From positions 1 through 37,688 of IMG/VR virus record IMGVR_UViG_3300017963_000483: DNA of 37,688 nucleotides; one strand, written 5' to 3'. The notes below the pieces were generated by a model, which saw only the letters and a list, made by a program, of their open reading frames with translations, was not told where the DNA came from and did no database searches. Below, piece after piece: positions 1 to 37,688 of this stretch (position 1 is its first letter; each line of letters starts with the position of its first letter). The translations under genes and the position numbers were made by a program. Source of the stretch: a virus.

Positions 1-144
1 CTCGACTGTTTTACCCTCAGGAAGGACCCGCGACCTGGTCGGCCTGGTGCCGCTAATGTCCATCGTGGGCGTCTGTGCGGCCGCTGGTGGCGTTTTATTG
101 AGCGTCGGCTATAGGGGGCGGCGAGGCGATGCGCGGCGTAGCGC

Positions 145-165
145 ATGCTACAAAGCGTGTAGCAT
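145..165 (-). terminator. Hairpin after the last leftward gene
   Basis: A perfect 8-bp inverted repeat (ATGCTACA / TGTAGCAT) with a 5-nt loop lies 10 bases beyond the stop of the last leftward gene. No U-tract follows, so it could be a weak terminator, an mRNA 3' stabiliser or a protein-binding palindrome. The rest of positions 1-175 has no convincing ORF. Confidence 0.45.
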
Positions 166-175
166 CGGGGTCTGC

Positions 176-499
176 TTACTCGTCGTCTAGGTTCGGCTTC
201 ACCTTGAACTTGCCCGTTCCCAGGTAGTACTCGAGACCCGACCGGGCAACGTGACCCTGAACTTCCCAAAGGCCCGTCTCGTCCAGGTCGTCCTCGACGG
301 TGGTGTATTGAAACTTGCCGTCGGTCCCGTCGGTCGTGAAGGTGCCGGTTTTGGTGACGACCGTGTTGGTCTGGGGGCTTTTGAGGATGACATCCTTGGT
401 CGTGGCGGCCGAGATGTCCCGCGCGTTGCCGTCTTCGTCGACATCCGTGATTATGACGTCCAAGCCGATATGGAGCCGGTGGACTTCGTTGAGGGCCAT
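176..499 (-). CDS. BppU-N-like baseplate/tail accessory protein
   Basis: A 107-residue acidic protein. The N-terminal half (GLDVIITDVDEDG, then DISAATT, then DGTDGKFQYTT) has the all-beta look of the N-terminal domain of phage baseplate upper proteins (BppU_N family), which anchor receptor-binding proteins to the tail. The C-terminal part (TGLWEVQGHV...GLEYYLGTGKFKV) continues the beta-sandwich pattern. It is the last gene of the leftward tail-fibre cluster, six bases after the repeat-bearing tail protein, and a hairpin follows it. A tail role is inferred from family resemblance and position; a direct partner cannot be named. Confidence 0.6.
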   Translation of the reverse strand: MALNEVHRLHIGLDVIITDVDEDGNARDISAATTKDVILKSPQTNTVVTKTGTFTTDGTDGKFQYTTVEDDLDETGLWEVQGHVARSGLEYYLGTGKFKVKPNLDDE

Positions 500-504
500 A
501 GTGT

Positions 505-1689
505 CTATCCTGCGTCAGTGAGGTCGGTGAGCTGGAAGTTGAGAGAGTCGCGGGCCGTGCCGGTCAGTTCGATTGACCCGCGGGCCGTGCCGGTCAGTTC
601 GATTGACCCGCGGGCCGGTCCGGTCAGCTCGATTGACCCGCGGACGGGAGACTCGAATTGGACGGAGCCGCGGGCCGATAGCGACAGTTCCACCGCGCTC
701 GTGGCATACTCCCGCTTGAGGTCTGGCGAGAAGGCGCCCTCGATGCCAATGTAGTTGGCGGCGATCAGTGCCGAGTATCCGGCGGCCAGGACGGACTGGA
801 GGTAGGGCTCGTATTCGGAGACATCCATGCCGGTGAACAGTTGCCAGCGGACGACCTCGTCGCAAAGAGGGCGGAAGTCGGCCGGCGGCATCCATTGTGC
901 ATGCTCCTGGATGGCATTCCACATGGTTGGATCCGTGATGACGCGCGGAACGTCGTCGAGGTGACCGTCGAGGCCTGTGTCGATGTAGTCGTGTTTCTGC
1001 GGCGTCGGTTCCCCGTAGACACGAGTGCCGAGGTTTTCAAGGTGCCTGATGAACAATGTGGAATATTCGCTTTGGCGCGCCCCACACTTGGGAATCTGCG
1101 CGGCTGGTGGGTAGTAGTATGCAATGGTTTCGTTGGCCTTGTGGGCGTAGCCGGTGGCGTCCATTCCGATTGAACAGCCGGCATCGAGGAACGGCTGGAC
1201 ACAGGCGAGCGCAGCCTCCAGCCAGGCGGTCCAGTTGCCACCACTGTAACCATCGGACGGGTCCGGCTGCAGGTCGGTTCGGAAGTAGCGCGGCGCCCCA
1301 ATGTAGCAGATGACCTCGTCAACGTAGGGTCGCAGCGCGGCCATGGCTTGGCCGAAATCGTCGGTGAGGACGGAAATATCTTCCGCGGGCGTGACGGGGT
1401 CGCCGGCCTCGTCGTTCCAGCAGTTGCCGGCGAGGGCCTGCTGGTACATGTCGAATTCCATCAGGGGGTTGCCGGGCCAGTTGTATTTGACTTGGCCAAA
1501 GACGCGGTTGAACATCACTCGGCGTACATTCCAGGTGGTGAGCTTCGGGATAACGTAGTCGTTGACGAAGCCGACCCATCCTTTGCTGAGGAGGGTTGAC
1601 GACGCGCGGCGGTAGCTGTGAGCGTCGTCGTTGGCGCCACCGATTTGCACTTGGAGAATGATTTTGCGGTCGCTTTTTTGGTTCGCCAT
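505..1689 (-). CDS. Tail protein with 10-residue C-terminal repeats
   Basis: A 394-residue protein starting at ATG 1689, ten bases after the tailspike stop. The first ~325 residues look like one globular domain rich in Trp, Tyr and acidic residues (KLTTWNVRRVMFNRVFGQ, EVICYIGAPRYF, MDATGYAHKANE). This reads like an alpha/beta, perhaps TIM-barrel glycosidase-like, fold, but I see no motif that names it. The C-terminus is a run of five to six near-identical decapeptides (ARGSIELTGT type) from tandem 30-bp DNA repeats. Such repeats commonly form beta-strand ladders in fibres. Location between the tailspike and the baseplate-like gene points to host attachment or wall degradation. No signal peptide. 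Confidence 0.6.
   Translation of the reverse strand: MANQKSDRKIILQVQIGGANDDAHSYRRASSTLLSKGWVGFVNDYVIPKLTTWNVRRVMFNRVFGQVKYNWPGNPLMEFDMYQQALAGNCWNDEAGDPVTPAEDISVLTDDFGQAMAALRPYVDEVICYIGAPRYFRTDLQPDPSDGYSGGNWTAWLEAALACVQPFLDAGCSIGMDATGYAHKANETIAYYYPPAAQIPKCGARQSEYSTLFIRHLENLGTRVYGEPTPQKHDYIDTGLDGHLDDVPRVITDPTMWNAIQEHAQWMPPADFRPLCDEVVRWQLFTGMDVSEYEPYLQSVLAAGYSALIAANYIGIEGAFSPDLKREYATSAVELSLSARGSVQFESPVRGSIELTGPARGSIELTGTARGSIELTGTARDSLNFQLTDLTDAG
521..700 (-). repeat. Tandem 30-bp coding repeats
   Basis: Six consecutive 30-bp units at 521, 551, 581, 611, 641 and 671. Units 551-580 and 581-610 are identical, 611-640 differs at a few bases, and 521, 641 and 671 are diverged. They encode the decapeptide repeats at the C-terminus of the tail protein. 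Perfect neighbouring copies suggest recent slippage, so copy number may vary between isolates. Confidence 0.9.
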
Positions 1690-1698
1690 TGTCTGGCC

Positions 1699-4161
1699 TT
1701 AGGGTCGGAGGAGTTGTTGGCGGTGGCGGTTGCTGTCGTACGCATCATCATCGGGCGTACCAGCGAGGACATTGACGGCCCCCACGGCGCCGCCAACGGC
1801 CCACGCAGTACCGTAAATGTCATAGTCAACACCGTCGATCAGGTCGCGAGTCAATAAACGACCGGTCAGGGCTTCGCCCACGGTTGGTATCCAGTCGTCG
1901 CCACCAGCACCGGCGGCAGCGGTCATCGCATCGGATGTTACATCATCAAATAGATCAGATAGATTCGCCCCGCTCGCGTCGACGCGGATCCCAGCAGTGG
2001 TCTCTCCGGTTCTCCAGTGCGAATTGACAACCATGCTCTCCAGACTAGGGTGCCAATTTACGCGGTCCCACACATTCGCCGCAGACGCGTGCATGTAACA
2101 ATTGCGAACGGACCAGTTAGTCGCGGTGTACATAGTCCAGCCACGGGACCACAATCCGTCACGAGTCGTCGACGCTACGGCAGTCACGTTAAGCCAGAGA
2201 ATATGATCCATATCTGCACCGAATTGGGCGGGACCATCAAAGCCCATATCGGTGTCGTCGATGTCTTCGAGGATGATATTTACAAGTGCGATATTATTTT
2301 GAGCGTAACCGGCACCCTCAAAATAGACTCCCTGATATTGTTCTTTTGTTACCTTCCAGTTGTAAATGATGACATTGTTAACGGCCCTGTAGGTTTGAAA
2401 GCAGTCCGAATGGTGCCCAGCGAATGCGCCTTGAAGCTGGTTCGTCGACACATTGCACAGCAATACATCGCCGGAAGGATTGCCGCCAAGATACAATTGA
2501 TCGCCGTCTGCCCCAGCGTAATCTACTTCAAGGTCCCGCAAAATCAAGAATGTACCAGCCAACGTGTTTGTTGAATCCTGGAGAAAATTATTGTTGCTTC
2601 CTGTTGCACCGAAATCATGCACATATGTGTTTGTTATCGCTAGATTGTAACAGTACGCACTCCAGTCCGTGGGCACACCTGACGCACTACTGCCCCACCA
2701 CTTGAATTCACAATCGTCGATCCACTGGTAAACAGTTTGCCCAGAGCCGAAATTGTAGAATTTTCTCGCAGTTGTGCTGTCTAAAAATTGGATCGTAACA
2801 CCAAAATGCTTCATGACTCTCATGCACGGGCCGCTGCCAAGCACGCTGGTGTTTTCGCACGTAAGAATCACATCAGCTTTATCCAACCCGGCTTCGCGTG
2901 TAACGAACAGATAATGATCGTTATCGACAGAAGACGAATTTGACGACCCGCGTCCATTACGACAGTGGACTCCAGCCTTTAGGTAGACCGTGCTTCCCGC
3001 GCACTGCATCCCATGTCCACCAGCTTGACCATTGACCCATGTCCTGATTGCCATTATGGCATCACTAATGCTGTCGTACGGGTTGTTGGTGTCCCCGAGC
3101 ACCGGACTGCCGGACGCATTACTTGTTTCGGCCCCAGACGCTGTGGCCGTGACACCAGTTGCATTGCCGTGCAGATCGTATTCGGTTACGGTCTCGTCTG
3201 CCTGGAATTCCGTGTTCGTGAACGGTGTAATCGTAAGCGTGCCGCTGCCGGCGCTGCCTGGATTAGTAACAGCTTTTGCACCGCTTGTGCCACCGACCAC
3301 CATTGTCAGCTCACCGAACGTGCCGCCAGCTACGTCAGTAACGGCCAGCGAATACGAACTGTCGACAAAGGCAGTGGTGGTTGGGAAAGCGTCTGCGAGG
3401 TCAATATACACCGGCAAATCTGGCAACGTTTCGGTGCCAGTGATGTAATCGGTGCCGGCCACCGTGGCCTTAACCGTCGCCTTTGCCGCAGCCGCACCGG
3501 CAGTGGCGCCAGTGATATCAAACCTCGCGCGGTAGACGCTGTACTGCGAGGCTGGCCCGTATGCCCCCTCGCGGGCCATCGTCTGCTTTGTAATGGTCGC
3601 CTGATATGTATCGCTGTTTGCGTCGGTGAGCACTACAGCCGAGCTTGCAATGTCAATTCCGTGTTTGTGAAACGCACAAAAATAGATGTCGAGAGTCGTA
3701 GACGTGTGATACTGTTTCGGGACAGTCCACCAGCAGAAAATTGGTTTCGGCTTCACCGCCGTAGAATTGTTCGTCACCGCACCGCTCGACGCAGGCGCCG
3801 TGTCGTAGCTGGCGTCGTAGACAACACCCTCTTCCGCGATGTTGATCGCAACGGCCTCGCTGCCAAACGCCGTGTCGTACTCTGGGTGGCCATGAGCGTC
3901 GCCACTCAAGTACGCCTTGATCGTAACCCGATCATTTGTACCAACGTCATTGTCTATCGCTGGCTCGGAATTTAGCGGGTCGAGGATCGCACCAATCGTT
4001 CTTTCGTCGTCGCCACCGGAATCGACCACGACCGACAACTCCTTCGCTGTGTTGACAGCGATCGAACCGGCATCCCACGAGCCGCTGATCAACGTCCAGG
4101 CAATCGTCAGGATGTTGCCGGTCGCATCAATGCTCGCAACTGGCGCTGCGGTATCAGCCAT
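1699..4161 (-). CDS. Tailspike-like protein with beta-helix region
   Basis: An 820-residue protein starting at ATG 4161. Residues ~1-340 look like Ig-like or adaptor beta domains rich in Thr, Ala and Ser. From ~360 (NNPYDSISDAIMAIRTWVNG, then GSTVYLKAGVHCRNG) the protein takes the shape of a right-handed parallel beta-helix of the pectate-lyase type: an entry motif, then repeated short strands such as NLAITNTYVHDFG, LRDLEVDYAG, NNVIIYNWKV, NIALVNIILEDI and ATNWSVRNCYMHAS. Beta-helix tailspikes bind or cut host polysaccharide. The catalytic residues cannot be assigned by eye. Its AT content is slightly higher than that of its neighbours, which fits horizontal exchange of receptor-binding genes. 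Confidence 0.7.
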   Translation of the reverse strand: MADTAAPVASIDATGNILTIAWTLISGSWDAGSIAVNTAKELSVVVDSGGDDERTIGAILDPLNSEPAIDNDVGTNDRVTIKAYLSGDAHGHPEYDTAFGSEAVAINIAEEGVVYDASYDTAPASSGAVTNNSTAVKPKPIFCWWTVPKQYHTSTTLDIYFCAFHKHGIDIASSAVVLTDANSDTYQATITKQTMAREGAYGPASQYSVYRARFDITGATAGAAAAKATVKATVAGTDYITGTETLPDLPVYIDLADAFPTTTAFVDSSYSLAVTDVAGGTFGELTMVVGGTSGAKAVTNPGSAGSGTLTITPFTNTEFQADETVTEYDLHGNATGVTATASGAETSNASGSPVLGDTNNPYDSISDAIMAIRTWVNGQAGGHGMQCAGSTVYLKAGVHCRNGRGSSNSSSVDNDHYLFVTREAGLDKADVILTCENTSVLGSGPCMRVMKHFGVTIQFLDSTTARKFYNFGSGQTVYQWIDDCEFKWWGSSASGVPTDWSAYCYNLAITNTYVHDFGATGSNNNFLQDSTNTLAGTFLILRDLEVDYAGADGDQLYLGGNPSGDVLLCNVSTNQLQGAFAGHHSDCFQTYRAVNNVIIYNWKVTKEQYQGVYFEGAGYAQNNIALVNIILEDIDDTDMGFDGPAQFGADMDHILWLNVTAVASTTRDGLWSRGWTMYTATNWSVRNCYMHASAANVWDRVNWHPSLESMVVNSHWRTGETTAGIRVDASGANLSDLFDDVTSDAMTAAAGAGGDDWIPTVGEALTGRLLTRDLIDGVDYDIYGTAWAVGGAVGAVNVLAGTPDDDAYDSNRHRQQLLRP

Positions 4162-4214
4162 TTGGCCTACTCTCCTTCACTCATCGGCGCTATCTAACTA
4201 GCAAGGTGGTGGCG

Positions 4215-4559
4215 TCAGCTGCTCAGCGTGACAATCAGTGTCAGACCGGCCGTTTCAGCCGCATCCGATTTGACTTTGACATACGGGCAGGAAAAGACCT
4301 CGAGCGGCAGCGGATACGCTTCAAGATACGCCACGGGGTCAATCGTGACGGCCGCAGAATCCTTATCCTTGAGTTCCCGATAGGTCCCGCCTTCGACATC
4401 ACAGCCCCAGAAGGTGAGCGCGTCGCCATCCATGACGTCCGTTGCCGGCATAAAAATCGTCCCGAAGGCAAAACCTTCTGTCTGTAGCGCATCGCTTAGC
4501 TGGGCGTCCACTGCAATGGTCAGGATTTGCTTGGCTAAGTCCCGATTCATGTTATTCAT
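4215..4559 (-). CDS. Small hypothetical structural-type protein
   Basis: A 114-residue protein. ATG 4559 is chosen because GAGGA lies just upstream; a longer in-frame start at 4616 lacks this. It has a short N-terminal helix (NNMNRDLAKQILTIAVDAQLSDALQ) and then an acidic beta-rich body (FAFGTIFMPATD...ALTFWGCDVEGGTYRELKDKDS) ending in LTLIVTLSS. Not recognised. Position between the membrane-anchored small protein and the tailspike gene suggests a virion or fibre accessory, but this is only context. Confidence 0.5.
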   Translation of the reverse strand: MNNMNRDLAKQILTIAVDAQLSDALQTEGFAFGTIFMPATDVMDGDALTFWGCDVEGGTYRELKDKDSAAVTIDPVAYLEAYPLPLEVFSCPYVKVKSDAAETAGLTLIVTLSS

Positions 4560-4575
4560 GGTGTCCTCGTGATGT

Positions 4576-4824
4576 TTAGGATTGTTTGTCACGCTCGGCG
4601 CGACAAAGCGGAGCATATCGAGCGTGTTCTAGTTCGATTTTATGGAGCCGTTGGTCAATGTTGATAACGTCGTGCGTAACGGCATTCATTTGTTCAGTCA
4701 GACCAGATTCGATATGCGACAGACGCCGCTCAATTTTTATGCACCATGGCACGGCGGCAGTGGCGATGAGGCTTACGATTGCAATGGCGACCGCCTGGAT
4801 GGTTTGTGCGACGTCGGGGTTCAT
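4576..4824 (-). CDS. Small membrane protein with coiled coil (XhlA/holin-like)
   Basis: An 82-residue protein with one N-terminal membrane segment (QTIQAVAIAIVSLIATAAVPW), then a charged helix with heptad spacing (RRLSHIESGLTEQMNAVTHDVINIDQRLHKIELEH). This TM-plus-coiled-coil plan is seen in hemolysin XhlA-like and other phage lysis accessory proteins. The start overlaps the nuclease stop as ATGA (4824/4821), so translation is probably coupled. A lysis role is inferred from shape and place, not from a diagnostic motif. Confidence 0.55.
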   Translation of the reverse strand: MNPDVAQTIQAVAIAIVSLIATAAVPWCIKIERRLSHIESGLTEQMNAVTHDVINIDQRLHKIELEHARYAPLCRAERDKQS

Positions 4825-5180
4825 GGTCTCGTCTTTGTACGAATGGCATGTCCAGTGTTTAGGAGGGCATCCTGGAGCGTGCGGTGGGGGCCGAGGAAGA
4901 CGTAGCCGGGTAGGCGGTCAAAGGACAGGTTGGCGAGGAGATTGGCGACGTTTCGAGGGGTTGGAATGTGAACGGTGATATCGAGGGTGTTTTCGAGCAA
5001 ATTTACAACGAAGCGGGTAGCGGCGCGGCCGGCGTCGGTGTGGGCTTCCGGGCAGTCGACGCCGATGAGTCGGATGGCTGGCCGGAAGCGGCCGTCGAGC
5101 AGGGAGTAGACTTGGGTATCACCGTCGCGCGCGGAGATGAACCGCGCCGCCAGGGTGAGACCGAGCGGCGGGCGGTTCAT
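4821..5180 (-). CDS. Staphylococcal nuclease (SNase/TNase) homologue
   Basis: A 119-residue SNase-fold protein. It shows ARDGDTQVY (D21), the IRLIGVDCPEA block with R37, D42 and E45, GRAATRFV, and FDRLPGYVFLG with R89. R37, E45 and R89 correspond to the active-site Arg35, Glu43 and Arg87 of staphylococcal nuclease, and the Asp ligands are also present, so a calcium-dependent DNase/RNase activity is likely. No signal peptide is visible, although both neighbours have membrane or secretion features. It could degrade host nucleic acid or act extracellularly after lysis. Confidence 0.85.
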   Translation of the reverse strand: MNRPPLGLTLAARFISARDGDTQVYSLLDGRFRPAIRLIGVDCPEAHTDAGRAATRFVVNLLENTLDITVHIPTPRNVANLLANLSFDRLPGYVFLGPHRTLQDALLNTGHAIRTKTRP

Positions 5181-5183
5181 CGG

Positions 5184-5438
5184 TTATTGGTTCGGTGGGT
5201 TTGCTTGAACGGTAACAACAGGCAGATAACGAAGGCGGAGCGCGTATCCACCGAGGAAAGGGCGGGGCCGTGCGGTCCAGACAGGAACGCGCGGCAGCGG
5301 AGCAAGGATCGGCGGGGCGGGGACGGCATAGAGATAGCAGGATTGGCCCGGACAGCAAATCGGCGCGGCAGTGGTGGCGCTGACGAGCAGGAGGCAAACG
5401 GTTGCGAGGGCGACGGCTGCAAGGGCGAATAATCTCAT
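5184..5438 (-). CDS. Small secreted hypothetical protein
   Basis: An 84-residue protein beginning MRLFALAAVALATVCLLLVSATTAA, a clear signal peptide with a likely cleavage after Ala ~25. The short mature part is rich in Pro and aromatic residues (CCPGQSCYLYAVPAPP). Start ATG 5438 overlaps the previous stop as ATGA. Function unknown. Together with the neighbouring trypsin-like and nuclease genes it belongs to an envelope or export cassette. Confidence 0.55.
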   Translation of the reverse strand: MRLFALAAVALATVCLLLVSATTAAPICCPGQSCYLYAVPAPPILAPLPRVPVWTARPRPFLGGYALRLRYLPVVTVQANPPNQ

Positions 5439-5782
5439 GGCGCAGGGTCCTCTGGCGTGACGAATTCGAGGCGGTATTTAGTGTCGGTGTCGGTGTCGAT
5501 GGTCTCGGCGTTGGGTTGGCCGAGTAGGTAGCCTAGGCCGCCGGCGGCCAGGGCGGCAGCGAGCGCGGCGGCGGGTTTCCAGTTCGTGCCGGTTGAGGGA
5601 GCGTTGTTTATGGTGACATCGCCGACGTGCAAGTCGGAGTCCTCCGGGGAAGCGGAACTGGCGGCCGTTTTTGCGCGGTTAGTCCGCAGGACCTCGCGGG
5701 CGTCCTCCAGTAAGACCGCTTCGTGGGCCAGGCGAGTCCCCCCCCATTTCTTCGTGAGCCACTGGAGCGGTGTCGGTGTCAT
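5435..5782 (-). CDS. Small protein with one membrane segment
   Basis: A 115-residue protein if started at ATG 5782 (MTPTPLQWLTKKWGG). It has an amphipathic N-terminus (GTRLAHEAVLLEDAREVLRTN), a Ser/Ala linker, a short VGDVTINNAP strand typical of phage membrane adaptors, a membrane segment (PAAALAAALAAGGLGYLLG), and an acidic tail (TDTDTKYRLEFVTPEDP). The start lies inside the preceding ORF in a different frame, and a run of eight G in the overlap could allow frameshifting. A role in lysis or envelope is only inferred. Confidence 0.5.
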   Translation of the reverse strand: MTPTPLQWLTKKWGGTRLAHEAVLLEDAREVLRTNRAKTAASSASPEDSDLHVGDVTINNAPSTGTNWKPAAALAAALAAGGLGYLLGQPNAETIDTDTDTKYRLEFVTPEDPAP

Positions 5783-5900
5783 CGGGCAGGAATTCCGCAA
5801 GGTGTGCCCGTGCCCTTGCGGCCTCGGCCTTCACATGGTCAGCGTGCGTGTGGGTGCTGAAGGCGTACCGGCGGGCAAGGGCGCGGGCGTCAGGGTCCAT
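5679..5900 (-). CDS. Short hypothetical ORF overlapping its neighbour
   Basis: A 73-residue ORF starting three bases after the previous stop. The first ~50 residues look like a real helical protein (DPDARALARRYAF...HADHVKAEAARARAHLAEFLPDD). The last ~20 residues (GDSPGPRSGLTGG...) look like out-of-frame sequence. The change of character falls exactly at the run of eight G (5738-5745), where one lost base or a frameshift would fuse this N-terminus to the membrane protein at 5435-5782. Confidence 0.4.
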   Translation of the reverse strand: MDPDARALARRYAFSTHTHADHVKAEAARARAHLAEFLPDDTDTAPVAHEEMGGDSPGPRSGLTGGRPRGPAD

Positions 5901-5903
5901 GGG

Positions 5904-6227
5904 TTAGCCGCCAGCGGCGCTGGTGGACTCCGGTCGGTTGGTTTCGGCGCGGGTCCGACCGGCGCCGGCCTCAGTTACCAGCCGCTGGCCGGTGCCTTCC
6001 ATGAAACTCACGTTGTGCTTGCCCTCGAGGTAGTCATACCGGAGATTTTCGGCGTAAGCATCCGCGCCGTCGGTCCGGCGGGCGTGCGCGGCGGCTGCAC
6101 TCTCGTGGATGCGGAGCTTCAGGAGGGCGACGTCGGATTCGGTCATGGTTTCGGTTCCTTCTACAGGTGTGGTCGGCGATGAGTCGCCGGGGGTTGGGAT
6201 ATCGAGCGTTGGCGGTTGGTCAGCCAT
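5904..6227 (-). CDS. Hypothetical protein
   Basis: A 107-residue hydrophilic protein. The N-terminus (MADQPPTLDIPTPGDSSPTTPVEGTE) is low-complexity and probably disordered. The middle (TESDVALLKLRIHESAAAAHARR) is helical, and the rest is charged (YAENLRYDYLEGKHNVSFMEGTGQRLV). It sits in a chain of short-spaced genes between the trypsin-like gene and the membrane-protein pair. Not recognised. Confidence 0.5.
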   Translation of the reverse strand: MADQPPTLDIPTPGDSSPTTPVEGTETMTESDVALLKLRIHESAAAAHARRTDGADAYAENLRYDYLEGKHNVSFMEGTGQRLVTEAGAGRTRAETNRPESTSAAGG

Positions 6228-6230
6228 GTG

Positions 6231-7247
6231 CTACTCGACCGGCACCAGCCGGAGGTCGAAGGCCTCGCCGAGTCGGCGGGTCTGGGTGCTGATGATTTCT
6301 CGGTTGGCGTTGCGCAGGTTGATGGTGATGGGTTGGAGACGAGCGGCGACGGCGGCGGCGAGCTGGTCGAGGTCGATGGTGGCGTCCTGGCCTTTGGGAC
6401 CTGGGGGACCGGGTGGACCGGTGGGTCCGGTCGGTCCGGCGGGACCGCGCAGGCCCTGTGGTCCTTGTGGTCCGGGCGCACCGGGTTCGGCTGTGCCATC
6501 CGAACTGACGGCTGGTGTGTCCGGAGGTGCCGGGGCCTGCGCGGCGGGGATTGCCGGACAGATAGCCGGCGGGCAGGTCGTAGATGGGGCTGGTATCAGC
6601 CAGCGTGGCCGGCAGGTCAGCCCGTTGCGGCAGGCCGTTTGCCAGATGACTTTGAGGCGAGTCCCGATGGTCGCCGCAGTGCCCTCTGGTCCACAGCCCC
6701 AGAGGACGGCGACGAGGCGACCGTTGCGGTCAAACACCGGTCCGCCGGAATCACCCTGGCGAACAGCGGCGGTGATCTCGACCCAGTCCGGCGGATGACC
6801 GACGGCTGGAAGCAGGTACTTTCGCGCTTGTCCCCATCGCTCTCGGTAATCACCGGTTCCGTAGCCGGCGACGGCGAGCCATTCACCTGGATTCGGTCGG
6901 TCGGTCCTGACCTCGATGACTTGGTCGGCGAGCTGACCAGCCTCAACGATCGCAACGTCCCACGTGGAATTGCTGAACGCGACGCGTCCGGTCGTCCACT
7001 GGCTCGTGGTGTCAATGCGAATCGGCCAGTGATTGCTGGCGACGTAGACCGCCGGGGCAATGACGTGGTAAGCCGTGAGGATGAAGGCGTGGTCGGTGGT
7101 CTTCCCGACGATGGTGCCGGAGCCGTGGGCAGTGATGCCGTGCCCTTCCGGGACCGACAAGCGGACGACTCCCGGGCGCGGCGTGGCGGCTTGGGCCGGC
7201 AGGACCAGGAGGACGGCGACAAAGGCGGCGATTAGACGAGCGTGCAT
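6231..7247 (-). CDS. Secreted trypsin-like serine protease with collagen-like tail
   Basis: A 338-residue protein from ATG 7247. Signal peptide at 1-21 (MHARLIAAFVAVLLVLPAQA). Then a chymotrypsin-fold domain with the full triad: His61 in LTAYHV, Asp97 in TWDVAIVE, Ser167 in RQGDSGGPVF. A Pro/Cys-rich linker follows, then ~11 uninterrupted collagen-type Gly-X-Y triplets (residues ~256-287), then a short helical or coiled segment (DLDQLAAAVAARLQ...REIISTQTRRLGEAF). The collagen stretch predicts a homotrimeric protease. The start could also be ATG 7283; neither has a good Shine-Dalgarno. It overlaps the NlpC/P60-like gene by 16 nt. Likely acts outside the cytoplasm on envelope or neighbouring-cell proteins. 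Confidence 0.85.
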   Translation of the reverse strand: MHARLIAAFVAVLLVLPAQAATPRPGVVRLSVPEGHGITAHGSGTIVGKTTDHAFILTAYHVIAPAVYVASNHWPIRIDTTSQWTTGRVAFSNSTWDVAIVEAGQLADQVIEVRTDRPNPGEWLAVAGYGTGDYRERWGQARKYLLPAVGHPPDWVEITAAVRQGDSGGPVFDRNGRLVAVLWGCGPEGTAATIGTRLKVIWQTACRNGLTCRPRWLIPAPSTTCPPAICPAIPAAQAPAPPDTPAVSSDGTAEPGAPGPQGPQGLRGPAGPTGPTGPPGPPGPKGQDATIDLDQLAAAVAARLQPITINLRNANREIISTQTRRLGEAFDLRLVPVE

Positions 7248-7792
7248 CGGTAGGCGTAAAAGGTAGAGCGGGCGAGGTCGCATGGTTCGGTCGCGCGGTC
7301 GGCGAGGTTGGGGACGGGATCGACGCCAGCGGCGCGCGAGGCCCAGGCAACGGCCTGCGAGCAAAACAATGGCCGCCGGTTGGTCGCGGAGTCGTCGATA
7401 TCCGGCGGGAGGATGAGGCGGAGGCCGGGGAGCCGGCGGGCGACGGCGGCCAGAATGCCGAGCCAATTGTACGGGCGGCCGGCGGTACGGAGCATGTGGC
7501 GGACGGCCCGGTGAGGCGACCAGGCGGTGTTGGCGGTGGCGTTGGCGGCGTAGTGGTCGACGCGGGCTGGGTAGCGGATCACCTGGCTTTCGAGGGTGAC
7601 GAGCCGGCCGCCGGACCAGCGCATTTCTGCGATCATCGGGAGGCCGTGGGTCCAGATGACCATGGCAGCGTGGCAGTAAAGGCCGCGGCCCAGGCGGGCA
7701 ATTGGACTGCGGCGGCGACGGAATAGCAGCAAGTCACCGTCTTGGATTTCGGGCAGGGCGTCGCGGAGATACCGAGTATTGGGGGGCTGCAT
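7232..7792 (-). CDS. NlpC/P60-like (permuted) cysteine hydrolase
   Basis: A 186-residue protein from ATG 7792 (MQPPNTRYL); an upstream start would overlap the previous gene by 70 nt. Motifs fit permuted NlpC/P60-type (YiiX-like) enzymes: IQDGDLLLFRR, then GRGLYCHAAMVIW with the probable catalytic His, a strand E-M-R-W-S-G, YNWLGILA, and RRPLFCSQAVAWASRAAG with the probable catalytic Cys. Such enzymes cut amide bonds in peptidoglycan stem peptides or similar substrates. With the membrane and secreted genes downstream, it is the best candidate for an endolysin-like activity in this genome. No own signal peptide. Confidence 0.65.
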   Translation of the reverse strand: MQPPNTRYLRDALPEIQDGDLLLFRRRRSPIARLGRGLYCHAAMVIWTHGLPMIAEMRWSGGRLVTLESQVIRYPARVDHYAANATANTAWSPHRAVRHMLRTAGRPYNWLGILAAVARRLPGLRLILPPDIDDSATNRRPLFCSQAVAWASRAAGVDPVPNLADRATEPCDLARSTFYAYRCTLV

Positions 7793-7832
7793 TACTCCCA
7801 CGATACGGAAATCGGGAAATAGGGGAACGCAA

Positions 7833-8189
7833 TTAGGGCAGTTTTTTTTCGGTATCGTGATATTTGGCGATGGCAGTGCGAATCTGGCAGCGGTCGGCCT
7901 CATCGAGGCCCTTCAGCGTGGCGAGGTAATCCTCCTCTTCGTGTTCGAGGTCCTCGATGGTAGCGATGTGGTGGAATCGGAGGCGGCGGACGATGTAACG
8001 AGAGAGTCCGAGGGCCGGATGATCCAGCGGGACCGATTGTCCATTGGCGAGTGGACCACCGTGCATCTTGGCCTCTGCGCGGTCGATAGCCAGTCGTATT
8101 TGGGGCCAAAGTCCGCGGGAGGCAGCAACGGCTACGAATCGGCCGAGTTGGTCGGCGGCTTTTGTTGGGGCATAAGGTCGGTTTTTCAC
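7833..8189 (-). CDS. Protein with RpoA C-terminal-like HhH domain
   Basis: A 118-residue protein. Residues ~58-110 (PALGLSRYIVRRLRFHHIATIEDLEHE...LKGLDEADRCQIRTAIAKY) closely follow the layout of the bacterial RNA-polymerase alpha-subunit C-terminal domain: 'LGLS.R..N.L....I.TI.DL......L..I.G.G......I...L'. That domain contacts UP-element DNA and activators. A phage copy could bind DNA or interfere with host transcription. Residues 1-57 are helical and unrecognised. The start ATG 8189 overlaps the upstream gene's stop. The residues needed for DNA contact cannot be checked by eye. Confidence 0.6.
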   Translation of the reverse strand: MKNRPYAPTKAADQLGRFVAVAASRGLWPQIRLAIDRAEAKMHGGPLANGQSVPLDHPALGLSRYIVRRLRFHHIATIEDLEHEEEDYLATLKGLDEADRCQIRTAIAKYHDTEKKLP

Positions 8190-8527
8190 GATAACGGTGG
8201 CACCGGTGGCGGTGGCGCGGTTGGCGGTGCGGGTGGCGGGTTGTCGGTGCTTTCGGTTGGGCGTTGTATTTTGATTACGCCAAGCTGGTCGAGGAGCGTG
8301 AGGGTGGCGTGATGGGACAGGGCGGCGAGAGCTTGGGTGTGTGGTGTGACACGTAGGAGATAGCTTTGGTCGGACTCGTCGACCCGGCGATCAGGGATCT
8401 TGTGGACGAGCGCGGCGAGGTTTTGCGCGGCGCTTTGGATGACGAGATTGTTTACTTGGGCTTGAGCGTGGCGCTTTTGCGCGAGGACGTCGGGAAACTG
8501 GATGGTCGGGGGGTGGCCGTTGTGCAT
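8186..8527 (-). CDS. Hypothetical helical protein with proline-rich tail
   Basis: A 113-residue protein from ATG 8527, which follows a GAGGT site. The body is helical (PDVLAQKRHAQAQVNNLVIQSAAQNLAALVHKIPDRRV...ALAALSHHATLTLLDQLGVI) and the C-terminus is a low-complexity Pro run (DNPPPAPPTAPPPPVPP). The stop overlaps the alphaCTD-like gene. Not recognised. A longer ORF upstream exists but its N-terminus is low-complexity and overlaps the RusA gene. Confidence 0.55.
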   Translation of the reverse strand: MHNGHPPTIQFPDVLAQKRHAQAQVNNLVIQSAAQNLAALVHKIPDRRVDESDQSYLLRVTPHTQALAALSHHATLTLLDQLGVIKIQRPTESTDNPPPAPPTAPPPPVPPLS

Positions 8528-8675
8528 GATGAGACCTCGGCTAGTAGGGGAGGAAGGGGAGGAGAACGGGTTGGGCGGGAAGTGTTTGGACCGAACAATT
8601 GCGGCGACGGCGGGTCGGAATAGGCCGACGTTGGCGCGGTAGATGAGCTGCTCAGCTGGGTCAGGAAGTACAAGA

Positions 8676-9131
8676 TCAGGCCTCGTGCCCATTCATTGCT
8701 CCGATTAGGATTTCGACGCGTGCCGGTTCGCCGTACTGCTTCTCGACGAACTGGTTGACGATTTGCGCGTCGTCACGCCAGACGATACCGGTCAGTGCAT
8801 CCTCAACAGCACGCACGAGTTTGGTGCAGTCTGGTTTTTTGTCGGGCCAGGCAGGCGCACTGGCTTTGAGTTTCGTGGCATTCCGACCGGTCCCGAAGTG
8901 ACCTTTCGGACGAGGTAAAACAAACCGCAACTCCATGAAAAGCGGCCCTGACATCAGCTCGTGCTGAAACACTTTCACCGCTGCGTCTCGGACACACGCT
9001 TGCCAGTTTTTTGTCCTGGGGTTGTCGTCGGTGACACGCACACCTTGCGAGCCATCCTTACGGTGGAACGGAAACGCACGCTTACTGCCGGCAGTTTGCG
9101 GCATGCCGTACACGATGAAGCTAATCGCCAT
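8676..9131 (-). CDS. rusA: RusA-type Holliday junction resolvase
   Basis: A 151-residue RusA-family endonuclease from ATG 9131. It starts with the typical beta strand FIVYGMPQTAGSKRAF. The active-site region KKPDCTKLVRAVEDALTGIVWRDDAQIV carries Asp101, Asp111 and the Asp120-Asp121 pair. Where E. coli RusA has a D-x-D, this protein has D-C-T; I recall similar 'PD-T-T-KL' variants in other phage RusA proteins. It resolves recombination intermediates and fits the RecT/YqaJ system encoded upstream. Confidence 0.9.
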   Translation of the reverse strand: MAISFIVYGMPQTAGSKRAFPFHRKDGSQGVRVTDDNPRTKNWQACVRDAAVKVFQHELMSGPLFMELRFVLPRPKGHFGTGRNATKLKASAPAWPDKKPDCTKLVRAVEDALTGIVWRDDAQIVNQFVEKQYGEPARVEILIGAMNGHEA

Positions 9132-9160
9132 GATCCATACTCCGAGCCGCTTCTGCGGCG

Positions 9161-9307
9161 TTAACAGTTCTCGCAATACCAATCGCCGTTCGGCTCGTCA
9201 TCCTCGTCGTGGCACCACTCGATGCACTCATAACAAAACAACAGGCCGCAGCCAGCACACGCCTGTAGGTCGCTTTCTGTGTCGCCACACGAAGCACATT
9301 GTTCCAT
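9161..9307 (-). CDS. 48-aa PHD-finger-like zinc protein
   Basis: A very small ORF from ATG 9307 to TAA 9161. Cysteines fall at 4, 7, 17, 20, 25, 28, 45 and 48: C-x2-C-x9-C-x2-C-x4-C-x2-C-x16-C-x2-C, with Trp43 two residues before the last pair. This is the spacing of a PHD finger (C4-H-C3), with Cys instead of the central His; an extra C32-H33 is also present. It predicts two zinc ions in a cross-brace. The start overlaps the previous stop as TGATG, which supports translation. PHD fingers usually read protein tails in eukaryotes; here the partner is unknown. A RING-like or generic treble-clef fold is the alternative. Confidence 0.65.
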   Translation of the reverse strand: MEQCASCGDTESDLQACAGCGLLFCYECIEWCHDEDDEPNGDWYCENC

Positions 9308-9552
9308 CACTCGCCCTCCTCATCATCCGTACCTCCAGGTGGTGGGTCTTCCCAGACTCCGTACTCGATGACCGATAGCTCTTCGTAGGCGTGGGTTATG
9401 GCGCGTTCGCGTGTGGCGAACGGTCCCCAGTGGAAGTCACGGTCGTCGAGTCGACGTTCGGGGTCGGATGCCGAGCCCATGGCCCAATACCAGCCGACTC
9501 GACGGTGACCGTCGTCGAGGTAGCGAGTCACGATGTAGTTGTCAGCACTCAT
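9307..9552 (-). CDS. Hypothetical protein
   Basis: An 81-residue protein from ATG 9552 (MSADNYIVTRYLDDGHRRVGWYWAMGSAS). It has the pattern of a small beta-hairpin protein (FHWGPFATRERAITHAYEE) with an acidic C-terminus (EDPPPGGTDDEEGE). It overlaps the gene before by 11 nt and couples by TGATG to the PHD-like ORF after it. Function not recognised. Confidence 0.6.
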   Translation of the reverse strand: MSADNYIVTRYLDDGHRRVGWYWAMGSASDPERRLDDRDFHWGPFATRERAITHAYEELSVIEYGVWEDPPPGGTDDEEGE

Positions 9553-9754
9553 CGTTTTCTCCCCTCGCCGCACGCGCGGCTTCCTCGGTGATGTTGGCGA
9601 CGATGGCCCGCAACCGCTCGATCTCGTCGGCGATTTGCTCGAACAGTTCCGCATTATCCTCGTCGACTTCGGCTAGCGCCCGCAATTGCGTCGGTGCATA
9701 ACAGACGCACTCAGCGAACGTGTATGCGCCGCAGCCGCTGCACTTATCACTCAT
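9542..9754 (-). CDS. Small protein with N-terminal cysteine cluster and helix
   Basis: A 70-residue protein. The N-terminus SDKCSGCGAYTFAECVCYAP has four to five cysteines that could hold a zinc. The rest is a long acidic helix with heptad character (LRALAEVDEDNAELFEQIADEIERLRAIVANITEEA). It is tightly packed between neighbours, with a 4-nt overlap upstream. Likely a small regulatory or adaptor protein; not recognised. Confidence 0.6.
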   Translation of the reverse strand: MSDKCSGCGAYTFAECVCYAPTQLRALAEVDEDNAELFEQIADEIERLRAIVANITEEAARAARGENDEC

Positions 9755-9963
9755 CGTTCCCCCCCCGCCGCGGGCGGCTTCGTTGGTATCAGTTGACGTG
9801 CACGGTTGATGTCGTGACGAATCAACGACGCTGCCAATCGACAGCCACGATGAAATTCGTGGTCGCCTGTGTACTGCTCAAGGAATTTGACTCGCTTCAG
9901 CACGGCCTGAAGGATGGCGCCGTTTCGATACGCCTCGTATTCGGACTTGGTGGGCTCATTCAT
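9751..9963 (-). CDS. Small hypothetical helical protein
   Basis: A 70-residue basic helical protein (NEPTKSEYEAYRNGAILQAVLKRVKFLEQYTGDHEFHRGCRLAASLIRHDINRARQL). It lies just downstream of the replication-initiation-like gene in the same direction and overlaps the next gene by 4 nt. No family recognised. Confidence 0.55.
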   Translation of the reverse strand: MNEPTKSEYEAYRNGAILQAVLKRVKFLEQYTGDHEFHRGCRLAASLIRHDINRARQLIPTKPPAAGGER

Positions 9964-9977
9964 CGTCCCCTCCTAGC

Positions 9978-11021
9978 TCAGTTGGCTCGTCGGCCCTTGC
10001 CGGCCGGCTGCACGCTCTGCTCGTTTCCGTATCGCTCAGGGTGGAGCGCCCGGAATTCCGCGCGGCGACGAGCCACCTTTGGATCTTCCGGCCGATCCTC
10101 ATGTGCGACCGGCGGACGTCCGTTCCGATCCCGCCAGGCCGCCTGGTCATCGTCGTAGTGCTCCCGGAGCCAGGCGCAGGGTTCCCAGGCGTACTCCCCC
10201 TGACCGCGGCCTGATGCCTTGTAGACCTGCCACCGGCGAGCCATTTCGGCGATCGGGTCGTCGTGGTCCTTGGCCAGTAGACGGACGGCCGTGGCGTAGT
10301 GCTTCTCGGCACGCTGCCTGCCAACCTTCGGCGTGACGTCGTTCCAGAAGTCGGCGAACCCGGCCCTGATCGTCTGCGCAGCCAATTTGGATTTCTGCGC
10401 AGTCTGCGCAGCAGATGCGCATTTATCTTTAGGTATAGGTATAGGTCTTAGGTAAGATAGTTGGGCGCCCTCATGGGCGCACTCATGGGCGCACTCATGG
10501 GCGCTACCATGGGCGCTACCATGGGCGCTACCATGGGCGCTTTGCGCCCATTGGGCCTTATCCTGCGCATTGTCATCCGCCTTCCGATGGGCGCTTTCCG
10601 CCCATTGGGAATCGTTCCCATGGGCGCACTCATGGGCGCTTTGCGCCCATTGGGCGTCGCATCGAAGTTCGTCCGGGTTCTCGTCAAGGGGGGCGTCTTC
10701 GAGCCCCAGAGCGGACTCCGGTACGGTCACCCAGTAGAGCCCGGACTGGTGCCCGCGGCTCTCGTAGTGTAGCCACCCAGCATCGATTGCCCGCTGGCGC
10801 CAGGCAGCCAAGGTTTTGAAGCGCCTGGTCCCCACGAGTGGCATCAACTGCTCGTTGTAAAATCGCACCGCGCCGCGATACCGCTTCGAATCTTCCTGTT
10901 GAGCGATCATCGTCAAAAGGCATACTGCCTCCGGTCCGATGTCATTTGCTAGGCAGGTCTTGGCCATTAAGCGGATGGCCTTGGCGGCAAAATACGGCGG
11001 GCGTGTCGGATAGTCGGCCAT
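9978..11021 (-). CDS. Replication initiation-like protein containing iterons
   Basis: A 347-residue protein from ATG 11021, which has GGAGG at a good distance; the longer ORF adds an unlikely WLWLWLWL run. Residues ~1-120 look like the winged-helix domain of phage replication proteins (RPPYFAAKAIRLMAKTCLANDIGPEAVCLLTMIAQQED...FYNEQLMPLVGTRRFKTLAAWRQRAIDAGWLHY). The middle (~140-210) is a repeat-built linker (AHGSAHGSAHECAHE...). The C-terminal ~110 residues (GFADFWNDVTPKVGRQRAEKHYATAVRLLAKDH) match the helical domain often found at the end of such proteins. The linker DNA holds tandem 12-bp iterons, as in lambda O, so the gene probably contains its own origin. Confidence 0.7.
   Translation of the reverse strand: MADYPTRPPYFAAKAIRLMAKTCLANDIGPEAVCLLTMIAQQEDSKRYRGAVRFYNEQLMPLVGTRRFKTLAAWRQRAIDAGWLHYESRGHQSGLYWVTVPESALGLEDAPLDENPDELRCDAQWAQSAHECAHGNDSQWAESAHRKADDNAQDKAQWAQSAHGSAHGSAHGSAHECAHECAHEGAQLSYLRPIPIPKDKCASAAQTAQKSKLAAQTIRAGFADFWNDVTPKVGRQRAEKHYATAVRLLAKDHDDPIAEMARRWQVYKASGRGQGEYAWEPCAWLREHYDDDQAAWRDRNGRPPVAHEDRPEDPKVARRRAEFRALHPERYGNEQSVQPAGKGRRAN
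10417..10650. repeat. Candidate replication origin: iterons beside AT-rich stretch
   Basis: Six CATGGGCGC cores start at exact 12-bp steps (10472, 10484, 10496, 10508, 10520, 10532), with two more at 10619 and 10631. Three palindromes of the form ATGGGCGC-TTT-GCGCCCAT (one imperfect) are centred near 10542, 10596 and 10641. Next to the iterons, 10417-10462 is AT-rich and carries AGGTAT repeats, a plausible unwinding element. The whole block lies inside the replication-initiation-like gene, the arrangement of the lambda origin. The exact 12-bp spacing could also come from simple expansion of coding repeats. Confidence 0.55.
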
Positions 11022-11040
11022 AGTTCCATCCTCCATCAGC

Positions 11041-11064
11041 CATAGCCATAGCCATAGCCATAGC
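11041..11064 (-). repeat. Hexamer tandem repeat in the rep leader
   Basis: Four perfect CATAGC hexamers (GCTATG on the coding strand) lie directly upstream of the ribosome site of the replication gene. They could change copy number by slippage and so alter the leader; they also create a nonsense WLWLWLWL stretch in the open frame upstream of the true start. Confidence 0.8.
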
Positions 11065-11122
11065 CAACGTCCATTCATTCGACCCAATAGCCGCGGCTCC
11101 ACGGGCCGCAGTTGGGTTGATG

Positions 11123-11296
11123 TCACGGCTCGCCTGACCACACTGCCTCCATGGCATCAGCTTTTCCGGCCTCATAGCCAGCGTTCCACACCTCGCTCCA
11201 GTCGTCTGCTCGGCTGCCCGCCGTAAGGATCGCGAGCCCGATCAAAGCCAGGCCAGCACCGCCGATCGCGCTGGCCAAACAGTAGAGTGCGGTCAT
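11123..11296 (-). CDS. 57-aa small membrane protein
   Basis: ATG 11296 to TGA 11123. It has one membrane helix (LYCLASAIGGAGLALIGLAILTAG) followed by a polar tail DDWSEVWNAGYEAGKADAMEAVW. The start overlaps the upstream stop as ATGA. The tail resembles that of the 84-aa protein at 12712-12966 (W..A...G+E.G pattern), so the two are probably diverged relatives. Function unknown; small phage membrane proteins of this type may act in superinfection exclusion or anchoring. Confidence 0.55.
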   Translation of the reverse strand: MTALYCLASAIGGAGLALIGLAILTAGSRADDWSEVWNAGYEAGKADAMEAVWSGEP

Positions 11297-11520
11297 GGTT
11301 CGTTCTCCCGTAACAGTGCGGCCAACTCACAGTCCGCCGTGTGCCCTTCGGTCTCTCGCCGCATGCACGCGGGGCAATGCCCGACATGCTCACCGCTATC
11401 CGTAAGCCTGATCATGACCCATTCCAGCCGCTGAAGCATGGCCATCTGTCGCTGGCATCGCTTCTGAATCGCCACGAGCTGCTTGAATCGTTCCGCGGCT
11501 AGCTTTTCATGGATGGTCAA
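11293..11520 (-). CDS. Small helical protein with CxxC...HxxxC zinc motif
   Basis: A 75-residue protein. Residues 1-40 form a long amphipathic helix (HEKLAAERFKQLVAIQKRCQRQMAMLQRLEWVMIRL). The C-terminal part GHCPACMRRETEGHTADCELAALL has C-x2-C-x7-H-x3-C, a likely zinc site common in small phage proteins. It is coupled to both neighbours by overlaps. Not otherwise recognised. Confidence 0.6.
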   Translation of the reverse strand: MTIHEKLAAERFKQLVAIQKRCQRQMAMLQRLEWVMIRLTDSGEHVGHCPACMRRETEGHTADCELAALLRENEP

Positions 11521-11698
11521 TGTCCCAATCCCTTCGTGATTCAGTGAACGGCCTGAATGTTCCAGTCACAAACTCGGGGACACGCCCGCCCGCCTCGACG
11601 ACATCCTCCAACCGGTGCACTGGGCCTGCCGTGGTGACGTCTGTTGCGTTGTGCCACTCGTGGCCGCACACCAGGATCCGGTCGTCACTCCAAATCAT
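11507..11698 (-). CDS. Hypothetical 63-aa protein
   Basis: Starts at ATG 11698 (MIWSDDRILVCGHEWHNATD) with GGAGA upstream, and overlaps the following gene by 14 nt. The fold looks beta-rich with a few aromatic residues (VPEFVTGTFRPFTESRRDWDIDHP). No family recognised. An in-frame extension upstream runs through a hairpin and is unlikely to be translated. Confidence 0.5.
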   Translation of the reverse strand: MIWSDDRILVCGHEWHNATDVTTAGPVHRLEDVVEAGGRVPEFVTGTFRPFTESRRDWDIDHP

Positions 11699-11727
11699 CC
11701 TCGTTCTCTCCGTCTGTCGCAGCGGTC

Positions 11728-11755
11728 GACGGGAGACGGGTTCAAATCTCCCGTC
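11728..11755. other. 9-bp perfect hairpin between genes
   Basis: GACGGGAGA and TCTCCCGTC form a perfect 9-bp stem with a 10-base loop in the gap between the papain-like protease gene and the next leftward gene. The loop plus 3' arm (GGTTCAAATC) superficially resembles a tRNA T-arm, but no tRNA can be built around it. No U-tract follows. It may be an attenuator or an RNA-processing site. Confidence 0.5.
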
Positions 11756-11797
11756 TTCCACTGCTACACACCCGACTGCTAAGGCTCCTTGTTTTCC

Positions 11798-12457
11798 TCA
11801 TTGCGCCGAGGGTTGCGATTCCACAGCCGCGCAGCATTCGCCGTCCTCACTCAGCAACTGGTCGAGATCCGCGAACGAAATGCGGCAGTTGCCGTTGTCG
11901 CCCCAGCCACGGCCCCAACTGTTGCGGATGCTGACCAGCTGGGTGCTGCAATTGGCTCCATAGCACAGCACGGCATGCCCACCGAGCAGCCTTCCATCAG
12001 CGTGTATCACGCCTTTCAGATCAGGCTCTTCCATCCCCTCGTACCAGTTCACCCCGAGCACGAGCGGCCCGCTTACGAGCAGGTATTCGATGGCAGGCGT
12101 CAATCGCCATTCCCATCGATACTCAGAAATATGGCCTGTTATGGTCAGCACTTTCGCGGCTCCACGCACCGAAGTTCCCTCGTAATCCTGCCCTTCCCAC
12201 TCGTCGTGGTACTGGGCCAAAGTATAGATCCCATCGGGCGCAATCGGGCGCTGCCTCACGGGTGACGCCGCGAGCCAATTGGCCCAGGCGTGGCCGACGC
12301 AATTCGGTGCGGCGCCCTGGTCCGTTACCTGGCCGCAGCGCCAATAACGGTACTTGCGCGTCGTGCGGCGGGTGCGCAGCCGATAGTGGCGGTCCCTCGT
12401 ATCGGCCACGTATTCGCGCCCGTAAGTACGTGCGATTTTGTCAGTAGCGCTTGCCAT
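11798..12457 (-). CDS. Papain-like (C1A) cysteine peptidase
   Basis: A 219-residue protein from ATG 12457 with AAGGGA upstream. The catalytic set is complete: Gln47 in VTDQGAAPNCVGHAWAN, Cys53, His161 in LLGGHAVLCYG, and Asn179 in IRNSWGRGWGDNG. No signal peptide or propeptide is visible, so it would act in the cytoplasm or be released at lysis. Such small C1-type peptidases occur in phages and prophages of environmental bacteria. It lies among small Zn-finger and membrane proteins; the substrate is unknown. It overlaps the upstream gene by 17 nt. Confidence 0.9.
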   Translation of the reverse strand: MASATDKIARTYGREYVADTRDRHYRLRTRRTTRKYRYWRCGQVTDQGAAPNCVGHAWANWLAASPVRQRPIAPDGIYTLAQYHDEWEGQDYEGTSVRGAAKVLTITGHISEYRWEWRLTPAIEYLLVSGPLVLGVNWYEGMEEPDLKGVIHADGRLLGGHAVLCYGANCSTQLVSIRNSWGRGWGDNGNCRISFADLDQLLSEDGECCAAVESQPSAQ

Positions 12458-12695
12458 ATCGCTTTTCCCTTCTGGTTTCGGCCCGCTTCATCCGCGCAGC
12501 CGGATCATAGGTCGAGTGGGTCCCGCCCTCGTCAGGGCACGAGTCAAACAGTCCGCCACAACGATCGCAGCGGTACAGGTCCTCAGTGCCCAGCGGCTTG
12601 CCGTGGATGCCGCACAGCGGGCACCGAGGAGTTGTTGGGGGAGCGGCCACCTTGCTGCGCCCCCTGCGTTTCTTCCGTCTGCTTGTCGAGCTCAT
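12441..12695 (-). CDS. Zinc-ribbon protein
   Basis: An 84-residue protein from ATG 12695. A very basic N-terminus (SSTSRRKKRRGRSKV) is followed by a zinc ribbon RCPLCGIHGKPLGTEDLYRCDRCGGLFDSCPDEGG (C-x2-C...C-x2-C), then a basic tail (KRAETRREKRYGKRY). The basic ends suggest nucleic-acid binding. It overlaps the start of the papain-like gene. Confidence 0.65.
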   Translation of the reverse strand: MSSTSRRKKRRGRSKVAAPPTTPRCPLCGIHGKPLGTEDLYRCDRCGGLFDSCPDEGGTHSTYDPAARMKRAETRREKRYGKRY

Positions 12696-12711
12696 GTATC
12701 TTGGGTAAATG

Positions 12712-12966
12712 CTACGTGGCGCGTCCGGCGCCACGGTCTGGGTCTGGAATAGGGGCAGGCCTCTGTTGCAATGGAGCATACGGGGTGCGGATGTCGATGA
12801 CCGATTTTCGCCCTTTCTCGAATCCTTTCTCGAATCCTTGGTTGAAGGCGTTTTCCCAGCAGTCGGCCTGTGTGCCACGGCTGAGCATGGCGATACCGAG
12901 GACAGCGAGCCCGGCCCCAACCCAGGCACCGATGAGTCCAGCGGATACGACCGTGGCGGCGTCCAT
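12712..12966 (-). CDS. Small membrane protein
   Basis: An 84-residue protein from ATG 12966 with GGAGA upstream. One membrane helix (ATVVSAGLIGAWVGAGLAVLGIAML), then DCWENAFNQGFEKGFEKGRKS, then a Pro-rich C-terminus. Its plan resembles the 57-aa membrane protein at 11123-11296. Unknown role. A longer ORF upstream in the same frame has no matching ribosome site. Confidence 0.55.
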   Translation of the reverse strand: MDAATVVSAGLIGAWVGAGLAVLGIAMLSRGTQADCWENAFNQGFEKGFEKGRKSVIDIRTPYAPLQQRPAPIPDPDRGAGRAT

Positions 12967-13006
12967 GACGGTCTCCTTATGGATTGTTTGGTGCGGCCGG
13001 TCGTGG

Positions 13007-13168
13007 TTACGGACGTCGGGCCGCGACGACGCGGAGTTGGTTCCTCGGTGATGAGCCGGCGCACTCACGACTTACGCCACCCATGCCGGCGGTGAAGCGG
13101 CGTCGGCTTGGCTGGTGGGGTCTAGTTGCCACCGTTGGCGGCCAGGGCGGGCCGGTGTGTGTCGCCAT
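13007..13168 (-). CDS. Possible 53-aa basic protein
   Basis: A short ORF (MATHTGPPWPPTVATRPHQP...) with AGGGA eight bases before ATG 13168. It is rich in Arg and Pro and unlike any known domain. It would fill the gap between the RecT gene and the small membrane protein. Coding potential is uncertain; the gap could equally be non-coding. Confidence 0.3.
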   Translation of the reverse strand: MATHTGPPWPPTVATRPHQPSRRRFTAGMGGVSRECAGSSPRNQLRVVAARRP

Positions 13169-13261
13169 AGTATCAGTCCCTGTAACTAAGTGCCCGCTGG
13201 CTCCAGTTTAGAGAAGCCTCGCGACGGCGGGCGCGCCGATTCGGCCACTAATGGGCCTGTC

Positions 13262-14302
13262 TCATCGTGGGAGGGTTTTCTGTTTTGGTGCGTTTTGCTT
13301 CGCAGTCGACTGCGATGTAATCCAGTCGAATCGTTCCTGCGCGATTTCGAGTAGCGCGGCTCGGTGTCGCTCGTCGGTCGTCGGGTCGTCCTTGATCGCC
13401 TGGATGAGGCATTCGAGTGGCCTGGCGGTTTTCATCTTCCGAATCTTTTCGGCGATGCGTCGGGGTCCTGGGTGCTGTGGTCCAAATAACTCACCCGTAG
13501 CGGCGTCCACTGCCCGCTCCTCCAGTCGTTCGGCGTCCGCTGCCGTGTCCTTCGGTTCGTCTACGGGTGAGTCCAGAGCGGCCTCCGTGCCGTCCTGTGC
13601 GGCCTCCGTGTCCGCACCGTCCGATCCATCCGCCTCCGTGCCGGCGCCCGTCCTGGGTGCCGTCTTGGCGTCCGTGCTGGCTGTTAGGTGCGTTGTCAGG
13701 TCGGCAAGCGTTTTGGGGGATTCCGTTGCCGCTGTCACCGTCGGTTGCGGGATGTCCAACTGCTCTTCCACACATGCGACGCCGGCCAGGACATCCGGGA
13801 ATAGGTCACGCAGCGCGAAGGCCCGGGCACGCATCTGTAGCATCCGCCACGGGTATTCGGTCCAGGGGCCAGCTTTGCCCCACAGCCGTGCGCGTTTGGC
13901 GTCTGATACAGAGAATGTGCGAGTCACGGTGGCATCGCTGTGCCGGTGGACTGTGCATTTGGCGAGCATGGCCTCGCCCTGCCCATCGAGGCATTCGACA
14001 ATACCAGCGAAGAGTGGCGACGCTTTTACCAGGGCCAGCATGGCATCACCGAAGAGTGACGGGCGGCCGTTTATGACACATATGGATTGCATTGCCCGGA
14101 CCGGTCCCATGCCCAGTTCGGCGCCGTACTGCATGGCCACTAGGCAGTTGCCTGGCTTTCCCCGGTATTCCTTTGGCACCAAGTCTGACTCCGCCGCGGT
14201 CTCAGCGAACGACTGCAGCGCGCCAATCGCACGGGCATGGCCGAGTAGGTCCAGTTCGGTTTTTGTGGCTGGGGTGTCGCTGGTGGCGAGAGCGTTTGTC
14301 AT
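13262..14302 (-). CDS. recT: RecT-family single-strand annealing protein
   Basis: A 346-residue protein. The core follows RecT: AIGALQSFAETAAESDLVPKEYRGKPGNCLVAMQYGAELGMGPVRAMQSICVINGRPSLFGDAMLALV..., then KCTVHRH, and WTEYPWRMLQMRARAFALRDLFPDVLAG. The C-terminal ~150 residues are an acidic Ala/Asp/Thr-rich linker and a helical tail (AEKIRKMKTARPLECLIQAIKDDPTTDERHRAALLEIAQERFDW) that may bind SSB or partners. Start ATG 14302 overlaps the exonuclease stop (ATGA), the usual pairing of annealase with its nuclease. Works in recombination-dependent replication and repair. Confidence 0.9.
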   Translation of the reverse strand: MTNALATSDTPATKTELDLLGHARAIGALQSFAETAAESDLVPKEYRGKPGNCLVAMQYGAELGMGPVRAMQSICVINGRPSLFGDAMLALVKASPLFAGIVECLDGQGEAMLAKCTVHRHSDATVTRTFSVSDAKRARLWGKAGPWTEYPWRMLQMRARAFALRDLFPDVLAGVACVEEQLDIPQPTVTAATESPKTLADLTTHLTASTDAKTAPRTGAGTEADGSDGADTEAAQDGTEAALDSPVDEPKDTAADAERLEERAVDAATGELFGPQHPGPRRIAEKIRKMKTARPLECLIQAIKDDPTTDERHRAALLEIAQERFDWITSQSTAKQNAPKQKTLPR

Positions 14303-15246
14303 GGTTTCTCCTTCGGGGGTTTGAGGCGGCGTAAAACACGGAATTCCTTGGCGTCGACCGTGTAGGCCTTACGCTTCTGGAGTTTGTGAGTGTAGCTGGT
14401 GCCGTTCGGCATCACGCCGACAGACGCCGACCCGATGGCCGCGCGGAGTTTGTTCTCGCACTCGCGGATGGTCTCGTCGATGTTTTTGCGTTCGGCCTTG
14501 GCGTTGACGAGCCGATGGTCCCAGATGCCTGCCTCTGCCGGCAAATCTATAGTCTCACCATCATCGACCGGATAGAGCTTACGTAGCGCGTCTGCCGTCG
14601 ATTGCGACGCATCGGCGTCCGGCGGCGTACCGGTCTGGACGAGGTCCCAGAAGCCGCGTTCGCTGTCAATCATCGCCTTTTGGAATTCGGGGTCTGCGGT
14701 GAACGGATAGAGGCGAAAGTCGAACCCGGCGATGAGGACGGCCACGAGTCCCCAGGTGTGGCCGGTGACGGCGAGCTGGTGCTGGGTCTGCACCTGGTAG
14801 TGCAGTGGCCAGCGCTCCTCCCACTGTTCGCGGGAGAAATGGCCCGCTGTTTTGATTTCGACGACGCCGGGACCGTTGGGGGTTGGCTGGTCGTCGAGCT
14901 GGAATAGTTGGTGGACCGGGTCCGTCGCATAACGGAGCAGGCCGTCAAGAGTGCAGAACATAAAGGGGTGGGCTTCCGACCGCTGGATGGTGTAGCGCCC
15001 GGGATTGCAGACCGGGATGCCAACGCGCCGCTTGACTTCAGCGCGGACGGCTGGCTCTAGAACGTGTCCCCAGTAAACGCGGGGGTTGTCTCCAATATCA
15101 TCCGGTTCGATGTCGCCGCGCTTCTCGTGGTAGAGGGCGAGCGTCGATCGCCACGGGTCGCAACCGAGAGCGGCCGGGGCGTCCGAGCCGCCAAGGCCGA
15201 GGTGGCGGTCGCCGAGCCAGCGGTCACGTTTTGTTTGATGGGTCAT
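14299..15246 (-). CDS. YqaJ-like viral exonuclease
   Basis: A 315-residue protein from ATG 15246, with AGGAGGAATC directly upstream. It starts with WLGDRHLGLGGSDAPAALGCDPW, the YqaJ signature. It then has FCTLDGLL with the catalytic Asp and VVEIKTAGHF with the E-x-K of the PD-(D/E)xK nuclease core, followed by VQTQHQLAVTGHTWGLVAVLIAG. A C-terminal helical part (DHRLVNAKAERKNIDETIRECENKLRAAIG) ends the protein. It works with RecT as the lambda exo/beta equivalent. Confidence 0.88.
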   Translation of the reverse strand: MTHQTKRDRWLGDRHLGLGGSDAPAALGCDPWRSTLALYHEKRGDIEPDDIGDNPRVYWGHVLEPAVRAEVKRRVGIPVCNPGRYTIQRSEAHPFMFCTLDGLLRYATDPVHQLFQLDDQPTPNGPGVVEIKTAGHFSREQWEERWPLHYQVQTQHQLAVTGHTWGLVAVLIAGFDFRLYPFTADPEFQKAMIDSERGFWDLVQTGTPPDADASQSTADALRKLYPVDDGETIDLPAEAGIWDHRLVNAKAERKNIDETIRECENKLRAAIGSASVGVMPNGTSYTHKLQKRKAYTVDAKEFRVLRRLKPPKEKP

Positions 15247-15455
15247 GATTCCTCCTGTTCTACGTCCTCGACCACGAGCTGCCAGTCGCTCACCAGCACA
15301 CGGTAGACACGGTAGCGGTTCAGCGTGCATCGCCGATTCAGGCGGCGGGCCTCGAGTACAGCGACCGACTTCGTCATGGCCACGTATTCGAGCGCGACCT
15401 GGTCATCGCTGGCAACGGCGTACATCTCGCGGGGTGGCATTTGCTCTTCTCTCAT
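15243..15455 (-). CDS. Hypothetical 70-aa protein
   Basis: From ATG 15455 (MREEQMPPREMYAVASDDQ), chosen because it overlaps the preceding 25-aa ORF as ATGA. Basic in the middle (EARRLNRRCTLNRYRVYRV) and acidic at the end (QLVVEDVEQEES). The stop overlaps the exonuclease start. Unknown; probably part of the recombination operon. Confidence 0.5.
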   Translation of the reverse strand: MREEQMPPREMYAVASDDQVALEYVAMTKSVAVLEARRLNRRCTLNRYRVYRVLVSDWQLVVEDVEQEES

Positions 15456-15529
15456 GCCCATTCCTCTACGGCAGCTTTTACAGAAGCTCGTACTGCAAGC
15501 GGGATGAAAGCCGTCCGATTCTCGGCCAT
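15452..15529 (-). CDS. Possible 25-aa leader peptide
   Basis: ATG 15529 follows GAGGAGACGAGACG and encodes MAENRTAFIPLAVRASVKAA... to a TGA that overlaps the next start as ATGA. Its size and coupling suggest a small regulatory or leader ORF in the early operon, but nothing else supports it. Confidence 0.35.
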   Translation of the reverse strand: MAENRTAFIPLAVRASVKAAVEEWA

Positions 15530-15581
15530 CGTCTCGTCTCCTCGTGTTCGAGTGTCCGCCCCGTTGTGGTAGGTTAGGTGG

Positions 15582-15788
15582 TCAGTTCGCCGGCACCTTC
15601 TCAATCACGTTATCCTCTCCCGTGGCTTTATCGTGCTCCAACAGTCGGATTACCTCGCCGGGTAATCGGCGAGAGCATCGCGAGGTAAAATGCCAAAGGG
15701 CAATCTTGCGCATTCTCCACTCACCGCCGAACAACATTCGCCCCCTGCTGACGATGTATATTCGGTATATCAGGTTTTTCTCGGCCAT
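15582..15788 (-). CDS. Small basic hypothetical protein
   Basis: A 68-residue protein from ATG 15788 with AAAGGA upstream (MAEKNLIYRIYIVSRGRMLFGGEWRMRKIALWHF). It has a short beta pattern and a basic middle. It sits between the winged-helix gene and the recombination genes. Not recognised. Confidence 0.45.
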   Translation of the reverse strand: MAEKNLIYRIYIVSRGRMLFGGEWRMRKIALWHFTSRCSRRLPGEVIRLLEHDKATGEDNVIEKVPAN

Positions 15789-15823
15789 CGTGTCGTCCTT
15801 TCAGGTTCGGGTGTCGGCAGTGG

Positions 15824-16138
15824 TCATTCCTCCAACCGATAAATCGTCTCACCGGTTACGTGGTCCTGGTGGAGACAGATGATTGTGTAGCCAGCTTTCC
15901 GCAGGTCGCTGATTCGCGACGTGTACTTGCGCGATATCTGCGCCAACTGGTCGTTCGTCGCATCGCCACGCCTGAGCCTGTCAATAATCAGCCGGCACTG
16001 CCGCGAAAGCCGCGGGTACTCAACACGCGGCAACGTCTTGTCGCACGGCTCGTAGTCGATGCCGTACGTGGTGTCGTGCGAGAGCTCGGTGAATAGTCGG
16101 CGTTGGTTCATGACACAACGTATCCGTTCCATCGTCAT
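15824..16138 (-). CDS. Winged-helix DNA-binding protein
   Basis: A 104-residue protein. Residues ~45-104 (RQCRLIIDRLRRGDATNDQLAQISRKYTSRISDLRKAGYTIICLHQDHVTGETIYRL) are a classic small winged helix: two helices, a recognition helix with 'SRISDLRKAGY', and a beta wing. This form is common in phage helix-turn-helix proteins of the early region. The start is uncertain: 16138 or ATG 16111. It lies just downstream of the CRISPR array on the same strand, so transcripts from the CRISPR operon may run into it. Confidence 0.65.
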   Translation of the reverse strand: MTMERIRCVMNQRRLFTELSHDTTYGIDYEPCDKTLPRVEYPRLSRQCRLIIDRLRRGDATNDQLAQISRKYTSRISDLRKAGYTIICLHQDHVTGETIYRLEE

Positions 16139-16184
16139 CCATTGTTGGCGTCATCGACGCCGGCACGCCGGTCGGACAGGATCT

Positions 16185-17239
16185 CTCGCATCATTCCTGT
16201 CGTTATTCATCCGCTGCACCCTCCTCGACCTCCGCGTCGCGCTCTGGCTGGACGACGACTCGCATCATTCCTGTCGTTATTCATCCGCTGCACCTGCGCT
16301 CCGGTGCAGGCCGCCGCGGATGACCTAACAAACGCCTCGCATCATTCCTGTCGTTATTCATCCGCTGCACCGGGCCGGTCGGTTCGGTTTCGGAATCGGC
16401 AGAAGACTCGCATCATTCCTGTCGTTATTCATCCGCTGCACCCATCACCGCCGGCCGGCCCAATCCAGTGTCCCTGTCACTCGCATCATTCCTGTCGTTA
16501 TTCATCCGCTGCACCGCCGACGAGTTCGTCCAACACGTCGCCCACCTGGCCCTCGCATCATTCCTGTCGTTATTCATCCGCTGCACCGTCACACACAACT
16601 TCTCGTACAATCGCCCGAGAACTCGCATCATTCCTGTCGTTATTCATCCGCTGCACCGGGGCCGGCGCTCTCCGGTCCGCCCGTCGCAATGGATCTCGCA
16701 TCATTCCTGTCGTTATTCATCCGCTGCACCTCAGAGAACGACAACGTCGAAACGACGCTGATGTACTCGCATCATTCCTGTCGTTATTCATCCGGTGCAC
16801 CGGGGAGACCACGGCTGCGACCGGCCTACGGCGTTTGCTCGCATCATTCCTGTCGTTATTCATCCGCTGCACCGGTGAGAACCCCGCAAAAGCCATGGCC
16901 TCGGCCCAATCTTCTCGCATCATTCCTGTCGTTATTCATCCGCTGCACCGTGATTGTGGTCGGCTCTTCATCGCCCAGCTGCGCCGCTCGCATCATTCCT
17001 GTCGTTATTCATCCGCTGCACTCCCTGGGGGGGGTCGCGGGTCCTTTTTCAGGATCGCTCGCATCATTCCTGTCGTTATTCATCCGCTGCACCGTGATTG
17101 TGGTCGGCTCTTCATCGCCCAGCTGCGCCGCTCGCATCATTCCTGTCGTTATTCATCCGCTGCACCAATGCGAAGAGCAACGGGAAACGGCGATGAGGCT
17201 TTGCTCGCATCATTCCTGTCGTTATTCATCCGCTGCACC
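16185..17239 (-). CRISPR. CRISPR array, 15 repeats and 14 spacers
   Basis: Fifteen 36-bp repeats start at 16185, 16259, 16336, 16407, 16480, 16552, 16622, 16695, 16766, 16838, 16914, 16987, 17058, 17131 and 17204. On the plus strand they begin CTCGCATCATTCC and end ATCCGCTGCACC. Only two vary: C to G at 16795, and C to T at the last base, 17022. Spacers in order are 38, 41, 35, 37, 36, 34, 37, 35, 36, 40, 37, 35, 37 and 37 bp. The spacers at 16950 and 17094 are identical. The spacer at 16221-16258 matches this genome at 32950-32987. On the minus strand, the strand of the effector, the repeat ends GACAGGAATGATGCGAG, which resembles the AGGAATGC-type ends of Cas12f repeats as I remember them. 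There is no AT-rich leader on either side; the array may be transcribed from the operon upstream at 19409. Confidence 0.96.
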
Positions 17240-17554
17240 CCCGCGCTCGCTACCCGCAGCCAGCACACGACTTACGCGCCCGTTTGCGAGCGGTGCGTGT
17301 TGGTGGCCGCGTCGTCCACGTCCGAGCAGGTACCGCGCGCCCGCAACCGCAGGGATCAGAAGGTTTTGCGATGTGCGAGCGGCCCCGGGGTTTGTCGCGC
17401 CACCCAGCCGCTCGCGGAGCACATAACGTCGGCACCCGTTGCGCACGCAGACCGGGCGATCGCTCGCCAGATACCTGGCCGCACTGACAGCCACCGGTTC
17501 GCCGCACACGCGGCAGGGCAGCGTCAGCTTGCTTTTTCGTCGTCTTGACCCCAT
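17222..17554 (-). CDS. Four-cysteine Zn protein overlapping the effector (-1 frame)
   Basis: A 110-residue ORF from ATG 17554, with AGGA about 7 bases upstream, overlapping the effector's last 31 nt in the -1 frame. A basic start (GSRRRKSKLTLP) leads to CRVCGEPVAVSAARYLASDRP and VCVRNGC, giving C14, C17, C36 and C41. This is the kind of Zn knuckle that in TnpB/Cas12 proteins sits between RuvC-II and RuvC-III. The following NPGAARTSQNLL recalls the RuvC-III 'D-x-N-A-A-x-N-I-L' with Asn for Asp. The ORF ends in the first repeat of the array, so its last residues come from repeat DNA. It could be a separate small Zn protein, the second half of a split effector, or the product of frameshifting at the A5 run at 17533-17537. 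Confidence 0.5.
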   Translation of the reverse strand: MGSRRRKSKLTLPCRVCGEPVAVSAARYLASDRPVCVRNGCRRYVLRERLGGATNPGAARTSQNLLIPAVAGARYLLGRGRRGHQHAPLANGRVSRVLAAGSERGGAADE

Positions 17555-18834
17555 CCGTATTCCTGTCGATGCTGTGCCACGCCAAGTCGTTTTGTCGTCT
17601 GCCATTCGATGGCATTGGCTGCCATTTTGAATTTCAGACGGCCAGCAAACTGAGTCCACGGAAACGGTATTCCGCGCACTCCAAACCACAGCTTGTCGCG
17701 CAATGGCATGGTCGGTTCGCGGTAGGCCAACGCGCCGCAGTCCTGTTTGATGCACGCTGCGACGATGTCCGTAACGAGGTGTTTTGTGAAGCGGTCTTCC
17801 ATGTCGCAGAAGGCGCGGGAGAACGGCCGCAGCGCCCGATAGAAACCTTGCTTGCCGTGACCGCGTTTGGCACCGTCCTTGTAGCGGTTGCGGATGACAC
17901 GCCGGCGGATCGCCAGGCGTCGATACTCAGCTTCCAGTGGCGCGGCGTCACCAACGTACCAACGGCGTTGAAATGCGCGGCCGCTGGCGTCCCCCTCGGG
18001 AGGGAAGAGCAGTTCAAACGGACCGCGTCGACAATCGGGGCCGGTCGGCGTCAGGACGGCGACACGGTCGATAGTTAGGGCGTGGTCACGCGCCGGCTGC
18101 TTGTAGGTCAACTGGAAAAACCACGCGCCGCGTTTGTGAACCAGTTTCGAGTCAGACATTTTCAGCTCGCCATGAGCGATGCGACGCACGACGGCGCGAT
18201 TGCCTTTGCTGAGCTGCCGCACTTCCAAACGACAGATAGGCGACCGCTCACGCATGCCAGCGTTCTTGCTGAGCAGTGGAAATCGTACGACGCACGAACT
18301 GGCCCCGCAGTGCCGCATCGCCTCTGCGTTGGTCTCCCGATTGAACTCGCCGCAATAACAAATCGCAGCGGAGTTGTTGGGGACAGGGATCGCCTCACCA
18401 CGCCAGGAGGGGGCGGATATTTCATAGGCTAGGATGCCCTGCCAGAAGTAGCGGGCACTGCCTGGATGGTTCCACGGCATCTTCGCTTTCAGTTTCGCCA
18501 GAACCTCGCCGCGGACGTGTGTGATGACATTCGAAGACACACGCGGGGCAAGCCGACGGGCGGCGTAATACATCTCGTTCTCTTCGGCCTGCGACATCGC
18601 GGGGTCTTCCAACACGGGTTTCCCAGCGGCGCTGACTTTCGGCGACCCATCACGTCGACGCCGTTGGGCCGGCTGCCAGTCGGGGTTGTCCTCTCGCCAC
18701 CGGATCCAGTGCCGCAGCGCTCCGTTACGAGCCAGATTGCAGTCCCGAGCAACCTCGGCAAGCAGTGCGTGACAACGCCTGGTCGGCATCGTGAGGCACG
18801 CCCCGAGCTTGATTTCAAGCACCTGCGTCGGCAT
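17524..18834 (-). CDS. TnpB/Cas12-like effector (mini type V, possibly V-F-like)
   Basis: A 436-residue basic protein. The ATG at 18834 joins the upstream stop as TGATG; a GTG at 18837 is also possible. The N-terminus (LEIKLGACLTMPTRRCHALLAEVARDCNLARNGALRHWIRW) resembles the start of TnpB-type proteins. A Cys cluster lies at ~159-181 (CYCGEF...HCGASSC), then a WED-like strand region (LEVRQLSKGNRAVVRRIAHGELKMSDS...GAWFFQLTYKQP). The RuvC-I candidate is Asp256 in LTIDRVAVLTPTG, without the usual glycine. A helical bridge (YRRLAIRRRVIRNRYKDG...FSRAFCDMEDRFTKHLVTDIVAACI) leads to RuvC-II candidate Glu373 in ALAYREP, then W.QFAGRLKFKMAANA. It stops before the Zn/RuvC-III part. The adjacent CRISPR array and anti-repeat make a Cas12-type role more likely than a transposon protein; there is no TnpA. 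Confidence 0.65.
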   Translation of the reverse strand: MPTQVLEIKLGACLTMPTRRCHALLAEVARDCNLARNGALRHWIRWREDNPDWQPAQRRRRDGSPKVSAAGKPVLEDPAMSQAEENEMYYAARRLAPRVSSNVITHVRGEVLAKLKAKMPWNHPGSARYFWQGILAYEISAPSWRGEAIPVPNNSAAICYCGEFNRETNAEAMRHCGASSCVVRFPLLSKNAGMRERSPICRLEVRQLSKGNRAVVRRIAHGELKMSDSKLVHKRGAWFFQLTYKQPARDHALTIDRVAVLTPTGPDCRRGPFELLFPPEGDASGRAFQRRWYVGDAAPLEAEYRRLAIRRRVIRNRYKDGAKRGHGKQGFYRALRPFSRAFCDMEDRFTKHLVTDIVAACIKQDCGALAYREPTMPLRDKLWFGVRGIPFPWTQFAGRLKFKMAANAIEWQTTKRLGVAQHRQEYGWGQDDEKAS

Positions 18835-19409
18835 CACGCGACCCCCACAACAGAGGCGCTGAGAGCGGCCACCTGGGCCGTAAGCCGGTCGTTCTCAGCC
18901 TGCAATGCAGCATTTGCAGCCTCTAACTCGGCAACGCGGCGGCGCAGGCGTTCAACTTCCCTGAGAGCGGCGGCCTTCTCTTGTGTTGCCTTTGTGGCAG
19001 CCACGCGTTGCGTGGAGGCTTCGGTCTGTGCAGCCTCTAGGTCGGCGTGTGTTGCGCGTGGCCTCGCCACTGCTTGGGACTGCCTCGCTTCGACCTGCCG
19101 TTGTTCTTCCCATAACAATTCCATGGCACGCAAATCGTAGTTATGTTCTGACCATTCAGTTTCGCGCGGAAACATGCTGCGGATGGCAAGCAGCGTGTCA
19201 AGCTGCACGTAGCCGGCGAGGGAGGCGAAGAAGTGCCGGGACAGGTAGTCCCTCGCCAGCCACTCATCCCCCTCGAATTCGTCAGCTATCCAGCCGATAT
19301 CCTGCAACACCTCGGCGGCAAGGCTGACGCGGCGGTAAATGTTCTGGTCTGCCAGCTTTGCAAGTTGCCGCAGCTCGATAAGACGCTGTTTAGTTTCCGC
19401 TCGGTCCAT
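18834..19409 (-). CDS. Coiled-coil protein coupled to the CRISPR effector
   Basis: A 191-residue protein from ATG 19409 with GAAGGAG upstream. The first ~100 residues are helical (RAETKQRLIELRQLAKLADQNIYRRVSLAAEVLQDIGWIADEFEGDEWLARDYLSRHFFASLAGYVQLDTLLAIRSMF). The rest is a long coiled coil (LEAAQTEASTQRVAATKATQEKAAALREVERLRRRVAELEAANAALQAENDRLTAQVAALSA). Its stop overlaps the effector start (TGATG), so both are made from one mRNA. I do not recognise it as any Cas protein. It may be an accessory subunit of the CRISPR system, or simply a phage early gene next to it. Confidence 0.7.
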   Translation of the reverse strand: MDRAETKQRLIELRQLAKLADQNIYRRVSLAAEVLQDIGWIADEFEGDEWLARDYLSRHFFASLAGYVQLDTLLAIRSMFPRETEWSEHNYDLRAMELLWEEQRQVEARQSQAVARPRATHADLEAAQTEASTQRVAATKATQEKAAALREVERLRRRVAELEAANAALQAENDRLTAQVAALSASVVGVA

Positions 19410-19670
19410 CCGTCAGTCTCCTTCTGTTGAAAACAGCGGCAGGCGCCCGAAGACGCCCACCGCCAAAACAGGAATGACGCCCAGGCCGTGCGCCTATGCG
19501 CGAATATCCGGGCTTTCGTTTCGCCGGCCTTCTGCGAGAGTTGCCGTGCGCTCGTGTACCGGATACCTGGACGAACGAATTGCTCCGTGCGTAACGCAGG
19601 CGGTTTCCGGTTTTCTTGACCACGGTACTACTCGCCTCTCATGGGGGTGCGAGTCCCCCAGTGTTTTGTG
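19410..19670 (-). ncRNA. Candidate tracrRNA / leader of the CRISPR operon
   Basis: A 261-bp gap with no credible ORF, directly upstream of the coiled-coil gene. On the minus strand at 19480-19468 it reads GCGTCATTCCTGT, which pairs over 13 bases (one G-U) with ACAGGAATGATGC in the crRNA-strand repeat. Upstream at 19659-19643 a hairpin with a G5/C5 stem (6 bp with the flanking pair) shows CTCGCA in its loop, the complement of the repeat's last TGCGAG. Such anti-repeats define tracrRNAs in Cas12f and similar systems. RNA start, end and secondary structure are not known. Confidence 0.5.
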
Positions 19671-19883
19671 CTACTCCTCTTCCCCTTCATCGAACGGCAG
19701 CTTGTTTTGCCAGTCCGGCCCGCCGTGAATCATGTCGAGCAGCTCGTCGTTCAGACGGTCGAAATTCTTCTTGCAGGCAGATGCTTCGTCTTTCGCTTCC
19801 GTCCATTCCAGGAGCGCTTTACGTACCGCCTTCTCCTGCTCCACGATTGAGTGGTAGTGATCGAGTTGTGCGTTGTTTGCCAT
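19671..19883 (-). CDS. Small acidic helical protein
   Basis: A 70-residue protein from ATG 19883 with GGAGAAG upstream. Mostly helix (QLDHYHSIVEQEKAVRKALLEWTEAKDEASACKKNFDRLNDELLDMIHGG) with an acidic end (PFDEGEEE). It is the first gene of the leftward transcription unit that leads into the CRISPR operon. Phage proteins of this plan are common but it is not recognised; an anti-restriction or DNA-mimic role would be speculation. Confidence 0.55.
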   Translation of the reverse strand: MANNAQLDHYHSIVEQEKAVRKALLEWTEAKDEASACKKNFDRLNDELLDMIHGGPDWQNKLPFDEGEEE

Positions 19884-20699
19884 TTTCTTCTCCGGTTAGA
19901 AAAGCACCCGGCGCCGGTTCCCGCTGGGTGCAAACGGGCCGACGTCGGGTGCGGATGTCCCGCGGACCACCCGCGGGCGTCATCTGGTCAAACGACAAAA
20001 CCCCCACCACGGACCGCTGGCAGTTCCAGTCGCGTGGCAGGGGCAGCAAGGAGCGTGCGAATTGAGGAAGCAGATACACTGCCAGTGTGCCTCCGTGCGG
20101 GAGGGTTCCTGGACCGCCTCACGGTGTTTCGGAAGCGGTCGGTCGCTTGGGTGCAACCGGTCGTGGCAGAGGCCACAAGAGGTTGCTACTACGGTTTTGT
20201 GTGACTGAAGTAATCGCTAATTCTACTGTTTCCCCAACCCTTTGCAACCCCAATTCGAGAAAATTCTGAAACAGCGCACAAAGAGGACCATCCCCAGTGA
20301 TTTAAGGGTATAGCTTATGGGTAGTTAGGACAAGAGTGGCGACGTTTTCAGACAGTCGAAGTCACTTATGCTGGTGTTTTTGTGTCCAATCACTGTTTGA
20401 CCAGGACGTCGGCCCGATTGTGGGATCAAATACCCACCCGTTGCCTGGGAAACTCGGCCTTTTTGCTGCCGAGAACACCATGTCGCTTCCTCGTGAAGCA
20501 CCCCTTCGCCGCCTGTGCGGCTTCCGTGCTTACCGTCGCTGCGAGAGCTTTTAATCGCAGCCGCTTTTGTATTCCGGCTCATTTTGGGGTTGGGAGAATG
20601 TGCCGGCACGACGTAACCCATTGTGTTAGAGGAATCTTGTCCCTTCGCTCAGTACACCAATTGTCCACATATGAACATTTGCTTCAAGTGGCACCCACG
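19884..20699. promoter_or_regulatory. Non-coding control region
   Basis: About 800 bp without a convincing gene; open frames here have low-complexity or shadow-like products. It is more AT-rich than its surroundings at 20180-20350. A candidate leftward sigma-70 promoter has TTGCAA at 20247-20242, a 16-bp gap and TAGAAT at 20225-20220. It would drive the small acidic gene and possibly the CRISPR operon. No clear operator palindromes were seen. Confidence 0.4.
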
Positions 20700-20734
20700 A
20701 AAAAAGCATCCCCCTCGTGCCGGAAGGGGATGCC
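20700..20734 (-). terminator. Rho-independent terminator
   Basis: On the minus strand, GCATCCCC and GGGGATGC form an 8-bp GC-rich stem with a 12-base loop, followed by seven Ts. It lies downstream of the HTH gene at 20846-21052 and separates that unit from the leftward genes starting at 19883. Confidence 0.85.
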
Positions 20735-20845
20735 CAAGATTCCTCTGCCGCTCTAGCCGTCACGGGTGAGCGAGACCCGGACAAAGCTCTGATGGCTGAA
20801 GCAGACAGGTCACAGTTGCCTATTTTACGTGCAGCCGCTCGTCAG

Positions 20846-21052
20846 TCAAGGCTTGTCCTTTTCCGGTGGACGCCCTGTACGACGCGGAATTTTCTTAAAT
20901 TGCCGTAATTCGTCGGTGGTTATAACCCACCGTCCACCCAACTTAGCACCAATACGACCCTCTGCGCAGAATTGTCGCATGCGCTCTTCGGTGATGCCCA
21001 ACCGGACGGCAGCACCAGCGGCCGTCAGTAGATTTTCTGTGCTCATCCTCAT
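20846..21052 (-). CDS. Excisionase/MerR-like HTH protein
   Basis: A 68-residue protein from ATG 21052 (AGGGG upstream); a second ATG lies at 21046. It shows ENLLTAAGAAVRLGITEERMRQFCAEGRIGAKLGGRWVITTDELRQFKK, the pattern of small winged HTH excisionase (HTH_17) proteins: helix, turn, recognition helix with 'IGAKLGGRWVI' wing. The basic tail (IPRRTGRPPEKDKP) may also touch DNA. It lies about 600 bp before the integrase and ends before a strong terminator, so it could be an Xis or a repressor-like switch. Confidence 0.75.
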   Translation of the reverse strand: MRMSTENLLTAAGAAVRLGITEERMRQFCAEGRIGAKLGGRWVITTDELRQFKKIPRRTGRPPEKDKP

Positions 21053-21095
21053 GTCCCCTATTGTACCGTGAACCCAAGACTTTACAATACGTAGA

Positions 21096-21170
21096 GGCGG
21101 CCTGAGCAGTCACAGGGTCCGTAGTAGCACGACCCCCGAGCCGTCGCCGGTACTCGCTACTCAGGCCGCC
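21096..21170. other. 75-nt multi-stem inverted repeat
   Basis: GGCGGCCTGAG at 21096-21106 pairs perfectly with CTCAGGCCGCC at 21160-21170. Inside, GGGTC (21115-21119) pairs with GACCC (21131-21135), and CGAG (21137-21140) with CTCG (21153-21156). Together they form a three-stem, cloverleaf-like layout between two divergent genes. It could be a structured leader RNA, an operator, or the attachment region used by the integrase. I cannot match it to a known RNA family. Confidence 0.6.
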
Positions 21171-21200
21171 GGAAACTCAAGCTGAAAAGGACTCCCCAAT

Positions 21201-21506
21201 ATGGCTGCCACTTGTAGGGTCAACGCGGACACGTCGCAGTTCGCCGCGTTCATGGACGAACTGCAAAACGAATTATCGAAACATTCGGCCAAGGTCACGC
21301 CGGAAGTCCGCAACTGCCTTGTCAATATCTTCACGAATTCCCCGGGCAAGCTCGTCGCATTTGAGAGTCAGCCCGCATCCATGGGGACAATCACGGTCAC
21401 CGTGGAACCAACGCAGTTGCTTCTTGATCTGCTTGCCACAGTTCGGGCAGGTGACTTCGATGATCTGGTTAAGCGATACGATACCCATCATTCCGTTCCA
21501 TCCTGA
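21201..21506 (+). CDS. Hypothetical protein, antisense to a Zn-ribbon ORF
   Basis: A 101-residue ORF on the plus strand with AAAAGGA upstream of ATG 21201. Its make-up looks natural: helix (DTSQFAAFMDELQNELSKHSAKVTPEVRNCLVNIFTNS), then strands (KLVAFESQPASMGTITVTVEPTQLLLDLLATVRAGDFDDLV). It overlaps 21273-21491 on the other strand almost fully. Either ORF could be the real one, or both may be used. Confidence 0.5.
   Translation: MAATCRVNADTSQFAAFMDELQNELSKHSAKVTPEVRNCLVNIFTNSPGKLVAFESQPASMGTITVTVEPTQLLLDLLATVRAGDFDDLVKRYDTHHSVPS
21273..21491 (-). CDS. Small zinc-ribbon protein
   Basis: From ATG 21491 (a second ATG is at 21488) the ORF encodes ~72 residues: IVSLNQIIEVTCPNCGKQ, then KKQLRWFHGDRDCPHGCGLTLKCDELARG, then a helical tail (REDIDKAVADFRRDLGRMFR). 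The C-x2-C...C-x3-C pattern is a zinc ribbon similar to small phage proteins. It is fully antisense to the ORF at 21201-21506. Confidence 0.5.
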   Translation of the reverse strand: MMGIVSLNQIIEVTCPNCGKQIKKQLRWFHGDRDCPHGCGLTLKCDELARGIREDIDKAVADFRRDLGRMFR

Positions 21507-21662
21507 TGCCGAAAATTCCAATAGGTAAGGACGCCGGTTATCCCCTACTTGCTAAGCTCCCCCGGTAGGACTCGAAACGAAGCTAAAACATTTATGTTGG
21601 TAAAGGATACCGTCTGCACGGATTGCGCCGATTACGGTAGCTCTTACGTGGAGGGTCATCCT

Positions 21663-22589
21663 ATGTCCGTGTGGGGGTCGATAAGAAAGGCACGCATCCA
21701 GACGCACACCTCGGAGGCTGGACTGATGTGCCACCGCACGTTAGAGGAGTTTTTCCGCAGCGACTACCTACTGGTGCGGCCGCTGCGGTCTTCGTCCGTG
21801 CATCAGCTCACGACCACGCTTCGCGTCCTCGATCGCTGGCATGGAAGACATGTGCGGCTGGAGCAGCTATCTGCTCACCTCGTCAATCGGTTTCTGCGGG
21901 ATCACGCCGTCGATCATGCCCCCAAAACGGTCTCGCGGCGCCGTGGCGATCTACTGACGCTGTGGCGGTTCGCCGCCGCGATGAATCTAGTGGACCCGCC
22001 GCCGAAGCACATCCGGCAGGTAACGCAGCCGCGGCGGATCCCGAGAGCGTGGACCCGGGACGAGATGAGCCGGATGTTAGACGCCGCGGACCGGGCGCAG
22101 GAATATTACCGTACCGGCATTCGGATCGGTGCATTTTGGACTGTATTTATCCTGCTCGTCTACGATACCGGCCTACGTCTCTCGGACGTGTTGGCGCTCA
22201 CGTTGGCCGAGGTGCAAACGGGCGAATTCGAGGTGGCGCAGGAGAAGACCGGGGAGGCGATAATCTGCCGCGTCCAAGAGGTCACGTTAGCCGCGATCGC
22301 CAAGACAGTGCCGCCACAGCGTGAGAAGCTCTTACCCTGGCCATACTGCCGGGAGTACTTCTGGAAACACTGGAAGGAGCATGTGCTATTGCCAGCAGGA
22401 TTGCCCGTAGGCCGCAAAGAAGGCCCGCAGAAGCTACGTCGGACTTCAGCGAGCCACCTGGAGGCCGTGGCGCCGGGAGCGGCCATGCGGCACCTGGGGC
22501 ATCGCACGCCGGGGCTGGCGCAACAGCACTACATCGACCCGCGAATCGCCGGCAGTCGGCCACCGCTACCGCCATCGCTGCTGGGTTAG
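21663..22589 (+). CDS. int: Tyrosine recombinase (phage integrase)
   Basis: A 308-residue integrase from ATG 21663, which has GGAGGG seven bases upstream; the open frame extends further 5' without a ribosome site. An N-terminal SAM-like core-binding domain (residues ~25-110) is followed by the catalytic domain: Arg172 in YDTGLRLSDVL, Lys195 in QEKTGEAI, Arg259 in LRRTSASH, His280 in LGHRTPG and the nucleophile Tyr290 in QQHYID. The usual His of the H-x-x-R box is Gln256. It is the only clear plus-strand gene, next to two HTH excisionase-like genes, so the phage is likely temperate. The substitution could lower activity but is tolerated in some families. Confidence 0.9.
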   Translation: MSVWGSIRKARIQTHTSEAGLMCHRTLEEFFRSDYLLVRPLRSSSVHQLTTTLRVLDRWHGRHVRLEQLSAHLVNRFLRDHAVDHAPKTVSRRRGDLLTLWRFAAAMNLVDPPPKHIRQVTQPRRIPRAWTRDEMSRMLDAADRAQEYYRTGIRIGAFWTVFILLVYDTGLRLSDVLALTLAEVQTGEFEVAQEKTGEAIICRVQEVTLAAIAKTVPPQREKLLPWPYCREYFWKHWKEHVLLPAGLPVGRKEGPQKLRRTSASHLEAVAPGAAMRHLGHRTPGLAQQHYIDPRIAGSRPPLPPSLLG

Positions 22590-22765
22590 GTGGATGGTTC
22601 CGGTCCCGGCTTGCGCGGTTTGGGCTTGCGGCAGTCGCGCGGGGCGATGAGCCACTGCCAGCCGACGCGCTCCGCGTGAATGCGACCGTCGCGGACGTAG
22701 CGGTGGATCATTTGCCGCGAGACACCGAGCCGGGCCGCGGCCTGGGCAAGGGTAAGGTATTTGAT
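22586..22765 (-). CDS. Excisionase-like HTH protein, unusual start
   Basis: The coding core reads IKYLTLAQAAARLGVSRQMIHRYVRDGRIHAERVGWQWLIAPRDCRKPKPRKPG, a small HTH_17 excisionase-type winged helix. Its stop overlaps the integrase stop on the other strand by 4 bases. A strong AGGAGG lies eight bases before an ATC codon at 22765. The nearest in-frame ATG/GTG/TTG is a GTG at 22894, far upstream and inside the preceding gene; an ATG at 22770 is in another frame. It may use a rare AUC start, or a long N-terminal extension from 22894. Confidence 0.6.
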   Translation of the reverse strand: MKYLTLAQAAARLGVSRQMIHRYVRDGRIHAERVGWQWLIAPRDCRKPKPRKPGPEPST

Positions 22766-22841
22766 GGCATGGTCCTCCTGTTCGTGTGCGTAGCGGAAAC
22801 CACCCCCACGCTCCCTGCCCAGAGCGCGGTGGTGGGCGCCG

Positions 22842-23174
22842 TTAAACTTGATAACAAAGGCGGAAAGTGCCGCAGTCAACAACGCAAAGCTCACATCGTT
22901 GCTGTCCTCTCAAAGCCTGACAGCGTTCCCAATAGAGTCCACCGTTGATTTCCTGGCAGTGACCCGGCTCGCGCCATTGTTGCGAGTGGCGGCGGAAATC
23001 GTCGAGTGTGTCGCGTGTCTGTGACACACAGTCATTGTCTTCGTCAATGCTCTCCATTTGCCACTCTGGCCGTGTGCCGTCCATGCACTGTGTGAGGGTG
23101 TCTGGGTCAGTCTCGCGACCTAGGCAGAGTGTGCGAGCGAGCAATTCGTAATCGGCAGGTCGTGGGTTTTCCAT
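22842..23174 (-). CDS. Hypothetical 110-aa protein
   Basis: From ATG 23174 with AGGAGG at ideal spacing. An acidic protein rich in Cys and Trp (ADYELLARTLCLGRETDPDTLTQCMDGTRPEWQMESIDEDNDCVSQTRDTLDDFRRHSQQWREPGHCQEINGG). It is the first gene after the consensus promoter at 23225-23252 and shares the leader sequence CACACGAACAGGAGGA with the HTH gene downstream. Not recognised; the position suggests an early or lysogenic regulator. Confidence 0.6.
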   Translation of the reverse strand: MENPRPADYELLARTLCLGRETDPDTLTQCMDGTRPEWQMESIDEDNDCVSQTRDTLDDFRRHSQQWREPGHCQEINGGLYWERCQALRGQQRCELCVVDCGTFRLCYQV

Positions 23175-23224
23175 CGGTCATCCTCCTGTTCGTGTGTGGT
23201 GTCTCGTAAACGCCTCATGCCCTA

Positions 23225-23252
23225 ATTATACATATCGGTTGCCGCCTGTCAA
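23225..23252 (-). promoter_or_regulatory. Consensus sigma-70 promoter
   Basis: On the minus strand: TTGACA at 23252-23247, a 16-bp spacer, TATAAT at 23230-23225. Both hexamers are perfect. It reads leftwards into the gene at 22842-23174 and the HTH gene, opposite to the integrase. Confidence 0.85.
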
Positions 23253-23369
23253 CCAGATTATGCGAAGAGGGGCCATTTTGGCGAAAATTTTAAGGCGTGG
23301 TGGCGTAAGAGGTTACGTCACGAGCGGGGAATTATTTTGCGGTTTGTTCCGGGCCGCCGCGTGGCGTGG

Positions 23370-24332
23370 TCAGTTCAGGCGGATGGCGGAGAATTGACCG
23401 TTGTTTGCGGAGCATGCCACCGATGCGGTGGCCCGCAGAGTGAGGTCGGTATCGGCTGCGAAGGCCCGGACACAATTGGCACCGATACGCTGCGAGACCG
23501 CTACCGACTGGATGTAGAGGAGATGGCAGAAGCAGGCCATCCACGGGCGGCTTTGTTCGCCCTCATAGAGCGTGACGGAAAAAGCCGCGGGCGTGGCACT
23601 GGCGGTATAGCCGCCGACATCCATATCGAAGGTGAGGAAATAGGTGCCAGGCGTCACGATCGTGAGCTTGTTGTTGGCCTGATCCGGCGTCACGCCGTCG
23701 CTGCTACTGCCGTCGGCGTTCCACCCTATCGTCTCCTCTCCGCTGCCGGTGTGTGACCAAGCACTCGTCATGTAGAGCTGGCCATAGTCGGCGATCGGCT
23801 GAGATGTTCCAAGGGCGACCAGCGCCCATTGGGTACCGGTGCCGTTTACGTGGAGGATGCGCGCGGCGCCGCTGGAGCCGCTGGTGAGCTGGGTGTTGTC
23901 TTCATTGGTGACGTCGGCGTGGGTGTGGTCCTCATCGGTGATGTTGATTTGGCAGGCGGTGAGTCCCTGGAGAACGGCTAGACCGATTTGGCCGGCGGGT
24001 ATTGGTTCCTGGGCAATGACAAAATTGCCGGTATGGTCGTCCGTGGTCGGCGTCGTGACTGTCAGGGTCGGGGCGTTTTGGAATTCGTCGAGGTTGTCGG
24101 ACGGGGTAAAAACGACGGACTCGATGCCGAGGACGGCGAAGCGTGGAGCGTCGGTGGAGCTAACGTTCTTGACGAACAGGCGGCTCGGGGAGTTACCAGT
24201 GGGACGCTGCGGTGGAGATGGTGCGCCGCCAAGACCCTGGTGGTACGCCTTGGCCGTAGCGATGCAGGCGTTGTAGTCGTCGGCCGGGATAGAGAGGGTC
24301 TGCCCTCTGGCGACTTTTTTGAATGGTGGCAT
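23370..24332 (-). CDS. Tail or fibre protein with C1q/TNF-like end
   Basis: A 320-residue protein. The first half (PPFKKVARGQTLSIPADDYNACIATAKAYHQG, then LFVKNVSSTDAPRFAVLGIESVVFTP) looks like a tail-surface protein. The C-terminal ~130 residues (WSHTGSGEETIGWNADG...NNKLTIVTPGTYFLTFDMDVGGY...FSVTLYEGEQ...LTLRATASV...FSAIRLN) follow the strand order of the C1q/TNF jelly roll found at phage fibre tips. It is the last gene of the late operon. Confidence 0.6.
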   Translation of the reverse strand: MPPFKKVARGQTLSIPADDYNACIATAKAYHQGLGGAPSPPQRPTGNSPSRLFVKNVSSTDAPRFAVLGIESVVFTPSDNLDEFQNAPTLTVTTPTTDDHTGNFVIAQEPIPAGQIGLAVLQGLTACQINITDEDHTHADVTNEDNTQLTSGSSGAARILHVNGTGTQWALVALGTSQPIADYGQLYMTSAWSHTGSGEETIGWNADGSSSDGVTPDQANNKLTIVTPGTYFLTFDMDVGGYTASATPAAFSVTLYEGEQSRPWMACFCHLLYIQSVAVSQRIGANCVRAFAADTDLTLRATASVACSANNGQFSAIRLN

Positions 24333-24333
24333 A

Positions 24334-25167
24334 TTATGCGGGCGTGGCGCTCATGCGGACCGGGGCGTCGGGTGCGGATTTGTTCGTAATGGTGACGCTG
24401 GCCGGATCGTAGAGGATGGCGCCACCGTTATGGACGAGCGTCGTGATGGTCCGGGCAAGGCCGCTACCCGTCAGGTCGACGGTACCACCGTGGAGGTTGA
24501 GCGTCGTGATGGTGCCGGTACTGTTCGGGTAGGCGGTGCCGTCGCGGACGTTTAGGGTGGTGATGGCGCCGACCTCTTCCGTTGTGAGCTGGCCACCGAG
24601 GACGTCGATGGTGGTACAGGCGCAGCGTAGGGTGGCCTCGCCCTTTACGGTGTCGAGATTTGTGAGGGTGACGCCGGCGCCGAGGGTGAGCTTGGCGCGG
24701 TCGCCGACGGTGCGGGCGGTGGTGACGGTGGCGGTCTCGCCGTGGAGGCCGGCGACAGCGACGTCACCGTCGAGAACCGACAGGATGGCGATGGCGGAAC
24801 CCTTCAGATAGAGGCCATGCTGACCGGTCGCCGGGGCGGTGGCGGTGTCGAGGATAAGGACGTCAATGGCGGCGGACCCGAGGTCGATGTAGCTTTCGCC
24901 GGTGCCCTCGAACTGGAATCGGTTGGGGTCGATTTGGAGGTAGCCGGCGGAGGTCCCGATGGTGCCGGTGTAGCCTTTCTCGACGATGACGTCGCCGAGG
25001 GCGACGGCGGACTGGTTGAGCCCGGCGGTGATGTCCTCGGACGAACTGGCGGGGATGCGGACGTGGTCGGTGGCGACCGGTACGCCGGACGGGGACCAGT
25101 TCGCGGCGACCGACCAGTCGCCTTCGTTGCCGGAGTCGTCTCCGACCCAGGTTTTGTTGTCGGCCAT
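24334..25167 (-). CDS. Beta-repeat tail surface protein
   Basis: A 277-residue protein rich in Thr, Gly, Ala and Asp. The start KTWVGDDSGNEGDWSVAANWSPSGVPVATDHVRIP is typical of repeat beta-solenoid surface proteins. Then come many short strands (AITTLNVRDG, TITTLNLHGG, TVDLTGSGLARTITTLVHNGG). This fits a beta-solenoid fibre or decoration protein. A 1-nt gap separates it from the next gene. Function inferred from fold and position. Confidence 0.6.
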   Translation of the reverse strand: MADNKTWVGDDSGNEGDWSVAANWSPSGVPVATDHVRIPASSSEDITAGLNQSAVALGDVIVEKGYTGTIGTSAGYLQIDPNRFQFEGTGESYIDLGSAAIDVLILDTATAPATGQHGLYLKGSAIAILSVLDGDVAVAGLHGETATVTTARTVGDRAKLTLGAGVTLTNLDTVKGEATLRCACTTIDVLGGQLTTEEVGAITTLNVRDGTAYPNSTGTITTLNLHGGTVDLTGSGLARTITTLVHNGGAILYDPASVTITNKSAPDAPVRMSATPA

Positions 25168-25171
25168 GGGG

Positions 25172-25993
25172 CTAGGTTCCTATTCCGATGATGCCGAAGT
25201 TGGCGTATTTGTGGACTTCACAGACGTAGGCGAACTGTGGGCTTTCAATGAGGGCCTTGGCGGCAGCGTCTTCTTTCTTGACGTAGCGGACCCAGAGGTA
25301 GTCCCAGCCTTTTTTGGCAACGACCATGTCTCCGACACGGAGGGCGGAGACGTTCGGCGAGGCGTCGAACTGGAAGGCGATTTCCCAGTCTTCGTTGTTT
25401 CGCTGGTTACCGTCGGCACCGAGAAAGAGGACTTCGCCGGGTTGGAAGCCGCGGAAGGGGGAGAGCGAAACCATGCCGGTAATGGTGGCGAGGAGCCGGA
25501 CGTAGCTGCGCGTGACCATGGCGGCCGGCGGATAGTAGGTTTCGGTGAACTTGAGGGAGGGGACCGGTACGTCGACGCCTTCGACCTTCTGGTCTTCGCC
25601 GGAGCCGGTGACGCCGATTGCGCCCTTGTAATCTGGGGGATTGCCGGCGCCCGGGGCAGCGTAGGCGGTGGTGTTGTAGGCCTGCGTGATATGTTGCGTG
25701 GAGCCAGATGTCGAAAAGCTAAAGAGCGAATCGCCGGTCTGCGGCTGGGGGAGCTTGGTCTGCTCGTAGGGTTCGTAGTGGGCGGTGGCTTCGTAGATGT
25801 CTGGGGCGATTTCATCGAGGTCGACCGAATGGAGAAGGTAGTTGTATCGTTCCCGGGGCACTTGAGCGACGAAGGCGGCGCGGGCCTGCTCTTCGGTCGA
25901 GGCGCCACGGATGATGTACGGAATGTCCCGGGTGCTGGTTTCGCCTTCGGCAAGGCTGATGCCGTGGGCTTTTTCTTCGACGGTAATGGCCAT
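25172..25993 (-). CDS. Distal tail/baseplate-type protein
   Basis: A 273-residue protein whose start overlaps the tape-measure stop by one base. The N-terminal half (STRDIPYIIRGASTEEQARAAFVAQVP...LHSVDLDEIAPDIYEATAHYEPY) and the C-terminal half (TETYYPPAAMVTRSYVRLLATITGMVSL...FRGFQPGEVLFLGADGNQRNNEDWEIAFQFDAS) are beta-rich. Placed right after the tape measure, it is a good candidate for a distal tail or baseplate hub component. I do not recognise the exact family. Confidence 0.6.
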   Translation of the reverse strand: MAITVEEKAHGISLAEGETSTRDIPYIIRGASTEEQARAAFVAQVPRERYNYLLHSVDLDEIAPDIYEATAHYEPYEQTKLPQPQTGDSLFSFSTSGSTQHITQAYNTTAYAAPGAGNPPDYKGAIGVTGSGEDQKVEGVDVPVPSLKFTETYYPPAAMVTRSYVRLLATITGMVSLSPFRGFQPGEVLFLGADGNQRNNEDWEIAFQFDASPNVSALRVGDMVVAKKGWDYLWVRYVKKEDAAAKALIESPQFAYVCEVHKYANFGIIGIGT

Positions 25994-28161
25994 CAGGAGA
26001 ACCGTGGGAGGTGGTTATCGCGGGCAAACTTGCGGTCGATGCGGTTGAGGTGTCGGTTGGCGAGTTCGAGTTCGCGGAGCTGTTTTTCGTCCATGGTGGT
26101 CCCGGACTGCAGGGACTGGACGGCGGCGGCGTTGAAGGTGCCGCGGCTGCCGGCGGGGGTGCCGGGTAGGGTGATGCCTTCAATGCCTTTGCCGATTTCC
26201 ACGGCGGCCTGTTTCATCTTTTCCGGGAGGGCAGCGGCTTCGCGGAGGGCTGGTGGCGCTTCGGCGTCATTGATGGCGGCGGACCAGTCCTTGCGAGCGT
26301 CGCGAATTGCCTTATTGGCCGCTCTCAGTGCGGCCAGGTGTTTCTCGTCGGCCTGAGCTTGGGCGCGGTCGCGGTCCTGGTAAATACTACGGAGTTTGGC
26401 AGCTAGGGTGTTGTTGATGTCCTCGAGTTGTTTACCGTAGTGTTCCTGGACGCCTTTGACGACAGCGTGTGGGTCGAGTCCGGACAGGGAGGCCAGGCCT
26501 GCAATGATTTCGGCAACTTTGCTTTCGATGTAGGTCCATGCGTAGGAAATCGAAGAGACGGCCGCGTTGAAACTAGCAGCCATGCCATAACAGAAGTCGG
26601 TCCATTTGTCGCGGATAGAATCAATGGCAACAGACAGACGGCTGGCGCCCTTTACCCAAATGAGGTTGAGCGAGGCCCAGAGGACGTTGGCGGCGGCGGT
26701 GATGTCGCCCCGGGCGAGTGATTTGGCGACGGCGCCGAACGTCTTTGAGGCGAACTGGCCAAAGGCACCGAAACGGCCGCTGAGCCATCCCATAAGGGCG
26801 CCGCTGGTGTTGGTAAAGCTAAACAGCGTGGCGCCTAGCGCGGCAACGGCAGCGCTAACAAGACCTATCGGCGAGAGGATGGCCATAAATGCGCCGGCAA
26901 TTGTGGTGGCAATGGTGGCGATCCCGCCAATGGCAAAGCTGACCGTGCTCATGGCGGCGCTTAGAGCGATGAGGGCGACGCCGGTGGCGGCGAGCGCGGT
27001 GGCGGCCATGGCGGCGCCGATAACGAGCTTTTGGTTGGCCGCAATCCATTCGGTGACGCGGCCGACGGCCAGGACGGCCCATTCGGTGAACTGTCGGAAC
27101 GGTCCTTTTACGGCCTCGCCGACGGCGATCGCGGACCCTTCAACGGCGCTCATGAGGCGGCGGAAGGATCCGCCGAGGTTATCGTCCATCTGTTGTGCGA
27201 CGTCGTTGGCGGTGCCTTCGGCGTCGCGCATTTTGGCTAGCAGGTCGTCGAAGGCGCCGGCCCCTCCGGCGAGCTTCAGCGCAGCGGCGGACCCGCGTCC
27301 GAAGAGCTTCTCAAAGATGGCAAGCCGCTTTCCGGAGCCGTAGGCTTTTGTCATTTCGCCGAGTTCCGCCAGAACAGTCGAGAGTGGCCGGAGGTCGCCG
27401 GCGGAGTCGACGGCGGCGACGCCGATGTTCTGGAGGGTTTTTTGGGCACCGGTCGTGGCGAGGTTTTTGTAGGCGCGGGCCAGGGCGGTCCCGGCCATAC
27501 TGCCCTTGATACCGTTGTTGGCCATCAGACCCAGGGCGGCGACGGTCTCCTCGATGGACGCGTTGGCCTCTACGGCGAGCGGGGCAACGTATTTGAGGGA
27601 CTCGCCCAGGTCCTCGAGCGTCTGCGCGGAGGCGTTGGCCCCGGCGGTCAAGACGTCGGCAACGCGGCCGGAGTCTTTCGTTTTGAGGCTGAATCCACGG
27701 AGCGCTGCGGCGGCGATTTCAGCGGCCAATGGTAGTTCGGTGTCAGTGGCGCGGGCGAGGTTCAGAACGGCCTGGGTGCTGTCTAGGATGGCCTGCGGTT
27801 TGAAGCCCGCGCGGCCGAGTTCGATCATCGCGCCGGCGACGTCACTGGCGGTAAACGACGTGGTGCGGCCGAGCCGCTTGGCCTCTTTCTCGAGCTTCTG
27901 GAAGTCGGCGGTAAGGGCGCCGGTAACGGCCCGGACGACGGCCATTTTGTCCGCGAAGTTGGCGTAGACTTTGGCACCACCGATGAAGGGGAGGAGCGCG
28001 GAGGCACCGAGCTTGACCATTTGGGTGCCGATGGCCCGAGCATTCCGCGCATAGCGTTTGAGCTTTGATTCGGCAGCACGCAGGCCTCGCGAGAGCGGAT
28101 TGTTGTCCGTTCCCATTTCGACGTAAGCCTTACCTGCTCGAATTCCTTGCGCTGCGGCCAT
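25993..28161 (-). CDS. Tail tape measure protein
   Basis: A 722-residue protein. Residues ~10-330 match the conserved tape-measure domain (TIGR01760 type): SRGLRAAESKLKRYARNARAIGTQMVKLG, FADKMAVVRAVTGAL, LEKEAKRLGRTTSFTASDVAGAMIELGRAGFKP, YVAPLAVEANASIEETVAALGLMANNGIKGSMAGTALARAYKNLA. A long hydrophobic part at ~365-440 (GAAMAATALAATGVALIALSAAM...) is usual for these proteins, which set tail length and help DNA cross the membrane. A helical C-terminal region follows. At 722 residues it predicts a tail of roughly 110 nm by the common ~1.5 A per residue rule. Confidence 0.93.
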   Translation of the reverse strand: MAAAQGIRAGKAYVEMGTDNNPLSRGLRAAESKLKRYARNARAIGTQMVKLGASALLPFIGGAKVYANFADKMAVVRAVTGALTADFQKLEKEAKRLGRTTSFTASDVAGAMIELGRAGFKPQAILDSTQAVLNLARATDTELPLAAEIAAAALRGFSLKTKDSGRVADVLTAGANASAQTLEDLGESLKYVAPLAVEANASIEETVAALGLMANNGIKGSMAGTALARAYKNLATTGAQKTLQNIGVAAVDSAGDLRPLSTVLAELGEMTKAYGSGKRLAIFEKLFGRGSAAALKLAGGAGAFDDLLAKMRDAEGTANDVAQQMDDNLGGSFRRLMSAVEGSAIAVGEAVKGPFRQFTEWAVLAVGRVTEWIAANQKLVIGAAMAATALAATGVALIALSAAMSTVSFAIGGIATIATTIAGAFMAILSPIGLVSAAVAALGATLFSFTNTSGALMGWLSGRFGAFGQFASKTFGAVAKSLARGDITAAANVLWASLNLIWVKGASRLSVAIDSIRDKWTDFCYGMAASFNAAVSSISYAWTYIESKVAEIIAGLASLSGLDPHAVVKGVQEHYGKQLEDINNTLAAKLRSIYQDRDRAQAQADEKHLAALRAANKAIRDARKDWSAAINDAEAPPALREAAALPEKMKQAAVEIGKGIEGITLPGTPAGSRGTFNAAAVQSLQSGTTMDEKQLRELELANRHLNRIDRKFARDNHLPRFS

Positions 28162-28537
28162 AATCGGGTGCTGTGCGTGGTACGCGGAGAAGGGCTTTCA
28201 ACGCGGTAATGTCGCCCTTCGGGGTGTTGGCGTGTCGTGGCCGGTCGATTTTGAAGGGGTAAAAATCGTCGAATCGGAACGGCTTGGCGCGTTTCTTCTT
28301 GTCGCGGTGGGCCTCCGCAAACTGGGCGGCTATCAGGGCGGTGTGCTCCCACTCGTTGCGGCGGCGTCCCTCGGCCATCCAGGTGAGTTGGCGGAGGGTG
28401 AAGGGGCCGGGGTGGAGGCCGAGGATTCCGGCGAGCTGCCAGATGAGGCTATGGACTCGTTGGCTACTGTAGCCGGGTCGATTTGGTCGAGCTTGTCCTT
28501 GCCGAGCTGAAGCATGAGCGTCTCGGCGGTCCGAATC
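28130..28537 (-). CDS. Tail assembly chaperone, T-like frameshift part
   Basis: This frame is conserved-looking for about 35 residues before its first ATG (28378): LIWQLAGILGLHPGPFTLRQLTW, then MAEGRRRNEWEHTALIAAQFAEAHRDKKKRAKPF. The motif 'PGPFTLRQL.WMAEGR..E' is what I expect in the second chaperone of this kind of tail. As no start codon precedes it, it must be made as the C-terminal part of a -1 frameshift fusion with the gene at 28333-28896. The fusion would be about 255 residues. It overlaps the tape-measure start by 32 nt. Confidence 0.7.
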   Translation of the reverse strand, partial: DSDRRDAHASARQGQARPNRPGYSSQRVHSLIWQLAGILGLHPGPFTLRQLTWMAEGRRRNEWEHTALIAAQFAEAHRDKKKRAKPFRFDDFYPFKIDRPRHANTPKGDITALKALLRVPRTAPDYGRSARNSSR

Positions 28538-28896
28538 TTTTTGATGAGCCCCCGGAGGTTGTCCCGCCTCCGGGGGTCCGGGAAAAAATCTATGAGCGAG
28601 TTGAGCAACGCCTCAGTGGCCGCTAGGATGGCATCGCCGGCCATGGCACGCCCGAAGTCCTCTTCGGTAATTTGCCTCGACGCGGCCTGGTCGCTGCACA
28701 GGACGTACAGGACAGCGACGCGCGTGATCGGATCGTCGAACAGCGTTGACAGTAGCTTTCCGTCGGGGTTGCCAATGTCGAGGAGGTCGACGTCGAGCGC
28801 GCGTCGAACGGCCACAATGGTCGTGTAGTTGATATCGACCAACCAGTCACGACCGACGCGATCGGTAAAGCGCTGCGGTGTCGGCTGTTCGGCCAT
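28333..28896 (-). CDS. Tail assembly chaperone, G-like
   Basis: A 187-residue protein. Residues 1-130 are an ordered helical domain (RFTDRVGRDWLVDINYTTIVAVRRALDVDLLDIGN...LLSTLFDDPITRVAVLYVLC...ITEEDFGRAMAGDAILAATEALLNSLIDFF...LRGLIKKIRTAETLMLQLGKDKLD). The last ~45 residues are Ser/Pro low-complexity, as expected where the conserved frame is the -1 one. It lies between the tail-tube and tape-measure genes, the usual place for G and GT chaperones. Confidence 0.8.
   Translation of the reverse strand: MAEQPTPQRFTDRVGRDWLVDINYTTIVAVRRALDVDLLDIGNPDGKLLSTLFDDPITRVAVLYVLCSDQAASRQITEEDFGRAMAGDAILAATEALLNSLIDFFPDPRRRDNLRGLIKKIRTAETLMLQLGKDKLDQIDPATVANESIASSGSSPESSASTPAPSPSANSPGWPRDAAATSGSTPP
28501..28543 (-). 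promoter_or_regulatory. Predicted -1 ribosomal frameshift signal
   Basis: In the G-frame the codons AAA-AAG (28542-28537) follow a C, giving the slippery-like heptamer C-AAA-AAG. Nine bases later GCCGAG (28527-28522) and CTCGGC (28506-28501) form a 6-bp GC stem with a 15-base loop. After a -1 slip, the frame opens into the T-like chaperone part with no stop until 28130. Heptamer, spacing and stem are the classic layout, although the first base is not A. Confidence 0.65.
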
Positions 28897-28901
28897 GCGG
28901 T

Positions 28902-29357
28902 TTAGGCGGAAACGGTGTACCAGGTGTTGTAGGAGCTGGGTTTGAGGGTCACCGCGGCAATCAATGCCTCTTCGAGCGGTTCGGTCCGGGTGAAGTTGGT
29001 GACGCTGAAATTGCCGGCGAGGCCTTGGGACCCTGCCGCATCTTCAGCGCCGTCCAATGCGGCGATGCCGATTTCTGTCGGCGTATCCCAGGCGGTTTGG
29101 ACCGCTGTAAAGGCAGCGTCGCCCGGATCCCAGACCATCTCGAATTCGAGGGAGCCGTCCTTGAGCGTGGCGGCGGTTTGTCGCCATCCGTCGTTGCCGC
29201 GGGTCGTGATGTCGGCCTCGCCGGTCTCAAGGTTGAGCGTGAGGTCACGCACGTTACCGATGAGGATCCAGGTTGCGAGGGCCGGGGTGTTGTCGCTGTC
29301 ATTGATGAGCGTGGCGCATCTGTACAGCTTGGCATTCATTCCGAGGACATATGCCAT
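28902..29357 (-). CDS. Major tail tube protein
   Basis: A 151-residue protein: YVLGMNAKLYRCATLIND, LATWILIGNVRDLTLNLETGEADITTRGNDGWRQTAATLKDGSLEFEMVWDP, FSVTNFTRTEPLEEALIAAVTLKPS. This order (N-terminal strand, 'VRDLTL.LE.GEAD.T.RG..GW', later 'F...R..PLE.A....VTLKP') is typical of tail tube proteins of the gpV/TP901-1 type. Its place just before the chaperone pair supports this. Confidence 0.85.
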   Translation of the reverse strand: MAYVLGMNAKLYRCATLINDSDNTPALATWILIGNVRDLTLNLETGEADITTRGNDGWRQTAATLKDGSLEFEMVWDPGDAAFTAVQTAWDTPTEIGIAALDGAEDAAGSQGLAGNFSVTNFTRTEPLEEALIAAVTLKPSSYNTWYTVSA

Positions 29358-29393
29358 AGTTGATACCTCCGGGGGTGCGTATCGTTGGTGTGG

Positions 29394-29861
29394 TTACTTG
29401 ACGGAGTCGCGCCAGATTTCGGCAATCTGGTCTTGGGTCTTGGCGAGTGCGGGGCGCATGTAGGGTCGGGGGCGATAGTTCCAGATTTGGTTTTGCCAGC
29501 CGGCGCGCTGGCCACGCCGGGCGGCCTGCCAGCGGCGGGCGCGGATGCGGCCGCCGTATTCGAGGACTTGGGCGCCGGTTTGGCGGTTGCCTCGCTGCTT
29601 GTAGGGACGCGGACCGACGACGACGGTGCGGTGGGCCTGGTCGTAGCCGAAGAATATGAGGTTGCGGAGATGGCCGGTGTGGCTGGACGGCGGCTGGCCG
29701 GGCTGGCTGGTCTTCTTTCGCTTGCGGATGCTGCGCCGAGCGGTGACCCGAACGAGTGCGCCCGCACGGGCGAGATTGCGGCGGTGGGCGGCGTTGACGG
29801 CGCGTATAACCGGCGCCTTGTCGAAGAACATGGTACCGGGCGTGATGTTGGGCAAAATCAT
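29394..29861 (-). CDS. HK97 gp10-like tail completion protein
   Basis: A 155-residue very basic protein: APVIRAVNAAHRRNLARAGALVRVTARRSIRKRKK...PPSSHTGHLRNLIFFGYDQAHRTVVVGP, then YKQRGNRQTGAQVLEYGGRIRARR, ending YMRPALAKTQDQIAEIWRDSVK. The pattern of an N-terminal helix, 'G.LR..I.F..D.....VVVGP' and 'YMRPAL' is that of the gp10-like head-tail/tail completion family. It overlaps its upstream neighbour by 4 nt. Confidence 0.78.
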   Translation of the reverse strand: MILPNITPGTMFFDKAPVIRAVNAAHRRNLARAGALVRVTARRSIRKRKKTSQPGQPPSSHTGHLRNLIFFGYDQAHRTVVVGPRPYKQRGNRQTGAQVLEYGGRIRARRWQAARRGQRAGWQNQIWNYRPRPYMRPALAKTQDQIAEIWRDSVK

Positions 29862-30295
29862 TCGGAATATTCGAGCGTGATGACGGACGAAAAAACTCCG
29901 GCCTCGCGGAGTGCCTCGCTGTTGAATAGTGGGGAGTGTTGGTTTTCGTTGATGGTTCGGAAGTGTTTACTATCCTGAGTTTGGCCTTCGAGGCTGTCGC
30001 CGATTTCTTCCATCAAGAGGACGAGCGCGTCGGCCTCGGTTTTGGCGTTGGCTTCGCTGGTGTGGGCGAGCTTCTGCTGGACGGCGACGTGGACGGTGTG
30101 GAATTTCTGGCGGGTGCCGCGGGTAAGGACCACGGAGCGGCGGGTGCCGGGATAAACCGTGACCGTCAGATCGGCGAGGTCTTGGGCGCTGGTAATTGGC
30201 GTATAGCGCCGAGTGGCGGTGAATTCCTGGGAATAGCTTTCCCCGTTGAGGAAGGTCTTGACGGCGTCGGCGAGGTCGACGTGTTCGGCGCCCAT
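29858..30295 (-). CDS. Tail terminator / minor tail protein
   Basis: A 145-residue protein (VDLADAVKTFLNGESYSQEFTATRRYTPITSAQDLADLTVTVYPGTRRSVVLTRGTRQKFHTVHVAVQQKL...EADALVLLMEEIGDSLEG). The first part 'L..AV...LN...FS..F.A.R.Y.P' and the alpha-beta layout are seen in tail terminator proteins placed between head-tail connectors and tail tube. Family call is by pattern and position. Confidence 0.6.
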   Translation of the reverse strand: MGAEHVDLADAVKTFLNGESYSQEFTATRRYTPITSAQDLADLTVTVYPGTRRSVVLTRGTRQKFHTVHVAVQQKLAHTSEANAKTEADALVLLMEEIGDSLEGQTQDSKHFRTINENQHSPLFNSEALREAGVFSSVITLEYSE

Positions 30296-30298
30296 GGG

Positions 30299-30667
30299 TC
30301 AGGCCTGGCTAACGAGTTTCGAGTGGATGCGCAAAATCACGCCGAGCGGGTCGGCGCGGTGGAACACGTCTTCGCCAACGATTGGCAAGACTTCGTAAGT
30401 GTGGACAACGTCGTCGTCGTCGGTGTATTCGATGATGTCGTGACGGTTGGGGCTGAGACCTTCGAGGTCGGAGGCGAGGACTAGCCAGTCGGTGGAGTTG
30501 ACGAGCGTCTCGGCGCCTTCGTCGTCGATGGCCAGCCGAGTGGTTTGGGAAGGGGTGGCCGTCAGGTCGTCAATGGTGGTGAGGCCTTGGGAGTAGCTGA
30601 CGGCCACCCCAGCGGTTGCGTTTAGGTTGGCGCTGTGACGTGCCAGCGCGCGTGCTTGCAGGGTCAT
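30299..30667 (-). CDS. Head-tail connector/stopper-like protein
   Basis: A 122-residue protein (MTLQARALARHSANLNATAGVAVSYSQGLTTIDDLTATPSQTTRLAIDDEGAETLVNSTDWLVLASDLEGLSPNRHDIIEYTD). It has the size, order and beta-rich make-up of head-tail stopper proteins, and sits between the capsid and the tail-completion genes. Confidence 0.6.
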   Translation of the reverse strand: MTLQARALARHSANLNATAGVAVSYSQGLTTIDDLTATPSQTTRLAIDDEGAETLVNSTDWLVLASDLEGLSPNRHDIIEYTDDDDVVHTYEVLPIVGEDVFHRADPLGVILRIHSKLVSQA

Positions 30668-30670
30668 AGG

Positions 30671-31624
30671 TCAGGAAGCGGCGACGATGGCCTCCACGTT
30701 GGAGATTGCGTCGGTGACGATTATCGGGATGCCATCGACCTCGGTGGGCCGGGGCGCGGGGGCACCCGTGGCGTTGGTTGCGGTCCGACTGTCACGGAGC
30801 TGACGCATGGAGCGGCGGTTCATGACGATCAGGTTCGGGTTGCGATCGGCCGGGAAGTTGGCGAGCGACTCATAGATCAGGTCATCCGTGAGGCCGCAGC
30901 CGGCATCCTCGGTCAGGTTGCAGATGCGCCCTACCGTGTAAGCACCACCGATCTGGATGCCTAGCCACGCACAGGCCGGCGTATAGTAGATCGGATAGTG
31001 TGCGTCGGCTTCGCAGAAGTCTTGGACGATGGTCTCGCCCAGTTCGAGCGGGTCACCGTCGCCCTTGTAGACTGCTTGGACGCCGAGGTCGCCGACGTTC
31101 ATTAGCCACACACTGGACCCGGTCGTGGCGGTGGTGCCACCGGCGTCTGTGACCATGGTGTCGCCGGTTTTGTCGAGGGTCGCTTCATCGCAGAGGCCGG
31201 CGAAGCCGGAAGCCGAGCCACCGTTTTGCGTGACGGTGCCGTTGATGAGCTGGACTTCGTAGGCGTAGAGCGCCGCGCGGAGGTGACGTGCACCCTCGCG
31301 AGCGATGAGGGCCTCAGGCCCACCACGTCGCCACGCGTCGGCGACCGCTTTGTCGACACCCCATGAAAAATCCATGATGGTGAGGGTCTCGGTGACGACG
31401 GTGTCGGTCGAGTGGTCGAATTCGCGGCCGGTGTTTTCGGCACGCCAGCCGACGGTCGGGGCGCCCGTTTCGTTGATGTACTTGTGCGTCGTGCCGTTGC
31501 TGCTTTCGATCGCGGGGAGTCGGGCAACGAGCGGCGCGCCGTTCAATAAGTTCGATATTTCGGCACCGGATAAATCCAGTGCATCCGCCACATTGTCAGT
31601 GGAGGCGAGAATGTCGTCGGCCAT
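30671..31624 (-). CDS. Major capsid protein
   Basis: A 317-residue protein of HK97-like type. Near the start there is LLNGAPLVARLPAI, then a T-rich strand region (THKYINETGAPTVGWRAENTGREFDHSTDTVVTETLTIMDFSWGVDKAVADAWRRGGPEALIAREGARHLRAALYAYEVQLING), a spine-helix-like segment, and the end PTEVDGIPIIVTDAISNVEAIVAAS. It follows the protease-scaffold gene in the usual head order. No N-terminal delta domain is seen, in keeping with a separate scaffold. Confidence 0.85.
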   Translation of the reverse strand: MADDILASTDNVADALDLSGAEISNLLNGAPLVARLPAIESSNGTTHKYINETGAPTVGWRAENTGREFDHSTDTVVTETLTIMDFSWGVDKAVADAWRRGGPEALIAREGARHLRAALYAYEVQLINGTVTQNGGSASGFAGLCDEATLDKTGDTMVTDAGGTTATTGSSVWLMNVGDLGVQAVYKGDGDPLELGETIVQDFCEADAHYPIYYTPACAWLGIQIGGAYTVGRICNLTEDAGCGLTDDLIYESLANFPADRNPNLIVMNRRSMRQLRDSRTATNATGAPAPRPTEVDGIPIIVTDAISNVEAIVAAS

Positions 31625-31698
31625 TGTTCTTGGTCCTTAGATGCTGATTCAAGATGAGTGATAGGTGGGAGGGTGGGTTTTGCGTACGACGCTGCTGA

Positions 31699-32091
31699 TT
31701 AGCGTCCGGCGATGCGGATGCGTGCGGCAAAGCCCTTTTTACGTGGAGCCGCAGAAGGGATGGGTTCGACTTCGCCTTGGTCCGTCTGCGGAACGGACAG
31801 GCGTTGCGTCAATTTTTCGTTTTCCTGGGCGAGCTTCTGGGCGTGGAGGTCGTGCGCCTCTTCCCATGACTTGCCTTGGACAAACCAGACGGCGCCGTCG
31901 GGTCCCCATTTGCTGAGGTATTCGGCGCCGGTGTGGGTTGTGGTGGAATCGGCGACCGGTTCGGGAGCGGGTGTCGGTTGGGGCGCGGTCGGCGTTTCGA
32001 GTTCGGTCGGTTGTGCGTCGTTGGCGAGCGCGACGTCTTCGTTGGTGTCGTTCGTTGGGGCGGGGGCTTTCGGTTCGGTCGTGTCGGTCAT
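31699..32091 (-). CDS. Possible internal scaffold product
   Basis: An in-frame ATG at 32091 starts MTDTTEPKAPAPTND, which repeats the first five residues of the full-length protein (MTDTTI...). A 130-residue product would contain only the linker and scaffold coil, like lambda Nu3 inside C. AAGGA is present but spaced about ten bases away, so the site is weak. Confidence 0.4.
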   Translation of the reverse strand: MTDTTEPKAPAPTNDTNEDVALANDAQPTELETPTAPQPTPAPEPVADSTTTHTGAEYLSKWGPDGAVWFVQGKSWEEAHDLHAQKLAQENEKLTQRLSVPQTDQGEVEPIPSAAPRKKGFAARIRIAGR

Positions 32092-32880
32092 GGGTGCGTG
32101 GTCCTTGGTGGCAGGAGTGAGGATGAGGTCGTGGTCGGCGAGGAATCGCGCGACGAATTGATGGAGTCGGTCGGGGTCAACGCTGAGGGTGGCGGTGGTA
32201 GGGCGAGTATCCGTCAAGCCAAGCGCGTAGGATGCGAGCGCGTCGGCCTCTTGGGCGATGTCTGCGCCGCGGTGGAAGAGTCCGTCCGGGTTAGCCGCCG
32301 GCGAGTCGACGACGTCGGCGGCACGCAGAACGGCAAGACGAGCATGCGGGAGGTTGTCGACATTGGCAGGATCGGGAGAGCGGAAGATGCCATTTTCGTC
32401 TTCGTGGTCTGCACTGAATCTATCCTCCGCGCCGTAGTCGGGATCGAACACGATAGAGACGCCGAAGGCCTCGGGGTCCTCGGCGGCGAGGTCCATGACG
32501 TACTCCGCGAGATCACCGTCGGGCGTTTTGTGGCCAGCCTCGGAGAAATGGATGTCGGCAATAACTTGCTCGCCATCACGTTCAGCACTCATGGCGCGGC
32601 CGAGGAAGGTTCCGAGACCGTCGCCGGACAGAGACGGGTGCGTGAATCGCACCTTGACGCCTTTGTTGGGTCGGTTGACGGCCTCGGCGACGGAGTCAAG
32701 AAAGTCGGAATCGAGCCAGAAGCCGTGGCCTTTGGCTTCGCCGGCCGTAACGATGGATGCGTTGCGGATGATGCCGGCGCCACGGTAGCCACCAGCGCGG
32801 TCGATGGCGGGTTTGCTGCCGCGCGCAACCGGCGCACGGAATCGACGCGGACGATGTTGGAGAATCGTGGTGTCGGTCAT
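31699..32880 (-). CDS. Capsid maturation protease fused to scaffold
   Basis: A 393-residue protein from ATG 32880; the open frame extends 89 codons further upstream into the next gene but that part is shadow sequence. Residues ~30-240 resemble a phage prohead/Mu-I-like protease (AGIIRNASIVTAGEAKGHGFWLDSDFLDSVAEAVN...VKVRFTHPSLSGDGLGTFLGRAMSAERDGEQVIADIHFSEAGHKTPDGDLAEYVMDLAAEDPEAFGVSIVFD). After ~260 comes an acidic Pro/Thr linker and a helical coil (GKSWEEAHDLHAQKLAQENEKLTQRL), the typical scaffold. It precedes the capsid gene. Confidence 0.78.
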   Translation of the reverse strand: MTDTTILQHRPRRFRAPVARGSKPAIDRAGGYRGAGIIRNASIVTAGEAKGHGFWLDSDFLDSVAEAVNRPNKGVKVRFTHPSLSGDGLGTFLGRAMSAERDGEQVIADIHFSEAGHKTPDGDLAEYVMDLAAEDPEAFGVSIVFDPDYGAEDRFSADHEDENGIFRSPDPANVDNLPHARLAVLRAADVVDSPAANPDGLFHRGADIAQEADALASYALGLTDTRPTTATLSVDPDRLHQFVARFLADHDLILTPATKDHAPMTDTTEPKAPAPTNDTNEDVALANDAQPTELETPTAPQPTPAPEPVADSTTTHTGAEYLSKWGPDGAVWFVQGKSWEEAHDLHAQKLAQENEKLTQRLSVPQTDQGEVEPIPSAAPRKKGFAARIRIAGR

Positions 32881-32885
32881 GTCGA

Positions 32886-33467
32886 TTAGCCGCGGGTGTT
32901 GAGGAGCAAGGCCACCGACGTGATGATGCCGGAGGTCACGGCAGTGGAGTCGTCGTCCAGCCAGAGCGCGACGCGGAGGTCGAGGAGGGAACCGGGCAAT
33001 AGGTCGGTGCTGGTGAGGTCGAAGTCTTTGTCGGCCAGGGTCGTCGAGTTGCACGAGACGGCGTCGCCTGTGTAGAGGTCGCTGCCTTCGGCGTTCTCGC
33101 GGTCGTCGATGTAGACGTTCAAGTCGACGGCGGCGGACTGGTCGCAAACCGCGGTCAATACGCCACAGTGGACGCGGACCGTAACAGGCGAGGCGTCGAC
33201 GTATTCAGGCGGGAGCGTGAAGAATGACCGGCCGTAGTAGACAACAGCGCCGGCCTCCCCCATGTCCTCAGACTGGAGCGTGATGCCCTGGGTACCATAG
33301 GTGCCGTCGAAAATTCCTAGGTCGTCTGTGGCACCGGTGTTGCCCAGGAGGGTGTGCGGGGCATCGTGGACGCGGAAGTCGGCGAGGTTCAGATAGTACG
33401 GCTGGTCGAATAGCTGGTGGTGGTCACCTTTTTGGATGAAGTCGTCGGGGATTAGGTGGCTGGCCAT
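32886..33467 (-). CDS. Structural protein carrying the self-spacer target
   Basis: A 193-residue beta-rich protein (FFTLPPEYVDASPVTVRVHCGVLTAVCDQSAAVDLNVYIDDRENAEGSD...LLPGSLLDLRVALWLDDDSTAVTSGIITSVALLLNTRG). It could be a capsid decoration or head fibre protein; the family is not recognised. Its coding DNA at 32950-32987 is identical to the CRISPR spacer at 16221-16258. It lies between the portal and protease genes. Confidence 0.6.
   Translation of the reverse strand: MASHLIPDDFIQKGDHHQLFDQPYYLNLADFRVHDAPHTLLGNTGATDDLGIFDGTYGTQGITLQSEDMGEAGAVVYYGRSFFTLPPEYVDASPVTVRVHCGVLTAVCDQSAAVDLNVYIDDRENAEGSDLYTGDAVSCNSTTLADKDFDLTSTDLLPGSLLDLRVALWLDDDSTAVTSGIITSVALLLNTRG
32950..32987 (+). other. Protospacer identical to the array's own spacer
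   Basis: All 38 bases equal the reverse complement of the spacer at 16221-16258; the match grows to 43 bases when shared flanks are counted. If the crRNA is made from the effector strand, the 5' flank of this protospacer is GGAG, sharing GAG with the repeat end. If made from the other strand, the 5' flank is TTCC. With the first orientation the guide is also complementary to the late mRNA. Confidence 0.95.
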
Positions 33468-33473
33468 GGGTGG

Positions 33474-34922
33474 TTAGTCCTCGGTTGCGGTGGTGATTTC
33501 GGGTTGAAATGCGGTGGCGTCGGCGAAGGTGATGGGGACGCCTTTTTCGCGGGCGTAGTCCAGCACCTCTGCGGTCTTGTCGATGTTTTCAAAGACGTCG
33601 GTCCCAACCTCGCGGCAAACACGCTGCGGGTTGTCGAAGGCGGCGGCGACGGCCATGGCGGAGCCGCGGACTTCTTTCGTGGGGTCCCACCATGGGACGC
33701 CGTCGGGGACCCATTCCCAGGTGAGGAAGTCGAAGAGCTGGCCTGGCGGAAGCTGGAGCGAACCGTCGGCGACCATCAGACCGAGACGCCAGGCGGTCCA
33801 GGCGTTGAGTAGTTCCTGGATGTCAGCGATTTTGGTGCGGCAGGATTTTTGGTATTGAATCAGACCGCCGCGGCTACCGTAGAAATTCGTGAAGGATTCG
33901 TCGAAGAAGCTGAAGGGGATGTCGAGCGATTTGAGCGCGACTGCCACCATGAGCTTCAAAAAGTCGACGGTTTCGGCGCTTGGCGTCTTGCTCTCAAGGA
34001 ACTCGGCGTCGTCGCCGGGGTTCAAATCGAGTTGGAACGGACCTTTGCCGAGATCGACTTCATAGCCGCTGTCCTCCACGCCGTCGCTGTTGGCGTCGAC
34101 GGTGGGGGTGGCGGTACCGGGACCGTGGAATGGCGTGTCGCCGTCGCGGGTGATCTTGAGGCCGAAGAGCTGCGCCACTTTGGCTTTTGCTAGACCGTAC
34201 TCGAAGCCTTCATAAGTGTCCTGGAACCAGTTGAGGGCGGCGGCGACGGGGGAGATGCCTCGGCCTTGGTCGAACCGATCATAGAAGGCGTGGAGGAAGG
34301 CGTTGCCGGCAGGAATTTGGCGGTGGCGAGTGAATCCGGTGCCGGACTGGTCTCGATAGCTGATGCCGTAGTCACGTGTAATGCCGGCTGGGCTGAGTCG
34401 AAGACCGTTGCGCCATTCCTCTCGTTCGCGGCGATTTAGGTTGGGCGGATCGACGATGCGGTCACCTTCGATGACCTGGACCTTGCCGCGGTTGAGGCCA
34501 GCGGCTGGGGCAAATTTGACCCAAAGGACGTCACCGTCTTTGACGCGGCAGGCTTCGGTCAGCCGGACGGCGCGGCGTAGTGGGTGGCGGCGGGTAAGCT
34601 CGAAGTTGTGCGGCTTGCCGAGGTCCTCGAGGACGAGTTCAAGGGCGGCGTTGAAGGGACGGTCGGGGGTTTTGGCCTGGAACTTGAACGTGGAGACGTA
34701 GTCGAGGTGTTTGCGGATGGCCCAGGCGGCGATAGCGAAGTTGCGGGCGGCGTCGCGGGTCGTGGCGGAGAGGATCCGGCGCTTGCGTGCGGTGAGCTGC
34801 CGGTCCTCGTCGAGCGTCTTGGTCTTGGGCGCGCGGCGCCGTCCGCTGGACTCGACGGCGTCATAGCCGAAGGCGCGGCTGGCGGCGCGGACGATGCGGG
34901 CAAAGGAGGGCATTAGAAACAC
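33474..34922 (-). CDS. Portal protein (lambda B type)
   Basis: A 482-residue protein with the layout of lambda-type portals: RRKRILSATTRDAARNFAIAAWAIRKHLDYVSTFKFQ, then CRVKDGDVLWVKF...VIEGDRIVDPP, RQIPAGNAFLHAFYDRFDQGRGISPVAAALNWFQDTYEGFEYGLAKAKVAQLFGLKI, and the C-terminal DIPFSFFDESFTNFYGSRGGLIQYQKSCRTKIADIQELLNAWTAWRL. It lets DNA enter and leave the head. Overlaps the small gene upstream by 10 nt. Confidence 0.9.
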   Translation of the reverse strand: MFLMPSFARIVRAASRAFGYDAVESSGRRRAPKTKTLDEDRQLTARKRRILSATTRDAARNFAIAAWAIRKHLDYVSTFKFQAKTPDRPFNAALELVLEDLGKPHNFELTRRHPLRRAVRLTEACRVKDGDVLWVKFAPAAGLNRGKVQVIEGDRIVDPPNLNRREREEWRNGLRLSPAGITRDYGISYRDQSGTGFTRHRQIPAGNAFLHAFYDRFDQGRGISPVAAALNWFQDTYEGFEYGLAKAKVAQLFGLKITRDGDTPFHGPGTATPTVDANSDGVEDSGYEVDLGKGPFQLDLNPGDDAEFLESKTPSAETVDFLKLMVAVALKSLDIPFSFFDESFTNFYGSRGGLIQYQKSCRTKIADIQELLNAWTAWRLGLMVADGSLQLPPGQLFDFLTWEWVPDGVPWWDPTKEVRGSAMAVAAAFDNPQRVCREVGTDVFENIDKTAEVLDYAREKGVPITFADATAFQPEITTATED

Positions 34923-35122
34923 CCTCCGAGCTTGAGGCGGGAAATTCGGGGTCGAGTGGTCCCGGCTGCAATCGAGGCGTCGTCGTCGGCCTTCAGGTCG
35001 GCGAGCCGTTTGCGCGCGGCGGCAAGATTGATGCGCGTGGTGGTTCCGTCGGTCGTGACGGACTCGACGGCCGCATTGAGAGCGGCCTCGAGGTCGGCGA
35101 TTTCGGTGCTACGGTCAGCCAT
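34913..35122 (-). CDS. gpW-like small head-tail joining protein
   Basis: A 69-residue protein (RSTEIADLEAALNAAVESVTTDGTTTRINLAAARKRLADLKADDDA...RPRISRLKLGG). The helix-hairpin-helix plan 'I..LEAAL......V..DG....I.....R..L..L' between terminase and portal is that of gpW-family proteins, which join head and tail. Confidence 0.75.
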   Translation of the reverse strand: MADRSTEIADLEAALNAAVESVTTDGTTTRINLAAARKRLADLKADDDASIAAGTTRPRISRLKLGGCF

Positions 35123-35168
35123 ACCCTCTTATTAGCGAGGGGATTGGACAGACCGGCGAGCAGGGAAA

Positions 35169-35480
35169 CTACGCGACGTAGTTTTCGTTTGCGTCGGGGT
35201 CGGGTTTGACGGTGTTGCGGACGTGAAATTCGCGGACGAAGAGGTTGCGGCGACATTTCGGACAATACTTCCGGCGCCAAGTGATCGCGTGGTAGGGCTG
35301 ACCGGTCGGTAGGGTGCCGTGGAGTTCGCGGTGGCGAGACGCCGAGCCGGGAATGATTTTCAAATCGGTGTTGCCGCAGGGACAGGCGGCGGGGATGGCG
35401 ACGGCGTGGTAATAGCGGCGGTTGCGGGCGCCTTTGGGTCGACCGGGGCAGCGTTTTTTCTTGGTGGTCTTGGTCGTCAT
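35169..35480 (-). CDS. Zinc-ribbon protein in the late operon
   Basis: A 103-residue basic protein starting MTTKTTKKKRCPGRPKGARNRRYY (AT-hook-like GRPKG), then PAACPCGNTDLKII and KYCPKCRRNLFVREF, giving a C-x-C...C-x2-C type zinc ribbon. The AT-hook plus ribbon suggests DNA binding. Located just after the large terminase, it could be a terminase partner (small-subunit role), since no other small terminase is seen in the window. Confidence 0.6.
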   Translation of the reverse strand: MTTKTTKKKRCPGRPKGARNRRYYHAVAIPAACPCGNTDLKIIPGSASRHRELHGTLPTGQPYHAITWRRKYCPKCRRNLFVREFHVRNTVKPDPDANENYVA

Positions 35481-35494
35481 GGCAGGCCTCGTGC

Positions 35495-37612
35495 TTATAG
35501 GTATTTGACGCGTTTGCGGGGACGTGCTGGCGATGGTTTGGCGGCTGTGTTGGAGATGCCGGCGACGGAAGCGGCGACCATGGCGCCGACGGCGCAGTCG
35601 AGGAGGTGGTTATCCTGGCCGGGCTTGGCGGACCATTCGTAGACGGTGCGTTTTCCGTGCGCGGTTTTCTTAGGCACTTCGGCGGCGAGGTGGTCGGCGA
35701 TCATTTGGTGGTGTTGCGCCGCGTTTTTGTGGTGGTAGAGATGCACGGCCGCGCGGGTGCCAAGGGGGAGGGCGAGGGCGTCGTGGAAGCGTTTTTTCCA
35801 GTAGTTGGTGTCGTAGACGATGCCGACGAGATGACGGCCCTTGGCCTTGGTTGGAACCCACTCGGGTCCGTAGGGTTTCCCTCTGGATTGCTGCCACTGC
35901 GAGATGGGGGCGCCGCTGGCTTTGATGCCGCGACCGTACGATGGCGAGAGGATGCCGGCGTGCGGGGACTGGCGGAGTGCGGAATTGACCAGCGCGGACG
36001 TGCCTCCCCAGTTGGCGTCGACCATCAGACGGCTGAGCCGGAGCGTGGCGCCGTCGTCGCGTCGGTAGTCGTGGCCGGCGAGCGTGGCGACGAGTTCCTG
36101 GATGCCGGCGAAGATGGCGGCCTCGTCGTCGGTGCCGGGGTAGCGGCGTTTGAGCGTCTGGCGCGCATCGGCGAGGGTGTAGTAGCTGCGTTTTTGCGGC
36201 GGCCAGGAGCCATAATCGAGGATGTATCCGGTGAAGCCGTGTTCCCAGGCGGCGACGAGCCAGTAGAGGAGTTTGCCCTGGACGTCGACGAAGGCGGTCA
36301 ACCGGTCGCAAGGGGTCGGGAACTGGCGCCGCGGGAAGCCGGAAACCTTCGTGGCGATCTCGGGGGCCGTCAGGATGGCGAGGTCGGCCTCTTCGCGTTG
36401 CGGTTGGTTCTGCGCTTCGGCCCAGAAGGCGGCCTCGTCGCGGATTTTCAGGTTCATGGCATGTTGAACGGCGCTTAGTTCGGTCGGCAAGTGCCGGTGC
36501 TTCCAGGTGACTTTGGCGCCGGCGTCCATTTTGCGGCGGTGTTTCTTGTAGAAGGCGTTGGCCTGGCCGGGTCCCTGTTCGGTGCGCAGTGCGTGGCGTT
36601 GGATGTCGGCGTACTGGTCCCAGAGTTCGAGGTCGTCCGGGAATGAGTCGACCATTTGGGTCCGGTGCCCTTGCCATTCGGGGTGTTTTTCCCGATCGAG
36701 CATTCGGTCGGCCATGTCGTCGGGGTAGATGACGGTGCATGGCATGACAACCGCGATTGGCTTGGTGGGGCCGGCCAGATAGGCGATGTCTCCGGCCAGG
36801 ACCCGCTCACGGTAGTGGCTTTGGCTTGGTGAGCGTGCGGACTCTCGAGTTTGCGGGTCGTCGCAAACGGCGAGCTGCGGCCGGACGACGGTGCCGTCCT
36901 GGAGTTGGTGGTTGAGGCCGCGGAGTTCGCCGGTCAGACCGTAGGCGGTGATGACGGCGCCGGAGGCGGGATAGGGTTTGCCGGTGGCGTCCAGGATGGT
37001 CGGCAAAACAATGCGGCGGGTTTGCCAGGCAATCGCCGTACGTGCTCCGGCCTGGCGCTGGCCTTCGGCGCGGCGGGAGGAGTTCTCGAGGCAGCGAATC
37101 GGGTAAATGACCTCGGGGAAGTCGGCCAGGAGCAGGTCGTTGGTCGAAAGGCTGGTTTTGATGTTGCGGAGCCGCTGCTCGCCGGCCGTTTCACTCGGTC
37201 CGATGATGGTCGAGTAGAGGGAATGGCCGCAGATGGCGGCCCAGATGGCGGCGGCTTCGGAAAGCGTGGTCTTCCCGGACCCGCGCGGCATGGCAAAGGC
37301 GAACAGGCCACCGAAAAGGACGGCGGTCTGAATCGTGGCAGCGGCGCGTTTGTGGTAATCGGCCCAGGGCAAGAAAAAGGCGGCCTTCAGGTGGGTGCGG
37401 CAGAAGTAGGGAAAGGACTTTATGGCGCGGGCGCGCCGGCGGGGATTCTCGACAGGCGGGATCGGGCCGATGTCCTGGCCAACCAGGGTGAGGGCGCGGC
37501 GGCGATCGCCTCTACCACGCTGAGTGGTCAGGTACTCAGCAGCGGTCGGCGCCTCGCTCCGTGGTCGCCCACGTTTTCGCTTTGGCGTCTTTGTCGCCGT
37601 CGATGAAGTCAT
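35495..37612 (-). CDS. terL: Large terminase subunit
   Basis: A 705-residue packaging motor. The ATPase half has Walker A PRGSGKTT at ~109-116, preceded by the hydrophobic FGGLFAFAM, and a Walker B-like PQLAVCDDPQTRES near 250. The nuclease half has FVDVQGKLLYW, LMVDANWGGTS and DNHLLDCAVGAMVAAS, whose Asp residues fit the RNase H-like nuclease centre. The length is larger than many terminases and resembles GpA-type subunits. The N-terminus (KTPKRKRGRPRSEAPT) is AT-hook-like. First gene of the leftward late operon. Confidence 0.9.
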   Translation of the reverse strand: MTSSTATKTPKRKRGRPRSEAPTAAEYLTTQRGRGDRRRALTLVGQDIGPIPPVENPRRRARAIKSFPYFCRTHLKAAFFLPWADYHKRAAATIQTAVLFGGLFAFAMPRGSGKTTLSEAAAIWAAICGHSLYSTIIGPSETAGEQRLRNIKTSLSTNDLLLADFPEVIYPIRCLENSSRRAEGQRQAGARTAIAWQTRRIVLPTILDATGKPYPASGAVITAYGLTGELRGLNHQLQDGTVVRPQLAVCDDPQTRESARSPSQSHYRERVLAGDIAYLAGPTKPIAVVMPCTVIYPDDMADRMLDREKHPEWQGHRTQMVDSFPDDLELWDQYADIQRHALRTEQGPGQANAFYKKHRRKMDAGAKVTWKHRHLPTELSAVQHAMNLKIRDEAAFWAEAQNQPQREEADLAILTAPEIATKVSGFPRRQFPTPCDRLTAFVDVQGKLLYWLVAAWEHGFTGYILDYGSWPPQKRSYYTLADARQTLKRRYPGTDDEAAIFAGIQELVATLAGHDYRRDDGATLRLSRLMVDANWGGTSALVNSALRQSPHAGILSPSYGRGIKASGAPISQWQQSRGKPYGPEWVPTKAKGRHLVGIVYDTNYWKKRFHDALALPLGTRAAVHLYHHKNAAQHHQMIADHLAAEVPKKTAHGKRTVYEWSAKPGQDNHLLDCAVGAMVAASVAGISNTAAKPSPARPRKRVKYL

Positions 37613-37688
37613 CCATTGTGTGTGCGGGTGCTACTCAGATTTTACTACAGATGACATTATCCCAACACATTACCGCCTTTTTCGGTGC
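37613..37688. promoter_or_regulatory. Leader upstream of the terminase
   Basis: Seventy-six bases to the window edge without an ORF. It is AT-rich (TTTTACTACAGATGACATTATC) and could hold part of the late promoter or a packaging site. If the genome is circular, this joins positions 1-175. Confidence 0.3.

What the first reader, a model, noticed from the sequence alone, without database searches (positions are those of the whole stretch)
19468..19480. Anti-repeat upstream of the CRISPR operon: candidate tracrRNA
The minus strand reads GCGTCATTCCTGT, pairing over 13 bases (one G-U) with ACAGGAATGATGC of the crRNA-strand repeat. It lies in a 261-bp gene-free stretch on the same strand as the operon. 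A hairpin at 19643-19659 also shows CTCGCA, complementary to the repeat end TGCGAG. This supports both the array orientation and a tracrRNA-dependent type V effector.
Basis: partly seen in the sequence, partly recalled or inferred. Interest (0 to 1): 0.82.

Follow-up and report, generated by a model that had tools for sequence, protein, structure and literature searches.

The report
Phage tracrRNA for a dead Cas12f
A bacterial virus carries its own small CRISPR system: the guide-RNA partner (tracrRNA) is there and looks like that of the miniature Cas12f family, but the Cas12f-like protein has lost its DNA-cutting residues, so it probably grips chosen DNA instead of cutting it.

Summary
On the minus strand at 19467-19480 the sequence pairs with repeat nucleotides 20-33 (14 bp, two G-U). 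It is the longest such run in the window outside the array; about 1 in 2000 randomised 261-bp stretches match it. The hairpin 19643-19659 presents CTCGCA, complementary to the repeat's 3' end. A long pairing plus a 5-7 bp loop pseudoknot is the published Cas12f1 crRNA-tracrRNA layout.

A covariance model of tracrRNA 5' domains from independent Cas12f loci, built without this window, ranks 19527-19663(-) first in the window (18.4 bits; E 0.003 window-wide). The best background match is 15.1 bits in 350 kb of related phage.

The neighbouring 437-codon gene is Cas12f-like by profile and fold. It lacks the RuvC-I Asp, the RuvC-II Glu and the whole zinc-ribbon/RuvC-III end, so it should bind but not cut. 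One spacer matches the phage's own structural gene exactly (38/38).

Best reading: a phage-borne, nuclease-dead, tracrRNA-dependent V-F-like system that binds or silences DNA. That function is inferred. No diverged relatives were found, so repeat/anti-repeat co-variation within this lineage is untested.

The parts
16185..17239 (-). CRISPR array, 15 repeats of 36 nt, 14 spacers of 34-41 nt; crRNA strand is minus
17524..18834 (-). Cas12f-like effector (436 aa from the ATG at 18834, coupled TGATG to the upstream gene); RuvC-I Asp and RuvC-II Glu replaced, zinc-ribbon/RuvC-III C-terminus absent
18834..19409 (-). 191-aa coiled-coil protein of unknown function in the same operon; strong ribosome-binding site AAGGAG
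   Evidence: sequence
19467..19480 (-). long anti-repeat of the tracrRNA, 14 bp (two G-U) with repeat nt 20-33
19527..19663 (-). tracrRNA 5' domain: pseudoknot hairpin, then core stem GCGAG-UAGUA-CCGUG ... CACGG-CAACU-CUCGC, then AGAAGG
19643..19659 (-). hairpin GGGGG-ACTCGCA-CCCCC, loop complementary to repeat 3' end TGCGAG (short repeat/anti-repeat pseudoknot)
17222..17554 (-). 110-aa ORF overlapping the effector's 3' end, with a C-x2-C ... C-x4-C zinc-ribbon-like motif; last residues coded by the first repeat; membership of the system uncertain
32950..32987 (+). protospacer in the phage's own structural gene (ORF 32886-33467-), identical to spacer 16221-16258 over 38 of 38 nt

Best explanation
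The site is the long anti-repeat of a Cas12f1-type tracrRNA, encoded on the minus strand at about 19663-19462 in the 5' region of a phage operon: tracrRNA, coiled-coil gene, Cas12f-like effector, small ORF, CRISPR array. The tracrRNA would pair with the repeat in two places: about 11-14 bp with the repeat's 3' half, and a 6-bp pseudoknot between the CTCGCA loop and TGCGAG next to the spacer. This would load crRNAs onto the effector. The effector keeps the Cas12f fold but has lost all three RuvC catalytic positions and the zinc-ribbon end. It therefore should act as an RNA-guided DNA-binding block, silencing transcription or replication of competing phages or plasmids, and perhaps one of its own late genes, rather than cutting DNA. 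Shown by computation: array, both pairings, core motif, family and residue loss. Inferred: transcription, loading, DNA binding, silencing and its targets. Confidence: about 0.9 that this is a V-F-type tracrRNA, about 0.9 that the effector cannot cut, about 0.55 that the system works as a DNA-binding silencer; the figure given is for the first two together.
For: Pairing exceeds chance. The tracrRNA model R1 was built from four Cas12f loci; its helices co-vary in those loci. R1 recovers held-out Cas12f tracrRNAs: L063 1e-12, L017 3e-8, the Syntrophomonas palmitatica locus L064 5e-7, L015 8e-7, L019 4e-5. It hits the window at 19527-19662(-), second in the window at 11.1 bits. R2 (15 tracrRNAs, no window) puts the site first: 18.4 bits, E 0.003 window-wide and 2e-5 over the 261 bp. 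Best background is 10.3 bits in 85.6 kb (filters off) and 15.1 bits in 349.6 kb. The tracrRNA pairs best with its own repeat, -23.7 against -10.4 to -19.1 for six other V-F repeats. Effector family: PADLOC Cas12u3 7e-10 and Cas12f 5e-8; Foldseek top hit AsCas12f 7.8e-19, next hits all Cas12f1. Residue loss: alignments, a Cas12f HMM that aligns up to residue 258 and again from 301 to 370 but skips both catalytic motifs, and no zinc-ribbon/RuvC-III segment in any minus-strand frame up to the array, while the C-termini of ten intact Cas12f all score. Binding without cutting protects through silencing in subtype V-M (PMC10442227; PMC11013384).
Against: No expression data. The closest relatives found are identical copies, so there is no compensatory-change test within this lineage. 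The tracrRNA is separated from the array by two genes, whereas in characterised loci it lies between cas12f1 and the array (PMC8548392). Overall folding energy is unremarkable (z -1.5). The RuvC-I alignment is uncertain: one search places Asp268 opposite the catalytic Asp through an insertion. The self-protospacer lacks a T- or C-rich 5' flank (GGAG).
Confidence: 0.82

Rival explanations
1. The tracrRNA and array are real but the effector is a decaying pseudogene: a phage that once had an active Cas12f and is losing it, so the system does nothing now.
For: All three catalytic positions and the C-terminal domain are gone, and an exact self-matching spacer would be tolerated by an inactive system.
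Against: The reading frame is open and translationally coupled (TGATG). The repeats are almost identical over 15 copies. The tracrRNA keeps both pairings and the core stem. The RuvC strands and helices are still predicted. The same sequence is found in two further metagenome assemblies, although they are identical and so say little about selection.
Confidence: 0.2
2. The site is not a tracrRNA but an old, degenerate CRISPR repeat in inverted orientation, and the effector uses crRNA alone.
For: An anti-repeat is by definition similar to an inverted repeat copy, and tracrRNA-free type V systems exist.
Against: The tracrRNA 5' domain is detected by a model that contains no repeat sequence. Only the 3' part of the repeat is complementary, which is the part Cas12f1 tracrRNAs pair with. 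The second, separate pairing to the repeat end sits in a hairpin loop exactly as in Cas12f1. The effector is in the tracrRNA-dependent Cas12f group.
Confidence: 0.06
3. The system is used by the prophage on itself: the self-matching crRNA silences its own late structural genes in the lysogen.
For: Spacer 16221-16258 is identical over 38 nt to the structural gene 32886-33467 between portal and major capsid genes. A non-cutting effector makes self-targeting harmless. Phage-borne dead TnpB proteins (TldR) are known to act as RNA-guided regulators (PMC13418256).
Against: It is one spacer of 14, the one farthest from the effector. The 5' flank GGAG is not a known Cas12f PAM type. A spacer taken from a co-infecting relative would look the same.
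Confidence: 0.25

Closest known systems
Subtype V-F CRISPR-Cas12f1 (AsCas12f1, SpCas12f1, Un1Cas12f1)
   Same: Effector fold and length; long tracrRNA with 5' pseudoknot hairpin, CGAG...CTCG core stem, then the long anti-repeat; repeat 3' end pairs with the hairpin loop
   Different: RuvC catalytic residues and zinc-ribbon end lost; tracrRNA two genes away from the array; longer core stem (74-nt insertion); coiled-coil partner gene; carried by a phage
Subtype V-M (Cas12m), naturally non-cutting
   Same: Small type V effector with a non-canonical RuvC site that protects by binding DNA and silencing (PMC10442227, PMC11013384); also carried by mobile elements (PMC11656645)
   Different: V-M solved structures are Cas12m-crRNA complexes; the fold here is much nearer Cas12f1, with a tracrRNA
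Natural dCas12f (PDB 9n9c, 9n9m)
   Same: A Cas12f-family protein labelled nuclease-dead, solved with guide RNA; Foldseek 9.8e-14
   Different: Not found by sequence search with this effector; from my own knowledge those dCas12f work with an ECF sigma factor, and no sigma factor is seen here
TldR (phage-encoded nuclease-dead TnpB)
   Same: Nuclease-dead RuvC protein in temperate phages used for RNA-guided regulation (PMC13418256)
   Different: TldR has no CRISPR array (own knowledge); the closest family here is Cas12f1, not TnpB

Membership tests
Type V CRISPR-Cas | CRISPR array next to a single RuvC-fold effector | tested here: met
   15-repeat array; Cas12f-like effector by profile and fold
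Subtype V-F (Cas12f) | Effector closest to Cas12f1 by sequence and fold | tested here: met
   PADLOC Cas12u3 6.8e-10, Cas12f 5.5e-8; phmmer AsCas12f1 9.4e-5; Foldseek AsCas12f 7.8e-19. Identity only 15-22 percent
Subtype V-F (Cas12f) | tracrRNA with long anti-repeat and short loop pseudoknot | tested here: met
   architecture from PMC11246509
Subtype V-F (Cas12f) | RuvC catalytic triad (Asp, Glu, Asp) and C-terminal zinc ribbon, nuclease-active | tested here: not met
   Asp to Thr and Glu to Arg in alignment, C-terminus absent in every minus-strand frame. It is therefore V-F-like and not filed as a canonical V-F nuclease
Subtype V-F (Cas12f) | tracrRNA encoded between effector and array | tested here: not met
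   tracrRNA upstream of the coiled-coil gene and effector; array downstream of the effector (PMC8548392)
Subtype V-F (Cas12f) | T- or C-rich 5' PAM | tested here: inconclusive
   Only one protospacer known, 5' flank GGAG; no match for the array in phage records, only weak chance-level plasmid matches
Subtype V-M (Cas12m) | Effector closest to Cas12m | tested here: not met
   Foldseek: Cas12f1 entries 7.8e-19 and down, Cas12m2 2.7e-7
Sigma-factor-linked dCas12f | Adjacent ECF sigma factor gene | tested here: not met
   Neighbouring P0002 shows only coiled-coil matches, no sigma factor family
Autonomous CRISPR with adaptation | cas1 gene | tested here: not met
   Pfam Cas1 not found in the 37.7-kb record; spacers would need a host's Cas1-Cas2

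The most novel reading that the evidence does not exclude
A temperate phage has turned a whole tracrRNA-dependent V-F system (array, tracrRNA, truncated nuclease-dead Cas12f and a coiled-coil partner) into an RNA-guided silencer that handles rival elements and also restrains one of its own late structural genes.
Probability: 0.2. Interest if true: 0.85.

Novelty: new variant of a known kind. Interest (0 to 1): 0.62.

Why it matters
tracrRNA-dependent Cas12f systems are known as compact nucleases. Here the RNA half of the system is complete while the cutting half is gone, in a phage, with a perfect self-matching spacer and an uncharacterised partner protein. If it works, it is another independent case of a mobile element keeping CRISPR for binding instead of cutting, and a naturally non-cutting effector of about 436 residues with a defined tracrRNA that could be assayed directly.

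Tried and rejected
Rfam found nothing in the window. A genome-contig scan with alignment A3 found no relative. One with A4 found only the Syntrophomonas palmitatica Cas12f locus. A profile search of 399 genomes of the phylum of that Syntrophomonas genome gave two further likely Cas12f loci (near-full-length, E <= 2e-94) and otherwise much weaker, mostly partial hits that I took to be TnpB. Relatives of the phage's portal protein (78 loci) hold no Cas12f-like gene and no convincing protospacers apart from the identical copies. The array has no match in phage records and only weak, chance-level matches in plasmid records. The duplicated spacer occurs in viral contigs only in the identical copies. 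I considered and rejected: an inverted degenerate repeat; a frameshifted effector whose C-terminus continues in another frame; a sigma-factor partner. The first covariance model alone was weak (E 0.1 window-wide, rank 2); only the broader model is convincing. Circularity note: the core motif used to collect the seed tracrRNAs was noticed by comparing the window with Cas12f1 guide RNAs that I recalled, but no window sequence entered the models.

Full report
What was checked. The window is a whole IMG/VR virus record of 37,688 bases with terminase, portal, major capsid, tape-measure, RecE, RecT and integrase genes, that is, a temperate siphophage-like genome. The CRISPR array at 16185-17239 has 15 repeats of 36 nt. 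On the minus strand the repeat is GGTGCAGCGGATGAATAACGACAGGAATGATGCGAG.

Is it more than chance? It is the longest complementary run in the window on either strand outside the array. A run of 13 bp or more with at most one G-U appeared in 1 of 2000 randomised 261-bp stretches, and 0.05 are expected in the whole window. Duplex energy is -23.7 kcal/mol, against a shuffled mean of -13.8, and 0 of 1000 shuffles reach it; elsewhere in the window one place comes close (-22.9). The hairpin GGGGG-ACTCGCA-CCCCC is the only one in the window with a loop complementary to the repeat end, seen in about 1% of shuffled stretches.

A test that does not use the repeat. [quoted passage not shown] I collected Cas12f loci from plasmids, viral contigs and genomes and located their tracrRNA 5' domains. 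A covariance model from four of them (R1), whose helices co-vary, recovered held-out tracrRNAs including that of the Syntrophomonas palmitatica locus. R1 gave a modest hit at 19527-19662(-) (11.1 bits, E 0.1, rank 2). A model from 15 such domains (R2), again without the window, gave 18.4 bits at 19527-19663(-): first in the window, E 0.003, or 2e-5 for the 261-bp stretch. The highest score in 85.6 kb of related phage DNA scanned without filters was 10.3 bits, and in 349.6 kb with default filters 15.1 bits. The matched elements are the hairpin, GCGAG-UAGUA-CCGUG paired with CACGG-CAACU-CUCGC, and the following AGAAGG. The extra 74 nt between the strands fold as a prolongation of the same helix.

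Own-repeat preference. The candidate pairs with its own repeat at -23.7 kcal/mol and with six other V-F repeats at -10.4 to -19.1. In four of the other loci (L023, L057, L060 and L017) the loop pairs four bases with its own repeat end, and the loop and repeat-end letters differ between loci in step (TTCA/TGAA, TTCG/CGAA, CCAG/CTGG; here CTCGCA/TGCGAG). These loops also pair partly with other repeats, so this is support from architecture across loci, not a formal co-variation test in this lineage.

The effector. The 437-codon gene hits PADLOC Cas12u3 (6.8e-10) and Cas12f (5.5e-8) and AsCas12f1 in the PDB (9.4e-5). A model of moderate confidence (mean pLDDT 68, pTM 0.56) matches AsCas12f best (Foldseek 7.8e-19), with other Cas12f1 entries next. 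In alignment the RuvC-I Asp is replaced by Thr and the RuvC-II Glu by Arg. An alternative alignment puts Asp268 at the first position, which the predicted strand ends make less likely. The C-terminal zinc ribbon with the RuvC-III Asp is absent in all three frames of the minus strand up to the array. A Cas12f HMM aligns on both sides of the two catalytic motifs but not across them. The protein is therefore very probably nuclease-dead.

Neighbours. A 191-aa coiled-coil protein of unknown family precedes the effector and is coupled to it by TGATG. No cas1 is present. Spacer 16221-16258 is identical over 38 nt to the phage's own structural gene at 32950-32987. The crRNA is complementary to the sense strand of that gene, and its 5' flank is GGAG. 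Two other spacers are identical to each other.

Mechanism. Shown by computation: array, tracrRNA architecture, effector family, residue loss, self-match. Inferred: the RNA is made, loads crRNAs with the effector, and the complex binds DNA and blocks transcription, as naturally non-cutting Cas12m does (PMC10442227, PMC11013384). Whether the main targets are rivals or the phage's own late genes is open.

Novelty. Cas12f tracrRNAs are known, non-cutting type V effectors are known, and dead Cas12f proteins have solved structures (9n9c, 9n9m). The combination here, in a phage, with a truncated effector, a displaced tracrRNA, a coiled-coil partner and an exact self-matching spacer, is a new variant of a known kind, within what I could search.

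Noticed in passing
16221-16258 and 32950-32987: Spacer farthest from the effector is identical over 38 of 38 nt to the phage's own structural gene (ORF 32886-33467-). The protospacer flanks also share 3 nt (GAG) with the repeat's end and 2 nt (GG) with the next repeat's start, which is a little more than chance.
   Followed up: partly
16950-16986 and 17094-17130: Two spacers of the array are identical, pointing to a duplication inside the array.
   Followed up: partly
17222-17554 (-): Small ORF with a zinc-ribbon-like motif overlaps the effector's 3' end, and its last residues and stop codon are supplied by the first CRISPR repeat.
   Followed up: partly
17558-17568 (-): An 11-nt copy of the repeat core (CGACAGGAATA) lies at the 3' end of the effector gene. 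The tracrRNA anti-repeat could pair with this mRNA site; it may be chance.
   Followed up: no
11798-12457 (-): Papain-family cysteine protease (Pfam Peptidase_C1, 7.6e-5) encoded in the phage's early-gene side.
   Followed up: no
L015: Alicyclobacillus phage MMB025 carries an apparently intact Cas12f annotated as transposase, with its own repeats and a tracrRNA found by the model (1715-1806).
   Followed up: partly
10450-10660: Tandem 12-nt units (TGGGCGCACTCA / TGGGCGCTACCA) in the phage genome, function unknown.
   Followed up: no
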